Positions 1 through 64,000 of a stretch of DNA of 64,000 nt are shown one piece after another. A program made the translations under genes and the position numbers. Origin of the DNA: an uncultured Rhodospira sp. GTDB lineage: Bacteria; Pseudomonadota; Alphaproteobacteria; Rhodospirillales; Rhodospirillaceae. The stretch is from NCBI RefSeq assembly GCF_937138205.1, contig NZ_CAKZOT010000079.1, positions 1 through 64,000 on the forward strand, in the 5' to 3' direction. The stretch's first letter is position 1, and each line of letters starts with the position of its first letter. Under the pieces are notes generated by a model. It worked only from the letters and a program-made list of their open reading frames with translations, did not search any database and was not told the origin of the DNA.

Positions 1-103
1 CCCACCCGGCCCGTCCGGTGCCAGAGACGGGCCGGCCCGCCGGCTCCGGCCCTTGCGGGTTCGGGGCCGGCGTTCCATCCATACGGGGATGTGGGGATGG
101 ATA

Positions 104-523
104 TCAGGCGTACCGCTTGCCTTCCGGAACATCGGTGGCGTACGGCGTCGTGGTGTAGCGCATGTTGCGCCCGTCCATCTCCATCCGGGACAGACGGAAA
201 CCCGGCTCCTCCTTCGGACGGTTGACGATGAACGACAGCCGCACCGACTCCCAGCCGTGGGTCGAGTCAAAGGCCACGACGCGGATGTAGTAGTTGCCGT
301 AGACCTTGCGGCACTCGGCCAGCTCGTACATCAGCGCCGCCGCGTCCGGATTGTCGAACATCGGGTGGCCCCACATCTCCCAGTAGGTGTTGCGGGGATG
401 CGGGTCGTCGGTGAACTCCAGGCTGACGGCCCAGCCGTTGTCGATGCAGTACTGCACCTGCTTGCGGATCTGCTCGTCGGTCAGGTCGGGCAGGAAGGAA
501 AAGGCCCCTTGGGTCACACGCAT
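104..523 (-). CDS. cbbS: RuBisCO small subunit, form I red type
   Basis: Small subunit of ribulose-1,5-bisphosphate carboxylase/oxygenase, which caps the large-subunit octamer in the L8S8 enzyme. The 139-residue length fits red-type (form IC/ID) small subunits, which carry a C-terminal extension absent from green-type plant or cyanobacterial chains. The N-terminal half has the family pattern, with FSFLPDLTDEQI followed by a segment ending NTYWEMWGHPMFD. It lies 36 bp downstream of cbbL on the same strand, and a GGAGA ribosome-binding site precedes the ATG. It is the last gene of the cbbFPLS run visible here. The identification is secure. Any further genes of the operon, such as cbbX, would lie beyond the left edge. 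Confidence 0.96.
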   Translation of the reverse strand: MRVTQGAFSFLPDLTDEQIRKQVQYCIDNGWAVSLEFTDDPHPRNTYWEMWGHPMFDNPDAAALMYELAECRKVYGNYYIRVVAFDSTHGWESVRLSFIVNRPKEEPGFRLSRMEMDGRNMRYTTTPYATDVPEGKRYA

Positions 524-559
524 GATCTTGTCTCCAATTCTCTGATCCGGCAGCGTCCG

Positions 560-2035
<1,476 letters not shown>

Positions 2036-2081
2036 TCAGGTTCATGACATTCGCTGTTGGTTCGGGGATCGGAAACAGGTC

Positions 2082-2963
2082 CTATTGCTGGCGGATGCGC
2101 CGCGCGCGTTCCGCCAGACGATTGATCATCGGGGTCAGGATGAGCTGCATCGCCAGGTCCAGCTTGCCGCCGGGGATGACGATGGAATTGGCCCGCGACA
2201 TCCAGCTGTCGTGGAGCATCGAGGTCAGATAGGAGAAGTCGATGCCGCGCGGGTTCTTGAAGCGGATCACCACCAGGGATTCATCCGCCGTCGGGATCCA
2301 GCGCGCGACGAAGGGGTTGGAGGTGTCCACAACCGGTACGCGCTGGAAATTGATGTCCGTTTCGGTGAACTGCGGGCAGATCACGTTGGTGTAGGAGTGC
2401 ATTCGGCGCAGGATGACGTCCTGAACGGCCTCCGTCGAATAGCCTCGCGATGCCCGGTCCCGGTGGATCTTCTGGATCCATTCCAGGTTGATCACCGGCA
2501 CGACGCCGATTTTCAGATCGCCGTACTGCGCGACGTTGAAGCCATCCTTGTTCACCGCGCCGTGCAGGCCCTCGTAGAACAAAAGGTCGCAGTCCTCGCC
2601 GATATCCTCCCACTCGGTGAACTTGCCGGGCTCGACGCCATACATCTCTGATTCCTGGGCGTCATGGACATAGTGGCGGGTGAAGGCCTTGCCGGTCTCG
2701 CTGAAGCGGCGAAAGGACTCCTCCAGGTCGGCGATCCGATTGGCGTCGAGGCTGAAGTGGCTGAAGGTGTGGTCGCCGGCCGCGTTGCGGCGTTCGACCT
2801 CGGCCTTCATGTCCATGCGGTCGTAGGCGTGGAAGGCATCGCCCTCAATCATGGCGGCGGTCACGCCCTCGCGGCGGAAGATCTGCTCGAAGGTGTGCTT
2901 GACCGTCGAGGTTCCCGCCCCGGACGACCCGACGACCGAGATGATGGGGTACTTCTGCGACAT
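2082..2963 (-). CDS. cbbP: phosphoribulokinase
   Basis: Phosphorylates ribulose-5-phosphate with ATP to ribulose-1,5-bisphosphate, the RuBisCO substrate. The 293-residue protein has the P-loop GSSGAGTST at residues 12-20 and the class I bacterial pattern that follows (EGDAFHAYDR near 40, then HFSLDANR near 70, and YEGLHGAV). The length is normal for the octameric bacterial class, which is typically activated by NADH. It lies 91 bp after cbbF and 58 bp before cbbL in the same orientation, so it belongs to the Calvin cycle operon. Confidence 0.97.
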   Translation of the reverse strand: MSQKYPIISVVGSSGAGTSTVKHTFEQIFRREGVTAAMIEGDAFHAYDRMDMKAEVERRNAAGDHTFSHFSLDANRIADLEESFRRFSETGKAFTRHYVHDAQESEMYGVEPGKFTEWEDIGEDCDLLFYEGLHGAVNKDGFNVAQYGDLKIGVVPVINLEWIQKIHRDRASRGYSTEAVQDVILRRMHSYTNVICPQFTETDINFQRVPVVDTSNPFVARWIPTADESLVVIRFKNPRGIDFSYLTSMLHDSWMSRANSIVIPGGKLDLAMQLILTPMINRLAERARRIRQQ

Positions 2964-3054
2964 GTGGCCCTCTCCCTGCTCATGCTGTTCGGTCCGCGCG
3001 GTGCAGCCGGCGGTGTTGTGTCGTGATCGGTGTGAAAGGGTGCGGCTGGCGGCA

Positions 3055-4071
3055 TCAACTCCGGAACAGGCCGCGTACGCCGAACAACGGCGCCTGATCG
3101 GGGATGAAGTCCGGACTCTCGTGATATCGCTGCACCTTCGCCACCTTCTTGCGCGAGCCGAAGACGAGGGGCGCGCGCGCGTGCAGGCTGCGGGGGACGG
3201 TATCGAGGATGCGGTTGGCTCCGTCCGTGGCGGCGCCGCCGCATTGCTCGGCGAGCATGGCGATGGGGGCGGCGTCGAACATGCGGGGCAGCGAGCCGGT
3301 TTCGTGCCCTGGGCGATGGTCGCGTGGACACAGGAAGATGCCGCCCTGCGTCAGGATGCGGTGCGTCTCTGGCACCAGGGCGCCCAGCCAGCGCATCCGA
3401 AAGTCCTTGTAGTGGGGTCCCTCGATACCCTCGAAACAGTCGTCGATGTAGGCCCGGACCGGCGATTCCCAGTGGCGGTAGTTGGCGGCGTTGATGGCGA
3501 AGGTGTCGGCGTCCTCTGGGGTGCGCAGTTCGGGATTGACCAGCACGAACGTGCTGGTCTGCGCGTCAAGCGTGAACACGGCCGCCCCTCGGCCCAGGGT
3601 GAGCACGAGCGTCGTGGAGGGGCCGTACATGCTGTAGCCGGCGGCCAGTTGCTCGCGGCCCGGCCGCAGGAAGGACGCCTCGGGCGAATCGGCGCGCCGG
3701 TAAACGGACACGATCGAGCCGCAGCAGGCGTTGACGTCCAGGTTCTCCAACCCGTTCATGGTATTGATGGCCATCGCCAGCGGGGCGGACGCGTCCAGGG
3801 TGAGCACGTCCTCGGTATGGCGGGAGGCGTAGTGGGCCACCGGCGCGGCCTGGGCCGCCTCAAGGGCGATGGCGTTGGCCCCGTCCTTGATCACAGTGCT
3901 GAGCGGGGCCTGTGGGTTCGATCCGGGCGCCAACGGACCCTGACGAACCAGACTGGCGATGCGCACCACGCCGTCGGCAAAGGCCGCCAGACCCTTCGCA
4001 AGGACTTCGCCGTCCTGCGTGCCGGTGGTCTGGCTCTCCAGCCACTGGCCGAGCGTCGCTCTGTCCGCCAT
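3055..4071 (-). CDS. cbbF: class I fructose-1,6-bisphosphatase
   Basis: Hydrolyses fructose-1,6-bisphosphate (and possibly sedoheptulose-1,7-bisphosphate) in the regenerative part of the Calvin cycle. I chose the ATG at 4071 (MADRATLGQW, 338 residues). The frame stays open further upstream, but that extension is non-conserved and runs into the cbbR promoter region. Recognisable class I FBPase features include the segment VNACCGSIVSVYR, the sugar-binding stretch around AAGYSMYGPSTTLVLTLG, and GGIFLCPRD near the C-terminus. As first gene of the cbbF-P-L-S run, divergent from cbbR, it is the likely primary target of CbbR. Confidence 0.94.
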   Translation of the reverse strand: MADRATLGQWLESQTTGTQDGEVLAKGLAAFADGVVRIASLVRQGPLAPGSNPQAPLSTVIKDGANAIALEAAQAAPVAHYASRHTEDVLTLDASAPLAMAINTMNGLENLDVNACCGSIVSVYRRADSPEASFLRPGREQLAAGYSMYGPSTTLVLTLGRGAAVFTLDAQTSTFVLVNPELRTPEDADTFAINAANYRHWESPVRAYIDDCFEGIEGPHYKDFRMRWLGALVPETHRILTQGGIFLCPRDHRPGHETGSLPRMFDAAPIAMLAEQCGGAATDGANRILDTVPRSLHARAPLVFGSRKKVAKVQRYHESPDFIPDQAPLFGVRGLFRS

Positions 4072-4181
4072 GGATCGTGTCCTCCCCTCGTGTGCGCCCT
4101 TGGTGGGTTCGCCGAGCACCTTAGTCGGAGTGTGGGCAAAAAAGCGATTGAAACTTTTCTTCCCTCCCATAAAAATAATTT
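4072..4181. promoter_or_regulatory. divergent cbbF-cbbR control region
   Basis: This 110-bp intergenic stretch separates the start codons of cbbF and cbbR and is much more AT-rich on the cbbR side than its surroundings. The run ATAAAAATAATTTAT at 4169-4183 is palindromic (ATAAA/TTTAT) and fits the loose LysR T-N11-A rule, but it overlaps the cbbR start codon. By analogy with other cbb operons CbbR should bind here. The exact operator cannot be fixed by eye. Confidence 0.55.
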
Positions 4182-5129
4182 ATGACTTTCGCCCGTGACG
4201 TGACGCTCCGCCAGCTGCGCGGCTTCGCCGAGGTGCTGCGCCGCGGCAGCGTGGCCGCCGCCGCCGAGCGCCTGAACCTGACCGCCCCGGCGGTGTCCAC
4301 CCAGCTCAAGACGTTGGAGACGCTGGTGGGAGCGCCGGTGCTTGACCGCACCGGCGGCGCGTTGCGGCCGACGGAGGTCGGCGAAGAGCTGGTGCGCACC
4401 ATGCGCCTGATCGAAACGGCACTGGCGCGGTGCGACGAACGCATCGCCCTGTTGCGCGCGGGTGCGGCCGGTCTCGTTCGGCTGGGCGTGGTCAGCACCG
4501 GCAAGTACTTCGCGCCCGGACTGGTGGCCCGCTTCAACCGGGCGAATCCGGGCATCACGCTGCACCTGACCATCGGCAACCGCGACGACATCGTCGAGGC
4601 CCTGGGGGCGCATGGCATCGATATGGCGGTGATGGGGCGTCCACCGGAAAGCCTGGAGGTCGTCGCCCGCCGCCTGGGACCGCATCCCTATGTCATGATC
4701 GCCCCGCCGGACCACCCGTTGGCGAATCGCCCAATGGTTGAGGCCGAGGCGTTGCTGTCGGAAACCTTTTTGGCGCGGGAGCTGGGGTCTGGTACGCGGA
4801 CACTGATGATGCGCGAGCTGGACCAGTTGGGCGGCGGCCGGTCCTATCGGGTGGTCGAGATGGCTTCCAACGAGACCATCAAGCAGGCCGTCATGGCCGG
4901 TCTGGGCATCGCCATGCTGTCGGCGCACACGGTGCATACAGAGCTGGCCGAGGGCAAGCTGGTGGCGCTGGCGGTGCCCGGCCTGCCCGTCATGCGGCAC
5001 TGGTTCCTGATTCACCTGGCCGACGAGGAGCCGTCGCCGGCGGCGACCGTCTTCCGAGACTTCGTGCTGAGCCTGGATGGGGCGTTCCTGCCGGGCGCGG
5101 CGGGGCAGGGGACGGAAAACAGAGCGTAA
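4182..5129 (+). CDS. cbbR: LysR-type regulator of the cbb operon
   Basis: LysR-family transcription factor, 315 residues. The N-terminal winged helix-turn-helix (about residues 6-65) contains TLRQLRGFAEVLRRGSVAAA and the recognition-helix stretch TAPAVSTQLKTLE. The rest is a periplasmic-binding-protein-like effector domain, including GLGIAMLSAHTV near residue 245. The divergent position next to cbbF identifies it as CbbR, which in relatives activates the Calvin operon in response to metabolites such as RuBP. No clear Shine-Dalgarno precedes the ATG at 4182. A GTG six codons downstream is a possible alternative start. Confidence 0.9.
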   Translation: MTFARDVTLRQLRGFAEVLRRGSVAAAAERLNLTAPAVSTQLKTLETLVGAPVLDRTGGALRPTEVGEELVRTMRLIETALARCDERIALLRAGAAGLVRLGVVSTGKYFAPGLVARFNRANPGITLHLTIGNRDDIVEALGAHGIDMAVMGRPPESLEVVARRLGPHPYVMIAPPDHPLANRPMVEAEALLSETFLARELGSGTRTLMMRELDQLGGGRSYRVVEMASNETIKQAVMAGLGIAMLSAHTVHTELAEGKLVALAVPGLPVMRHWFLIHLADEEPSPAATVFRDFVLSLDGAFLPGAAGQGTENRA

Positions 5130-5405
5130 CGCCGCAGTTTTGATATATTAATGGTAGAGCGGAAATTGGCAGACACATTTAAAGAAGTGACTTCCGCGCG
5201 ATTGACGAAGTTCAAGGCCTTTGTTTATGCCTCGCCAATATATACGCCCGCACCTGTGCCCAAAATATGGTTCAATCTCCGCCCGAAGATTGAGCGGAGC
5301 ACGCATCACGAAGGAATACGCTGTATGCGTGTACGTGTGGTGCGCAGGCTACATTTGTGTGTTTTTTTGCGGGCCTCAGTGGTTTGAGTGGAGGGGATCA
5401 GGACA

Positions 5406-7130
5406 ATGGCAGGTGATGAGTCGAAGGAATTCGAGGAATTCAAGAAATATATTGACCTGACCGCAACGGACGTCGCTCTGGTAAGGGACTTCAGCGATCT
5501 GCTGCGCCCGCACCTGCCCACGATTCTGGATGATTTTTTCAAGGAAATGGAGCGGGTTCCACGCCTGCACAGGTTCGTGCCCAAGCATGAGGATCTCGAA
5601 CGAGTCAAACAGATCGAGATCAAACACTGGCTGGAACTGTTCGACCATCCCCTCGACGCCAGTTTCATTGAGAAATCCAAACATGTCGGGATGGTTCACG
5701 CCCGGATCGGACTGGACGAACGGTGGTACATGGCCGCGTACGCAAAGGCCTTGGACCGGTTCTGCGCCGTCGTCGGCAAGCACAGGAAAGGCAAGAAAGC
5801 CACCGAGATGATCTCGGCCATTCAGAAGGTCGTGATGCTCGACATGGAACTCGCCCTGTCGGTTTACGGCCGCAGCGTCAAAGACATGGCGGTGGATCGC
5901 CACGGCCTGGGCGAAAGCATCGACAACATCCGCCACATGTCCAAGCTCACGGAAACGATCAACGACACCATGATCCGGCTCACGGCACTCGTGCGGGAGT
6001 CCAAAAACATCAATGACGCCAGCCAAAGTATCGCCACGGCGGCGGAGCAGATGACGGCGTCCGTCGATCAGATTGCCCAGTCCGGCGAACAGACGGCGGC
6101 CGACGCTCGCGACCTGGCCAGCACGGTCGAGGGTGGCCGGTCCAGCGCGGACGCTGCCGTGGCCCACATGCGCCAGATCACCGACGCCGTGGTCAACGCG
6201 GCGCAGCGGGTTGACGAGCTGCGCGCCGCCAGCGAAAAGATCGGCGAGATCCTCGTCTCCATCGATGCGATCGCCAAACAGACCAACCTGCTGGCGCTGA
6301 ACGCGACGATCGAGGCGGCGCGCGCCGGTGAGGCCGGCAAGGGATTCGCCGTCGTGGCGGGCGAGGTGAAGTCGCTGGCCAACGAAACAGCCAGGGCGAC
6401 GGAAGACATCCGCTCCCGGATCGAAACCCTTCAGGCGGACATGAATGCCATCGTCACCGCCATGGAAGAAAGCAGGGGGGCGGTGGAGGCCGGCCGCGAG
6501 GCCATCACCCGCACCGGACAAGACATGGCCACGGCGGCCGAACGCGTGGCGGGCGTGGTCCATCGCACCGACGACATATCCGGTATCCTGGGACAACAGG
6601 CCGAGGCGACGCGGGAGGTCGAGCATCGCATCACCGAAATCGCGGACAAGACCCGCTCCAGTAACGACTTGGTCGATGAAGTCTCCCGGTCAATCGGAGA
6701 CGCCAACAAGATGGTGGCCGAGCGGGTCGATCACTGGATGCGCCAGGACTCACCCCTGTATATGCTGGAAAGCGCCAAGGTTGATCACATCCTGTTCCGC
6801 AAGGACATCATCGACACCGTCATGGGCTATCGCGACATGGGGCAGGCGTCGGTCCCGGACCACCACATGTGCCGGTTCGGGCAGTGGTACGATCGCCAGA
6901 CCGATCCCGGGTTGACGGGTCACCCGGGCTGGCGGGCGATCGAGGAGCCGCATCGGCGGGTCCACGCGTCCGCCAAGGCTGTCCTGGACTCGCACCGCAT
7001 GGGGGAATCGGAACAAACGTATGCTCTATTGCATGACCTGCAGCAGTCGAGCCGCGAAGTCATCGCCGCTCTTGAAAACATTTCGGCGGCTCTGCAGAGC
7101 GACATCGAGAAGACGATTCAGGATCTGTGA
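5406..7130 (+). CDS. soluble globin-coupled chemoreceptor with C-terminal CZB domain
   Basis: Methyl-accepting chemotaxis protein of 574 residues with no transmembrane segment, so a cytoplasmic receptor. Residues 1-170 form a protoglobin-type sensor. The motif [15 protein letters not shown] places the probable proximal haem His at 98, as in HemAT aerotaxis sensors. The middle is a methyl-accepting helical hairpin whose tip reads [20 protein letters not shown]. The last 130 residues match the chemoreceptor zinc-binding (CZB) pattern, with DHILFRKDI, then [11 protein letters not shown], then PHRRVH supplying the His/Cys ligands. The ATG at 5406 follows GGAGGGG; an in-frame GTG at 5388 is less likely. 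The expected ligand is O2 or another diatomic gas. The globin-receiver-CZB combination is uncommon. Confidence 0.92.
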
Positions 7131-7281
7131 TGGCGACCCAAGACGTGCCGGTCAGGCACGTCCTGCCAGGACACGAGGACATGTGCTGTGGTCGATGACC
7201 CTTCGATGACCCGGCGGCGGGCGCGCGTGCGCACTCGTGGTGTCCGTGGCGGGCAGGACGGCGTTCAGGGTCTCGCGTCAG

Positions 7282-7357
7282 TGGTGGGCGATGACGGGTT
7301 CGAACCGCCGACCCTCTCGGTGTAAACGAGATGCTCTTCCAGCTGAGCTAATCGCCC
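7282..7357 (-). tRNA. tRNA-Val (anticodon TAC)
   Basis: Complete cloverleaf on the minus strand. The acceptor stem GGGCGAT/ATCGCCC spans 7351-7357 and 7286-7292. The D arm is TTAGCTCAGCTGG, the anticodon loop holds TAC, the T arm has GGTTCGAACCC, and the CCA end is encoded (7282-7284). Confidence 0.97.
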
Positions 7358-7664
7358 CGAAACCGCGCACTGGCGGGGTGCCGCGATTCGGTTGCCTGTC
7401 GACTCCTTGCGCTCCTCCGGGGGCCACAGCCGCCATGGGCAGGGGACGGACCATGGGGGCCAACGGGCCGAGACTGTGGGCCAAGAGTGTCCCCGGCGCG
7501 GGGTGGGCCGAGGCGCCGTCCGGGCCGCATTGGAGGAGACCACCGGACACGCCCCGACGGTGCTGTGTGCCACCGACCCGGTGGGGTCCTGACATGGTCA
7601 GATCGGTTGCGGATCCCGTCCCACAGCGGCACCCCTCGGGTGGCTCATCTCATCCGAATGCGCC
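7358..7664. other. intergenic region between tRNA-Val and hupB
   Basis: About 307 bp with no gene I can support. It should contain the tRNA-Val promoter and the 3' end of the hupB transcript. I see no convincing -10 element, terminator or repeat. Confidence 0.5.
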
Positions 7665-7937
7665 TCAGTTCACGGCGTCCTTCAGGGCCTTGCCGGCCTT
7701 GAACTTGGGCTGCCGCGAGGCGGGAATGACGATCTTTTCACCGGTCCGAGGATTGCGGCCCTCGGATTCCGCCCGCTCCGACACCACGAACGTGCCGAAG
7801 CCGACGAGTCTGACCTCGGTCCCGTCCTTGAGGGCCTCGGTGATCGTCTCAAAGACGCTGTCGACCGCTTTCGTGGCGTCCGCCTTGGACAACTCTGCGT
7901 TCTCGGCAACGGCAGCGATGAGATCATTCTTGTTCAC
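7665..7937 (-). CDS. hupB: histone-like DNA-binding protein HU
   Basis: Nucleoid-associated protein of 90 residues that bends DNA non-specifically as a dimer. The chosen start is a GTG at 7937 giving (M)[11 protein letters not shown], the canonical HU N-terminus, preceded by AAGGGGG at good spacing. Upstream in-frame ATGs would add a non-conserved leader. The DNA-binding arm signature [16 protein letters not shown] occupies about residues 55-70, followed by the usual [12 protein letters not shown] tail. HU genes commonly follow lon, as here, 304 bp downstream on the same strand. HU versus an IHF subunit: the N-terminus and arm favour HU. Confidence 0.95.
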
Positions 7938-8241
7938 TGGCGAAACCCCCTTCATTTTTTGTAAATAACTGGTCGAAGTGAACCTCGACCGCGACAGGAT
8001 CAAACAACCCGACAAAACCCTAGCCCGTCCGTTTTGCGGCCGTCAATGTGGGAAAACGGACGGTGGCGGTCTCAGTGCTTGGCGACCTGGATTGCCTCAC
8101 TGTTACTGGCATGGTGGCGGATTGCAAGGGGAGAGGCGAGGGGCCGTCGCGTTTTTGGGGCGACGGTGTGGTCTCCGTGTCGCATGGCGCGGACAGAGCG
8201 CGCCGGCATCGGGCCAGTGGCCTTCGCGACCGGCCCGTGGT

Positions 8242-10665
<2,424 letters not shown>

Positions 10666-10840
10666 GTGTTGACCTCGTCTGGGTGCCTGATCCCGTCTGG
10701 CCGCGAGGGGGAGGCGTCACGTCGCGATTCGCCCACCTGACCAAGGACCTTTATCTCGCGCCACTGATGTGGGCCAGTGTGCGCACACGATCAAGACGGT
10801 TTAATGTCGCACGTCTCGCCAGAGTCCGCGCTTGGACCCG

Positions 10841-10878
10841 CAAAAAACAAACGGGGTCGCGATCTTGGGCGACCCCGT
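10841..10878 (-). terminator. intrinsic terminator of clpX
   Basis: Reading the minus strand just after clpX, a perfect 10-bp stem ACGGGGTCGC/GCGACCCCGT with an 8-nt loop (arms 10869-10878 and 10851-10860) is followed by TTGTTTTTTG. This is a textbook Rho-independent terminator separating clpX from lon. Confidence 0.9.
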
Positions 10879-10906
10879 GCCGCATGAGTTCCACCGCGAA
10901 ACGACC

Positions 10907-12172
10907 TCAGGCGGAACTGCCGATATCTTCGCGGCGGTCCGCGTAGATGAACAGAGGCTTCGCCCGGCCCTCGGAGACCTCGCGGTTCACCACCACCTCG
11001 CTGACCCCTTCCATGCCCGGAAGGTCGAACATGGTCTCCAGCAGGATTCCTTCCATGATGGACCGCAGCCCGCGGGCGCCGGTCTTGCGCGCGATGGCCT
11101 TCTTGGCAATCGCCTCAAGGGCATCCTCGGCGAAGGTGAGTTGGGTGTTCTCCATCTCGAACAGGCGCTGGTACTGCTTGACCAGGGCGTTCTTTGGCTT
11201 GGTGAGGATCTCGATCAGGGCGTCCTCGTCCAGGTCGTCCAGCGTCGCCAGCACCGGCAGGCGGCCGACGAATTCCGGAATGAGGCCGTACTTCAACAGA
11301 TCTTCGGGCTCCACCTGGCGCAGGATCTCGCCGGTGCGTTTTTCCTCGGGCGCGCGCACGTCGGCGCCAAAACCGATGGACGTGCCGCGACCCCGCTGGG
11401 CGATGATCTTGTCCAGGCCGGCAAAGGCGCCGCCGCAGATGAACAGGATGTTGGTCGTGTCCACCTGCAGGAATTCCTGCTGCGGGTGCTTGCGCCCGCC
11501 CTGGGGCGGCACCGAGGCGACGGTGCCTTCCATGATCTTCAGCAACGCCTGTTGCACGCCCTCGCCAGAGACGTCGCGGGTGATCGACGGGTTGTCGGAT
11601 TTGCGCGAGATCTTGTCGATCTCGTCGATGTAGACGATGCCGCGTTGCGCCCGTTCGACGTTGTAGTCGGAGGCCTGCAGGAGCTTCAGGATGATGTTCT
11701 CGACGTCCTCACCGACGTAGCCCGCCTCGGTCAACGTGGTGGCATCGGCCATGGTGAACGGGACATCCAGGATGCGCGCCAAGGTCTGGGCAAGCAGGGT
11801 CTTGCCGCACCCGGTCGGCCCCATAAGCAGGATATTGGACTTCGCCAGTTCGACGTCGCTGTTCTTGCCGCCCTGGCTGAGCCGCTTGTAATGATTGTGC
11901 ACCGCCACAGACAGCACGCGCTTGGCGTGCGGCTGTCCGATCACATAATCGTCAAGGACAGACAGAATGTCGCGCGGCGTGGGCACCCCGTCCCGGGACT
12001 TGACCAGTTGGGTCTTGTTCTCTTCCCGGATGATGTCCATGCAGAGTTCGACGCATTCGTCGCAGATGAACACGGTCGGCCCGGCGATGAGCTTACGCAC
12101 TTCATGCTGGCTCTTTCCGCAGAACGAGCAGTACAACGTGTTCTTGGAATCTCCGCCAGCAGACTTACTCAT
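10907..12172 (-). CDS. clpX: ClpXP protease ATPase subunit ClpX
   Basis: Hexameric AAA+ unfoldase that feeds tagged substrates to ClpP. 421 residues from the ATG at 12172 ([11 protein letters not shown]), which matches the family start; upstream in-frame codons are non-conserved. The N-terminal zinc-binding domain has CSFCGKSQ and CDECVELC (about residues 14-40). Walker A is GPTGCGKT, Walker B is IVYIDEIDK, and the [13 protein letters not shown] stretch is the pore/arginine region seen in orthologues. It is downstream of clpP on the same strand, with a terminator between them, and is closed by a strong terminator at 10841-10878. Confidence 0.98.
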
Positions 12173-12337
12173 AACCACTCCACTCCCGCGCGCCGCCCCA
12201 CCGAACAGGGTTTCCTGAAGCCCTCGGGCCAACGCGTCCGACAATCGCACCCGGATCGAGGAACGGGGACCGATGCGAGACACTCGCTTTTCGTCGCGCC
12301 GTCATACTACTCGTCGACCCTCCACGCGCACAATGCC

Positions 12338-12366
12338 AAAAAAAACCCGATCGTGGCGGTTGGGTC
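12338..12366 (-). terminator. intrinsic terminator of clpP
   Basis: On the minus strand after clpP, a short hairpin (ACCC...GGGT arms extended by wobble pairs, 12345-12366) is followed immediately by eight T residues (12338-12345). It probably terminates clpP transcripts before clpX. Confidence 0.65.
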
Positions 12367-12380
12367 GAGCCTGTAGCCCA

Positions 12381-13034
12381 TCAGGTGGGCGAATCGCCGC
12401 CAGACTCATCGTCAGGCAACCGGCGCGTGGTGACCACCTCGTCGATCAGGCCGAAGTCGAGCGCCTCCTCGGGCGGCATGAACTTGTCGCGCTCCATGGC
12501 CTGCTGCACCACCTCCAGCGGCTGCCCCGTGTGGTGGCAAAAGATATTGTTGAGCCGTTCGCGGATGGCCAGGATTTCCCGCGCGTGGATCTCGATGTCG
12601 GTCGCCTGTCCCTGGAACCCGCCCGACGGCTGATGGACCATGATGCGGGAATTCGGCAAGGCGAAGCGCTTGCCGGCGGCGCCCGCGGTCAACAGCAGCG
12701 AGCCCATGGACGCGGCCTGGCCCAGGCAGACGGTCGAGACGTCGCTGCGGATGTAGTTCATGGTGTCATAGATGCCGAGACCCGAGGTCACCACACCACC
12801 CGGGGAGTTGATGTAGAAGGCGATGTCCTTGGTCGGGTTTTCCGATTCCAGGAACAGCAACTGGGCCGACACCAAGCTGGCGACGACATCGTTGACGGGA
12901 CCCGTCAGGAAGATGATGCGTTCTTTCAGCAGGCGGGAATAGATGTCATATGAACGCTCGCCGCGATTGGTCTGTTCGACCACCATCGGCACCAGCGTGT
13001 TGGCGTACACCTCCATCGGATCACGGTCGCTCAT
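12381..13034 (-). CDS. clpP: ATP-dependent Clp protease proteolytic subunit
   Basis: Tetradecameric serine peptidase that degrades polypeptides delivered by ClpX or ClpA. 217 residues. The catalytic triad is visible as Ser109 in GQAASMG, His134 in IMVHQPSGG and the Asp of the ERDKFM segment. The short N-terminal extension before [20 protein letters not shown] is normal for the processed propeptide region. It lies between tig and clpX in the conserved tig-clpP-clpX-lon-hup order of many proteobacteria. Confidence 0.98.
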
Positions 13035-13108
13035 CGGGGTCTCTCGTACTAGGGGATCTCAGGGACAATCTGACTCTGGCCAATCAGGGACCGCGCCTAA
13101 CCTAGGGA

Positions 13109-13162
13109 GCACGGCGCGCCCTGTCGACCCCATCGACCGGAGGAGGGGCGGGCGCGCCGTGC
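13109..13162. other. long perfect inverted repeat between tig and clpP
   Basis: GCACGGCGCGCCC at 13109-13121 and GGGCGCGCCGTGC at 13150-13162 form a perfect 13-bp stem with a 28-nt loop, starting 5 nt past the tig stop codon on the minus strand. There is no T-tract, so it may be an mRNA-stabilising or attenuating hairpin, or a Rho-assisted stop, rather than a classical terminator. Confidence 0.55.
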
Positions 13163-13167
13163 GCCCG

Positions 13168-14526
13168 TCATGACCCGTCGGTCTCGGCCGAGGCCGTCTC
13201 CGCCTCGGCGGGTTCGGGGTTCATCAACTCGTCCGGCGTCACCGTGCGCTCGGTCACCTGCGCGAGTTCGAGGATATAGTCCACGACCTTGTTTTCGAAG
13301 ATCGGCGGCCGCAGTTCTTCCATGGCCTGCGGGTTCTGGCGGTAGTAGTTCAGGACCGCCTGTTCGTGCCCCGGGTACGACCGCACCTGTTCGGCGAGTG
13401 CCTGGTTCATGTCGTCCTGGGTGACGGCAATGCCGTTGTCCTCGCCCACCTTGGCCAGGAGCAGCCCCAGCCGCACGCGGCGTTCGGCGATCGTGCGGTA
13501 CTCGGCGCGCAACTCGTCTTCGGACTTGGCCTTGTCGTCGTCCTCGAGCTGATCGCGCTCCTTGGCCTCCATGAGCTGCTTCCAGATGGTGTCGAACTCG
13601 ACATCCACGAGCCCCTCGGGAATCGGATGCGTGAACTTCTCGGCCAGCCGGTCGAGCAGGCGGCGCTTGGTCCGTTCGCGGCTGGCCCGCTGGTATTCCT
13701 GGGCGATCTGGTCGCGGATCGCCTGGCGCAGGTCGTCGAGCGTCTCGCGTCCGTACATCTTCGCGAGGTCGTCGTCGATGGGCACAGCGGCCGGTTGGCG
13801 CAGTTCCTTGACGGTGACGTCGAATGTGACTTCCTGGCCGGCCAGATCCTCGGCCCCGTAATCCTGGGGGAAGGTGACCGTGACGACCTTTTCCTCGCCG
13901 GCGCGGGCGCCGATCAGCTCATCCTCGAACCCGGGAATGAACGTATTGGAGCCCAGTTCCAGGGCGTAGTCCTCGGCCGCGCCGCCGGTAAACGGCTCGC
14001 CGTCCTTCTTGCCGAGGAAGTCGATGACGACGACGTCGCCGCTGGCCGCCGGGCGGTCCTCGGTCACCGGTTCGGACGAGCGCCGGGCGTTGGCCAAGCG
14101 TTCGAGGGCATTGTCCACGGCCTCGTCGCCGATCTCGGCGACGTCACGTTCGACGACGATGTCGGAGAAGTCGGGCGTGCCGATGTCCGGCAGCAACTCG
14201 ACGGCAATGGTCAGGCTCAGTTCGCCCTCGGGCTCGTAGTCCGAGACCTCCACCTTCGGCTGCAGGGCCGGGCGCAGGTCGTGATCCTTGACGACGCTGT
14301 CGACCGCCTCTTGCGCGGCCTGCTCAAGCACCTCGCCCATGATATGGCCGCCGAAACGCTTCTTCAGCAGCGACATGGGCACCTTGCCGGGACGGAAACC
14401 GGGAATTCGTACCTGTGAGCTGACCTCGGTCAGGCGTGCTTCCGCCTTTTCGTTCAAGGTGTCGGCGGGCACGACGACCTTGAACTCGCGTTTCAGGTCT
14501 TCGGTGAGGGTCTCCGTGACTTGCAT
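13168..14526 (-). CDS. tig: trigger factor, ribosome-associated chaperone
   Basis: Binds the ribosome exit tunnel and shields nascent chains; it also has an FKBP-type prolyl isomerase domain. 452 residues from the ATG at 14526 (MQVTETLTEDLKREF). The ribosome-binding signature GFRPGKVPMSLLKKRFG lies near residue 45. The PPIase-like middle runs around GDVVVIDFLGKKDGEPF, and a long helical C-terminal domain ends in an acidic tail. The open frame extends upstream through tRNA-Leu, which is not coding. First gene of the tig-clpP-clpX series. Confidence 0.97.
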   Translation of the reverse strand: MQVTETLTEDLKREFKVVVPADTLNEKAEARLTEVSSQVRIPGFRPGKVPMSLLKKRFGGHIMGEVLEQAAQEAVDSVVKDHDLRPALQPKVEVSDYEPEGELSLTIAVELLPDIGTPDFSDIVVERDVAEIGDEAVDNALERLANARRSSEPVTEDRPAASGDVVVIDFLGKKDGEPFTGGAAEDYALELGSNTFIPGFEDELIGARAGEEKVVTVTFPQDYGAEDLAGQEVTFDVTVKELRQPAAVPIDDDLAKMYGRETLDDLRQAIRDQIAQEYQRASRERTKRRLLDRLAEKFTHPIPEGLVDVEFDTIWKQLMEAKERDQLEDDDKAKSEDELRAEYRTIAERRVRLGLLLAKVGEDNGIAVTQDDMNQALAEQVRSYPGHEQAVLNYYRQNPQAMEELRPPIFENKVVDYILELAQVTERTVTPDELMNPEPAEAETASAETDGS

Positions 14527-14626
14527 GGCGTCTTCCGGCACGAGTGAAATGAAAAGGCAAGGCGCAAGCGGGTGGACGCAAAAACCTGCGCCCTGGTTGG
14601 AAAACGCCGCGCCGTCGAATCGGGCA

Positions 14627-14712
<86 letters not shown>

Positions 14713-14897
14713 AGCGCGGCTGGCGGGGCCGTGACCTGGAGTGACTCATAGACAATCGGTCGACCCCAGGGCAATACCCGTTTTGCAGCGAACCTCCGGG
14801 GCGATCATCGGTGGGCTTGTCCCCTGCTTGCTGCGATACCATGTGGGTGCGGGGAGCAAACGGTCGTCGAGCCTGCCTCGGCGACTGAGAGAGACGT

Positions 14898-16280
14898 GTG
14901 AGCGGACCGCAACGCAAGACGGCGAAGGCTCCTCACGCCATGACATTCGAAATGGACCGCGTGGAACGCCTGTCGTTCCTTCAGGTTGACGGTGGTCTGC
15001 AGCCGCTCCTGGAGGAAGCACGACGGGTCCTCGAACCACATATGGACGAGATCCTTGAGGATTTCTACGAACTCATAAAGGGAACACCCGGAACCGCCAG
15101 GATATTCGACTCGCCCGCGCGCATGACCCATGCGCGGGAAATGCAAAAGAAACACTGGATGGAAAACGTCTTCAGTGGGCGGTTCGATGACGTTTACATG
15201 CAAAACGCCGACCGCATCGGGCGCACCCATGAGAGGGTCGGGCTCGAACCACGGTGGTATCTGGCCGGCTATTCCTTCGTCATCACCCGCATCATCACAC
15301 TGTTCTCCAGGGCCTACCGGAAGGACCCCAAGAAGGGCGCGGAGGTGATGGGCGCCGTCATTCGGGCGTTGTTCCTCGACATGGATATCGCCATTTCCGT
15401 CTATATCCGGACGGCGCGGGAACGCGCCGCCAGCGTCCTGGACAGCCACGCCACCCGCTTCGAACAGGATGTTCAGGGGATGGTGGAGATCGTCGCGTCG
15501 GCGGCGACCGAGCTTCAGAACACCGCCGCGTCCATGACCAACACCGCGACGGCGACCTCGACTCAGGCGAAGGTCGTGGCGGGGGCGGCCCAAACGGCCT
15601 CGGTGAACGTTCAGACCGTGGCCTCGGCGACCGAGCAGCTTCACAGTTCGATCCAGGAGATCTCGCGACAGGTGACGGAATCGACCCGGATATCGGCGGC
15701 GGCGGTGGAGGAGGCGACACGCACCAACGCGATGGTGCAATCGCTGGCCCAGGCGGCCGACAAGATCGGTGTCGTCGTCAAACTGATCAACGATATCGCC
15801 AGCCAGACCAACCTCTTGGCGTTGAACGCCACGATCGAGGCGGCGCGTGCTGGAGAGGCCGGCAAGGGTTTCGCCGTGGTGGCCAACGAGGTCAAAAGCC
15901 TCGCCAACCAGACCGCCCGGGCCACCGAGGATATCAGCAAGCAGGTCAGCACGGTGCAAGGCGCGACCCGGGACGCCGTGACCGCCATCGAGGGCATCGG
16001 CCGCACCATCGCCGGAATCAGCGAGATCACGTCGGCCATCGCCGCGGCCGTCGAACAACAAGGTGCGGCGACGCGTGAGATTTCCCGCAATGTGCAGGAG
16101 GCGAGTGTTGCGACCACCGCGGTCTCGACGAACGTCGGCGACGTGACGGATGCCGCCACCGAAACCGGGCATTCGGCGCAGGAGGTGCTGGAGGCGGCCG
16201 GGGCGCTGTCGACCGAGGCCGAACGGCTCACGAGTAAGGTCGACGCTTTCCTGTCCGAAATCAGGGGCACCATGGCCTGA
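14898..16280 (+). CDS. soluble globin-coupled chemoreceptor
   Basis: Methyl-accepting chemotaxis protein, 460 residues, without membrane segments. Residues 20-190 are a protoglobin sensor; [16 protein letters not shown] puts the likely proximal haem ligand at His111. The rest is a methyl-accepting coiled coil, with the conserved tip [20 protein letters not shown] and flanking [18 protein letters not shown] adaptation regions. Unlike the receptor at 5406 it lacks a CZB domain. The start is a GTG preceded by GAGAGAG; an ATG at 14940 is an alternative that would lose 14 residues outside the globin fold. The expected role is aerotaxis or sensing of NO/CO by the cytoplasmic chemosensory cluster. 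Confidence 0.92.
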
Positions 16281-16398
16281 CGGGTCGGCGGGGCGGGGTG
16301 ATTAGGACGAACGGGGGGCTGGAGCACAGCGTCCGGACATGTAACAATCAATTGCTTCCATAGGGCGGACCCCGCCCTCCGACCGGACGAGAGAGACC

Positions 16399-17559
16399 AT
16401 GGAACTGACCGCCGCCATTGAAACCATTGGCGAGCCGGGGACGTTCGTCCTCGGCGGAGTGCTGATCGGCCTGTTGTTCGGCGTGTTCGCGCAGCGCAGC
16501 CGGTTCTGTCTGCGGGCGGCGGTGGTCGAGTTCGCGCGCGGTTCGGTCGGACCGAAGATGGCCGTTTGGCTGATGGCCTTTTCTGCGGCCGTCCTGAGCA
16601 CCCAGGCGCTGGTGTGGTGGGGCACGCTTGATGTCTCGGAGGCCCGCCAACTGGCCTCCGCCGGCAGCCTGTCGGGGGCCATCATCGGCGGCCTTGTGTT
16701 CGGCGCCGGCATGATCCTGACACGCGGCTGTCCCGGCCGTCTGCTGGTGCTGGCCGCCAATGGCAACCTGCGCGCCCTGTCGTCCGGTTTGATCTTCGCG
16801 GTCGCCGCCCAGGCCTCGCTTCATGGCGCGCTGGCGCCGGCGCGGGATCACCTGGCCGGCCTGTGGGTTGTGAAGGCGCCCTCGGACCTGAACGTGTTGA
16901 CGAGCCTCGGACTCGGCAGCGCGGCCGGCATGGTGCTGGCGACGGTCCTGCTGGCGTGCGGCGTCTTCGTCGCGGTCCGCAACCGGCTGCCGGCGTGGGC
17001 CTGGATCGGTGGTCTGGGGGTGGGGGTGGCCATTGCCCTCGGCTGGCTGTTCACCTACAGCCTCTCCTACCAGGCGTTTGAGCCGGTGGGCGTGAAAAGT
17101 CTCAGCTTCACAGGGCCATCTGCGGATACCTTGATGCTGTTTCTGAATCCGTCCGACCAAGCCATGGATTTCAATATCGGCATGGTGCCGGGGGTGTTTC
17201 TGGGCTCCTATCTGGCGGCCCTGATCTACCGGGACCTGAAGCTGGAAGGGTTCACCGGCGGCTATGCCATGCGGCGCTATATCGTTGGCGCCGTGCTGAT
17301 GGGCTTCGGCGGAATGCTGGCCGGGGGATGCGCCGTGGGCGCCGGGGTGACCGGTGGCGCCGTCTTTGCGCTGACGGCCTGGACCGCGCTGTTCTTCATG
17401 TGGGTGGGCGCGGCGCTGACCGACCTTGTCGTCGACCGCTGGGGCTTGGTGTTCCGGGACGATGCCGCCGCCGTGGAGAACGCCGACGCCGTTCTTCAGG
17501 CGCGGCGCGGCTGGTGGTTCCTGCCGGTGTGGCTGCGCCCGCGCGGGGCGGCCGAGTGA
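16399..17559 (+). CDS. YeeE/YedE family sulfur-compound transporter (TsuA-like)
   Basis: Polytopic inner-membrane protein of 386 residues, with many hydrophobic helices arranged as two related halves. Each half carries a short Cys-containing motif: RSRFCLRAAV near residue 38, TRGCPGRLLVLAANG near 112, and GGCAVGAGVTGG near 312. These conserved cysteines are the hallmark of the thiosulfate transporter TsuA, where they relay thiosulfate through the pore. The likely substrate is therefore thiosulfate or a related sulfur species, used for cysteine synthesis or sulfur oxidation (inference). It stands alone between a chemoreceptor and the convergent lipocalin gene. Confidence 0.85.
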   Translation: MELTAAIETIGEPGTFVLGGVLIGLLFGVFAQRSRFCLRAAVVEFARGSVGPKMAVWLMAFSAAVLSTQALVWWGTLDVSEARQLASAGSLSGAIIGGLVFGAGMILTRGCPGRLLVLAANGNLRALSSGLIFAVAAQASLHGALAPARDHLAGLWVVKAPSDLNVLTSLGLGSAAGMVLATVLLACGVFVAVRNRLPAWAWIGGLGVGVAIALGWLFTYSLSYQAFEPVGVKSLSFTGPSADTLMLFLNPSDQAMDFNIGMVPGVFLGSYLAALIYRDLKLEGFTGGYAMRRYIVGAVLMGFGGMLAGGCAVGAGVTGGAVFALTAWTALFFMWVGAALTDLVVDRWGLVFRDDAAAVENADAVLQARRGWWFLPVWLRPRGAAE

Positions 17560-17566
17560 TCCCGAA

Positions 17567-18145
17567 CTACCCTGACTTGCAGGGCGGCGGCTCCGACTGA
17601 TCGACGCGCACCAGATCCTCGACGGGGAAGCCGAAATCGCGGGCCATGCGCATCAGGTCCTTGCGCTGCTCGTCGGGCATGTTCGGTGATCTGGAGAGGA
17701 TCCACAGGTATCCCCGCGTCGGGCCGCTGGCCAGCGCCCACTGGTAGTTTTCCTTATCGAGCGCGATGATGTGCAGGCCACCCGCGATGGGGGAGCCGAG
17801 CGTCACCTTGAAGCTGGCGACGTCGGGGCCCTCGCGGAAGCGGGCCGTGCCGGTGATGCTCGACCAGGCACAGCGGCGCGGATTCCAGCCGCGATTGTGC
17901 ACCGACACCGTCCCGTCGTCGCGCAACCCGTAGGTGGCCCGCACGTTGGTCATGCCGCGTTCAAAGCTATGATCCAGGCGCATGATCGCGTACCACGTGC
18001 CGGCGAAGCGCGTGACGTCGAAGTCCCGCACGGCCGACAGACCCGACGGCAGCCCGGTACAGCCGGCGAGCGCGAACAGCCCGGCCAGCAGGGTCAGGGG
18101 GCGGAAACGGGGCAGGCGGGGGCCGGCCGCGGTGCGGTCGCTCAT
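17567..18145 (-). CDS. outer-membrane lipocalin lipoprotein (Blc-like)
   Basis: 192-residue lipoprotein. A basic, hydrophobic signal sequence ends in the lipobox LFALAGC (Cys around residue 29). It is followed by a lipocalin beta-barrel with the diagnostic first strand RFAGTWYAIMRLDHSFE (GxW motif). ARFREGPDVASFKVT and YLWILSRSPNMPDE resemble bacterial Blc, which binds lysophospholipids or fatty acids in the outer membrane. It converges on the YeeE gene with a 7-bp gap and is followed upstream by the dehalogenase on the same strand. The exact ligand is unknown. Confidence 0.9.
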   Translation of the reverse strand: MSDRTAAGPRLPRFRPLTLLAGLFALAGCTGLPSGLSAVRDFDVTRFAGTWYAIMRLDHSFERGMTNVRATYGLRDDGTVSVHNRGWNPRRCAWSSITGTARFREGPDVASFKVTLGSPIAGGLHIIALDKENYQWALASGPTRGYLWILSRSPNMPDEQRKDLMRMARDFGFPVEDLVRVDQSEPPPCKSG

Positions 18146-18181
18146 CGTGGGTCCTCCTATACGACATATATGGTGCCGATC

Positions 18182-18886
18182 TCAGACTCGCGCCGGGTCG
18201 GACACCAGATCGGGCAGTCCGTCGAGGCTGTCCAACTCGGCGATGGGACAGCCCGGCAACCGCTCCGAGGGGGCGTTGCGCCGGTTCACCCAGACGGTGC
18301 GGTAGCCGAAGCAGGCCGCCCCGGCCACGTCCCACCCGTTGGAGGATACGAACACCAGCCGGCTTGGATCGGTGCCAAAGCGGGTGCAGCCCAGCATGTA
18401 GGCGGCGGCGGCCGGCTTGTACACCTTGACCGTGTCCACCGACAGGATGTCGTCCAACAGGCCCGTCAGCCCGGCGCTGTCGCTGGCCGCGTGCAGCATG
18501 TCGGGCGAGCCGTTGGACAGGATGGCCGTGGCGATGCCGTGGCCCCGCAACGCCGCCAGCACGTCGGGGACCTCCGGATACGGATCCAACGTCATGTACA
18601 GGTCCATCAGGCGTTCGCGCAGGTCCGGCGACAGCGCCAGGCCCAGCGTCGCCCCCGCGTGGTCCAGGGCCTCGGCGGTGACCGTGCGAAAGTCGGCGTA
18701 GCGATCCATCAGGCTGCGCAGCCACGTGTATTCGATCTGGCAGGTGCGCCAGACGCTGGCCAGGTCTTCCCAGGCCGGGCCGATCTCGTCGCTCAGGTGG
18801 CGCGCGGCGGCCGCGACGTCGAACAGGGTGCCGTAGGCGTCGAACAGGCAGGCGGTAACGGGGAGGGGGGACGTGGATTCGGACAC
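18182..18886 (-). CDS. HAD-superfamily L-2-haloacid dehalogenase (type II)
   Basis: 234-residue HAD hydrolase. All active-site motifs of the L-2-haloacid dehalogenase group are visible: nucleophile Asp with Thr in FDAYGTLFD (residues 15-23), the Arg in VWRTCQIEYTW, Ser-Asn in ILSNGSPDML, Lys and Tyr in VKVYKPAAAAY, and FVSSNGWDVAGA. Such enzymes convert L-2-haloalkanoates to D-2-hydroxy acids, but relatives of this class often have other small-acid substrates. It sits 36 bp after the slt gene on the same strand, possibly cotranscribed; the link looks incidental. Confidence 0.9.
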   Translation of the reverse strand: MSESTSPLPVTACLFDAYGTLFDVAAAARHLSDEIGPAWEDLASVWRTCQIEYTWLRSLMDRYADFRTVTAEALDHAGATLGLALSPDLRERLMDLYMTLDPYPEVPDVLAALRGHGIATAILSNGSPDMLHAASDSAGLTGLLDDILSVDTVKVYKPAAAAYMLGCTRFGTDPSRLVFVSSNGWDVAGAACFGYRTVWVNRRNAPSERLPGCPIAELDSLDGLPDLVSDPARV

Positions 18887-18922
18887 GGGCGAACTCTCCC
18901 GGGTGACACGAACGCGGGCGGA

Positions 18923-20938
18923 TCAGCGCAAAAGGTCGTCGCTCAGGGTGGTGCGCGCCGACGATTGGCCGAGGCGGTGGCGGTAGACCTGGGTGCCTTC
19001 CAGCACCCGCTGGACATAATTGCGGGTCTCGGAAAAGGAGATCATCTCGATCCAGTCGACGACTTCCGCAACGTCCATGCGGCGCGGGTCGCCGTTCTCC
19101 TGCATCCAGCGCCGCGAGCGGCCGGGGCCGGCGTTGTACCCGGCGATGGCAAGGACATACGAGCCCCGGAACTGGTCCAGCAACGACGCGAAGTAGGCCG
19201 TGCCGAGCCGGGTGTTGTGGGCCGGATCATTGACCAGACGCAGTCGCGACGACGTTTCGCCCAGGCGCTGGGCCACCCGCGCGGCGGTGCGGGGCATCAA
19301 TTGCATCAGGCCGCGCGCGCCGGCGCGGCTCACGGCCTCGGTGTTGAAGTTGCTCTCCTGGCGGATCAGCGAGAGCATCAGGGCGGGCTCGGGCCGTTGG
19401 CCGGTGGGCGGATGTAGGTTCAACCCCTGCAGAACATCGGCGGGCGTCGGATAGGCGATCTCCAGCAGGTCGGTCCCGTTCAGGGCCGCCCGGCGGGCGA
19501 AGAACACCGCCATGTCGGGCCGGTCGGTGCCGGCCACGAACTCGCCGGCCAGCCGCCGGAAGCCCGGCGTGGCCGGGTCGTCGTTCAGGGCCAGAACGAA
19601 GGGCAGGGCCATGTCCATGCGCCCGGCCGACTCCATCAGCGCGATCACCTGTGCGCGCTCGTCTTGGGCGAAGCGGGCGCGGTCGGCCTCGCTCACATTG
19701 GGGGCCGCGCCCAGGTGATCGGCGAGCCGCTCGCCCAGGTCCTCGATCGCCAGTTGTCCGTAGAAGGTCTCGGCGTGCTTGGCGGCGCGGCGGTACCATG
19801 TGGCGGCCTGCTCCCTCTGGCCCAGCGCCGCCGCCGCCCGCCCGGCCCAGTAGGCGCCGCGCGACAGGCTTTGCGGGTACGAGACACCGCCGTACAGGGT
19901 CTCGAAATGGGTCAGGGCCTTGGCCGGCTCGTCCAGGAATCGCAAGGCGATCCACCCGGCCGTCCACTCGCCGACGGCGAACGCCAGGCCCTCGTCGTGG
20001 CCGTGGTTGGCGAACAGACGGTAGGCGCGGGTGACTTCGCCCCGCTGCAGGGACTCGCGGCCGAGCAGGGCGCGTTCCCGCGCCCAGGCGTCCGGCCGGC
20101 CCTGGTTGGCCGCGGGATGGAACAGCATCTCAACGGCGCGGTCATGGAGGTTGTGCTTGCGCCGCCAGACGAGGCGGTCGTAGACGAGGCCCGGATCGTC
20201 GCGCAGGTCGGCCGGCACCCGGGCGATGGCCGCGTCGACACCCGAGGCGCGGCGGATCAGCGCGATCCTTGCGTTCGCGAGCGCCTGATAACCGCTGTCC
20301 AGCCGGGGAATGGTGCGTTGCGCCTCGGTGATGCGCTCGTCCCACAGAAGATCAGAGACACGGTGGGCATGGTCCTCGCGGCGCAGCATGTCGCCGAAGG
20401 CGCGCAGGAACGAGCGCTCCTCGCTGGTGGAGAACCGCCCCTCGACCCAGGCCGTGCGCGCGGCTTCTGTCGTGGCCTTCGTCTGTCCCGTGGCCCGCAG
20501 GGCGTGGGCGCGGGCGACAAGGCCGTCGGTGGTCAGGGGCGGATGGCGGTCGAACCAGGCCAGCAGCCGGCGCGGATCCTCGCGGCCGGTCAGCGCCCGT
20601 TCGGCGGCGCGACGCAGAGTGTACTGGTGCGGCCAGTCGGGATTGGCGTCGATGAAGGCGGCGATGGTCTCAAAGGTACCGAGTCCCTCTTTCAGCCGTG
20701 CCCACTGCACCAGCTTGCGCGCCACCGGATCGTGCAGGCGGGCCACAAGCGCCAGCGCCGCGTCGTAGTTGCGGTCGTCAAGAGCATCCAGGGCAGCCTG
20801 GAACGGGCCGGTCTGGGACCGGGCGGCGGGGGCCGTGGCCACGGACCAGAGGGCAAGCGCGAGCAGAACCGCGACGAGTCCCCGCGCGAGGGATCGCGAC
20901 GCCGTCGTTCGGTGGGCGCGGGCCAGGGTGACGGTCAT
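18923..20938 (-). CDS. slt: soluble lytic murein transglycosylase
   Basis: Periplasmic enzyme that cleaves peptidoglycan glycan strands to 1,6-anhydro-muropeptides. 671 residues with an N-terminal signal peptide (hydrophobic core LARGLVAVLLALALWSVATA, cleavage near ARS). A long superhelical region of TPR-like repeats follows, then the C-terminal SLT domain (about 510-650) with LIRQESNF (catalytic Glu528), GARGLMQLMP and YVLAIAGYNAGPGR. The start ATG is preceded by AAGGAG. This is the Slt70-type architecture. It is divergent from dapA. Confidence 0.95.
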   Translation of the reverse strand: MTVTLARAHRTTASRSLARGLVAVLLALALWSVATAPAARSQTGPFQAALDALDDRNYDAALALVARLHDPVARKLVQWARLKEGLGTFETIAAFIDANPDWPHQYTLRRAAERALTGREDPRRLLAWFDRHPPLTTDGLVARAHALRATGQTKATTEAARTAWVEGRFSTSEERSFLRAFGDMLRREDHAHRVSDLLWDERITEAQRTIPRLDSGYQALANARIALIRRASGVDAAIARVPADLRDDPGLVYDRLVWRRKHNLHDRAVEMLFHPAANQGRPDAWARERALLGRESLQRGEVTRAYRLFANHGHDEGLAFAVGEWTAGWIALRFLDEPAKALTHFETLYGGVSYPQSLSRGAYWAGRAAAALGQREQAATWYRRAAKHAETFYGQLAIEDLGERLADHLGAAPNVSEADRARFAQDERAQVIALMESAGRMDMALPFVLALNDDPATPGFRRLAGEFVAGTDRPDMAVFFARRAALNGTDLLEIAYPTPADVLQGLNLHPPTGQRPEPALMLSLIRQESNFNTEAVSRAGARGLMQLMPRTAARVAQRLGETSSRLRLVNDPAHNTRLGTAYFASLLDQFRGSYVLAIAGYNAGPGRSRRWMQENGDPRRMDVAEVVDWIEMISFSETRNYVQRVLEGTQVYRHRLGQSSARTTLSDDLLR

Positions 20939-21392
20939 GACTCGGCTCCTTCGGCTCTGGCGCGTGGGGGCCAGGGGTCATACTCGCGTTGCAGGTGTCT
21001 GATCCGTTTCCGGCGCACGCCGGCCGGTCGCCCATACAAATACACCGTTTGGCGGCCGGGTGAGAGAGCGGGATGGGTCAAGAGAACCGGATCGGATGTC
21101 GCATGGGGTCTGGCGGTCGCACGGCCATGTATGGGCCGAGCCCGTGCCCCAGCGCGCATCCTGAGGCCGTTGCCGGCCGAGGGCAAGGCCGAGCCCGGGC
21201 GGTGACGGAGGCCGGGGAAATTCTTGTTCGTGCAATGGACTGTGATACAAAAGGAAGGTCCCGCTGCGGGGGTGTGATCTTCCTGCCAGAAATCACGCCG
21301 CCTCGCCCCGTGGCGGGACCACCGCCTTTCGCCTCCAGCCGGTTCGCGACCGGCCAAGAGTGCCCCCAAGAGTTCTCAGGAGAGACAGAGCA
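20939..21392. other. divergent intergenic region slt-dapA
   Basis: 454 bp without a supportable gene; open frames on both strands look like GC-rich chance frames. TTCTTG at 21219-21224, 16 nt before TGATAC, is a weak sigma-70-like candidate for dapA. I found no lysine-riboswitch-like or other structured leader. Confidence 0.45.
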
Positions 21393-22271
21393 ATGTTCAA
21401 GGGCTCGCTGACCGCCCTCGTGACCCCGTTTTCCGCCAGCGGCGGCGTTGACGAGACCGCCTTCCAGTCGTTCGCCGATTGGCAGATCGAGCAGGGGACC
21501 CAGGGCCTCATCCCCGTCGGAACCACCGGCGAATCGCCGACCCTGACCCATGACGAGCACAAACGCGTGGTGGACCTGTGCGTCGAGGCGGCGGCCGGAC
21601 GCGTGCCGGTCATCGCCGGCTCGGGCTCGAACTCGACACACGAGGCGATCGACTTCACCCGGCACGCCAAGCAAAGCGGCGCCGACGCCGCGCTGGTGGT
21701 GACACCCTACTACAACAAGCCGACGCAGGAAGGCCTCTACCAGCACTTCAAGGCGATCCACGATGCCGTTGATCTGCCGATCATTATCTACAACATTCCC
21801 GGCCGCTGCGTGATCGACATGAGTGTCGAGACGATGGCGCGGCTGGCCCAGTTGCCGAACATCGTCGGCGTCAAGGACGCCACCAACGATCTGGTGCGGC
21901 CGCTGGCCACTCGTCTGGCCATCGGCGAGGACTTCTGCCTGCTGTCGGGCGAGGACGCCACCATTGCCGCGTTCCTGGCGCAGGGTGGGCACGGCTGCAT
22001 CTCGGTCACCGCCAACGTGGCGCCGGCCGAATGCGCGGCCCTGCACAAGGCGTGGGCGGACGGTGATCTGGCGACCTTCGCCGCGTTGCGCGACCGCCTG
22101 TTGCCGCTGCACGCCGCGCTCTTCGTGGAAACGAGCCCGGGGCCGGTGAAATACGCCGTCTCCCTGCTCGGCAAATGCCAGGCCCACACGCGCCTGCCGC
22201 TGGTGCCGATCAAGGAGACGACCTGCGTGGCCGTTGAGGCCGCCATGCGCAAGGTGGGCGTGCTCGCCTGA
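21393..22271 (+). CDS. dapA: 4-hydroxy-tetrahydrodipicolinate synthase
   Basis: Condenses pyruvate with aspartate semialdehyde, the first committed step of lysine and meso-diaminopimelate synthesis. 292 residues, starting at MFKGSLTALVTPF with AGGAGAG upstream. The class signature GTTGESPTLTHDEH lies near residue 44, the catalytic Tyr in VVTPYYNKPTQEG near 130, and the Schiff-base Lys in VGVKDATND near 160. It is followed 72 bp later by smpB on the same strand. Confidence 0.97.
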   Translation: MFKGSLTALVTPFSASGGVDETAFQSFADWQIEQGTQGLIPVGTTGESPTLTHDEHKRVVDLCVEAAAGRVPVIAGSGSNSTHEAIDFTRHAKQSGADAALVVTPYYNKPTQEGLYQHFKAIHDAVDLPIIIYNIPGRCVIDMSVETMARLAQLPNIVGVKDATNDLVRPLATRLAIGEDFCLLSGEDATIAAFLAQGGHGCISVTANVAPAECAALHKAWADGDLATFAALRDRLLPLHAALFVETSPGPVKYAVSLLGKCQAHTRLPLVPIKETTCVAVEAAMRKVGVLA

Positions 22272-22343
22272 CCCTCGCCCCACGCATTGCTGATGCGCGC
22301 CGCCTTGCGAGGGGCGGCGCGTCGCGCCTATATGGGCCGGATC

Positions 22344-22835
22344 ATGGCACAGAAGAAAACCAACAAGGGATCGGGTCTCATCTCCACCGGGCGGGTGTCG
22401 GAAAACCGGCGCGCGCGGCATGACTATGCCATCGGCGAGACCTTCGAGGCGGGACTCGTGCTGCAAGGCACCGAGGTCAAGTCGCTGCGCCAGGGGCGCG
22501 CCAACCTCACCGAGTCCTATGCCGGGGGCAAGGACGAGGACCTGTACCTGTTCAACTGCCACATTCCGGAATACGGCAACGCCAAGCATTTCGGGCACGA
22601 GCCAAGGCGGCCCCGCAAGTTGCTGATGCACAAGCGGGAGATTCGCAAAGTCCTGGGGGCCGTCAGCCGCAAGGGCATGACCCTGGTTCCCCTGAACCTG
22701 TATTTCAACAATCGGGGCATCGCCAAGGTGCAACTCGGCCTGGGTCAGGGCAAGACCAAGGTCGACAAGCGGGAAAGCACCAAGGAGCGCGACTGGAACC
22801 GCCAGAAACAGCGCCTGCTGCGCGAGAAAGGGTAG
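22344..22835 (+). CDS. smpB: SsrA-binding protein
   Basis: Partner of tmRNA in trans-translation; it delivers SsrA to stalled ribosomes so that the product is tagged for ClpXP. 163 residues from the ATG at 22344 (MAQKKTNKGS). Conserved blocks are NRRARHDYAIGETFEAGLVL, LQGTEVKSLRQGRANL, and the basic C-terminal tail KGKTK-like segment ending KRESTKERDW. The dapA-smpB order is common in alphaproteobacteria. No ssrA gene was found in this window. Confidence 0.97.
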   Translation: MAQKKTNKGSGLISTGRVSENRRARHDYAIGETFEAGLVLQGTEVKSLRQGRANLTESYAGGKDEDLYLFNCHIPEYGNAKHFGHEPRRPRKLLMHKREIRKVLGAVSRKGMTLVPLNLYFNNRGIAKVQLGLGQGKTKVDKRESTKERDWNRQKQRLLREKG

Positions 22836-22915
22836 GGTCCGGCGTGTTCAGCGATCCATCGCGCCGGCTGATCCGTAGTCTGGATACCAGACACCACAAC
22901 ACGGCAGGGGGCCCG

Positions 22916-23563
22916 ATGCAGACGCCAGCGCGTTCGGGAGATCAACCGATGGCTTTTCGCGGCGAGGCACGACGACAGCGTTCCGCGCGACCTGGACAGA
23001 AAGGCGCCTGGGCGGCGGCCATGACGACTCTCGGCCTGACGTCCCGGGGCGGGCCTGAGACCACGCCCGACACGACCACCGCCCACACGTTCGACTTCAC
23101 GTCGATCGATGGCCATCCCCTGCCGCTGAGCCGGTTCGCGGGCCAGACCCTTCTGGTGGTCAACACCGCCTCACAGTGCGGATTCACATGCCAGTACGCG
23201 GGCCTTCAGGAGCTGTGGGAGTCGTACCGCGACCGTGGCCTTGTTGTGCTCGGTGTGCCGTCGGACGACTTCGGGGGGCAGGAACCGGGCGATGAAACCC
23301 AGATCCGGGAGTTCTCGGCCAGCCGGTACAACGTGACGTTTCCGCTGACGGTGAAGACCCGAGTCACCGGGAACGAGGCGCATCCGTTCTATCGCTGGGC
23401 GCGGGCGCAAGTCGGGCTCCTGGGGTCGCCGAAGTGGAACTTCCACAAGTACCTGATCGGACCGGACGGCCGGCTCGTCACCTGGTTCTCGTCCATCACG
23501 GGTCCCAATGCCGGGCGACTGGTGGCGGCGGTCGACGACCTGTTGCCAGAGTGGTCCGACTGA
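22916..23563 (+). CDS. glutathione peroxidase family protein
   Basis: Thiol peroxidase of the GPx family. The catalytic block TASQCGFTCQYAGLQELW carries the peroxidatic Cys in place of selenocysteine; the Gln of FGGQEPG and Trp of KWNFHKYLIGPDG complete the family triad. With a Cys-based active site it may use thioredoxin rather than glutathione (known for the family). The start is uncertain. The ATG at 22916, after AGGGGG, gives 215 residues with a 60-residue basic, low-complexity leader that is not an obvious signal peptide. A start at 23021 would give a chain of ordinary length. Confidence 0.88.
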   Translation: MQTPARSGDQPMAFRGEARRQRSARPGQKGAWAAAMTTLGLTSRGGPETTPDTTTAHTFDFTSIDGHPLPLSRFAGQTLLVVNTASQCGFTCQYAGLQELWESYRDRGLVVLGVPSDDFGGQEPGDETQIREFSASRYNVTFPLTVKTRVTGNEAHPFYRWARAQVGLLGSPKWNFHKYLIGPDGRLVTWFSSITGPNAGRLVAAVDDLLPEWSD

Positions 23564-23722
23564 GGCCGACGGCGCACGCGGCACGATCGCGGGCCGAACG
23601 CGCGCAAATCCCACAAATCTGCTATCCTTCGCCGGACGCGTGACCCTCTCCGCGGCAATGTCTGTCGTCTTCGCACTGCTTTTCCCGCCAAGCTGGGGAG
23701 TTCAGCCTCGGCAGTAAGGTGC

Positions 23723-23830
23723 CTCGTCATTGCGAGCCCTCGTCGTAAGACGAGGGTGAAGCAATCCAGAGCATTGAACACAAATATCCGCTCTGGATTG
23801 CTTCGTCGCTACGCTCCTCGCAATGACGAG
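23723..23830. repeat. nested palindromic intergenic repeat
   Basis: Outer arms CTCGTCATTGCGAG (23723-23736) and CTCGCAATGACGAG (23817-23830) are perfect 14-bp inverted repeats. Inside, GAAGCAATCCAGAGC (23758-23772) and GCTCTGGATTGCTTC (23790-23804) are a perfect 15-bp pair. It lies between the GPx gene and the UPF0114 gene and is less GC-rich than its surroundings. The ATTGCGAG...GCAATCCAG motif pair is typical of dispersed palindromes seen in many alphaproteobacterial genomes (from general knowledge). Confidence 0.85.
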
Positions 23831-23906
23831 ACAGAGCAAAAAGTGCGAATCGGATAGGCGGCCAGGGGAGGGGCGCCTGGGAAAAGCACTGGCAACGGAC
23901 GGCCCC

Positions 23907-24440
23907 ATGGAACGAAAACTTGAAAAGGTCCTTTACCACAGCCGATGGCTTCTTGTGCCGATGTACATCGGACTGGCGCTTCTGCTTCTTATTCTCACCA
24001 TCACGTTTCTGGTTGAGCTGACCCGTCTTGTGCCGCTGGCGCTCGAACTGTCGGAAAAGGACGTGATCCTCGCGACCTTGTCGCTGATCGACCTGACGCT
24101 GGTCGGCAGCCTGGTGGTGATGGTCATCATCAGTGGATACGAGAATTTTGTCTCGCGGATCGAAATCGCCGAAAAGGATGACAATCTTGCCTGGGTGGGC
24201 AAGCTGGACGCCGGAACACTAAAGCTGAAAGTGGCCTCGTCCATTGTCGCGATTTCGTCGGTCCACCTTTTGAAAGCATTCATGAATGTGGAAGAGATCG
24301 ATAACGACAAGCTGCTGTGGCTTGTCATCATTCACATGACGTTTGTCCTGTCGGCGCTTTTCATGGCCGTGATCGAGCGGTTCATGATGGCGGAAACAGC
24401 GCCTGCGAGCAAAGGCAACCACGAGTCCACGTCTGGGTGA
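23907..24440 (+). CDS. UPF0114 family membrane protein (YqhA-like)
   Basis: Inner-membrane protein of 177 residues with about four hydrophobic helices. The start at 23907 gives MERKLEKVLYHSRWLLVPMY, the conserved opening of the UPF0114/YqhA family; an earlier in-frame ATG lies inside the palindromic repeat and is not credible. Other family blocks are SLIDLTLVGSLVVMVIISGY and ENFVSRI, followed by the WVGKLDAGTLKLKVASSIVA stretch. The function of the family is not established. It converges on nifQ with 41 bp between the stop codons. Confidence 0.88.
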   Translation: MERKLEKVLYHSRWLLVPMYIGLALLLLILTITFLVELTRLVPLALELSEKDVILATLSLIDLTLVGSLVVMVIISGYENFVSRIEIAEKDDNLAWVGKLDAGTLKLKVASSIVAISSVHLLKAFMNVEEIDNDKLLWLVIIHMTFVLSALFMAVIERFMMAETAPASKGNHESTSG

Positions 24441-24481
24441 TCGCGGGTCGTGCGTCGTGCCTGTTTACGGGCGCGCGCCGA

Positions 24482-25102
24482 TCACACCAGCGCCGCGCCG
24501 CCCGCTCCCGGCCCGGGCCTGGGCGGTGGCGCCATGTGCGGCGGCATCTCCTCCGGCACGAAGCACAGGGCGTAGTCCTCGCACACCTCGCAGTTCGGCG
24601 CCTTGCACAGCAGCACGCCGTCCCGTTCGCACAGGGTGCGATAGAAGAACTTCTTCCACCGCATCCCGGGGTTCCGCGCGGCCAGGGGCGCGAAATGGCG
24701 TTCCATCAGGCGACCGAGATGGGCGCGGCTGGGCAGGCCCATGTCCTCCCACAGGTGCGCCCCGCCGAGCGACCGGCGTGTGATGATCCTGGCCAGCCAG
24801 CGGGCCATGGTGGGGTCGCCGCCCGGTGTTCGGCCTTCGAAAAGCAGCGCCCGCAGGTCCGGCTCTTCCGGCTCGTCCGCCTGCGGACCACGCCACGGCG
24901 GATGCACGTCCAGCAGGCCCAGCGCATGGGGGAACAGGGTTTCCATCAGCAGGCGCAGGTCCGTCAGCGAGAGGGCCAGCGTGTCGGTGAGCAACCGGTC
25001 CGGTGGCGCGAAGCCGGAGGCGATGGCGCAGGCCAACACATTGCGGTCAAAGGGATCCCCCGTCCCGCCGGACAAGAGCATGGCATGAAGACTGTCGGAC
25101 AT
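24482..25102 (-). CDS. nifQ: nitrogen fixation protein NifQ
   Basis: Iron-sulfur protein that supplies molybdenum for FeMo-cofactor synthesis at NifEN/NifH. 206 residues from the ATG at 25102 (MSDSLHAMLL), which has AAAGGAG upstream. The C-terminal cysteine cluster CKAPNCEVCEDYALC has the C-x4-C-x2-C-x5-C spacing diagnostic for NifQ. It is the last gene of the nifE-N-X operon, 51 bp after fdxB. The short Pro/Gly-rich tail after the cluster is variable in the family. Confidence 0.92.
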   Translation of the reverse strand: MSDSLHAMLLSGGTGDPFDRNVLACAIASGFAPPDRLLTDTLALSLTDLRLLMETLFPHALGLLDVHPPWRGPQADEPEEPDLRALLFEGRTPGGDPTMARWLARIITRRSLGGAHLWEDMGLPSRAHLGRLMERHFAPLAARNPGMRWKKFFYRTLCERDGVLLCKAPNCEVCEDYALCFVPEEMPPHMAPPPRPGPGAGGAALV

Positions 25103-25153
25103 GGTCCCCTCTCCTTTGCGCGTGGCCGGCGCCGCCGCCCCCACTCAACGGGG

Positions 25154-25456
25154 TTACGCGGCGTCCTCGACGGGGGCGTGGGCCTGCGCGCCGGTGCCGC
25201 ATACCGTGGCGCACGATCCGCAGCCGACGCAATCCCCGCCTTTCGAGACGACGGAGACCTTGCGCACGATCTCCTCGTCCTCGTCAAAGGGATCGCACAT
25301 CTCGTCGTCCTCGTTGATGCCCCGGAGCTCGATGACGTCGCGGGCGCAGACCTTCACGCAGCGGCCGCAGCCGATGCACACGTCCGGATCGATGGACTGG
25401 ATGTAGGAGGGAACCCAGGGGCTGCCGTCCTGGGTGACGAGGGTGCGAACGGCCAT
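25154..25456 (-). CDS. fdxB: nif-specific ferredoxin III
   Basis: Bacterial-type ferredoxin of 100 residues that fits the FdxB/ferredoxin III family found with nifENX. Cluster motif 1 is CIGCGRCVKVC (residues 27-37) and motif 2 is CVGCGSCATVC (76-86), which can hold two 4Fe-4S clusters. The spacer between them is long and acidic (DDEMCDPFDEDEE), including an extra Cys, as in other nif ferredoxins III. The start MAVRTLVTQDG follows AAAGGA. A role in electron supply to cofactor assembly or nitrogenase is likely but inferred from position. Confidence 0.92.
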   Translation of the reverse strand: MAVRTLVTQDGSPWVPSYIQSIDPDVCIGCGRCVKVCARDVIELRGINEDDEMCDPFDEDEEIVRKVSVVSKGGDCVGCGSCATVCGTGAQAHAPVEDAA

Positions 25457-25488
25457 GACGTATCCTTTCGTTGGCGAAACGGGCAGGG

Positions 25489-26040
25489 TTATGACTCGAG
25501 AGCGACAAGGCCCGGGTGCGCGGCGATCATGTCGACGCCTTCCGTGACCAGGGCGGCGCCGGCGGCGTCCAAGGCGGCCAGGCTGTCGAAGCCGAACCGG
25601 TGCACGTCCCGCAGCGTGCGCGAGACCGCCACCAGCCGCCCGGCGATCAGCACGACGCGGCCAAAGCCTTCGTCGGATAGCTCGATCAGCGGCGTGGCGA
25701 CATGGCCCGTGCGACGGCCGATGGTGGTCCCGATGGCGTGGTAGAACGTGTGCAGGCGGCGCAGCACGCGCGGGTCCGGGTTGCCGACGATGGGGATGGC
25801 GCGGCGCTGCTCCTGCGACAGCACGTACCCCTTCAGCAGGCGGGCATCGGTCTTGCCGTCCCACAGGCCGCAACAGTCGCCGGCCCGGATCAGCGCCGCC
25901 AACTCGGGCAGGAAGGTGGGCGCCTCCGGCCAGGGCGGATCGGGTTGCGCGGCGGCCAGGGCGCGCAGACGCGCCACCTTGCTGAGCGGCTTGGCCCCGC
26001 CTCTGGCGCGTTCCGCCATGTCAAGAACCGCCTCCGCCAT
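25489..26040 (-). CDS. NifX-associated nitrogen fixation protein (DUF269)
   Basis: 183-residue protein of the DUF269/NifX-associated family, which occurs almost only next to nifX. Recognisable segments are DGKTDARLLKGYVLSQEQRR (near residue 65) and IPIVGNPDPRVLRRLHTFYH, then the C-terminal EGVDMIAAHPGLV. Start at MAEAVLDMAERA, 2 bp after the nifX stop, suggesting translational coupling. The biochemical role is not established; a part in FeMo-cofactor trafficking is inferred from constant association with nifE-nifN-nifX. Confidence 0.9.
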   Translation of the reverse strand: MAEAVLDMAERARGGAKPLSKVARLRALAAAQPDPPWPEAPTFLPELAALIRAGDCCGLWDGKTDARLLKGYVLSQEQRRAIPIVGNPDPRVLRRLHTFYHAIGTTIGRRTGHVATPLIELSDEGFGRVVLIAGRLVAVSRTLRDVHRFGFDSLAALDAAGAALVTEGVDMIAAHPGLVALES

Positions 26041-26042
26041 GC

Positions 26043-26576
26043 TCAGGCCTCCTCGTTCTCGTCGTCGTCCATGAAGTCCGTGCGAGCGGCGCCGGTGCCG
26101 TCGCGGGCCATCATCGCCTTGCGCAGCCACGGCGGCGGCGAGCCCGCCAGCATGGTCCGGACCCGCTCCAGCACCTGATCGACGGGCTCGTCGGACTGAA
26201 GCTTGACCGGATGGATGCGCGCGGCCACCACCCGCGCCGCCGCCGGCCCGCCAATGGCGCGCACGAACAGCAGGGTGCAGCCCTCCATGGCGGCCAGTCG
26301 GGGCGCCACCCGGTCCTCCTCGTGCCCGCCGCCGCTACCGTCCTGGGCGGTGACGTCCTCGAACTGCACGGCCTCCAACAGGGTCCAGCTGTCGGCCGAG
26401 ACCTCGTAGATCGCCAGGGTGCGGGCGCCGGCGAAGTGGGCGTTGACGGCGCTCATGTCCTGGGTGGCGAGGGCGACCTTCACGGCGGGACTCTCCTGGG
26501 AGGTGGGGCGGGCAGGGGCGGGGGACGGCGTGGCGCCGTCCGGGTCAACCAGCCGCAACCGGCGCAGGGCTGTCAT
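26043..26576 (-). CDS. nifX: FeMo-cofactor carrier protein NifX
   Basis: NifX shuttles the NifB cofactor/VK-cluster during nitrogenase cofactor maturation. The protein (177 residues, MTALRRLRLV start) has a variable 30-residue N-terminus. The NifX/NafY fold follows, opening with VKVALATQDMSAVNAHFAGART and containing the cofactor-binding region FVRAIGGPAAARVVAARIHPVKL. The tail is acidic (DFMDDDENEE). Its start codon lies inside the end of nifN (32-bp overlap), so translation is probably coupled. The next gene begins 2 bp downstream. Confidence 0.92.
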   Translation of the reverse strand: MTALRRLRLVDPDGATPSPAPARPTSQESPAVKVALATQDMSAVNAHFAGARTLAIYEVSADSWTLLEAVQFEDVTAQDGSGGGHEEDRVAPRLAAMEGCTLLFVRAIGGPAAARVVAARIHPVKLQSDEPVDQVLERVRTMLAGSPPPWLRKAMMARDGTGAARTDFMDDDENEEA

Positions 26577-27915
26577 GGGGGGCCTCCGAGGTGTGGGGCG
26601 GACGCAAATGGTGTTCGGCGTGGCTGTCGGCGATGGCATTCGCGATGGCAAAGGCCATCTGGCGCGTGCCGCGATAGCCGGTGAAGCAATCGTGCTGACT
26701 GCCCACCCGGTCCACCTGCGGGAAGCCGACGCGAACCAGGGGCGCGTGCAGGGCCTTGGCGGCCCGGATGGCGGGGGACGGGCCGATCACCAGATCGCAG
26801 CCGCCAGCTTCCCGCGCGGTGGTCTCCAGGTCGTCCAGATCGCCGACGATCAGACGGTTGACCGGCAGAGTCTCCAGGCCGGGCGCCTTGGTGGTGGTCA
26901 CCGCCACCGGCACCGTGCAGCCCAGATCGGTGGCGAGGGTGACCATGGCGCGCAACAGATCCGGCTCGGCCGCGACGGCGACGCGCTGGCCGACGGCGGC
27001 GAAGTGGCTGTCGATGAGCGCGTCCAGCAGCCGCGAGCGGTCTCGCCGCACGACCGTCGGCGCCGCGCGGCCCGAGACCTCCGACAGAAACGCGACAAGG
27101 CGGTCGCTGCCCTTGAGGCCAGTCAGGGTCTCCAGCACCGTGACCGGTAGTCCGGTGCGCTCGCTTAGCAGCTCGGCCGCCGGACGCATGTGCTCGCCGA
27201 TGGCCAGCACGGCGGCGGCGGCACCCAGGTCGTCCAGTTCCGCCCGGGTCGTGCCCCCCAGGCTGACCGGGCTCCAGGCCTCCGGCACGTGGCCGTCCAG
27301 CGATCCGGAAAGATCCGGCAGGACCGTGCAGGTCAGGCTGAAGGCCTCGATGGTGTCGCGCAGCAGGTCCAGGTCACCCACGGTCAGGTGCGCCCCGGCC
27401 AGCACAGTAATATGGCCGGCGCGGCGCGGGCGCGGCTTGGCGGCGGCGTCGACGATGCCCTTGACGGCGGCGCCCCAGCCCTCCTGCAGGCCGCCGATGA
27501 AGTCCGGGGCCGGCGCGTGCACCAACAGCGTCTCGCCCAGGTCGTCGCCCAGGCGTTGGGCGAGAAGGCGCAGGTCGGCGGCCATGTCCTCGCTGCGGGT
27601 GTCGGTGAGCGCGGTGGGGCAGACGCCCAGCACGGCCGGCTTCGACTTCGTCGCCAGGGTGCGGATGGCGCTTTCCAGGTTGTCGAGGCCCCCGAGAATG
27701 GTCTCGATCTCGCCCAGGGCCGTCGTTTGCAGCGGGATGGCCTCGCGGAAGTGTCGGACCAACAGCACCAGGGCGAAGGCGGTGCAGCCTTGGGAGCCAT
27801 GGAACAGCGGCATCCCACGCTCCACCCCCAGCAGCGCCAGGGCCGCGCCCAACGGCGGCGAGACCTTCAGGGGGTCGATGGTCAGCGCCTTGCGGCGGGG
27901 TTCCGGTTGGGTCAT
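26545..27915 (-). CDS. nifN: nitrogenase cofactor scaffold subunit NifN
   Basis: Beta subunit of the NifEN scaffold on which the FeMo-cofactor precursor matures. 456 residues from the ATG at 27915 (MTQPEPRRKALTIDPLK). Family blocks include HGSQGCTAFALVLLVRHFRE, VLGVCPTALTDTRSEDM and GHITVLAGAHLTVGDLD. LPVTVLETLTGLKGSDR and GFPQVDRVGSQHDCFTGYRG lie towards the C-terminus. The start overlaps the nifE stop by 4 bp (ATGA), a sign of coupled translation that maintains the heterotetramer stoichiometry. The short C-terminal His/Pro-rich tail is poorly conserved. Confidence 0.96.
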   Translation of the reverse strand: MTQPEPRRKALTIDPLKVSPPLGAALALLGVERGMPLFHGSQGCTAFALVLLVRHFREAIPLQTTALGEIETILGGLDNLESAIRTLATKSKPAVLGVCPTALTDTRSEDMAADLRLLAQRLGDDLGETLLVHAPAPDFIGGLQEGWGAAVKGIVDAAAKPRPRRAGHITVLAGAHLTVGDLDLLRDTIEAFSLTCTVLPDLSGSLDGHVPEAWSPVSLGGTTRAELDDLGAAAAVLAIGEHMRPAAELLSERTGLPVTVLETLTGLKGSDRLVAFLSEVSGRAAPTVVRRDRSRLLDALIDSHFAAVGQRVAVAAEPDLLRAMVTLATDLGCTVPVAVTTTKAPGLETLPVNRLIVGDLDDLETTAREAGGCDLVIGPSPAIRAAKALHAPLVRVGFPQVDRVGSQHDCFTGYRGTRQMAFAIANAIADSHAEHHLRPPHTSEAPHDSPAPVAAG

Positions 27916-29303
27916 GGCGCGTACCCCTCCTCCCACGGCGCGGGGCCATTGACCTGCTGCCAGATCGGCGCGGTCAGGGTCAGGGCGATGCGTTCCGCCA
28001 GAACCAGAAAGCCTTCGTACCCCGCATAGGCGTGATGGCGCTCCTGGTTGGTGTCCAGCCACGGCCGGCGGGCGTTCAGGGCCACGAACTGCGACCGGCC
28101 GCCAGACAGCATGATGTCGGCCTCGCCCTCCTTCAGCATCCGGAACATCTCGGCGTTGGGGATGGCGCCGAACAGTTTCTGCTCCTCGCCCAGCAGGTCG
28201 CGGGCGCGGTCCTTGCCGTGGTCGGTGGCCTTGCGCACCGACGTGCCGATGACCTCCATGCCCATGTCCTGCAGCGTCGAGACGATGGACCAGCTCTTGT
28301 TGCCGCCGGTGTAGAGCAGCACCTTCTTGCCGGCGAGGATGTCCCGGAACGGCGCGAACCGGCGCCGGACCTCGGCCTCCTTGTCCGCGATCAGGGTCTC
28401 CGCGCGGTCGATCAGGTCGGCGTCGGCGCCCTGTTCGACCAGCAACCGGGCGAAGGTGCGCAACGCCTCCGATGTCGCCCGCACGCCGTTGAACGAGCCC
28501 TCGAAGTACGGAATCCCCCAGCGCTCCTGCATCTTGCGGCCGACGTTCACCATGGCCTGCGAGCACACCACCATGGACGCCTTCGCCCGGTGCGCCCAGG
28601 TGACCTCGCGGTAGCGCGCGTCTCCGGTCAGGCGGGATAGCAGGCGGATGCCCAGGGCCTTGAACAGGGGCTCGACCTGCCACAGGTCGCCGACGATGTT
28701 GAATTCGGCGATCAGGCAGATGTCGGTGGGCGTGGTCGTTTCGGGCTCGCCGGTGCCGATGACGTGGTCCAGCAGGGTCTCGCCGGCCAGCCGGTTGCCC
28801 AGGTTCTTGCTGCCGACGAAGCCCGGCACCTCGACCGGGATCACCGGGCGGCCATGGCGCTCGGTGGCGGCGGCGCAGACGGCGCGGATGTCGTCGCCGG
28901 TCAGCGCCGGCACGCAGGTCTGGTAGACGAACACCGCCGGCGGGTCGAATTTCTCGATGGCCTGGCGGATGGCCTTCCACAGCTTCTTCTCGCCGCCGTG
29001 GATGACGTCCAGCTCCGTCAGGTCGGTGGTCAGTCCGCGCCGGTACAGGTCCGATCCGGACGAGGCCGAATGGCGGTTGTCCCAGTTGTTGCCCTCGCAG
29101 GCGATGGGGCCGTGCACGATGTGGGCGGCGTCGACGATGGGCTGCAGCGAGATCTTGGCGCCGTCGAAGGCGCACCCACCGGCCGCCGCGCCCGGGGTCG
29201 GACCTTTCGTCTTGCAGCCGGCCTTTTTCTGCGCGTCTGTCTTGGCGCGGTTGGTGGCGCAGGCCGGTTCGTCGAAGACCGGTGCGAGGCGGTCGGTGAG
29301 CAT
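27912..29303 (-). CDS. nifE: nitrogenase cofactor scaffold subunit NifE
   Basis: Alpha subunit of NifEN, homologous to NifD. 463 residues starting at MLTDRLAPVFDEPAC, with GGGAGG upstream. Signature segments are CAFDGAKISLQPIVDAAHIV with the cluster-ligand Cys, HGPIACEGNNWDNRHS, VYQTCVPALTGDDI, LLYTGGNKSWSIVSTLQDMG and MLSGGRSQFVALN. It is the first gene of the nifE-N-X-DUF269-fdxB-nifQ operon and is preceded by a sigma-54 promoter and NifA site. The structural genes nifHDK are not in the window. Confidence 0.96.
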   Translation of the reverse strand: MLTDRLAPVFDEPACATNRAKTDAQKKAGCKTKGPTPGAAAGGCAFDGAKISLQPIVDAAHIVHGPIACEGNNWDNRHSASSGSDLYRRGLTTDLTELDVIHGGEKKLWKAIRQAIEKFDPPAVFVYQTCVPALTGDDIRAVCAAATERHGRPVIPVEVPGFVGSKNLGNRLAGETLLDHVIGTGEPETTTPTDICLIAEFNIVGDLWQVEPLFKALGIRLLSRLTGDARYREVTWAHRAKASMVVCSQAMVNVGRKMQERWGIPYFEGSFNGVRATSEALRTFARLLVEQGADADLIDRAETLIADKEAEVRRRFAPFRDILAGKKVLLYTGGNKSWSIVSTLQDMGMEVIGTSVRKATDHGKDRARDLLGEEQKLFGAIPNAEMFRMLKEGEADIMLSGGRSQFVALNARRPWLDTNQERHHAYAGYEGFLVLAERIALTLTAPIWQQVNGPAPWEEGYAP

Positions 29304-29354
29304 ACAAGGCCTCCCGCTGTGATGTCCCGGGCACGGGGTTTGGCAGGAGGGTAA

Positions 29355-29369
29355 GCAAGACGGATGCCA
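29355..29369 (-). promoter_or_regulatory. sigma-54 (-24/-12) promoter of the nifE operon
   Basis: Minus strand reads TGGCATCCGTCTTGC. The invariant GG (-24) and GC (-12) doublets are at the right spacing (TGGCA-N6-TTGC), followed by TT. It lies about 50 bp upstream of the nifE start codon, so transcription should begin near 29343. Confidence 0.85.
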
Positions 29370-29387
29370 GTGGCGGACCGTGTTGAA

Positions 29388-29400
29388 TATCAGTGGTTTA
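29388..29400 (+). promoter_or_regulatory. probable IHF site between NifA site and promoter
   Basis: TATCAGTGGTTTA matches the IHF consensus WATCAA-N4-TTR at all but one defined position. It lies in the AT-richer stretch between the NifA site and the -24 element, where IHF usually bends nif promoters. Confidence 0.5.
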
Positions 29401-29421
29401 GAGGAGAGTGTCAGCGTGGTG

Positions 29422-29437
29422 TGTCGGACATGCGACA
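29422..29437. promoter_or_regulatory. NifA upstream activator sequence
   Basis: TGTCGGACATGCGACA is a perfect TGT-N10-ACA palindrome, centred about 87 bp upstream of the predicted start of transcription. A second near-match, TGT-N10-ACG at 29445-29460, follows just upstream. Confidence 0.85.
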
Positions 29438-29575
29438 GGGGCGATGTCGCGTGCGCGACGCGGGCGTTGTCGGGGCGTGGCATGGTTGTGAGGGATTGAC
29501 CCGCCCGCGCGCCTTCGACAGAAAGGGGAACTTGGCGCGCACCGGCGTGCGGATGCGACACTCGCGTCCGTGTGT

Positions 29576-29665
29576 GGAGGGGTGGCCGAGCGGTTTAAGG
29601 CACCGGTCTTGAAAACCGGCGGGCGGGAGACCGTCCCGTGGGTTCGAATCCCACCCCCTCCGCCA
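29576..29665 (+). tRNA. tRNA-Ser (anticodon TGA)
   Basis: Class II tRNA. The acceptor stem is GGAGGGG/CCCCTCC (29576-29582, 29655-29661). The anticodon loop CTTGAAA carries TGA, closed by CCGGT/ACCGG. It has a long GC-rich variable arm, the T loop GTTCGAATC, discriminator G and an encoded CCA (29663-29665). Confidence 0.97.
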
Positions 29666-29681
29666 CTTATACTAGAAGTTC

Positions 29682-29752
29682 GTTTCTCCAAACCCGGCTT
29701 CGGCGCCAAGGCCATCGACTGGCGCGGCCTGTACAAGAACCCGGGCGCGTAA
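29682..29752 (+). pseudogene. possible short remnant of a coding sequence after tRNA-Ser
   Basis: The 23 codons before the TAA at 29750-29752 translate to RFSKPGFGAKAIDWRG and a short tail LYKNPGA, with a protein-like composition and strong third-position GC. There is no start codon or ribosome-binding site, and the frame runs back into the tRNA. It could be the eroded 3' end of a gene left by a past insertion at the tRNA, or chance. Confidence 0.25.
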
Positions 29753-29758
29753 GGTAGG

Positions 29759-30046
29759 TTAGAACAGTCCGAACAGATCGCGGCGGCCGTGGACGGCCCG
29801 CACGATCTCCGCCCCGGTCTCGGTGAGCCTGTAGAGCAGAAGATACGGGCCGTTGATCAGATAGCGCAGGCCCGGACGGATGTCGTCGCGGGCCGCGCCC
29901 ATCTGGGGGTGGGCGCCCAGATGGCCGGCGGCGTCCTCAAGCCGGTCGAGCACCCGGTCGGCGACCGCTGGGTTGTCCTCGGCAATTTGCAGCCAGATGT
30001 CGATCAAGTCCTCGCGGGCCTGACGGGTGAACACAACAGGCGCCAT
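29759..30046 (-). CDS. parE: ParE/RelE-family toxin
   Basis: 95-residue toxin of the ParE/RelE superfamily, whose ParE members poison DNA gyrase. Characteristic stretches are FTRQAREDLIDIWLQIAEDN at the start, RYLINGPYLLLYRL and the C-terminal IVRAVHGRRDLFGLF. The ATG at 30046 is preferred over a TTG one codon earlier. It starts 6 nt after the stop codon of the antitoxin gene, the usual antitoxin-toxin order. The family label ParE rather than RelE rests on the ParD-like partner and is moderately sure. Confidence 0.88.
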   Translation of the reverse strand: MAPVVFTRQAREDLIDIWLQIAEDNPAVADRVLDRLEDAAGHLGAHPQMGAARDDIRPGLRYLINGPYLLLYRLTETGAEIVRAVHGRRDLFGLF

Positions 30047-30052
30047 CAAGGA

Positions 30053-30301
30053 TCATGCCGCGCCTTGGCGACGTCGGGCCTCGGCCTTGATGTCGTCCAT
30101 GGTGGTGCCGGGCTCACAGGGGCCACTGGCGATCCCCTCGTCCCACATCCGGCCCAATAGGCGGCGCGTCTTCCATTCCCGCAAGGCTTCCCGGACCACC
30201 TCGCTGGACGAGGCGTAGTCCCCGCTGTTCACCGCCTCATGCAAGAGGCGGGCGTGCTCATCCGTGACGGAAACACTGATCTTTTCGGTCATTCCGGCCA
30301 T
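30053..30301 (-). CDS. parD: ParD-family antitoxin
   Basis: 82-residue ribbon-helix-helix protein. The N-terminal EKISVSVTDEHARLLHEAV and SGDYASSSEVVREALREW are classic ParD/CopG features. The C-terminal half, which would wrap the toxin, is helical and charged (DDIKAEARRRQ). Such antitoxins bind their own promoter with the toxin. An ATG three codons downstream (30292) could also serve as start. Confidence 0.9.
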   Translation of the reverse strand: MAGMTEKISVSVTDEHARLLHEAVNSGDYASSSEVVREALREWKTRRLLGRMWDEGIASGPCEPGTTMDDIKAEARRRQGAA

Positions 30302-30373
30302 CCCCGTGGTGGCGGCGCGTCACGGCGTCCCTCCAACCCGATGGTGGGAAAAAATCCTACCATGCGCAAGCCC

Positions 30374-30781
30374 TCACAGGGCTTGGTGCGTCTCTGCCCA
30401 TCGCAGGAACGCCTGAATATCCTCCTCGCGATATCCAAGCAGGCGCCCGATGCGGGCGCAGGCGTCGGCCGCCGCCGCGCTCCCCCGATCGCAATGCTGG
30501 AGGCTCAATGCGTGCGCCTCCTGGATGCGCCACGCCTCCCCCGGCAGGGCGTAGTACAGATGCCGCACCGTATGGCGGCCATCCGGGGTTTGCGTGAAAA
30601 TCTCGTCCTTGACCAGCCGGCCGGAGGCCACATGGGGGTCGAACGCCGCGTCCGGCCACGCGTATGGGGACGGGACGATGTCGCAGAACATCGCCAGCGG
30701 TTTCTCGCCGGCCAGCATGAGCGTCAGTTCGCGGCCCTCGTGCGGGCCGACCCCCTCGGGCGGTTCGGGATGCGGGTCCAT
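30374..30781 (-). CDS. conserved-looking hypothetical protein
   Basis: 135-residue soluble protein that I do not recognise. It starts with a GGAGAG ribosome-binding site directly before the ATG. It has a Pro-rich N-terminus, a central stretch with AMFCDIVPSPYAW and TPDGRHTVRHLYYALPGEAWR, and a helical C-terminus ending LGYREEDIQAFLRWAE. Codon use is like that of its neighbours. It stands alone between parD and the divergently placed imuA, so it may be read from the region of the LexA box, although that box is better placed for imuA. Confidence 0.65.
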   Translation of the reverse strand: MDPHPEPPEGVGPHEGRELTLMLAGEKPLAMFCDIVPSPYAWPDAAFDPHVASGRLVKDEIFTQTPDGRHTVRHLYYALPGEAWRIQEAHALSLQHCDRGSAAAADACARIGRLLGYREEDIQAFLRWAETHQAL

Positions 30782-30903
30782 CTCTCCACCAGACCTTGTT
30801 CGGGTGGGGGTGTGATCCGGAACGGATCGACTGTGAGGCGGGGTCCGCGGCGGGTCAAGGGAGCCCGCGCGATGGTCTTGACTCCATCCGGAGCCCCCGT
30901 ATA

Positions 30904-30918
30904 GAACAAAAAGGGAAC
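30904..30918. promoter_or_regulatory. LexA operator (SOS box) of imuA-imuB-dnaE2
   Basis: GAACAAAAAGGGAAC is a perfect GAAC-N7-GAAC direct repeat, the alphaproteobacterial LexA box (complement of GTTC-N7-GTTC). It lies 33 bp upstream of the imuA start codon. Confidence 0.85.
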
Positions 30919-30951
30919 GGACGGAAGCGCCATTGACGGGAGCGCCATCGC

Positions 30952-31728
30952 ATGTCCCACGCGCCGACGCTGGACCGGTTGCGCCAGCGCATCCGGATGC
31001 TGGAAGGGTCGGCCCGGGAGGCGGGCGCGGTGCTGCCCCTGGGGGTTGCCGAGGTGGATGGCGCGCTGCCCTGGGGCGGCCTGCCGCTGGGCTGCCTGCA
31101 TCAGGTGGTGGGCGCGGCCGATGATCCGGCGGAGGCGGCCACCGGCCCGGCGGCGGCGCTGGGCTTCGCCGCCCTGATGGCGGCGCGGCTGGCGGTGCAC
31201 CGGCGGGGCGCGGTGCTGTGGTGCCTCCGGCAGGGCTCGCCGGACGACACGCTGTACCCGCCGGGGCTGGCCCGGTTCGGTCTGCCGCCCCGGCGGCTGA
31301 TCCTCGCCCGCGCCGAGGATGACGGGCAGGTGCTGTGGGGCATGGAGGAGGGATTGCGCACCCCCGGCCTCGCCGCCGTCGTCGGCCAAGCGCGCGGCGT
31401 CGATCTCACCGCCGGGCGCCGCCTGCAACTGGCGGCCGAGGCCGGCGGGGTGACGGGGCTGCTGCTGGCCTCGGCGGGGCGGGGTAGGGCGGCCGGATCG
31501 GTGGCGGCGACCACCCGCTGGCGAGTCGTGCCGGTGCCGGCCGCGCCGGTGACGTGGCGGGGGTTGGGCGCGGCGCGGTGGGACGTGTTTCTGGAACGCT
31601 GTCGCGGCGGCCGGCCGGCACACTGGACGATGGAGTGGAACGATGAGACGGGTGCTCTATGTGTGGCTACCGCGTCTGGCGACGGATCGGATGACGCGGC
31701 CCGACACGCCGGATGCCGATCGGCGTGA
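30952..31728 (+). CDS. imuA: SOS mutagenesis protein ImuA
   Basis: 258-residue RecA-like protein of the ImuA family, part of the damage-inducible translesion cassette imuA-imuB-dnaE2. The N-terminus LDRLRQRIRMLEG and LPLGVAEVDGALPWGGLPLG resemble the entry into a RecA fold. The segments GAVLWCLRQGSPDDTLYPPG, GLPPRRLILARAEDDGQVLW and the C-terminal TRWRVVPVPAAP are typical. A LexA box lies just upstream, and the gene overlaps imuB by 86 bp. In characterised systems ImuA helps ImuB recruit DnaE2 to the beta clamp. Confidence 0.9.
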   Translation: MSHAPTLDRLRQRIRMLEGSAREAGAVLPLGVAEVDGALPWGGLPLGCLHQVVGAADDPAEAATGPAAALGFAALMAARLAVHRRGAVLWCLRQGSPDDTLYPPGLARFGLPPRRLILARAEDDGQVLWGMEEGLRTPGLAAVVGQARGVDLTAGRRLQLAAEAGGVTGLLLASAGRGRAAGSVAATTRWRVVPVPAAPVTWRGLGAARWDVFLERCRGGRPAHWTMEWNDETGALCVATASGDGSDDAARHAGCRSA

Positions 31729-33172
31729 CCATCCGTTCGCGCTGGTGACGGAGACCGGGAACACCGCCACCCTGTCCGCCGTCACCCGCGCGGCGGAGGT
31801 GGCCGGGGTGTTCGCCGGAATGCCGTTGGCTGACGCCCGTGCCGTGTGCCCGGCGCTGGTCACGCGGCCGGCGGATCCCGACGCCGATCTTGCCGCGCTC
31901 GGTGCCCTGGCCGACCGGGCCACGCGGTATACGCCCTGGACTGCCATCGAGCCCCCCGGTCCCGGCGGCGAGGGCGGCCTGTGGCTCGACATCACAGGGT
32001 GCGCGCACCTGTTCGGTGGCGAGGCGGCGCTGGCCCGCGACCTGCGCGAGCGGATGCGCGCGGCCGGATTTTCCACCGTCCGCGTGGGCCTTGCCGACAC
32101 CCGGGGCGCCGCCTGGGCCGCCGCCCGCTTCCTGGCGGGCGCGGGCGGCGAGACGCCCGGCCTGGCGCTGCTGCCGGACGGCGCCCAGCGCCAGTTGCTG
32201 GCCAACCTGCCGGTGGAGGCCCTGCGCCTGCCGCCCGACACCGTGGACACGCTGCACCGGCTCGGCCTGCGCCGCATCGCCGATCTGCTCGCCCTGCCGC
32301 GCGCGCCCCTCGCCGCGCGCCTGGGGCCGGTGGTGGCGCGGCGGCTCGACCAAGCGCTGGGGCGGGAGCCGGAGCCCTTCACCCCGCGTGCCCCGGCCGT
32401 GCCCTGGCGCAAGACGATCACGTTTCCCGAACCCATCGGCCGCACTGAGGACGTGGAACGGGCCATCGAGACGCTGTGCCGTGCCCTCCGCCCGCGCCTG
32501 GAACAGGCCGACCGGGGCGCGCGCCGCCTGCTGCTGGAGATGGCGCGGGTGGACGGGTCCATCCTCCGCCGCGTGGTCGGCACCAGCCGGCCGACGCGCG
32601 ATCCCGAGGCCCTGGCGCGGCTGTTCCAGGAGACCCTGGACGGTCTGGACGTCGGCTTCGGCATCGAGAGCATGGCGTTGACGCTCACCGTGGTCGAGCC
32701 GCTGGGCGCCGAACAGCATGGCTTCGTTCGGGGTCCCGGCCAGACGGCGGACGCCACCGTCCTGCTGTTCGATCGCCTGCGCGCGCGCCTCGGTCCGGGC
32801 CGGGTGATCCGCCCGGCGCCGCGTCAGAGCCACGTGCCCGAGGCGGCGGTCACCACGGCCGACCGCGCCCCGGCCGCGGCGGACACCTGGCCGGCGACGG
32901 CGCCCCGGCCGTCGCGCCTGTTGGCGCCGGAACCGGTGGAGGTTCTGGGCGGCAACCTGCCGCCGGTTCGGTTCCGCTGGCGCCGCCGCGTGTGGACCGT
33001 GGTCCGCGCCGAGGGTCCGGAGCGCATCGCCCCCGAATGGTGGCACGGCGCCGAGGCCCCCGCGCCGAACCGCGCGCGTGACTACTGGCGTGTCGAGGAC
33101 GCCGCCGGCCATCGCCTGTGGCTGGCGCGCGAGGCCGGGGCCGGCTGGACCGTGCGGGGGGTGTTCGCGTGA
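31643..33172 (+). CDS. imuB: Y-family polymerase-like protein ImuB
   Basis: 509-residue relative of Y-family DNA polymerases. The first strand reads RRVLYVWLPRLATDRM, lacking the catalytic Asp-Met-Asp of DinB, as expected for the catalytically inactive ImuB group. Palm, fingers and thumb-like segments follow (GLWLDITGCAHLFGGEAAL; RLGLRRIADLLALPRAPLAA), then a little-finger region and an ImuB C-terminal tail with NLPPVRFRWRRRVW. It acts as an adaptor linking DnaE2 with the beta clamp. It overlaps imuA by 86 bp and dnaE2 by 4 bp, so it is one operon. Confidence 0.93.
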   Translation: MRRVLYVWLPRLATDRMTRPDTPDADRRDHPFALVTETGNTATLSAVTRAAEVAGVFAGMPLADARAVCPALVTRPADPDADLAALGALADRATRYTPWTAIEPPGPGGEGGLWLDITGCAHLFGGEAALARDLRERMRAAGFSTVRVGLADTRGAAWAAARFLAGAGGETPGLALLPDGAQRQLLANLPVEALRLPPDTVDTLHRLGLRRIADLLALPRAPLAARLGPVVARRLDQALGREPEPFTPRAPAVPWRKTITFPEPIGRTEDVERAIETLCRALRPRLEQADRGARRLLLEMARVDGSILRRVVGTSRPTRDPEALARLFQETLDGLDVGFGIESMALTLTVVEPLGAEQHGFVRGPGQTADATVLLFDRLRARLGPGRVIRPAPRQSHVPEAAVTTADRAPAAADTWPATAPRPSRLLAPEPVEVLGGNLPPVRFRWRRRVWTVVRAEGPERIAPEWWHGAEAPAPNRARDYWRVEDAAGHRLWLAREAGAGWTVRGVFA

Positions 33173-36100
33173 CGCCACCGGCTCCACCCCCCTATGCCGA
33201 GTTGGACGTCACCACCAACTTCACCTTCCTGCGGGGGGCGTCGCATCCGGACGAGCTGGTGGTCACCGCCGCCGCGCTCGGCCTGCGGGCCATGGCCGTC
33301 ACCGACCGCAATACCCTGGCCGGGGTGGTGCGGGCCTGGACCGCCGCGCGGGATACCGGTCTGCATCTGATCGTCGGCTGCCGCCTCGATCTGGAGGACG
33401 CGCCCAGCGTGCTGGTCTATCCCACCGACCGTGCCGCCTACGGCCGGCTGTGTGGCCTGCTCACGCTGGGCCGGCGGCGGGCGCCCAAGGGGTCCTGCCT
33501 CCTGGTCCGCGACGACCTCGCCAGCCATGCGGCGGGCCTGATCGCCGTGGTTCTGCCGCCGGAGGAAGGGGACCTGGACCCGGTCGCGCGGGACGTTGTC
33601 GCCTTTCGCGAGATCTTCACCGACGGCTGTCATCTCGCCGCCCGCTGCCGCCTGGACGGCCGCGACGCCGGGCGGCTGGCCGCGCTGGCGGCGGTGGCGG
33701 CGCGGACCGGCGTGCCGCTGGTGGCCACCAATGGTGTCCGGATGCACACCCCGGCGCGGCGGCCCCTGCTCGACGTGCTGACCTGCATCCGCGAGCACGT
33801 GACGGTGGAGACCGCCGGCTGGCGCCTTGCCGCCAACGCCGAGGCGCACCTGAAAAGCCCGGCCGACATGGCCGCCCTGTTCGCGGCCTATCCGGACGCC
33901 CTAGCCCGCACGGTCGAGATCGCCGACCGCTGCGCGTTCGATCTGGCCGAGCTGCGTTACGAGTACCCGGACGACATCACCCCGCCGGGCCGCACCCCGC
34001 AAGCGTACCTGGAGGACCTGACCCGCGCCGGCATGGCCTGGCGCTGGCCCGACGGCGCGCCGGAGCGCGTGCGGACCACCATCGCCCACGAACTGACGGT
34101 GATCCAGCAACTCGGCTACGCGCCCTATTTCCTGACCGTGTACGACATCGTCCGCTTCGCCCGGTCACAAGGCATCCTCTGCCAGGGGCGCGGCTCGGCG
34201 GCCAACTCGGCGGTCTGTTACTGCCTGGGCATCACGGCCATCGACCCGGCCACCTTCGACCTGCTGTTCGAGCGCTTCGTCTCCGCCGCCCGCGACGAGC
34301 CGCCCGACATCGACGTCGATTTCGAGCACGAGCGGCGCGAGGAGGTGATCCAGTACATCTACACGAAATACGGCCGCGACCGCGCCGGGCTGGCGGCCAC
34401 CCTCATCACCTACCGCTCGCGCTCGGCGCTGCGTGACGTCGGCAAGGCGCTCGGCCTGTCGCAGGATGCTGTCTCGGCGTTGTCCGGCACGGTCTGGGGC
34501 GGGTCTTCGCGCCCGCTGGAAGATGCGCACGTGCGCGAGGCCGGGCTCGATCCCGACGATCCGCGCCTGCGCCTGGCGCTGTCGCTGGTCGAGGAGATCC
34601 GCGGCTTTCCCCGCCACCTGTCGCAGCACGTGGGCGGATTCGTCCTGACGCGGGGGCCGCTGCACGACTCCGTGCCGATCGAGAACGCGGCCATGGCCGA
34701 CCGCACGGTCATTCAGTGGGACAAGGACGACCTGGACGCGCTGGGGATGCTGAAGGTGGATGTGCTGGCGCTCGGAATGCTGACCTGCGTGCGCAAGGCG
34801 TTCGACCTGCTGCGCGAGACCGGCGGGCCGGATCTGACCCTGGCCACCGTGCCGGCGGACGACGCGGGCGTCTACGACATGTTGTGCGCGGCGGACTCCC
34901 TGGGCGTGTTCCAGGTGGAAAGCCGCGCCCAGATGAGCATGTTGCCGCGCCTGCGCCCACGCTGCTTCTACGACCTGGTGATCGAGGTGGCCATCGTCCG
35001 CCCCGGTCCCATCCAGGGCGACATGGTCCACCCCTACCTGCGCCGCCGCCAGGGGCTGGAGCCGGTGCGCTACCCGTCCGGCGCCCTGCGGCGGACGCTG
35101 GAAAAGACTCTCGGCGTGCCGCTGTTCCAGGAACAGGCCATGCGCATCGCCATCGACGGCGCCGGCTTCAGCCCGAGCGAGGCCGACAGCCTGCGCTGCG
35201 CCATGGCCACCTTCCGCCGCGCCGGCACCATTCACGGCTTGCGCGACCGCTTCGTCGCCGGGATGCTGCGCAATGGCCACGAACGCGCCTTCGCCGAGGC
35301 CTGCTTCCGCCAGATCGAGGGCTTCGGCGAGTACGGTTTTCCAGAGAGCCACGCCGCCAGCTTCGCCCTGCTGGTCTACGTCTCCGCCTGGCTGAAACGC
35401 CACCACCCGGCGGCCTTCGCCTGCGCCCTGCTGAACAGCCAGCCGATGGGATTCTACTCGGCGGCCCAGATCGTGCGTGACGCGCGCGAGCACGGCGTCG
35501 CGGTGCAGCCGGTGGATGTCACCCGCAGCGCCTGGGACAACACGCTGGAGCCGGCCGGCGGCTCGGGCGGCCCCGGCGGTCTCGCCCTGCGGCTCGGGTT
35601 CCGGCAGGTCAAGGGGCTGTCGGGTCCGGCGGCGCGCGCGGCCTGCGAGCGCCTTGTCGCCGCGCGCGCTGTGCGGCGGTTCCGCGACGCCGAGGATCTG
35701 TGGCGCCGTGCCGGCCTGTCGGCGGATGTGCTGGAAAAGCTGGCCAACGCCGACGCGCTGGCCGGGCTGGGGCTGGACCGCCGCGACGCGCTGTGGGCCG
35801 TCAAGCGCCTGACGGCGCCGCCGCTGCCGCTGTTCGCGGTCTCCGGTGCCTCGGAGATCGGCGCGGAACCGGACGTGGACCTGCCCGACCTGCGCGAGGG
35901 CGAGGCGGTGGTCGAGGATTACCGCAGCCTGCGCCTGACCTTGCGCGCGCATCCGCTGGCGCTGCTGCGGCCCGACGTGGAGCGCGACGGCGTGATGTCC
36001 ACCCGGCGCTTGCGGGCGGCGGCTGATGGCGCCCGCGTGCGGGTCGGCGGGCTGGTGGTCTGTCGGCAGCGGCCGGGCACGGCCAAAGGGGTCCTGTTCA

Positions 36101-36381
36101 TCACCCTGGAGGACGAGCTGGGCGTCGCCAACCTGATCGTGCCCGCCCGGGTGTTCGAGGCCAACCGCCGCGCCGTGTTGCGGGCACGCCTGCTGTACGC
36201 CGAGGGCCGTTTTCAGACGGACGGGGAGGTCCAGCACGTGCTGGTGTCACACCTGACCGATCGGACCGACCGGCTGGCCGGCCTGACAGCCGAACCGTCG
36301 GCCCTGGCCCTGATGCCCAGCCGTGCCGACCGCGTGGGTCGCTTCCCGGAGACGGTGTCGTCACACAGGGGCAACGCGTAG
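33169..36381 (+). CDS. dnaE2: error-prone DNA polymerase III alpha subunit DnaE2
   Basis: C-family polymerase of 1070 residues that performs damage-induced translesion synthesis. The PHP domain starts at YAELDVTTNFTFLRGASHPD. Palm motifs include SQGILCQGRGSAANSAVCY and PPDIDVDFEHERREE with the catalytic acidic residues. A helix-hairpin-helix segment and an OB fold (RVRVGGLVVCRQRPGTAKGV) end the chain. The GTG start at 33169 overlaps the imuB stop (GTGA), which marks translational coupling. It is shorter than replicative DnaE (about 1160), as expected of DnaE2. Confidence 0.96.
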   Translation: MTPPAPPPYAELDVTTNFTFLRGASHPDELVVTAAALGLRAMAVTDRNTLAGVVRAWTAARDTGLHLIVGCRLDLEDAPSVLVYPTDRAAYGRLCGLLTLGRRRAPKGSCLLVRDDLASHAAGLIAVVLPPEEGDLDPVARDVVAFREIFTDGCHLAARCRLDGRDAGRLAALAAVAARTGVPLVATNGVRMHTPARRPLLDVLTCIREHVTVETAGWRLAANAEAHLKSPADMAALFAAYPDALARTVEIADRCAFDLAELRYEYPDDITPPGRTPQAYLEDLTRAGMAWRWPDGAPERVRTTIAHELTVIQQLGYAPYFLTVYDIVRFARSQGILCQGRGSAANSAVCYCLGITAIDPATFDLLFERFVSAARDEPPDIDVDFEHERREEVIQYIYTKYGRDRAGLAATLITYRSRSALRDVGKALGLSQDAVSALSGTVWGGSSRPLEDAHVREAGLDPDDPRLRLALSLVEEIRGFPRHLSQHVGGFVLTRGPLHDSVPIENAAMADRTVIQWDKDDLDALGMLKVDVLALGMLTCVRKAFDLLRETGGPDLTLATVPADDAGVYDMLCAADSLGVFQVESRAQMSMLPRLRPRCFYDLVIEVAIVRPGPIQGDMVHPYLRRRQGLEPVRYPSGALRRTLEKTLGVPLFQEQAMRIAIDGAGFSPSEADSLRCAMATFRRAGTIHGLRDRFVAGMLRNGHERAFAEACFRQIEGFGEYGFPESHAASFALLVYVSAWLKRHHPAAFACALLNSQPMGFYSAAQIVRDAREHGVAVQPVDVTRSAWDNTLEPAGGSGGPGGLALRLGFRQVKGLSGPAARAACERLVAARAVRRFRDAEDLWRRAGLSADVLEKLANADALAGLGLDRRDALWAVKRLTAPPLPLFAVSGASEIGAEPDVDLPDLREGEAVVEDYRSLRLTLRAHPLALLRPDVERDGVMSTRRLRAAADGARVRVGGLVVCRQRPGTAKGVLFITLEDELGVANLIVPARVFEANRRAVLRARLLYAEGRFQTDGEVQHVLVSHLTDRTDRLAGLTAEPSALALMPSRADRVGRFPETVSSHRGNA

Positions 36382-36445
36382 GAAACGCGTAGGAACGGAC
36401 GATGCGCGCACGCACAGATCCCGCTCCCCGTGGATCACACCCCCA

Positions 36446-36469
36446 GCCTCGCCCGGTCCCGGGCGAGGC
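36446..36469. terminator. hairpin between dnaE2 and the XRE regulator
   Basis: GCCTCGCCCGG/CCGGGCGAGGC (36446-36456, 36459-36469) is a perfect 11-bp inverted repeat. A second, imperfect one (GGACCCCGGCGG / CCGCCGGGTCC) follows at about 36493-36522. They lie between two convergent genes and probably stop transcription both ways. No T-tract is present. Confidence 0.5.
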
Positions 36470-36554
36470 GGACACAAATTCCCCGACACCCCGGACCCCG
36501 GCGGAGACATGCCGCCGGGTCCATCATGCGGGGTTCGGACCGCGTGCCGACCGA

Positions 36555-37028
36555 TCACTCCGGCGAGCTGCGCACCAGGCTCTTGAGCATTTCCAGAACG
36601 CGGGCGCGCACAACCTCCGTTGGCAGACGCCAGTAGGTCTGGATCAGTTCCAGCGATTCCGTCCTCTTCATCGGATCGTCGTCGTCATCCAGGCCCATGT
36701 CTTCGTCGGCGAAGTGGACTTTCACCTCTTCGTCGCGTGCCGCCACGGCTTCCCGGGTGAGATCCTCAAAGAAGTAGCTCACGGGAACGTCAAGAAAACG
36801 CGAAACGTCGAACAGGCGACTGGCGCTGATCCGGTTGGTTCCGCGCTCGTATTTCTGAACCTGCTGGAAGCTCACGCCGAGGGCACGCGCCATCTGGTCC
36901 TGACTCTTGCCCAGCATTGTCCGCCGCAGGCGCATCCGCTGGCCCACATGGACGTCGATCGGATCCGGACCGTCGATGGACGCCGCACGGCGGCGGCGGC
37001 CCTCACGCACTTCTTCGGAAGCCATCAT
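36555..37028 (-). CDS. XRE-family helix-turn-helix regulator
   Basis: 157-residue DNA-binding protein from the ATG at 37028 (GAGGGA about 11 nt upstream). An in-frame ATG at 37046 is an alternative. Residues 25-80 form the HTH, with VGQRMRLRRTMLGKSQDQMA, then the recognition part LGVSFQQVQKYERGTNRI and SRFLDVPVSYFFED. The C-terminal half is acidic (DEDMGLDDDDDPMKR) and helical and may sense a partner. Regulators of this size with this HTH are common in alphaproteobacteria. The target is unknown; autoregulation through the palindrome at 37111 is possible. Confidence 0.88.
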   Translation of the reverse strand: MMASEEVREGRRRRAASIDGPDPIDVHVGQRMRLRRTMLGKSQDQMARALGVSFQQVQKYERGTNRISASRLFDVSRFLDVPVSYFFEDLTREAVAARDEEVKVHFADEDMGLDDDDDPMKRTESLELIQTYWRLPTEVVRARVLEMLKSLVRSSPE

Positions 37029-37110
37029 GATTGAATTGTCCCTCATTCTTGGGTTCTGGTGGGGCGACGCACCGATTGCGGTTCGCTACTCCACCAACAT
37101 ATAAAACCGA

Positions 37111-37129
37111 TTGCGATGGTCTGTCGCAA
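37111..37129. promoter_or_regulatory. palindrome upstream of the XRE gene, candidate operator
   Basis: TTGCGA-N7-TCGCAA is a perfect 6+6 inverted repeat in an AT-rich stretch 83 bp upstream of the XRE start. An additional TTGCGG half-site lies at 37077-37082. It is consistent with an autoregulatory site but unproven. Confidence 0.4.
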
Positions 37130-37565
37130 GAGTAATCTTCGCGCCGATATGACGAGACGCCATTTCACACGATTTGAGAGTTCCCAAACTACCACCGCGA
37201 ATCGGACGACTAAATCCTGAGTTGCTACGGGTGATCTGTTCTGAACGCGCTCCTTTCGTTGTTGCATGGCCTGTTCAACAGTCGCGATCCGACCAATTCG
37301 CGACGGTGGCGTTTGTTAAGGACTTTTTCCCGGATCGTCCGCATCCGATGTCGGGCAGGATGCCCGGGCGGCGGTGGACGACTCCGGAGCCGCCCGCGCC
37401 CAGGGCTGATCTTTTCACGCCGGGCCACCGCTCTCCGTGGTGAGCACACGCCATGCCAACGATTCGTCGCGCGGCGCCATTTCCGTTGGCCGCATGGGCG
37501 CGGCCCCCGCCAAGACGGGCCTCGAAAGGCCCGACGCCCGCCGCACCGTGGTCCCGCGCGCGCAC
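37130..37565. other. non-coding stretch
   Basis: About 430 bp with no gene that I can support on either strand. The left part (to about 37340) is noticeably less GC-rich than the surroundings, as expected of promoter DNA or of acquired sequence. The right part is GC-rich with only chance open frames. Confidence 0.45.
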
Positions 37566-37808
37566 TCAGCCCGACTCCCGGCCGCGCCGGCCGCCGCGTG
37601 CCGCGATTTCCGCCACGGATTCCAGAAACGCGGCCAGAGCGTTCAGCCGAGCCACCTCGTGCGGACGGTCCGTCGCTTCACCGGCGCCGGTGCGCAACAC
37701 GGTGGCCGCCTCAAGAACGATCCGTGCGAAGGACCCCGCACTTTGGCCACGGCCCACGGCCGCAACCGCAACAGGCGTGTCATTCCGACCGTCATTTCGC
37801 ACGATCAT
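37566..37808 (-). CDS. small hypothetical protein
   Basis: 80-residue open frame with coding-like codon use (GC-rich third positions). GGAGGAA lies directly upstream of the ATG at 37808; with a GTG two codons later (37802) the spacing to this ribosome-binding site would be better. The product has a basic N-terminus, a predicted helical middle (FARIVLEAATVLRTGAG) and LNALAAFLESVAEIAARGGR at the end. I recognise no family. It is isolated between the XRE gene and the peptidase. Confidence 0.4.
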   Translation of the reverse strand: MIVRNDGRNDTPVAVAAVGRGQSAGSFARIVLEAATVLRTGAGEATDRPHEVARLNALAAFLESVAEIAARGGRRGRESG

Positions 37809-38064
37809 TTCCTCCGGTCGGGGGCGCCCACCGATCCATGGCATCCCGACACCGACTTAAGATCTTTGGCCGCTCGGCGCGAACGCTCATTTTTGGTGTG
37901 ACCAAGAACAATATACACCCTTACCGCTGCGCCGTCACCCATGAGTTTCTTGCGTCTATCGTGTTTCCTTTTTTAGAGTGCCCGCTCACGACTCAGGGCG
38001 CCTGAGGCGCTTGAATGCACTGTCTTCCGCCGTGTTGCTGGCGTTCAACGACGGACCCAAGATC

Positions 38065-39147
38065 ATGTCCTCCCCGTCCATGCCCCGGGCCGCAACGGCA
38101 CCGCAGGCGCTTGCTCCGGCGGGCACCAACACCATCGTCGATGTGCCGGGGCTGCGAGTCGGTCAGGTCCATGATGCCCGCGTGTGGAGCGGGGTGACCG
38201 TGCTGGTGCCGGACGCGCCGGCGGTGGCGGCTGTTGACCAGCGTGGCGGCGGGCCGGGAACGCGCGAGACCGATCTGCTCGATCCGGTGAACACCGTCGA
38301 GCGCATCCACGCGCTGGTGCTGTCGGGTGGCTCGGCCTTTGGGCTGGAGGCGGCGGCCGGTGTGACGGCGTGGCTGGCGGAACGGCGCATCGGCTTCCCG
38401 GTCGGCGACGCGGTCGTGCCGATCGTACCGTCGGCGATCCTGTTCGACCTGCTCAACGGCGGCGACAAGGCGTGGGGAGACGATCCGCCCTATCGCGCAC
38501 TCGGCCGCGCGGCGGTCGAGGCGGCGGCCGCCACGGACGACGGCCGCACGGTCCGCCTTGGCAATGCCGGGGCCGGCTATGGCGCGACGTCGGGGGGCTT
38601 GAAGGGCGGCGTGGGCAGCGCCTCGCTCATCGTTCCCGGAACGACCGCCGACGATGCGCCGTTTACGGTGGGCGCGCTGGCGGCGGTCAACAGCATGGGC
38701 AGCGCGACCATGGGCGAGACCCCGGCCTTCTGGGCGTGGCCGTGGGCGGTCGGTGACGAGTTGGGGCCGCGCGCGCGGCCGGCCGAGGACTGGCCTGCGC
38801 CCGGGCCGACGGACTTCGCCTTTGACCTGCCGGCGCGGTCCAACACCACCCTGGCCGTCGTCGCCACCGACCTGGCCCTGACCAAGGCGCAGGCCGGGCG
38901 CGTGGCCATCATGGCCCAGGACGGCCTGGCTCGCGCCCTACGGCCGGTGCATTCCCCGCTGGACGGCGATACGGTGTTTGCCGTGGCGACGGAGCACGTG
39001 GCACTGGGTGCCGATCCGCTGAGAACGCTGGCGCGCTGCGGCATGGCGGCGGCGGACTGTCTTGCGCGGGCCGTGGCCCGGGGCGTCTACGAAGCATCGA
39101 CGCTGGGGAATTGGCCAGGGTACCGCGACCGGTATGGCTTGCGGTGA
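38065..39147 (+). CDS. P1 family peptidase (DmpA-like aminopeptidase)
   Basis: 360-residue member of the P1 (DmpA/BapA) family of self-cleaving N-terminal-nucleophile aminopeptidases. Signatures are VPGLRVGQVHDARVWSGVTV near the start, HALVLSGGSAFGLEAAAGV, and LGNAGAGYGATSGGLKGG. The nucleophile region ALAAVNSMGSAT has the Asn-Ser pair at which autoproteolysis would expose the catalytic Ser (inference from BapA/DmpA). Start at MSSPSMPRAAT is tentative; the frame is open to 37978. It is 60 bp before a peptide-type ABC transporter on the same strand, so it may release amino acids from imported peptides. Confidence 0.88.
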   Translation: MSSPSMPRAATAPQALAPAGTNTIVDVPGLRVGQVHDARVWSGVTVLVPDAPAVAAVDQRGGGPGTRETDLLDPVNTVERIHALVLSGGSAFGLEAAAGVTAWLAERRIGFPVGDAVVPIVPSAILFDLLNGGDKAWGDDPPYRALGRAAVEAAAATDDGRTVRLGNAGAGYGATSGGLKGGVGSASLIVPGTTADDAPFTVGALAAVNSMGSATMGETPAFWAWPWAVGDELGPRARPAEDWPAPGPTDFAFDLPARSNTTLAVVATDLALTKAQAGRVAIMAQDGLARALRPVHSPLDGDTVFAVATEHVALGADPLRTLARCGMAAADCLARAVARGVYEASTLGNWPGYRDRYGLR

Positions 39148-39207
39148 GGACCCCGGGTCCCTACAGTCCGGCCCGGTCATCCCGAAAACGAACCAAGATC
39201 ACCAGCC

Positions 39208-40743
39208 ATGGGGGGTTTCATGATCCTGCCGTTCGTGCGCCATCGCGCGCGCCACCTGTCCATCGCCGTCGTTGTCCTGGCAACACTCGCGGCCGCCAGT
39301 CTGCCGTCGCAGAGTGGTCGGGCCGCGCCGCCCGACGCCCTGGTCATGGGCATGGTCCTGGAACCGCCGCACCTGGACCCGACTGCCGGGGCGGCGGGCG
39401 CCATCGACGAGGTGGTCTATGCCAACGTGTTCGAGGGCCTGACCCGGATCGGCCCGGACGGCTCGGTGGAGCCCGCCCTGGCGCGGTCGTGGGAGGTCAG
39501 CGACGACGGCCTGGTCTATCGGTTCACGTTGCGGCGCGACGTGATGTTTCACGACGGCACGGCCTTCACGGCCGATGACGCCGTGTTCAGCCTGCAACGC
39601 ATCGCCGATGAGGACAGCGTCAACGCCCAGAAGGGACTTTACGCGGCCATCGACAGCGTGGCCGCCCTGGACGGTTATACGTTGGTGGTGGAACTGAAAC
39701 ACCCCGACGGCCGGTTCCTGTTCAACCTGGGCTGGGGCGATGCCGTGATGGTGGCGCCGGAGACGGCTGACGACAACAAAACCAACCCCATCGGCACCGG
39801 CCCGTTCCGGTTCGTGCGCTGGATCCAGGGCGACCGCGTCGAGCTTGAGGCCTATCCCGACTACTGGGGTCCCAAGCCGGCTTTGGCGCGGGCGACGTTC
39901 CGCTTCATTCCCGACCCGGCGGCGTCCATGGCGGCGCTGATGGCTGGCGATGTGGACGCCTACCCCAACGTCCCGGCGCCGGAGGCCCTGGACTCGTTCA
40001 AGGCGGATGATCGGTTCACGGTGGAGATCGGGACCACGGAAGGCGAGACCATCCTGTCCCTGAACCACCGCCGGGCGCCGCTGGACGACGTGCGGGTGCG
40101 TCGCGCCATCAGCCATGCCCTTGATCGGCGGGCGATCGTCGATGGGGCCATGTTCGGCTACGGCACGCCCATCGGCAGCCACTTCGCGCCGCACCACCCG
40201 GCCTATGTGGACCTGACGGGGATGTATCCGCACGATCCGGAGGCGGCGAAGGCGCTGTTGGCCGAGGCGGGCATCGCGCCTGGTGACCTGTCATTGACCC
40301 TGCACCTGCCGCCGCCGTCCTATGCTCGGCGGGGCGGGGAAATCGTGGCGGCGCAACTGGCCGAGGTCGGTATCAAGGTCGAGATCATCCCGGTGGAGTG
40401 GGCGCAGTGGCTGGAACAGGTGTTCCGGGGCCATGATTTTGACATGACCATCGTCTCGCACACCGAACCGCTGGACATCGACATCTACGCCCGCGACGAT
40501 TACTACTTCGGTTACGACAACCCGGCCTTTGACGCGGTGATCGACCGGTTGCAGGGCACGGCGGATCCCGAGGCGCGCGCCGACCTGTATCGCGAGGCGC
40601 AGACGATTCTGGCCGAGGACGCCGTCAACGGCTTCCTGTTCCAGTTGGCCAAGCACGGCGTTTGGGATGCACGCCTGCGCGGCCTGTGGGAGAACAGCCC
40701 GATCCAGGCCAACGACATCACCGGCGTGTCCTGGGGCGAGTAA
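39208..40743 (+). CDS. peptide-type ABC transporter substrate-binding protein
   Basis: 511-residue periplasmic binding protein of the SBP_bac_5 (DppA/OppA/NikA) family. A signal peptide occupies about residues 1-45 (hydrophobic LSIAVVVLATLAAASLPS). The mature part shows LVMGMVLEPPHLDPTAGAAG, the family block YRFTLRRDVMFHDGTAFTAD, and PIGTGPFRFVRWIQGDRVEL. An ATG at 39220 after GGGGGG is an alternative start. It begins a five-gene transporter operon. The ligand could be a peptide or another small molecule; sequence alone does not decide. Confidence 0.92.
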   Translation: MGGFMILPFVRHRARHLSIAVVVLATLAAASLPSQSGRAAPPDALVMGMVLEPPHLDPTAGAAGAIDEVVYANVFEGLTRIGPDGSVEPALARSWEVSDDGLVYRFTLRRDVMFHDGTAFTADDAVFSLQRIADEDSVNAQKGLYAAIDSVAALDGYTLVVELKHPDGRFLFNLGWGDAVMVAPETADDNKTNPIGTGPFRFVRWIQGDRVELEAYPDYWGPKPALARATFRFIPDPAASMAALMAGDVDAYPNVPAPEALDSFKADDRFTVEIGTTEGETILSLNHRRAPLDDVRVRRAISHALDRRAIVDGAMFGYGTPIGSHFAPHHPAYVDLTGMYPHDPEAAKALLAEAGIAPGDLSLTLHLPPPSYARRGGEIVAAQLAEVGIKVEIIPVEWAQWLEQVFRGHDFDMTIVSHTEPLDIDIYARDDYYFGYDNPAFDAVIDRLQGTADPEARADLYREAQTILAEDAVNGFLFQLAKHGVWDARLRGLWENSPIQANDITGVSWGE

Positions 40744-40764
40744 CCACGGAAGGGCAGGGCGGCC

Positions 40765-41730
40765 ATGGTCTGGTTCCTGGCCAAGCGCATGGTCGCCCTG
40801 GCGCTGACCCTGGTGGCGGCGTCGCTGCTGGTGTTCGCGGTGCTGGAGGTGCTGCCGGGCGATCCGGCGCTGCTGATCCTGGGGGTGAATGCCCGCGAGG
40901 ACACGCTGGCCGCCCTGCGCGAGAGCATGGGGCTCGATCAGCCGGCGTACTGGCGCTACCTGACGTGGATCGGCGGCCTGCTGTCGGGGCATCTGGCGGA
41001 CAGCCTCACCTACGACGTGCCGGTGAGCGAGTTGCTGGCGCCGCGCATCGCGGTGAGCTTGCCCTTGGCGCTGATGGCGCTGACGCTGGCGGTGGGCCTG
41101 GCGCTGCCGCTGGGCGTGCTGGCGGCGGCGCGGCGCGGACGAGCAACCGACGTGGCGGTGATGGGGGCGAGTCAGTTGGGCGTCGCCGTGCCCAATTTCT
41201 GGCTCGGCATTCTGCTGATTCTACTGTTTGCCGTGACCCTGCGCTGGCTGCCGTCCGGAGGATTTCCCGGGTGGGACGCGGGCGTCGGCCCGGCGCTGGC
41301 GGCGCTGGTCATGCCGGCGGTGGCGCTGGCGCTGCCGCAGGCGGCGATCCTGGCGCGGGTGACGCGGTCGGCGGTGTTGGAGGTGCTGGGCGAGGACTAC
41401 ATGCGCACCGCCCGCGCCAAGGGGCTGAGCCGGGGCGAGGCGCTGTGGCGCCACGGTCTGCGCAACGCCATGATCCCGGTGGTGACGATCATGGGGCTTC
41501 AGTTCTCGTTCCTGCTGGCCGGGACGATCATCATAGAGAACGTGTTCAACCTGCCGGGCATCGGCCGGTTGATTTTCCAGGCCATCGGTCAACGCGACAT
41601 CGTCGTGGTACGGGACCTGGTGGTGCTGCTGGCGGCCACGGTCGGAGTGGTCAACTTTCTGGTCGACCTGTCCTACGCCATTCTGGATCCGCGCCTGCGG
41701 CATGGCGCGGCCCGGCGGGTCCATGGTTGA
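40765..41730 (+). CDS. ABC transporter permease, DppB type
   Basis: Inner-membrane permease of 321 residues with about six helices. The N-terminal FLAKRMVALALTLVAASLLV and the DppB block LEVLPGDPALLILGVNA are typical. The cytoplasmic coupling EAA loop reads RTARAKGLSRGEALWRHGLR. It follows the binding-protein gene by 21 bp and overlaps the next permease gene. Confidence 0.93.
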   Translation: MVWFLAKRMVALALTLVAASLLVFAVLEVLPGDPALLILGVNAREDTLAALRESMGLDQPAYWRYLTWIGGLLSGHLADSLTYDVPVSELLAPRIAVSLPLALMALTLAVGLALPLGVLAAARRGRATDVAVMGASQLGVAVPNFWLGILLILLFAVTLRWLPSGGFPGWDAGVGPALAALVMPAVALALPQAAILARVTRSAVLEVLGEDYMRTARAKGLSRGEALWRHGLRNAMIPVVTIMGLQFSFLLAGTIIIENVFNLPGIGRLIFQAIGQRDIVVVRDLVVLLAATVGVVNFLVDLSYAILDPRLRHGAARRVHG

Positions 41731-42571
41731 GGCCATGGGTCAACGGCGGCGGCTTGGCGTGGCGGCCTGGACCGGCGGGGCCATCGCCGCGCTGGTGTTG
41801 CTGGTCGGCGCGGTCTCGCTGGTCTGGACGCCGCACGACCCGGCCGTCATGGACGTGGCCAACAAGCTGAGCGGGCCAAGCTGGAGCCACCCGCTGGGCA
41901 CCGACCATTTCGGGCGCGACACCCTGTCGCAGTTGATGGTGGGGGCGCGGGTCTCCATCGCCGTGTCCCTGGTGGCGGTCGGGCTGGGTGTCGGTCTGGG
42001 GGTGCCGCTTGGTCTGCTGGCCGCCGCGCGGGCCGGCTGGATCGACGAAGCCGTCATGCGCTTCAATGACCTGGCGTTCGCTTTCCCGGCGCTACTGACG
42101 GCGGTGCTGATCACCGCCCTGCTGGGACCGGGCGCGATCAACGCCATCCTGGCCATTGGGATCTTCAACATCCCCGTGTTCGCCCGCGTGGCGCGCGGGG
42201 CGGCGCTGGCCCTGTGGACCCGCCCGTTCATCCAGGCGGCGCGGCTGGCCGGGCGCGGCCGCACCCGCATCTCGATCGAGCACATCCTGCCCAACATCGC
42301 CGGCGCGCTGATCGTACAGGGCACCATCCAGTTCGCCCTGGCCGTGCTGGCCGAGGCGGGCTTGAGCTATCTGGGCCTGGGCAGCCAGCCGCCGGAGGTG
42401 AGTTGGGGCCGAATGCTCAACGAGGCGCAAACGTTCCTGTTCCTGGACCCACGGTTGGCGATCCTGCCGGGGCTGGCCATCGTGGTGACGGTGCTGGGGC
42501 TGAACCTGCTGGGCGACGGCCTGCGCGACCGCCTGGATCCGCGCCTGGAGCCTCGCCGGGGGGGACGGTGA
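41723..42571 (+). CDS. ABC transporter permease, DppC type
   Basis: Second permease, 282 residues from the ATG at 41723, which overlaps the end of the first permease gene by 8 bp. An earlier in-frame ATG at 41702 would only add a short leader. DppC features: the extracytoplasmic-side HPLGTDHFGRDTLSQLMVGA, ALLGPGAINAILAIGIFNIP, and the coupling loop around FIQAARLAGRGRTRISIEHI. It pairs with the DppB-type gene to make the heterodimeric channel. Confidence 0.93.
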   Translation: MVEAMGQRRRLGVAAWTGGAIAALVLLVGAVSLVWTPHDPAVMDVANKLSGPSWSHPLGTDHFGRDTLSQLMVGARVSIAVSLVAVGLGVGLGVPLGLLAAARAGWIDEAVMRFNDLAFAFPALLTAVLITALLGPGAINAILAIGIFNIPVFARVARGAALALWTRPFIQAARLAGRGRTRISIEHILPNIAGALIVQGTIQFALAVLAEAGLSYLGLGSQPPEVSWGRMLNEAQTFLFLDPRLAILPGLAIVVTVLGLNLLGDGLRDRLDPRLEPRRGGR

Positions 42572-42574
42572 GCC

Positions 42575-43543
42575 ATGGCGGTGTTGTTGGAGATCACTGG
42601 ACTGGGCGTCGATGTCGCCGGACTGACTCTGCTGGATGATGTGTCCCTACGCCTCGACCGGGGTGGGTCGCTGGGGCTGGTGGGCGAGAGCGGCTGCGGC
42701 AAGTCGCTGACCGCGCTGGCCATCATGGGCCTGTCGCCGCCCGACCTGCGGGCGCGTGGATCCGTGCGTCTGGACGGCGCGGATCTGCTGGCCGCCGATG
42801 AGCGCGCGTTGTGCGCCGTGCGCGGCCGGCGCGTGGCCATGGTCTTTCAGGAGCCCATGACGGCGCTGAACCCGGTCAAGACCATCGGCGCCCAGGTGGC
42901 CGAAGGGCCGCGCCGCCACCTCGGGCTATCGCGCCGTGCCGCCCGCGAGCACGCCCGCGCGGTGCTGCACCGTGTGGGCCTGGACCCCAGCCGGGTGTCG
43001 CCGGACCAGTATCCGCACGAACTCTCCGGCGGGCAGTGCCAGCGGGTGGTGATCGCCATCGCCGTGGCCTGCGGGCCGGCGCTGCTGATCGCCGACGAGC
43101 CCACCACGGCGCTGGACGTCTCGACGCAGGCGCGCATCCTCGACCTGATCCTGGATCTGGTCGCCGACGAGGGCATGGCGCTGTTGATGATCTCGCATGA
43201 CATGGCGGTGATCGCCGAGACGGTGACGGAGATGGCGGTGATGTACGCCGGCCGCATTGTCGAGGCCGGGACCTGCCGGCGGGTGCTGGGAGACCCTCGG
43301 CACCCCTACACGCGCGGCCTGATGGACGCCATGCCGCGCGGCGCCGGCCGCCCGGGCGAGCCGCTGGCCGCCATTCCCGGCACCGTGCCGCCGCCGGGGG
43401 CGTGGCCGGCGGGCTGCGCCTTTCGTGACCGGTGCGCGCGCGCCGACGGCGTGTGCGCCGTGCGGCCGCCGCTGGTGGCGGACGCGGGCGGACATGCCGT
43501 GGCCTGTCACCATCCGCTTGGCGACGCGGGGGCGGGGCCATGA
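42575..43543 (+). CDS. ABC transporter ATP-binding protein, DppD type
   Basis: 322-residue ATPase. Walker A is [10 protein letters not shown] (near residue 37), the Q-loop is VFQEPMTALNP, the ABC signature is LSGGQCQRVVIA, and Walker B is LLIADEPTTALD. The H-loop is ISHDMAVIAE. The C-terminal oligopeptide-transporter extension has GCAFRDRCARADGVCAVRPP, whose Cys residues resemble the 4Fe-4S site of DppD/OppD. It starts 3 bp after the DppC-type gene and overlaps the next ATPase by 4 bp. Confidence 0.94.
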   Translation: MAVLLEITGLGVDVAGLTLLDDVSLRLDRGGSLGLVGESGCGKSLTALAIMGLSPPDLRARGSVRLDGADLLAADERALCAVRGRRVAMVFQEPMTALNPVKTIGAQVAEGPRRHLGLSRRAAREHARAVLHRVGLDPSRVSPDQYPHELSGGQCQRVVIAIAVACGPALLIADEPTTALDVSTQARILDLILDLVADEGMALLMISHDMAVIAETVTEMAVMYAGRIVEAGTCRRVLGDPRHPYTRGLMDAMPRGAGRPGEPLAAIPGTVPPPGAWPAGCAFRDRCARADGVCAVRPPLVADAGGHAVACHHPLGDAGAGP

Positions 43544-44358
43544 ACACGGCGTCTCCGGTCCTGGAGGTGCGCGGGGTTTCGCGCGCCTATCCATTGCCCC
43601 GGCCGCGCCCCCTGGCGCCGCGCCCGGTGCGGCAGGCGGTGGCCGACGTGTCGTTGACCCTGGCGCGCGGTGAGAGCCTGGGGATCGTCGGCGAAAGCGG
43701 CTGCGGCAAGTCGACCCTGGCTCGACTCATCACCGCGCTGGAGCCGCCCGATACCGGCCATGTTCTGATTGACGGGCAGGACCCCAACACGCTCGGCAAG
43801 GCGGCGCTGCGCCGTTTGCGCCGCGCGGTGCAGATGGTGTTCCAGGACCCGCTGGGCTCGCTGGACCCACGCTGGCCGGTGTGGCGCATCGTCGCCGAGC
43901 CGCTGGCCGGGCTGGCGCCCGAGGTGCCCCGCGCCGACCGCCGCGCCCGGGTGATCGACGCCCTGGCGGCGGTGGGGCTCGGCAAGGATGCCCTGGATCG
44001 CTACCCGCATCAGTTCTCCGGCGGGCAGCGCCAGCGCATCGCCATCGCCCGCGCGCTGGTGACCGACCCCGACATCGTGGTGGCCGACGAACCTGTCTCT
44101 GCCCTGGATGTCTCGGTGCAGGCGCAGGTACTCAACCTGTTCCTGGAGCTGCGCCGGCGGCGCGGTCTGGCGCTGCTGTTCATCAGCCACGACCTGGACG
44201 TGGTGCGCCATGTGACCGAGCGGGTCATGGTGATGGACCGGGGCCGGGTGGTGGAGGCGGGGCCGACGGCCGAGGTGCTGGCCCACCCGGCGCACCCGCA
44301 CACGGCGGCCCTGATGGCGGCGGTGCCGCGCCTGGAGGCGGCGTGGACGGGGCGGTGA
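43540..44358 (+). CDS. ABC transporter ATP-binding protein, DppF type
   Basis: 272-residue ATPase, partner of the DppD-type protein. The ATG at 43540 overlaps the previous stop (ATGA). Walker [14 protein letters not shown]-loop [13 protein letters not shown], signature [13 protein letters not shown], Walker [13 protein letters not shown] and H-loop [10 protein letters not shown] are all intact. The [15 protein letters not shown] segment is typical of DppF/OppF. It lacks the Cys-containing C-terminal extension. It completes a full importer. Confidence 0.94.
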
Positions 44359-44503
44359 CCGCGCCCCGTCACGGAACTTTCACGGCGCCGTCATTGGTGA
44401 GCAATGCAATTCCGATAAAGCAGGAAGGCTGTTCATGCGAGGCCATCGGCGGGACCCGCCTGCCGGACCGTGCCTGATCTCACAACACATCTGGGGGTCT
44501 CTG

Positions 44504-45730
44504 ATGCTCACCAAGACCACGCTTGCCACCGTGTTGGCCGGCACCGCGCTGTTGACCAGCGCCACCGCCGCCTCCGCCGCCGATGTCGTCGAGTTGGGCC
44601 CGCGCCCGTACTTCCTCGTCGACAGCATGGAAGACAGCGCCCTGAAGGAAAAGCTGTTGTCCTGCGCCGCCGGTCCGTTCGAGCCGACCCTGTTCTCCAT
44701 CGGCCACCGGGGCGCCGCCATGCAGTTCCCGGAGCACACCAAGGAATCCTATGTCGCCGCCGCGCGCATGGGCGCCGGCATCATCGAGTGCGACGTGACC
44801 TTCACCGCCGACAAGGAACTGGTCTGCCGTCACGCCCAGAACGACCTGCACACCACCACCAACATCCTGGTGACGGACCTGGCCGGGAAATGCACGCACG
44901 GCTTCGTGCCCGCCTCCGGTGACGAGAAGGCCAAGGCCGAGTGCCGCACCTCCGACATCACCCTGGAAGAGTTCCTGTCCCTCGAAGGCAAGATGGACGC
45001 CGCCGATGCCAGCGCGACCACGGTCGAGGGCTACATGGACGGCACCGCCGGCTGGCGCACCGACCTGTACGCGGCCCCGGGCGGCACCGTCATGACGCAC
45101 GCGCAGTCGATCGAGCTGATCAAGTCGCTGGGCGCCAAGTTCACGCCGGAGCTGAAGACCCCGTCGGTGGAAATGCCGTTCGATGGCTTCTCCCAGGAAG
45201 ACTACGCCCAGAAGATGATCGACGAGTACAAGGCCGCTGGTGTGCCGGCCGAGGACGTTTGGGCGCAGTCCTTCAACCTGGAAGACGTGCTGTACTGGAT
45301 CGAGAACGAGCCCGAGTTCGGCAAGCAGGCCGTTTATCTCGATGACAGCTATGACATCGAGGGCTGGGACCACATGGACCCGTCCACCTGGACCCACTCC
45401 ATGACCGAACTGAAGGAGATGGGTGTCAACTACATCGCCCCGCCCATGTGGGTGCTGGTGACCGTCGAGAACGGCGAGATCGTCCCCTCCGTCTATGCCA
45501 AGGAAGCCAAGGCCGCCGGCCTTGAGCTGATCACCTGGACGCTGGAACGCTCCGGCCCGCTGATGACCGGCGGCGGCTGGTACTACCAGTCGATCGAGGA
45601 GGTCACCGACAACGACGGCGTCATGCTGGAACTGCTGGACGTGCTGGCCCAGGACGTCGGCATCGTCGGCATGTTCTCCGACTGGCCGGCCACGGTCAGC
45701 TACTACGCCAACTGCATGGGCCTGAAGTAA
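44504..45730 (+). CDS. periplasmic glycerophosphodiester phosphodiesterase
   Basis: 408-residue exported enzyme of the GDPD family (GlpQ-like), which hydrolyses glycerophosphodiesters to glycerol-3-phosphate and an alcohol. The start [13 protein letters not shown] gives a signal peptide cleaved near TASA/AD. The catalytic core shows [18 protein letters not shown] (His-Arg, Glu), then [18 protein letters not shown] with metal and catalytic residues. KFTPELKTP and the C-terminal ITWTLERSG follow. The length and insertions match periplasmic GDPDs. It follows the ABC importer by 145 bp and may have its own promoter; it is often phosphate-regulated in other bacteria. Confidence 0.92.
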
Positions 45731-45739
45731 GGGCCTTGG

Positions 45740-45916
45740 CCGTAGGGTGCGTTCGACCGCCGCGTCCCGACGGGGCGCGGCGGGCAACGCACGGCCGCAG
45801 GGTCATCACGGACAGGAGGTGCGTTGCGCCCCGGCCGTTTCCTATGGAAAACGGCTAGATTGAGGGGAGGCCCACGGGTCAAGAACCGTGGGCCGGGGCG
45901 CGAACGCACCCTACGG
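45740..45916. repeat. composite palindromic repeat, GTAGGGTGCG family
   Basis: The outer arms CCGTAGGGTGCGTTCG (45740-45755) and CGAACGCACCCTACGG (45901-45916) are a perfect 16-bp inverted repeat. Inside, GGGCAACGCAC (45782-45792) faces GTGCGTTGCGCC (45819-45830), and GGCCCACGG/CCGTGGGCC (45869-45877, 45886-45894) forms a compact hairpin. The element lies between the convergent GDPD and DUF4926 genes and could act as a bidirectional terminator. The core GTAGGGTGCG recurs at 62061-62156. Confidence 0.8.
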
Positions 45917-45920
45917 GGCC

Positions 45921-46154
45921 TTAACCCGCCGCGATATCGCTCGTTGTCACCGTCACCACCGAAAACGATGGCCGCTCGAACTCCACTTCGTACGCCTCGT
46001 CGGTGTGCTTGTGAACGACGACGCCGGGCGTGCCTTTCGGGAAGGAGACACCGCGATACTCCAGGTCACGCGTCAGCCTGACAGCCGCGAACTCGGGGAT
46101 GGCGGGCGGTCCCGATTGGCGGGCTCCAGGGCTGGAAAACGCGCGGCTGGGCAT
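45921..46154 (-). CDS. DUF4926-like small protein
   Basis: 77-residue protein from the ATG at 46154, preceded by AAGGAC. After a Pro/Ser-rich leader the C-terminal two thirds (EFAAVRLTRDLEYRGVSFPK, then GTPGVVVHK and AYEVEFERP) fit the DUF4926 pattern. That pattern is a small beta-barrel of the kind that starts with a variable leader and ends in a YEVEF strand. The function is unknown; such proteins are often near toxin-antitoxin or signalling genes. It is the third gene of the minus-strand run after the hemerythrin and pseudo-receiver genes. Confidence 0.7.
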   Translation of the reverse strand: MPSRAFSSPGARQSGPPAIPEFAAVRLTRDLEYRGVSFPKGTPGVVVHKHTDEAYEVEFERPSFSVVTVTTSDIAAG

Positions 46155-46309
46155 GGTTTCGCGTCCTTGGGTTCCGATGCGACAGGCAGGATGTGGCCGT
46201 ATCGCCGGCGGCGTTCGAGTCTGTTTCCTTGTCCGAACGCGCCACCCGGGGGAGCGTGTGTCCTCGCACCCGATGCTATTGCGGTGTGTTGGTGGCAGGC
46301 AAGCCAGTT

Positions 46310-47095
46310 CTAAATCAGGAACAGATTGTCCAACGCCGCGAACAGATCGTCGCCAAAGGCCGCGCCCTTGTGGATGATCGGCACCTTCTTCGGGATCAGG
46401 GCCAGCATCTCGCTGTCCGGGTCCAGGCTGGTGATCAACGCAGTGGGAATGTTCCGCGTCTCCGGCATGGCGGTCAGGCCGATGGTCAGGTCGATCCCGC
46501 TCAGCCCCGGCATGACGGCCGAGATGATCACCAGATCCGGCTTGGTCCGCACGATCAGGGGCAGGGCCTCGAACGTCGAGCTGATCTGGACGGTTCGGTA
46601 GCCGCACTGCTGCAGTTCGCGTTCGACGAAATGGGTCTGCGTGCCCGGCTCCATCACCAGCATGACCTCGACATCGCGCACGTCGATGTCGCTGGGCGCG
46701 AAGCCACGCTTCGGCGGCAGGCGGCGGACCAGCGGGGCCGGTTCCGTGTCGAGGGACACCCGCCCCTCGGTCACGTCCAGGATCACAGAAAGGAATCGTT
46801 CGAGGTCCTCAAGCACCAGATCGGTCGGAACGGTGCCGGTTTCCGACAGATAGTCGCCAAGGCGCGTGCCGATCGCGCACAGAGGGCCCAGTTCAAGGGT
46901 TTCGCCCTGCGCCCGCATTGACAGGCCCAACCGCTGGCCGGTGCGCAGAACACGCCCCAGTTCATCCGGATTGTGGCGCGCGTCCTCGATGCCCAGCACC
47001 AGTTCGCGGCTGGCATCGGCGACTTCGTCCAGAAAGTCCTGGCGCATCTCTGACAGAACGGCCTGCGCACCGGATGTCACGTCACGTTCTCCCAT
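46310..47095 (-). CDS. pseudo-receiver protein with N-terminal helical domain
   Basis: 261-residue protein from the ATG at 47095. Residues 1-115 are mostly helical and charged, possibly HPt-like but without an obvious phospho-His. Residues 142-260 follow the response-regulator fold, yet the acidic pair at the start is replaced by VMEP. The phosphorylation Asp is replaced by Ser192 (PDLVIISAVMPGLSG), while the Thr/Ser (ALITS) and the Lys (HKG) positions are kept. It therefore cannot be phosphorylated in the usual way and may bind a partner. It is 57 bp downstream of the hemerythrin gene, same strand, likely same operon. Confidence 0.75.
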   Translation of the reverse strand: MGERDVTSGAQAVLSEMRQDFLDEVADASRELVLGIEDARHNPDELGRVLRTGQRLGLSMRAQGETLELGPLCAIGTRLGDYLSETGTVPTDLVLEDLERFLSVILDVTEGRVSLDTEPAPLVRRLPPKRGFAPSDIDVRDVEVMLVMEPGTQTHFVERELQQCGYRTVQISSTFEALPLIVRTKPDLVIISAVMPGLSGIDLTIGLTAMPETRNIPTALITSLDPDSEMLALIPKKVPIIHKGAAFGDDLFAALDNLFLI

Positions 47096-47152
47096 GACCG
47101 GGATCCACCTTCGCGGTACAGTTCTTGGGCGAGCGCCCCGCAGTTCCTTCAT

Positions 47153-48364
47153 TCAAGCGTGTTGGATGGCCGTATCTTCAATATCGGCGGCGTCGCGCAA
47201 GCTCTCCAGCAACTCCGGGTCCACGGTCATGGCGGCGGCGATCGCCTGGGCATCGGTGTTGTGCTCAACGTACGGCTTGTATCGCATGTCCTCGCCCAGA
47301 ACATGGTTCACCAGCCAGCTTTTGAGCGATGCCTGAAGGTCCTGGGCGGTCACGGACTCGGGATTATTCTGGTACGCATCCAGCCATTCCCGGACCTGGT
47401 TTTTCAGGGTGGAGTGGCGCAAGGCGTGTTCTTCGGCGCCGGGGAAGTTGGCCGCGCGCAACAAGGCTTCCTCGCGCTCGAAGTGGTACGCGGCATAGTC
47501 CCACAGGCTGTTGAGAACACTGCCCACGACCCAGTCGCTTTCCGGGGCGCGAAATGCCTGTCCGAGCTGGTTGATGAGGTTGATGAGGATGCGATGGTCC
47601 TTGTCCATCTCGGGCACGCCCACGGACCACCGCTCGGTCCATTCCAGAAGCGGGATCTCCTCGTCCGCGTCGGCGACATCCACCATGTCGAGATCGGTGT
47701 CCATGCCGGGCGCCGGATCGGCGGTGGGCGGGTCGACGGCGGCGATATCCTCGTCCTCGGCGCGCTGCGTTGGGTCAGAGGGCAGGGCCTCCTCGAACAC
47801 CAGCTCATCGGCTGCCGCGTCATCAGGGTTGGAGTCGGTCTGGATCGGCTCCGGGTCTGTGTCGGCGCCGGTGTCGGCGGGCTCCGCCAGTTCCAGGTCT
47901 TCGATATCGCTGTCGTCGGTGCCGGCCTCATCCGCCACGGCGACCTCCGGCTCCGGCTCCGGCTCAAGGTCCGGGGCTGGCGGCGTGTCGGGAGGCTGTG
48001 TCGGGTTGGCGTTGCCGCCGGTGCCGAACACCTCGGAGACAAGCGCTTCGGAGCGGGAAATGGCCGTGACCACCTCCGAGTCCTCGCGCTCCATCGCGTC
48101 CACGTTCTCCCGGACGCGCTCCGTCAACGTTTGCAGGGCGGATATCAGGGCCTGGTTGACCGATTCCAGCACACGGATCTGCTCGTCCTTGCTATGCAGA
48201 TCCTGGACCATGGACTGGTAGCGCTGCTCAACCACCGTGAACAGCTCGTTGAGTTTATGCAACTGCGTTTGGCGTGTGGTCTGGCGTCCGTTCAGACTGG
48301 AAACAGCCTGTTCCGCCGCCGCGATCACGTCGCTGGCGACCTCTTTATGGTCCTGTCCGCCCAT
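47153..48364 (-). CDS. coiled-coil, acidic-linker, bacteriohemerythrin protein
   Basis: 403-residue soluble protein in three parts. Residues 10-105 are a predicted coiled coil (HSKDEQIRVLESVNQALISA). Residues 120-240 are a Pro/Asp/Glu-rich low-complexity acidic linker. Residues 250-375 are a hemerythrin domain with all seven di-iron ligands visible: MDKDH, AAYHFEREE, EEHALRH, and VNHVLGED. Hemerythrin domains bind O2 (or sense redox). The coiled coil suggests oligomerisation or docking on a receptor. It is divergent from the glycosyltransferase operon with a 154-bp shared intergenic region, and is followed by the pseudo-receiver gene. Confidence 0.88.
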   Translation of the reverse strand: MGGQDHKEVASDVIAAAEQAVSSLNGRQTTRQTQLHKLNELFTVVEQRYQSMVQDLHSKDEQIRVLESVNQALISALQTLTERVRENVDAMEREDSEVVTAISRSEALVSEVFGTGGNANPTQPPDTPPAPDLEPEPEPEVAVADEAGTDDSDIEDLELAEPADTGADTDPEPIQTDSNPDDAAADELVFEEALPSDPTQRAEDEDIAAVDPPTADPAPGMDTDLDMVDVADADEEIPLLEWTERWSVGVPEMDKDHRILINLINQLGQAFRAPESDWVVGSVLNSLWDYAAYHFEREEALLRAANFPGAEEHALRHSTLKNQVREWLDAYQNNPESVTAQDLQASLKSWLVNHVLGEDMRYKPYVEHNTDAQAIAAAMTVDPELLESLRDAADIEDTAIQHA

Positions 48365-48518
48365 GTCCTCGCGACCTCCTGTCCCCACGCGCTGCATGAC
48401 GTGCGGATACTATCATGGAGATTCGTCCGGGACAAAGTGGCCTTCGGTCGAGGATTACGGTGTGAACGACGCGACACAAGCCACGGGAACCATGGGGGCA
48501 ATACACGCTGAAGGAGCC

Positions 48519-49718
48519 ATGCCGCGTGTGACGGTGCTGGCCGGCGAGGCCGATCGCGCGGCGGTGATGGCTCGGTTGAGGGCCGCCGGCTGGGGAGGTG
48601 TGCCCATTGAGAGGGGCGCGATCAATGCGGACCGGTCGCCGGCCGACGTTGCGCGCGCCGTGGCAGCCCACCTGGAGTGGGCGCCACCGAGCGATGCCCT
48701 GGTCGCCGTGGCGCCGCCCTGGTGGCTGGGCGTGGCGGCGCAGGCGCGGGACGCCGCGACCGATCCGGCGCCGCGGCGGTGGATGGTGTGCCCGGTACCG
48801 GATCCGATCGCCCGGCGCGGCCGGGACGATGTGCACACGATGGCCGCCCTGGACGCGTTGACCCGTGCATCCGCCGATTGGGTTGCCCCCGTGGACGGCC
48901 CGGCGGGGCTGGCGCATCTTCTGGAGCACCACTCGGCGGGGCGTCTCTCGGCGATGCCCAACACGGCCCGGGACCTGCTTCGCAGGGCTGAGGCAGCCAC
49001 GACCACGCTGGGGGTCGTTCTGGTCCACCATGACCGGCCGGTCTGGGTTAATGCCGCGCTGGCGTCCCTCGCGTGCCAGACACGGCCGGCGGACCGTCTG
49101 GTTGTGGTGGACGCGGCCAGCACGCGTCCGGAAGCGCGCGCGGCTTTGGCCGAGTCTGTGGCTCGACATGGGGGCGACGCGACGCCAATCCTCTGGCGGC
49201 GGGACCCCAGCCTGGGCGCCGCCCGGATGGCCGGTGCCGACGCCCTGAACACAGACTGGGTGCTGTTCATGGACGACGACAACATCGCGCCGCCGGAGGC
49301 CCTTGCGACGTTTGCCCGGGCGGCGACGACCGGCGGTGCGGAGATTTGGACCTGTTGGGCGGCGTTGTTCGCAGGCGAGACTCCGCCCGACCGGACCGAG
49401 CACGCCGACGCGTGGTACCGTCCCCTGGGGCCGGTGCCCGGCCTGATGGGGCGCCGCAACGACCTGGGCGATGCCAACATGCTGGTCGGGCGGCGGACGT
49501 TTCTGGCCCTGGGCGGGTTCGATCCGGACCCAACGGTCGGCGCCGAGGACTGGGATTTTCTTGTGCGTGCCTGGATCGCCGGCACAGGGCAACGCGTCAT
49601 CCCCCGGCCGCTGGTGTGGAAACGGCTCTCCCCCGGCTCGATGTCGCGGACCATGGACCAGGATCGCGCGCGCCGGCGTGTTCTGAGACTGCTGCGGGCG
49701 GCCGGGTGCCCTGTGTAG
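48519..49718 (+). CDS. family 2 glycosyltransferase with N-terminal extension
   Basis: 399-residue protein from the ATG at 48519, which has AAGGAG just upstream; the frame stays open further 5' without a better ribosome-binding site. Residues 1-165 are not recognised. Residues 170-380 are a GT-A fold: LGVVLVHHDRPVWVNAALAS, then RLVVVDAASTRPEA, the nucleotide-metal motif VLFMDDDNIAPPEAL, and the acceptor region ALGGFDPDP...EDWDFLVR. It probably transfers a sugar from a nucleotide sugar to a surface glycan or protein. It is 26 bp upstream of a second glycosyltransferase. Confidence 0.82.
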   Translation: MPRVTVLAGEADRAAVMARLRAAGWGGVPIERGAINADRSPADVARAVAAHLEWAPPSDALVAVAPPWWLGVAAQARDAATDPAPRRWMVCPVPDPIARRGRDDVHTMAALDALTRASADWVAPVDGPAGLAHLLEHHSAGRLSAMPNTARDLLRRAEAATTTLGVVLVHHDRPVWVNAALASLACQTRPADRLVVVDAASTRPEARAALAESVARHGGDATPILWRRDPSLGAARMAGADALNTDWVLFMDDDNIAPPEALATFARAATTGGAEIWTCWAALFAGETPPDRTEHADAWYRPLGPVPGLMGRRNDLGDANMLVGRRTFLALGGFDPDPTVGAEDWDFLVRAWIAGTGQRVIPRPLVWKRLSPGSMSRTMDQDRARRRVLRLLRAAGCPV

Positions 49719-49744
49719 ACGGAGTCGACGGAAAGGAACGGACG

Positions 49745-51868
49745 GTGTCGGATGGTCCTCGCGCGCGCATCTGTCTGGTGACCACCGAAATCCTGGGCGT
49801 GACCCGGACCGGCGGCATCGGCACCGTGCTGGCGGCGCTGGCCGACCTGCTGGTGTCCGAGGGGCACGCGGTCACCGTGCTGTGCCTGAATGGCCGGGCC
49901 GTCATGGACGGTGATTTCGACGCCTGGGTGACGCACTATCGCCGGCGCGGGGTCACGCTCGAAGCAATGCCGCCCCCCGGGGGCGATCCGGCCACACCGC
50001 CCATGGCCGGCCTCTGGGCGCACGGAACGCTGGCTCGGCGTTGGCACGTCCTGCGCTGGCTGGACGCGCGGGCCTTCGATCTCGTGCATTTCAACGACTG
50101 GGGCGGCGAGGCGTTTCTGTGCGGCCGGAGTCGGCGGCAGGGTCTGGCGCTGCGCAAGACGCAGCTGGTGATGGGCCTGCACGGCGCGTCGGACTGGACC
50201 CTGGCCGGCAACGACACCCTGCCGGACGATCTGGCGCGGTTGGTCCAGATTGATCTGGAGCGGGCGGGACCCGCGGTGATGGACGCCGTCTGGTCGCCGG
50301 GGCCGTTCATGCCGGATTGGCTGGCCACGCGGGGAACGCCGGTCCGTGACCTCCGGGTCATGCCGCAACTCATGCCCGACCCGGGGCCACCGCGTCCGGT
50401 GGACGACGCGGCCCCCATCGTCGAGCCCGTGCTGTTCGGGCGGCTGGAGGACCGCAAGGGCGTGCCGGTGCTGCTCGACGCCCTGGATCGTCTGGCATCA
50501 CGGCCCGGCCCGCATCCGGAGCGCGTGACGTTCCTCGGCCGGGCCAGCACCATCGGTGGCGAGCCGGCGGCGCGGGTGATCGCCCGACGGGCTTCGGCCT
50601 GGCCGTGGCCGGTGCAGGTGCTGGACCGGCTCGACCGGGCGGCCGCGCTGGACTACCTGCGCGGGCCGGGGCGGCTGGCGCTGGTCCTGGCGCCGATGGA
50701 GAACTGCCCGCTGACGCTGCATGAGTGCCTGGCCATGCGGGTTCCTGTTCTGGCCAGTGCCACGGGCGGAAACCCGGCCCTGATCGCGGCGACAGACAGG
50801 GAGCGGGTGCTGGTTCCCTACGACGCGGAAGCCCTGGCTAAACGGCTTGGCGCGGTGCTCGGCCGGCCTTTCGGCCCGGCGCGTCCGGCGTTCGATCCGG
50901 ACGAAGCGGTGCACGCCTGGCGGGCCTGGCATCGCGCGCTGTTGGCCGATCCGTGCGAGGCGGACGAGGCCAAGGCGGCGAGGTCCGTGACAGAAATCAC
51001 GGTGCTTCGCGTGCCGACGGCCCGACCTGAGGCGGGTTGGCACGCCGTGCTCAAGGACATCCAGGCCCCGGAGGACGCCGTATGCTTGGTCACCGACGCC
51101 GACACCCTGCGGCCGCGCGCGCTGGAGACCCTTGCAGCGGTCATGAACCGCACCGGGGCTGACGTGCTGGCGCCTGGTTGGGTCGAGGGCGACGAGGCGC
51201 AGGGCCGAGCGCGGCTGTGTCTGGACTCGGCGCCGATGAGCGCCTGTCTGGTCAACGCGGCGGCCGGCCCTGGCCTGGTCCTCGGACCGCGCGCGCGGGC
51301 GGTCGCGGCGCGTGAATGGGATCCGGCGTCCGGGCTGTGGGGGCTGGTGGCCGCGTGTCTGGCCGCTGGCCTGCGCCACGAGGCCGTTCCGTTCGTGCTG
51401 CTGGACCGAACGCCTCCGTGGCGGGATGCAGCGACGGCGCGTGCCCGGGCGCCGCGCCTGTGGGCGGCGCTCGGTCGTCCGAGCGATCTGGACCTGATCG
51501 CTGCGTTTGCCAGCGCGGTTGTGGCGGAGACGGAGTCCGGGGGATCGCGTCTGGGCGCGCCGCCGGGCGACGCCGCATCGCGCGCGGCCCGGCGCGACCG
51601 CCGGCGGGCGCGCGCCCTGTGGCGCTCCTGGCCCTGGCGTTGGACCCGCCCGTGGCGGAACCGGCGCCGGGTGCGACGCGGATTGCCGCCGGAACCGGTC
51701 GACCCGCCGCCCTTGTCGGCGCCGGGCGCGGCGAGCGCGGTCTTGTACGACATGTTGCGTTCGCGGTCGTGGGCGGTGATGGCGGGTCCGCGGCTGGTGG
51801 CGAACCTCGTGCGATGCGTGTGGCGCCGTGCCCAAGGTTGCATCTGGCGAAAAGACATGAGACGTTGA
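49745..51868 (+). CDS. family 4-type glycosyltransferase with extra C-terminal domain
   Basis: 707-residue protein with a GTG start at 49745 after AAGGAA. Residues 1-390 are a GT-B fold: ICLVTTEILGVTRTGGIGT at the N-terminus, as in starch/glycogen synthase-like GT4 enzymes. The nucleotide-sugar side follows, with VLFGRLEDRKGVPVLLDALD and the EX7E-like ENCPLTLHECLAMRVPVLAS. Residues about 410-610 add a second region resembling part of a GT-A domain (DADTLRPRALETLAAVMNR). The last 100 residues are strongly basic. The combined architecture is unusual. It is cotranscribed with the GT2 gene and probably builds a specific glycan; the acceptor is unknown. Confidence 0.8.
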   Translation: MSDGPRARICLVTTEILGVTRTGGIGTVLAALADLLVSEGHAVTVLCLNGRAVMDGDFDAWVTHYRRRGVTLEAMPPPGGDPATPPMAGLWAHGTLARRWHVLRWLDARAFDLVHFNDWGGEAFLCGRSRRQGLALRKTQLVMGLHGASDWTLAGNDTLPDDLARLVQIDLERAGPAVMDAVWSPGPFMPDWLATRGTPVRDLRVMPQLMPDPGPPRPVDDAAPIVEPVLFGRLEDRKGVPVLLDALDRLASRPGPHPERVTFLGRASTIGGEPAARVIARRASAWPWPVQVLDRLDRAAALDYLRGPGRLALVLAPMENCPLTLHECLAMRVPVLASATGGNPALIAATDRERVLVPYDAEALAKRLGAVLGRPFGPARPAFDPDEAVHAWRAWHRALLADPCEADEAKAARSVTEITVLRVPTARPEAGWHAVLKDIQAPEDAVCLVTDADTLRPRALETLAAVMNRTGADVLAPGWVEGDEAQGRARLCLDSAPMSACLVNAAAGPGLVLGPRARAVAAREWDPASGLWGLVAACLAAGLRHEAVPFVLLDRTPPWRDAATARARAPRLWAALGRPSDLDLIAAFASAVVAETESGGSRLGAPPGDAASRAARRDRRRARALWRSWPWRWTRPWRNRRRVRRGLPPEPVDPPPLSAPGAASAVLYDMLRSRSWAVMAGPRLVANLVRCVWRRAQGCIWRKDMRR

Positions 51869-51917
51869 ATTGTGCGGCAGAGAAACGAAATCTACGGTTT
51901 CGGCGGAGGGGAAGCCG

Positions 51918-52337
51918 ATGAATGAAATCGGACCCGAACACGCGGCTTTGCGCCGGGTCCTGGTCGTCGAGGACGATCAGGCCGTCCGCGAGTTGGCCGC
52001 CGTGGCGTTGGCCGACGTCGGTGGCCTCCAGGCTCTAACCTGTGCGACCGGCACCGAGGCGTTGGAGCGGGGGCCTGGTTTCGGCCCGGATCTGTTGCTG
52101 CTTGATTTGCAGCTTGCCGATATCGACGGGCCGGAGCTGTTGCGGGCGTACCGGGCCAAGCACGGGCCGGCGACGCCGCCGACGGTGTTGCTGACCGGGC
52201 GGCCGGATCTGGCGGAGGACACCCGGTCGGCGGACCCCGCGATTATCGGCGTGCTGGCCAAGCCGTTCGAGCCCATGTCCCTGGCGGAGCGACTGCGGGG
52301 CATGTGGCAGGGTTGGCGGGACGCAAGCCGGTCATGA
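51918..52337 (+). CDS. single-domain response regulator
   Basis: 139-residue CheY-like receiver without an output domain. The acidic pocket VVEDD (residues 17-20), the phospho-acceptor Asp63 in LLLLDLQLADIDG, Thr in VLLTGRP and Lys in VLAKPFEP are all intact. The ATG at 51918 lies 8 nt after GGAGGGGAAG. Its stop overlaps the next gene by 4 bp (ATGA), so the pair is translationally coupled. It probably exchanges phosphate with the HPt domain of that protein. Confidence 0.93.
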   Translation: MNEIGPEHAALRRVLVVEDDQAVRELAAVALADVGGLQALTCATGTEALERGPGFGPDLLLLDLQLADIDGPELLRAYRAKHGPATPPTVLLTGRPDLAEDTRSADPAIIGVLAKPFEPMSLAERLRGMWQGWRDASRS

Positions 52338-53950
52338 CGGATCTGCCTGATGGGAGTGGGTCGCGGGGGCGTGAGGCGGTCCAGGCCACCGTTGTCTCGT
52401 TTCTTGCCACGGCTGGCGAGCAGTGCCGTGCGCTTGTGTCGGACCTGTCGGACCTTGACCGGGCGACCGACGCAAATGAAGCGATGGCGGCACTGCACCG
52501 AATGGTCCGGACGGCGCATAAGCTGGCGGGCTCGGCCGGCTCGTTCGGGTTTCCAGCCTTGGGGCGGCGGGCGTCGGCCCTGGAGTTCCTGTTGGAGGGC
52601 ATCCTCGGGCGTGATGCACTGCCTTCGCCGTCCGTCCGGGCGCAGGTCGATCTCCTGGCCCGGCGTTTGGCCGATCGCGTCGCGGTCCTGACCGTGGACC
52701 AGTCAAGTCTTGTGGCCGGCGGCGCCCTGGATGGTGGCGCACCCAGTGACGCGCGCCGGCGGATGCTGCTGATCGGCCCGGAGGCTGACGAATCTTTGGC
52801 GCGATTGGCCGAGCGGATGGAGGGCTACGGCTGGCGCGTGGACTGGCAGGCCAACGCCGCGATGGGGGAGGACCCCGCGCGGTCCGGTGACGCGCCCGCG
52901 CCCGGCATGATCCTGGTGGACGGAGACGCCGGTTTGGATGCGATCGCGGCGTCCCGGCGGTGGGTCTCGGGCGGCGGTATCTGGCCCGACGTGCCCTGGT
53001 ACGTCGCCGAAACCCGGCCATCGGCCGGGACTCGGGCGGCCGCAGTGGCGGCCGGATGTGCCGGTGTCTTCCATAAGCCCCTTGTCGCGGAGGCCCTGCT
53101 GGATCATCACGCGGCTGTTCTGGACGCGACGCGAGACGAGGGGCCACGGGTCATGATGCACGACCCCGAACAGGCGATCGCCGGAATGGTCCGGCATGTG
53201 CTGAGTGAGGCCGGCGCCCTGGTGGAGGTGGTCGAGGATCCGGACCTGCTGATCCATGGACCGGACGGAGCGAACGCGGACGATGGTGTCGACGTCGTTG
53301 TCGTGGCGGCGCGCGGGGCTGAGACCAACAGTTTCGACGGGGCCTCCCTGGCGATGACGCTCCGGCGGGATCCTGCCTGGGCCGGGGCCGGACTCGTGCT
53401 GGTGGCGCCGCCAATTGATCCGGGGCCGATGGCCGAGACTCTGGCTCGGGGTGGCGATGTGGTGGTGTCCGCGCCGTTCGAGCCGGACCTGCTCGTGGCC
53501 ACCGTGCTGGGGCAGGCGACGCGGGCGCGCGACTGCCGTCGGTCCGCCCGACGCGAGGGACTCGGGCCGCTTCTGGTCCGGGACGCCATGGACGAGGTGC
53601 TGACTCGAAAGATCGACCGCGCGGTGGCCCTGGACCTGCCGCTGGTCGTCACCTGGCTGGCGCCGGCGTGCGCGCAGGCGTTGAGACCGGAGGCCGATGC
53701 CGTTTTGGCCCGCTTGCTGCGGGAAACCCTGCCGGCCTCGGATTTAGCCGGGCGCGCGCCGGGAGAGGGCGTGGCGGTGGTGCTCGGGGTCTCGACGGAC
53801 GCCGAAGCCAAGTCTGTCCTGGATCGGATCGCGGCCGGGCTGGCGCGCCTCTGTGACGGGTGCGGGCTGGTGTCCGGCGTGGCCACGGCCACGCCCGGCG
53901 ACACGGCAGCGACTCTGCTGCAACGCGCCCGCACTGCCGCCGGCGCGTGA
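52334..53950 (+). CDS. HPt / double receiver-like / degenerate GGDEF protein
   Basis: 538-residue soluble signalling protein. The N-terminal HPt domain has the phosphorylatable His62 in RTAHKLAGSAGSFGF. Two receiver-like regions follow (about 142-270, opening RRMLLIGPEAD, and 275-405, opening PRVMMHDPEQAI) without a clear phospho-Asp pocket. The C-terminal region (about 415-536) resembles a GGDEF domain in layout, with DLAGRAPGEGVAVV at 470-483 where active enzymes have R-GGDEF, and VSGVATATPGDTAATLL near the end. The catalytic motif is lost, so it is not expected to make cyclic-di-GMP. It overlaps the response-regulator gene by 4 bp. Confidence 0.8.
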   Translation: MTDLPDGSGSRGREAVQATVVSFLATAGEQCRALVSDLSDLDRATDANEAMAALHRMVRTAHKLAGSAGSFGFPALGRRASALEFLLEGILGRDALPSPSVRAQVDLLARRLADRVAVLTVDQSSLVAGGALDGGAPSDARRRMLLIGPEADESLARLAERMEGYGWRVDWQANAAMGEDPARSGDAPAPGMILVDGDAGLDAIAASRRWVSGGGIWPDVPWYVAETRPSAGTRAAAVAAGCAGVFHKPLVAEALLDHHAAVLDATRDEGPRVMMHDPEQAIAGMVRHVLSEAGALVEVVEDPDLLIHGPDGANADDGVDVVVVAARGAETNSFDGASLAMTLRRDPAWAGAGLVLVAPPIDPGPMAETLARGGDVVVSAPFEPDLLVATVLGQATRARDCRRSARREGLGPLLVRDAMDEVLTRKIDRAVALDLPLVVTWLAPACAQALRPEADAVLARLLRETLPASDLAGRAPGEGVAVVLGVSTDAEAKSVLDRIAAGLARLCDGCGLVSGVATATPGDTAATLLQRARTAAGA

Positions 53951-53958
53951 CGACCGTT

Positions 53959-54888
53959 CTATGCCGGATCGACCGGCGCGGGCCACAACCAGGCCGCGCC
54001 GCGCACACCGCTGGAATCCCCGTGGCGCGGCGGCCGCAGGCGCGTCGCGACCGTGTCCGAGAACACCCAGCGCGGCCATGCCTGAGGAACCGCGTCGTAC
54101 AGGAGCTGGATGTTGGACAGGCCGCCACCGAGAACCACCACCTCGGGGTCGAGCACGTTCAGGATGGTGGCCGTGGCCCGCGCGAGGCGATCGGCGTAGC
54201 GGTCCAGGGTGGCCCGTGCCTCGGGATCGCCCGTCGCGGCCTGCGCCGCGATGGTCTCGGCCGGCAGCGAGTCGCCGGTGACCGCCGCGTGGTCCGCGCT
54301 CAGGCCGGGGCCGCTCAGAAACGTCTCGATGCATCCATGCAGGCCGCAGTAGCAGGCCCGGCCCGGGCGCTCGTCGTCGCGGGGCCAGGGCAGCGGATTG
54401 TGGCCCCACTCGCCGCCGATGGCGTTGGGACCGGACACCACGCGACCGTCGACGACGATGCCGCCGCCGACTCCCGTGCCGAGGATGACGCCGAACACCG
54501 ACCGGGCATCGGCCCCGGCTCCGTCCGACGCTTCCGACAGGGCGAAACAGTCGGCATCGTTGGCGAGCCGGACCGGGCGGTCCAGGGCGTCCGCAAGGTC
54601 GCTGTCCAGCGGCCGGCCGATCAGCCAGGTGGAGTTGGCGTTCTTGACCAGGCCGGTGGCTGGCGACACCGTGCCCGGAATGCCCACGCCGACGCTGGCG
54701 CGGCCGCGACCGGCCGCCTGCTCCAGGGCGCCGACAAGATCGACGATGGCCTTGAGCGTCGCCGCGTAGTCGCCGCGCGGCGTGGCGACGCGCCGACGCG
54801 CCCGTTCTGCGCCGGTGCCGTCCAGCACCAAGCCCTCGATCTTGGTGCCGCCCAGGTCGATGCCGATGCGCAGGGGGGAGGGTGTCAT
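53959..54888 (-). CDS. ROK family sugar kinase (fructokinase/Mak-like)
   Basis: 309-residue ROK kinase from the ATG at 54888 (MTPSPLRIGIDLGG). The N-terminal ATP-phosphate motif IGIDLGGTKIEGLVLD, the second ATP motif VILGTGVGGGIVVDG and the ROK zinc motif CYCGLHGCIETFLSG are complete. GGEWGHNPLPWP supplies the His ligand and sugar contacts. The sugar-binding sequence and HNPLPW favour a fructokinase/Mak or N-acetylglucosamine kinase role. The substrate is inferred. The gene converges on the HPt gene with 8 bp between stop codons. Confidence 0.9.
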   Translation of the reverse strand: MTPSPLRIGIDLGGTKIEGLVLDGTGAERARRRVATPRGDYAATLKAIVDLVGALEQAAGRGRASVGVGIPGTVSPATGLVKNANSTWLIGRPLDSDLADALDRPVRLANDADCFALSEASDGAGADARSVFGVILGTGVGGGIVVDGRVVSGPNAIGGEWGHNPLPWPRDDERPGRACYCGLHGCIETFLSGPGLSADHAAVTGDSLPAETIAAQAATGDPEARATLDRYADRLARATATILNVLDPEVVVLGGGLSNIQLLYDAVPQAWPRWVFSDTVATRLRPPRHGDSSGVRGAAWLWPAPVDPA

Positions 54889-54976
54889 GATCCCGGTCGT
54901 CCCGTCGGAGGAAGGCGTGGGCCACCGCGCTCGCCGCCGCTTGCGCCGGGCCGGAAAGCACGCTACCACCGCGATC

Positions 54977-56053
54977 ATGAGCACGCATCCACCGGCTGAT
55001 CCTGTCGGTCAGCATACCGCCCCTGGGGACGGCCTGCGGTTCCCCTTCACGGATCCGCCGGACACGGGAACCGCCGTGCCGGTGGCGCCCGGCGTGTTGT
55101 GGGTGCGGATGCCGCTGCCGTTCGCGCTGGATCATATCAATCTGTGGGTCCTGGAGGACGGCGACGGCTGGACGCTGGTGGACACCGGCATTGCCACCGA
55201 CGAAACCCGCGCCCTCTGGGATACGCTGTTGGCGGGTCCGCTAGCGGGGCGCCCGGTGCGGCGGCTGATCTGCACGCACTTCCACCCGGACCACATCGGG
55301 CTTTCCGGGTGGTTGACGGACCGCCTGTCGGTCCCGCTGTGGGCCTCGGTCACCGAGTGGGCGTTCGGGCGCCAGTTGGCGGCCATGCCCGACGACGCGT
55401 TCGCCGAGATCGCCCGGCGGCTGTATGCCCGCGCCGGGTGCGGACCGGACCTGCTGGACTTCGTCGCCCAACGCGGCAATCCCTACCGGCACCGCGTGGC
55501 CGCGCTGCCGACGTCGGTGCGGCGGCTGATGAACGGGCAGGATGTGCGGATTGGTGCCTCGACCTGGCGCGTGGTGACCGGGCAGGGGCACTCTCCGGAT
55601 CATGTGGGGTTGTTCTCGGCGCACGCGCGCGTGCTGATCTCCGGCGATCAGGTCCTGCCCAGGATCAGCCCGAACGTCAGCGTCTGGCCCACCGAGCCGG
55701 ACGAGGATCCCCTGTCGCTGTTCCTGGCCAGCCTGCACCACTGGCGCGCGGCGGTGGACGACGACGTGCTCGTGCTGCCATCGCACGGGCTGCCGTTTCG
55801 CGGGTTGCACGCCCGGCTGGGCGTGCTCCTTCACCACCATGACGGCCGCCTGGACGAGACGGTGGCGTTGTGTCGCGGCGAGCCCAAGACCGCCATGGAC
55901 CTCTTGCCGCGCCTGTTCCAACGCGAGTTGGATGATCATCAGTTGTTTTTCGCGCTCGGCGAAACACTCGCGCACCTGCATCACCTCGTGGCCCAGGATC
56001 GATTGCGCGGCGTCACGGACGACGATGGCGTGGTGTGGTACCAGGCCGTGTGA
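54977..56053 (+). CDS. metallo-beta-lactamase fold hydrolase
   Basis: 358-residue MBL-fold protein, start at MSTHPPADP. The metal motif THFHPDHIG (HxHxDH) follows the first beta strands NLWVLEDGDGWTLVDTG. Further ligands are in GQGHSPDHVGL, and LISGDQVLPRISPN supplies the bridging Asp. The C-terminal helical part (about 290-355), with HHHDGRLDETVALC, resembles the C-terminal domain of LACTB2-like hydrolases. The substrate could be a thioester or RNA-related; it cannot be decided from sequence. It is divergent from the ROK kinase and followed by the DHH gene 98 bp later. Confidence 0.88.
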   Translation: MSTHPPADPVGQHTAPGDGLRFPFTDPPDTGTAVPVAPGVLWVRMPLPFALDHINLWVLEDGDGWTLVDTGIATDETRALWDTLLAGPLAGRPVRRLICTHFHPDHIGLSGWLTDRLSVPLWASVTEWAFGRQLAAMPDDAFAEIARRLYARAGCGPDLLDFVAQRGNPYRHRVAALPTSVRRLMNGQDVRIGASTWRVVTGQGHSPDHVGLFSAHARVLISGDQVLPRISPNVSVWPTEPDEDPLSLFLASLHHWRAAVDDDVLVLPSHGLPFRGLHARLGVLLHHHDGRLDETVALCRGEPKTAMDLLPRLFQRELDDHQLFFALGETLAHLHHLVAQDRLRGVTDDDGVVWYQAV

Positions 56054-56151
56054 CAAAGGGTGGCCCCGGAGTCCTGTCTTGGCCGCGTCGGGCTGTCCGG
56101 GTATGGTCTGGGTGCGGCGATGCTCGCAAACGTGAGGCTGTGGGGCGTGCG

Positions 56152-57111
56152 ATGGTGGGGGATGGATTGCAGGACGCGGATCAGGACGGCCAAGTGTTTC
56201 GCCTGCTCACACGCGCCGATTTCGACGGCATCGTTTCCGCCGTCTTGTTGCGCGAACGCGGATTGATCGGCGACGTCGAGTTCGCCCAACCCAACGACAT
56301 GCAGGCGGGCCGTGTTGCGGTTTCCGGCACCGACATCACGTCGAACCTCCCTTTTGTCGAGGGGGTGCATCTGGCGTTCGACCACCATGCCTCGGAGGTC
56401 ACACGGGTCGGCCCCCAGGACAACCTGGTGATCGACGGCAACGCTCCCTCGGCCGCGCGCGTGATCTACGACTATTACGGCGGGCGTGAGGGGTTCGCTG
56501 AGATCAGTGTCGAGATGATGGACGCCGTGGACAAGGCCGATACCGCCGACTACGGCGAGATGGACATCCTGGCGCCCGACCGCTGGACCATGCTCAATTT
56601 CATCGTCGATCCAAGAACCGGGCTGCACCGCTTCCGGGAGTTTGCCATCTCCAACGAACAGCTCATGCGCGACCTGACGTACTACTGTCGGCGCCACCCG
56701 ATCGAGGAAATCCTGCACATCCCGGATGTCGAGGAACGCCTGCACCTGTACTGGGAGCACAAGGAACAGGCGGAGCATCAGACCCGCCGCCAGGCTCGGG
56801 TGCGGAAAAACCTCGTCATCGTCGATTTCCGCGCCGAGCCCGTCCTGTACTGCTGCAACCGGTTCATGGTTTATGCGCTGTATCCGGAAGCCAACATCTC
56901 GCTGTACCTGATGCCCGGCTCGCGGGCTGGCTTGACCGAAATCGCCGTCGGTCGGTCGATCGTCAACCGCTCGTCGCGCGTTGACGTCGGGCACCTGTTG
57001 CTGGAGTACGGGGGCGGCGGACACGCGACGGCCGGAACCTGTCAGGTGCCGGAGGCGGAGGTCGAGGACGTGGTGGCCGCCCTGGCCGACCGGATCGTCG
57101 CCGATGGGTGA
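56152..57111 (+). CDS. DHH family phosphoesterase
   Basis: 319-residue protein of the DHH/DHHA1 superfamily (RecJ, exopolyphosphatase, oligoribonuclease-like). The first motif is TRADFDGIVSAVLL, the DHH motif itself is in LAFDHHASEVTR, and the C-terminal DHHA1 nucleotide-binding motif is LEYGGGGHATAGT. Metal-binding Asp/His residues are intact, so it should be an active Mn-dependent phosphodiesterase or phosphatase. Substrates could be polyphosphate, nanoRNA or cyclic dinucleotide products. The start at 56152 is the best of several possible ones. It precedes purA on the same strand. Confidence 0.85.
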   Translation: MVGDGLQDADQDGQVFRLLTRADFDGIVSAVLLRERGLIGDVEFAQPNDMQAGRVAVSGTDITSNLPFVEGVHLAFDHHASEVTRVGPQDNLVIDGNAPSAARVIYDYYGGREGFAEISVEMMDAVDKADTADYGEMDILAPDRWTMLNFIVDPRTGLHRFREFAISNEQLMRDLTYYCRRHPIEEILHIPDVEERLHLYWEHKEQAEHQTRRQARVRKNLVIVDFRAEPVLYCCNRFMVYALYPEANISLYLMPGSRAGLTEIAVGRSIVNRSSRVDVGHLLLEYGGGGHATAGTCQVPEAEVEDVVAALADRIVADG

Positions 57112-57171
57112 CGCCGGACCGGCGCCGATCGTGCCGGACCTTTTGAACATCTTCACAGTGCGGAGTCATCA

Positions 57172-58461
57172 ATGACCAACGTCGCCGTGGTCGGCGCCCA
57201 ATGGGGTGACGAGGGCAAGGGCAAGGTGGTGGACTGGCTGTCGGAACGGGCCGATGTGGTGGTCCGGTACCAGGGCGGACACAACGCCGGGCATACGCTC
57301 GTGGTTGACGGCACCGTCTACAAGCTGAGCCTGCTGCCGTCCGGCGTGGTGCGGGGCAAGCTGTCGGTCATCGGCAACGGTGTGGTGATCGACCCGTGGG
57401 CGCTGTTCGACGAGATTGATCGCGTGACCGGACAGGGGGTCTCCATCACGCCGGACACCCTGAAGATCGCTGACAACGCCTGCCTGATCCTGCCCATCCA
57501 TGGCGAGCTTGACCGCGCCCGCGAGGAGGCGGCCGGCGGGGGCCGGATCGGCACCACCGGGCGCGGCATCGGCCCGGCCTACGAGGACAAGGTGGCGCGT
57601 CGGGCCGTGCGGGTGTGCGATCTCGCGGAACCTGAGACGCTGCGGTTCAAGATCGAGCGGTTGCTGACACACCACAACGCCCTGCGGCGGGGGCTGGGGG
57701 CCGAACCGCTGGACGGCGCGGCCCTGTTCGAGCGTTTGACGGAGGTGGCCGAGCGGTTCGCGCCGTACGTGGCGCCGGTGTGGCGAGTGCTCGACGATGC
57801 CCGGCGGGCGGGCAAGCGGATTCTGTTCGAAGGCGCGCAAGGCGCCATGCTGGATGTCGAGCATGGGACCTATCCCTACGTCACCTCGTCCAATACCGTG
57901 TCGGGACAGGCGGCGGCCGGGTCCGGCATGGGGCCGGGCGCGGTGGCCTACGTCCTGGGCATCACCAAGGCCTACACCACCCGCGTCGGCAGCGGGCCGT
58001 TCCCGACCGAACTGCACGATGCCGTCGGCGAGCGCCTGGGCGAGCGCGGCCGGGAGTTCGGCACGGTCACCGGGCGCCGCCGCCGATGCGGCTGGTTCGA
58101 TGCCGTCATGGTCCGCCAGGCGTTGAAGGTGGGGGGCGTGGACGGCATCGTCCTGACCAAGCTGGATGTCCTGGACGACATGGACGAACTGAAGGTCTGC
58201 GTCGGCTACGAGCTTGACGGCCAGAGACTCGACCACTTCCCCTCGGGCATGGCGGCGCAGGCGCGGGTGACTCCGATCTACGAAACCCTGGAAGGTTGGC
58301 GCGACAGCACCCGGGGTGCGCGGTCATGGGCCGAGTTGCCGGCCACGGCGATCAAGTACGTGCGCCGCATCGAGGAACTGATCGAGGCGCCGGTGGCCAT
58401 CTTGTCGACGGGACCCGACCGCGAGGAAACCATCCTGGTGCACGATCCGTTCGCCGACTGA
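57172..58461 (+). CDS. purA: adenylosuccinate synthetase
   Basis: Catalyses GTP-dependent formation of adenylosuccinate from IMP and aspartate in AMP synthesis. The 429-residue chain starts at [20 protein letters not shown], which contains the GDEGKGK phosphate loop with catalytic Asp13. Other blocks are QGGHNAGHT with the catalytic His, [11 protein letters not shown] and [33 protein letters not shown] lies in the C-terminal half. It is the typical bacterial length. Confidence 0.98.
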
Positions 58462-58745
58462 CGACCGCCAGCCCGCCCAGGCTGGACGATCCCGGGCTGG
58501 ACGATTCCGCTGGTGTTTAAGCAGATCGTAATGGATTCCGTCCCACAGTGAGGGCCGTTCTTTAGTGGTCGGCTCCGACCCGTGCCTTCGCCTGTCAGCC
58601 CAAACCCGCGGTCGTTGGGCGGCCGGGCGTTCGCGTGGGTCGGCCATGGGGCACGCGGGCAACGCTCTGCCCGTTGGGATCGGAGCACGGGCCGGGTCCA
58701 TGGCCGCAGCCTGGACAGGGGCCACGCGGGAAGAAGGGCCGAGGG

Positions 58746-60788
58746 ATGGCGCGGGATGGTGATGGCGGGCAGTCGGGCAAGGGGGCGACGGGAACGACGC
58801 CCATCCTGAAGGATCGGTACGCGATCTTTCCCGACAATCCTTTGCCGGACCTCGATACGCCCAACGCCACGGCGTTTGCCGCCGAGGACCGGCGCCAGCG
58901 GGGCCGCCCGCTCTTTGCCTTGGTGGTCACGGGTCCACTTCCTCCGCGCGTCCAGGTCATGCAGCAGCTTCGCGGCTTGCGCACGGCCGGCCTGATGGCC
59001 CTCGTGGAATGGGGCTACATCGAGTGGGCGCCGGCCGATGCCGTCCGGGTGGTGTTGATCTACGAGCAGCCGATGGGCGGACGGGTGATGAAAAGCCTGT
59101 CGGATACGATCACGCCGATCTCCGACCAGCAGTTCGTCAAGTCCTTGTTGCGTCCCCTGTGCATGGCGCTTGGCGAGTTGCAGAACCATGGCATCGGCCA
59201 CCGCGCGGTTCGTCCCACCAATCTGTTTTATTCGGATGCGAGCGGCGGCAGGATCGTTCTGGGAGATTGCGCGACCGGTCCGGTGGCCATTGACCAGCCC
59301 GTGGTTTGCGAAACCATCGAGTCCGGGATGTGCACGCCGGCGGGACGCGGCCTTGGCGTCTACGCCGACGACTTCTACGCGCTGGGCGTGTGTGCCGTCA
59401 TGCTCTTGATTGGACGCAATCCTCTTGCGGGGGTCAGCGACCATGACATCCTGACGCAAAAATTGCATCATGGAACGTACGCGACTTTGGTAAGCGACGT
59501 CCGCCTGCCGCTGGGCATGATCGAAATCGTGCGAGGCCTGCTGGCCGACGACGTGGATCAGCGCTGGGATTTCGAGCAGACGGACCTGTGGTTCAACGGG
59601 CGGCGCATGTCGCCGGTTCAGGCCAAACCGGTGCGTCGGGCTCAGCGGGCGTTCGTCTTCATGAACCAGGAGTTCTTCTTGCCTCGGAACCTGGCGCACG
59701 CGATGGCCAACAATTGGGACAAGGCCGTTCCCGTGGTCCTGGAAGGCAAGCTGGAAATCTGGTTGCGCCGGGGCCTTGAGAACAACCAACTCGCCGATCA
59801 CATCACAATGGCGATCCGCAATGCTGCCGCCGTGGGGGAAAAGAACAAGGCGGCATTCCAGGATACGGCACTAGCGAATGTCCTGATTGTCCTGGACCCG
59901 GCCGCCCCCATTCGATACCGCGACTTCCGCGCGCATGTGGACGGGTTTGGTGGTGTGCTGTCGGCCCAAGTCGCGCTCGGCAAGGACACGCGCCTGGTCA
60001 CCGAGGCGATTCTGCGCGATCTGCCGAAGATGTGGCTTGGAATGCGGGAGAAGTTCTCTCCTGAAATGATACAGATGACGAGCAATTTCCGCGAACTGCG
60101 CGATTATTTGCAGGATCCGTTCAAGAAAGGCGCGGGGCTGGAGCGGTGCCTGTATGAGCTGAACGAAAGCCAGCGCTGTCTCAGTCCGTTGTTGGCGCGG
60201 GACATCGTGCTCGACATTCGGGACCTGCTGCCGGCCCTGGATCGGACGGCCTCCCGCGTCGATTCAAAAACCGAACCGTTGGACCGGCACATCGTGGCTT
60301 TTGTTGCCGCCCGCTACCCGAAAGATATCGCGCCGCAGCTCGCGGCCCTGAACGAGGACGACACAAAACGGGCAACCCTGGGCATGTTGAGCCTGCTGGC
60401 CGTGCTGCAGTGGCGCCTTGGGCCGGAGGCGCTTCACGGGCTGTGCGGCTGGATGGGCGCCTTGATGGGGCCGATCATCAACAGCTACCACAGCCGGGCG
60501 CGGCGCCGCACGCTGGAGCAGGAGATCCCGCGCCTGGTGCGCAAGGGCAGCCTTCCGGAACTGTACAACTTCGTCGACAGTGCCGATGAACGTCGGGCCG
60601 ACTTTGATGAGTTCCAGCGCGCCCGGGCCGAGTGGGCCGTGGCCCAGCAAAACATCCGGCATCTGGAATCCGGGCAGGTCGGCGCCGACGAGAATGCGGA
60701 GCGCACCGGCCAGCGGCTGGCCGCCACGGGGTCGGTGAGCGTCGCCATCGTTACCGTTGCGGTCGTTCTTTTGGGGTATATGTTTTAA
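58746..60788 (+). CDS. tail-anchored pseudokinase
   Basis: 680-residue protein with a protein-kinase-like N-terminal half. The catalytic-loop motif is HRAVRPTN (residues 152-159), with Ala154 in place of the HRD Asp. The DFG position reads D174-C175-A176, and neither a glycine-rich loop nor the VAIK Lys is visible. This makes it a likely pseudokinase. A long helical middle (about 320-560) follows. A charged coiled region then leads into a single C-terminal hydrophobic helix (SVSVAIVTVAVVLLGYMF), so most of the protein should face the cytoplasm. The start at 58746 follows GGAAGAAGG and GAGGG. It is the first gene of a module with a small membrane protein and a ParA-type ATPase. Confidence 0.75.
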   Translation: MARDGDGGQSGKGATGTTPILKDRYAIFPDNPLPDLDTPNATAFAAEDRRQRGRPLFALVVTGPLPPRVQVMQQLRGLRTAGLMALVEWGYIEWAPADAVRVVLIYEQPMGGRVMKSLSDTITPISDQQFVKSLLRPLCMALGELQNHGIGHRAVRPTNLFYSDASGGRIVLGDCATGPVAIDQPVVCETIESGMCTPAGRGLGVYADDFYALGVCAVMLLIGRNPLAGVSDHDILTQKLHHGTYATLVSDVRLPLGMIEIVRGLLADDVDQRWDFEQTDLWFNGRRMSPVQAKPVRRAQRAFVFMNQEFFLPRNLAHAMANNWDKAVPVVLEGKLEIWLRRGLENNQLADHITMAIRNAAAVGEKNKAAFQDTALANVLIVLDPAAPIRYRDFRAHVDGFGGVLSAQVALGKDTRLVTEAILRDLPKMWLGMREKFSPEMIQMTSNFRELRDYLQDPFKKGAGLERCLYELNESQRCLSPLLARDIVLDIRDLLPALDRTASRVDSKTEPLDRHIVAFVAARYPKDIAPQLAALNEDDTKRATLGMLSLLAVLQWRLGPEALHGLCGWMGALMGPIINSYHSRARRRTLEQEIPRLVRKGSLPELYNFVDSADERRADFDEFQRARAEWAVAQQNIRHLESGQVGADENAERTGQRLAATGSVSVAIVTVAVVLLGYMF

Positions 60789-60851
60789 GACGTGTGATCG
60801 GGCGCTGACCGGACGGATATTCCGGTCAACCTGCATAAGGAAGGCGAGGGC

Positions 60852-61313
60852 ATGGCTGCGGGTTCACAGGGTGCGAGTCTCGGGTTGACCGCCAAGGCCG
60901 GCGGTCTGCTGTTGTTCGCGATCGGGTTGTTTCTGTTCCTGCCGACGGTCCTTTATCTGGTCGTGACCATGCTGCCGACGGCGGTGGCTTTGGTCATCGA
61001 CCGGTCCGCGACCCGTTCCGGGTGGCTGTGCGTTGGCGGGTTGAACTTTGCCGCCGCGTGTCCCGGCCTGTTCGATCTGTGGTTCACGGACCCGTCGCTG
61101 GAATACGCGACGACGATGATCACCGATGTCTTTTCCCTTCTGATCGTGTATGGCGCGGCGGCGCTGGGATGGATCATCTATTTGACGACCCCGCAGATCA
61201 TTGGCGCCTTCATGGAGATGACGTCGAGTCGGCGCATCACCAGGCTGAAGGCGCAGCAGAAGCAACTCGTCGAGGACTGGGGTTCCGAGGTCGCCCGCGA
61301 AGAGGTGGAGTGA
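60852..61313 (+). CDS. small inner-membrane protein of the pseudokinase module
   Basis: 153-residue protein with hydrophobic helices at about 16-46 (LLLFAIGLFLFLPTVLYLVV), 56-72 and 88-115 (VFSLLIVYGAAALGWIIYL). A charged C-terminal tail (RRITRLKAQQKQLVEDWG) is likely cytoplasmic. I recognise no named family. It lies 63 bp after the pseudokinase gene and 77 bp before the ParA-type gene, same strand. Its tail could dock either neighbour at the membrane (inference). Confidence 0.75.
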   Translation: MAAGSQGASLGLTAKAGGLLLFAIGLFLFLPTVLYLVVTMLPTAVALVIDRSATRSGWLCVGGLNFAAACPGLFDLWFTDPSLEYATTMITDVFSLLIVYGAAALGWIIYLTTPQIIGAFMEMTSSRRITRLKAQQKQLVEDWGSEVAREEVE

Positions 61314-61390
61314 GGCCGGTCGTGGCCCGCCCAGCGGCCACCGTGACGGATATATTTCCAATTCGTGGCGATCTCCATTAGGCTGAGGCC

Positions 61391-62020
61391 ATGTTCATCG
61401 TCGCCGTCGCCAACAGCAAGGGCGGCTGTGGGAAGACCACCGTGGCCACCCACATCGCCGCGCACTTCACCGCCCGTGGATTCCGCACGGGTCTTGCCGA
61501 TCTGGACCGCCAGCAAAGCGCCCGCGCGTGGTTGCGACGCCGCCCTGGGCATCTTGCCCCGATCCGCGAAGTGGACCTGGATGTCGAGGACGGCAAGCTC
61601 CCCAAGGGTCTGGACCGGCTGGTCGTCGACTGCCCGGCGGCCATGACCAAACAGACGGTCAAGGATGTGGTGCAGCAGGCGGGGACGATCGTCGTGCCCG
61701 TCCTGCCGTCGGCGTTCGACGAGGACGGCACGCGGCGGTTTCTCGGTCACTTGCTGAAGCTCAAGCCGGTGCGAAAACACCGCCGCGACGTGGCGTTCGT
61801 CGCCAACCGTGTGCGGATGCGCACCCGCGCGGCCGACCGGCTGGAGGCGTTCCTCACAGAGCTTGAGTTTCCGATCGCGGCGCGCCTGCGCGATACGCAG
61901 CAATACGCCAACGCGGCCGCCGACGGCCTGACGCTGTTCGACACGGCCGGGGCGCGGGCGCAGCCGCACCGTGACGAATGGCTGCCGCTGTTCGACCTGC
62001 TGGAACGGTGCGTGGAGTAG
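61391..62020 (+). CDS. orphan ParA-family ATPase
   Basis: 209-residue ParA/MinD-superfamily ATPase. The deviant Walker A motif is KGGCGKTT (residues 10-17, with the signature first Lys), the switch I region reads DLDRQQSARAWLRRR, and Walker B is LVVDCPAAMT. IVVPVLPSAFDEDG and FVANRVRMRTRAADRL complete the fold. It is short, without the N-terminal HTH of plasmid ParA, and has no parB beside it. Orphan ParA proteins of this type position large complexes such as chemoreceptor clusters or carboxysomes on the nucleoid. The cargo here is unknown; the pseudokinase and membrane protein are candidates. Confidence 0.85.
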   Translation: MFIVAVANSKGGCGKTTVATHIAAHFTARGFRTGLADLDRQQSARAWLRRRPGHLAPIREVDLDVEDGKLPKGLDRLVVDCPAAMTKQTVKDVVQQAGTIVVPVLPSAFDEDGTRRFLGHLLKLKPVRKHRRDVAFVANRVRMRTRAADRLEAFLTELEFPIAARLRDTQQYANAAADGLTLFDTAGARAQPHRDEWLPLFDLLERCVE

Positions 62021-62060
62021 GGGGGCGAAGGCTTGCTCACGCTTTCGCCACGATCGTAGA

Positions 62061-62156
62061 TCGTAGGGTGCGTCCGCGCCGAAGGCGCGACGCACCATCG
62101 CGCGGCGGTCCGGTGCGTCGCCCGCCGCTTGCGCGGCGGTCAGACGCACCCTACGA
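62061..62156. repeat. second GTAGGGTGCG palindromic repeat
   Basis: TCGTAGGGTGCGT (62061-62073) and ACGCACCCTACGA (62144-62156) are perfect 13-bp inverted arms enclosing internal short palindromes (GCGCCGAAGGCGC; CCGCCGCTTGCGCGGCGG). It sits between the convergent ParA and acnA genes, just as its relative at 45740-45916 sits between convergent genes. Confidence 0.8.
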
Positions 62157-62163
62157 CCAAGGC

Positions 62164-64000
<1,837 letters not shown>

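Follow-up and report, generated by a model that had tools for sequence, protein, structure and literature searches.

What could an HPt protein still do with a receiver and GGDEF tail after catalysis in that tail has ended? The question is raised by a gene at positions 52334–53950 on the forward strand of the window, the 64,000-nucleotide stretch of DNA from an uncultured Rhodospira sp. that was analysed here. The gene begins with an ATG at 52334, ends with a stop codon at 53948–53950, and encodes a 538-residue protein in which an HPt domain is followed by two predicted receiver folds (REC1 and REC2) and a predicted GGDEF fold. Judged by its sequence, the window protein is a lineage-specific degenerate form of an order-wide HPt-REC-REC-GGDEF family. 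This one family spans a series from an apparently intact enzyme to a pseudo-enzyme: the proteins that lost the REC2 switch also lost the GGDEF output, and they retained the phosphotransfer head. The family offers a test case for the role of degenerate receiver and GGDEF domains once catalysis ends.

The HPt domain spans residues 36–107 (52439–52654, forward strand) and is matched by Pfam PF01627 at E 4e-9, with 37 bits against a cut-off of 24.6. Residue His62 (codon 52517–52519) lies within the motif AHKLAGS, and neither it nor the HPt core motif varies in an alignment of the six Rhodospira/Roseospira-group homologues, the window's own included. His62 is thus an ordinary HPt site, as a sequence-only reading of this locus had proposed. 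The same reading had described an overlap with an intact single-domain response regulator, and the two genes indeed share the 4 bp ATGA. The response regulator (51918–52337, forward strand; Pfam Response_reg, E 7.2e-17) contains an acidic pair, Asp, Thr and Lys, and these residues are the same in 13 aligned homologues (14 rows).

Past the HPt domain, profile searches recover little. No receiver domain was found in the window protein by the Pfam scan, and its GGDEF match, over residues 458–534, is sub-threshold (15 bits against a cut-off of 23.8, E 0.021). Across the six group members the same scan reported HPt in all six, GGDEF in two and a receiver in two, with E-values of up to 1. NCBIfam gave the window protein no usable name, and its CheA model matched weakly at 20.2 bits against a cut-off of 950.

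Structure prediction was more informative. A first AlphaFold2 model was built from 11 aligned rows (mean pLDDT 85.0); because some of these rows carry an intact GGDEF, a second model was built from the six degenerate group members alone (mean pLDDT 79.5). The order of strands and helices is nearly identical between the two. Both models contain the HPt helices, two five-strand alternating receivers at residues ~141–268 (REC1; 52754–53137) and ~270–400 (REC2; 53141–53533), and a GGDEF fold at residues ~401–538 (53534–53947), all encoded on the forward strand. The top Foldseek match in each case is PleD, the REC-REC-GGDEF diguanylate cyclase of Caulobacter (2wb4_B, E 2.5e-18 for the 11-row model; 2v0n_A, E 3.2e-19 for the group-only model). 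PleD is also the best PDB match of the family profile, which includes intact relatives.

Comparisons with VIA-align aligned 137 residues of the GGDEF part to 3ign in the 11-row model (Z 18.5, rmsd 1.9), and the group-only model gave Z 17.9 against the same structure. Similarly, REC2 of the 11-row model aligned with DivK (1m5t) over 122 residues at Z 17.5 and rmsd 1.8. REC1 was covered only within the PleD alignments, which start at residue 141–142, and the HPt part was barely covered; the REC1 fold is accordingly assigned from these PleD alignments and from the strand-helix order of the models. Receiver-like and GGDEF folds in the C-terminal two thirds, posited in the sequence-only reading, are therefore all predicted by two models, and the absence of such folds that would speak against it did not occur. 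The models thus indicate that the shape of the receivers and of the GGDEF domain is kept although the REC2 and GGDEF sites are lost.

That loss is extensive. The window protein carries GRAPGEGVAV at residues 473–482, where RAPGEGVAV (53753–53779, forward strand) replaces RxGGEEFAV; this substitution, recognised in the sequence-only reading, is seen both in the sequence and in the family alignment. The columns of the metal-site DxD and the substrate-site Asn-Asp hold APA and gaps, respectively, and the substrate-site segment is short, with an 8-column gap in the alignment between the first GGDEF strand and the I-site. Metal-site DxD, Asn-Asp and GGEEF are gone in all six group members, so that the suggested check of conservation finds His62 kept and the signature altered throughout the group. 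With all three motifs lost, cyclic-di-GMP synthesis would not be expected, in agreement with the earlier proposal. HPt-GGDEF proteins of this kind should not be called cyclic-di-GMP synthases.

The two receivers differ in how much they retain. In REC2 of the window protein the Asp, Thr/Ser and Lys columns are occupied by A, A and A, and both the Asp and the Lys are lost in all six group members. In REC1, the models place D196 at the end of strand 3 and K248 directly after strand 5; D196 is invariant in the group and K248 is present in three of six. The acidic-pair columns of the window protein read P149-E150-A151, with one acidic residue, and the Thr/Ser column holds Glu in a stretch where the alignment is uncertain. 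Roseospira visakhapatnamensis (L051) has A-E-D at the pair but lacks the Lys, and the pair is incomplete in the other five, so that a complete REC1 phosphorylation site is found in none of the six. The earlier statement that the receivers lack an obvious Asp pocket holds for REC2, while REC1 keeps an Asp.

The ancestry of this protein was traced through its relatives. Matches were present in 34 of 60 searched genomes, the window's own included, and a full-length homologue was present in each of the six genomes, again with the window's own, that share its genus code, which places the observation beyond chance. The other five are 38–51% identical to the window protein, and the named records of the group are Roseospira marina, R. 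visakhapatnamensis, R. navarrensis, Rhodospira trueperi and a Rhodospira MAG. A scan of genome contigs with the single window protein as query found no relative; with an alignment as query it returned 25 loci. At a threshold of E 1e-30, 222 of 248 genomes across the order had a match, although many of those listed covered only the receiver-GGDEF part.

From the matches listed, 58 distinct rows spanning HPt to GGDEF were taken, the window's included and one (L057) from a Gemmatimonadota MAG. Thirteen duplicates, one partial sequence (L123) and L079, which is the window itself, had been removed before this count, and Marinobacter L060–L062, the kinase fusion L020 and matches that lack the HPt part (e.g. 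L021) never entered it. The rows were chosen by rank with a profile that included degenerate members, and their proportions are therefore no unbiased census. Among these listed rows the signature reads GGEEF in 45 and GGQEF in one, and is changed in the other 12; 56 rows have RxxD, and the HPt His is likewise present in 56. The two rows without this His, L048 (Ser) and L108 (Cys), keep GGEEF, which indicates that HPt is not indispensable everywhere.

Loss of the switch and loss of the output coincide in these rows. REC2 Asp and Lys are both present in 48 of the 58 listed rows, comprising all 46 GGEEF/GGQEF rows (the single GGQEF row among them) and two rows with DGGRF. In the other ten rows REC2 is broken, through loss of the Asp, the Lys or both; all ten have an altered signature and all keep the HPt His. 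They are the six group members, L056 (Pararhodospirillum oryzae), L037 of the same genus code, in which the REC2 Asp is kept and the Lys lost, and L041 and L018, both with the signature GGETF. REC1 drifts across the family, with its Asp in 41 of the 58 listed rows. The window protein has the full-length homology and the domain order of the family but neither the intact REC2 nor GGEEF, and for this reason it was filed as a degenerate descendant instead of a working member.

In the tree, the group is recovered as a single clade of six members (support 100/100) on a long branch. The best tree places L056 and L037 beside the GGEEF-bearing L045 (G031) with support 85/86, away from the group. Joining L056 and L037 with the group was not rejected (p-AU 0.222), and a separate origin of the losses in this sister genus is therefore not claimed. 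Counted over the tree, the joint loss of REC2 and GGDEF amounts to between two (starred branches) and three (all branches) independent pairs, a number at which significance is unreachable. L121 and L122, from two genomes of another family, have DGGRF for GGEEF and AID for DID with REC2 intact, and represent a different route to a possibly inactive GGDEF within the HPt-REC-REC-GGDEF family. The Marinobacter frames L060–L062 encode HPt-REC-REC proteins that stop right after the second receiver, with no GGDEF part in the same frame.

The closest known systems are PleD for the REC-REC-GGDEF fold and PopA for the degenerate GGDEF. The window protein shares the REC, REC, GGDEF order with PleD; unlike PleD, it has a leading HPt domain and its catalytic residues are gone. 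In PleD the first receiver is the phosphorylated one, whereas the HPt-REC-REC-GGDEF family keeps REC2 (46 of 46 GGEEF/GGQEF rows) and lets REC1 drift. No paper on this family was found by domain string, title or start of abstract in the open-licence literature. In the excerpted text of a survey of Azospirillum two-component proteins the architecture is not mentioned (PMC4618731), and HmrABCX, as far as the excerpt of its source describes it, is a different system (PMC11481889).

What the tail-bearing HPt protein serves is suggested by its neighbour. The response regulator adjoins the HPt gene in all six group members. In the wider family such pairing is frequent and not universal: a strong response-regulator match lies upstream in 26 of the 58 listed rows, the window among them, a weaker receiver match in 13 further listed rows, and none in 19, two of which have fewer than 500 bases of upstream sequence. 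The order kinase, response regulator, HPt protein occurs at L040, L041, L043 and L055, four of the nine loci whose upstream frames were scanned. The kinase directly upstream at each of these four bears PAS and is a hybrid in all except L040. L040, L043 and L055 carry GGEEF and L041 is an altered row; L040 and L041 also have a second kinase, with a receiver and an HPt, downstream of the HPt protein. The scan detected no kinase at L036, L037, L046, L051 and L052; the scanned frames are the longest frames in GC-rich DNA, and those without a Pfam match may not be genes.

At the locus of the six group members no kinase was detected, and the donor would have to be encoded elsewhere. In the window's own genome, the protein closest to the L040 kinase is 36% identical to it across a part of its length. 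When the group genomes were searched with the L040 kinase, G003 and G001 yielded the better candidates, on other contigs; those in G000, G002 and G005 were weaker, and G004 gave nothing at E 1e-60. The kinases from G003 (L124) and G001 (L125) are 43% identical to the L040 kinase over ~510 residues, and by sequence they are candidates for the missing phosphate donor.

It is therefore proposed, as a probable though by no means secure explanation, that the window protein is a phosphotransfer protein that serves its coupled response regulator from a distant kinase and carries a non-catalytic scaffold tail. Sequence and models show descent from an HPt-REC-REC-GGDEF response regulator that, by its residues, was a diguanylate cyclase, as its intact relatives may still be. 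In the group lineage the cyclase output and the neighbouring REC2 have decayed, and the HPt, the response regulator and the predicted overall fold have been kept. A histidine kinase elsewhere in the genome may phosphorylate His62 via the kinase's own receiver; His62 would then hand the phosphate to the response regulator of the overlapping gene, and may also take phosphate back. The pseudo-receivers and pseudo-GGDEF may dimerise or dock partners, with cyclic-di-GMP presumably no longer made. Because the predicted fold is kept, the C-terminal two thirds probably have a structural or docking role, the nature of which is a guess.

A different use for the tail would be that of a PopA-like receptor, in which cyclic-di-GMP bound to the I-site of the dead GGDEF domain controls phosphotransfer or docking. 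The excerpted text of PMC10333796 describes PopA of Caulobacter, which joins two receivers to a degenerate GGDEF domain with RxxD, as a well-characterised cyclic-di-GMP receptor, and the window protein resembles the PopA described there in having two receivers and a GGDEF domain without the signature. The messenger is probably present in the cell, since the window's own genome has 21 GGDEF matches. RxxD is kept in four of six group members, as it is in nearly all of the listed family rows, and these four could, by their residues, still bind cyclic-di-GMP there; R. visakhapatnamensis and Rhodospira trueperi, the latter with RSSD, are among them. The Arg, however, is lost in the window protein (PASD) and in R. 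marina (SPTD), so that in these two the role would have been lost or moved to another site. The window protein further differs from PopA in its extra HPt domain and in the overlapping response regulator gene. For the window protein, a PopA-like role is considered unlikely.

A bolder form, which we hold to be just as doubtful, is that a former cyclase regulator has become a phosphotransfer hub, whose pseudo-domains sense a ligand and gate the flow of HPt phosphate to the adjacent response regulator; the ligand, as part of the same joint claim, would be cyclic-di-GMP in the species that bear RxxD and something else in the window's. A further known system with some likeness to the window protein is the Caulobacter hybrid kinase ShkA, in which a pseudo-receiver has lost phosphotransfer, serves control and binds cyclic-di-GMP, and in which the linker joining the two receivers contains a conserved charged motif, according to the excerpted text of PMC7010744. 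The window protein has RDEGPR at residues 267–272 between its receivers, and R272 does not vary among the group members; the likeness to the ShkA linker as excerpted is a lead only. Unlike ShkA, the window protein is not a hybrid kinase.

Pseudo-receivers could also act by binding a kinase and inhibiting it, without moving phosphate. Osp and FixT are receiver-like kinase inhibitors that lack the acidic residues, and in the excerpted text of PMC9430884 Osp inhibits CckA and phosphorylation of these proteins is not seen. The two receiver folds of the window protein, neither with a complete site, would fit such a role. Pure inhibition, however, would need neither the invariant His62 and HPt core motif nor the intact adjacent response regulator, and Osp and FixT are single-domain proteins with no HPt or GGDEF fold. 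An Osp/FixT-like function is accordingly judged quite improbable.

The sequence-only reading had instead connected the protein with glycan synthesis, as a sink for phosphate or a scaffold through which the state of the phosphorelay would be coupled to the glycosyltransferases encoded next to it. Glycosyltransferase genes do lie directly upstream of the response regulator/HPt pair on the same strand: a GT4-like frame stops at 51868, and a 49-base gap separates it from the response regulator at 51918. The next large downstream frame with a syntenic homologue is on the opposite strand. GT2 and GT4 genes adjoin the pair in four of six group members (the window, L050, L053 and L054). In the remaining two, G001 and G005, the GT4 homologue is on a different contig from the pair; in G005 the pair lies on a contig of 7,468 bases, with ~1.7 kb preceding the frame of the response regulator on its upstream side. 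Furthermore, no homologue of the window's glycosyltransferase genes was found in 16 compared loci outside the group. Within the group, conservation thus extends to the pairing with the response regulator but not to the glycosyltransferase neighbourhood. The adjacency stood and the functional link proved weak, and coupling to these enzymes is regarded as very unlikely.

In four of the six group members the neighbourhood also includes a receiver-like protein beside a hemerythrin protein. The receiver-like protein (46313–47152, reverse strand; 280 aa) scores 24.8 bits against a receiver cut-off of 30.2 in Pfam and has IISAVMP in its phosphosite region, with Ser at the expected Asp position. In the hemerythrin protein (47153–48397, reverse strand), a long middle part, acidic and of low complexity, is followed by the hemerythrin domain at the C-terminus (E 7.6e-14).

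Selective constraint was estimated by the Nei–Gojobori method. Between the window protein and that of R. trueperi, dN/dS is 0.42 overall and 0.30, 0.31, 0.62 and 0.49 in the HPt, REC1, REC2 and GGDEF parts, values that are rough because synonymous differences are near saturation. In all five pairs computed, dN/dS is below 1 in every domain, with 0.26–0.51 in the HPt part. Decay of a functionless gene, suggested by several lost sites and the lowest identity of ten compared genes, is extremely improbable, since the frame is open in all six genomes, at 38–51% identity to the window protein in the other five, dN/dS is below 1, the folds are predicted intact and His62 is invariant. The HPt gene is 51% identical to its R. 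trueperi counterpart, and the nine other neighbouring genes are 57–91% identical with dN/dS of 0.07–0.36; this low identity, together with synonymous sites near saturation, leaves room for relaxed constraint. Of the ten genes, the HPt gene shows the weakest constraint but has nevertheless been retained.
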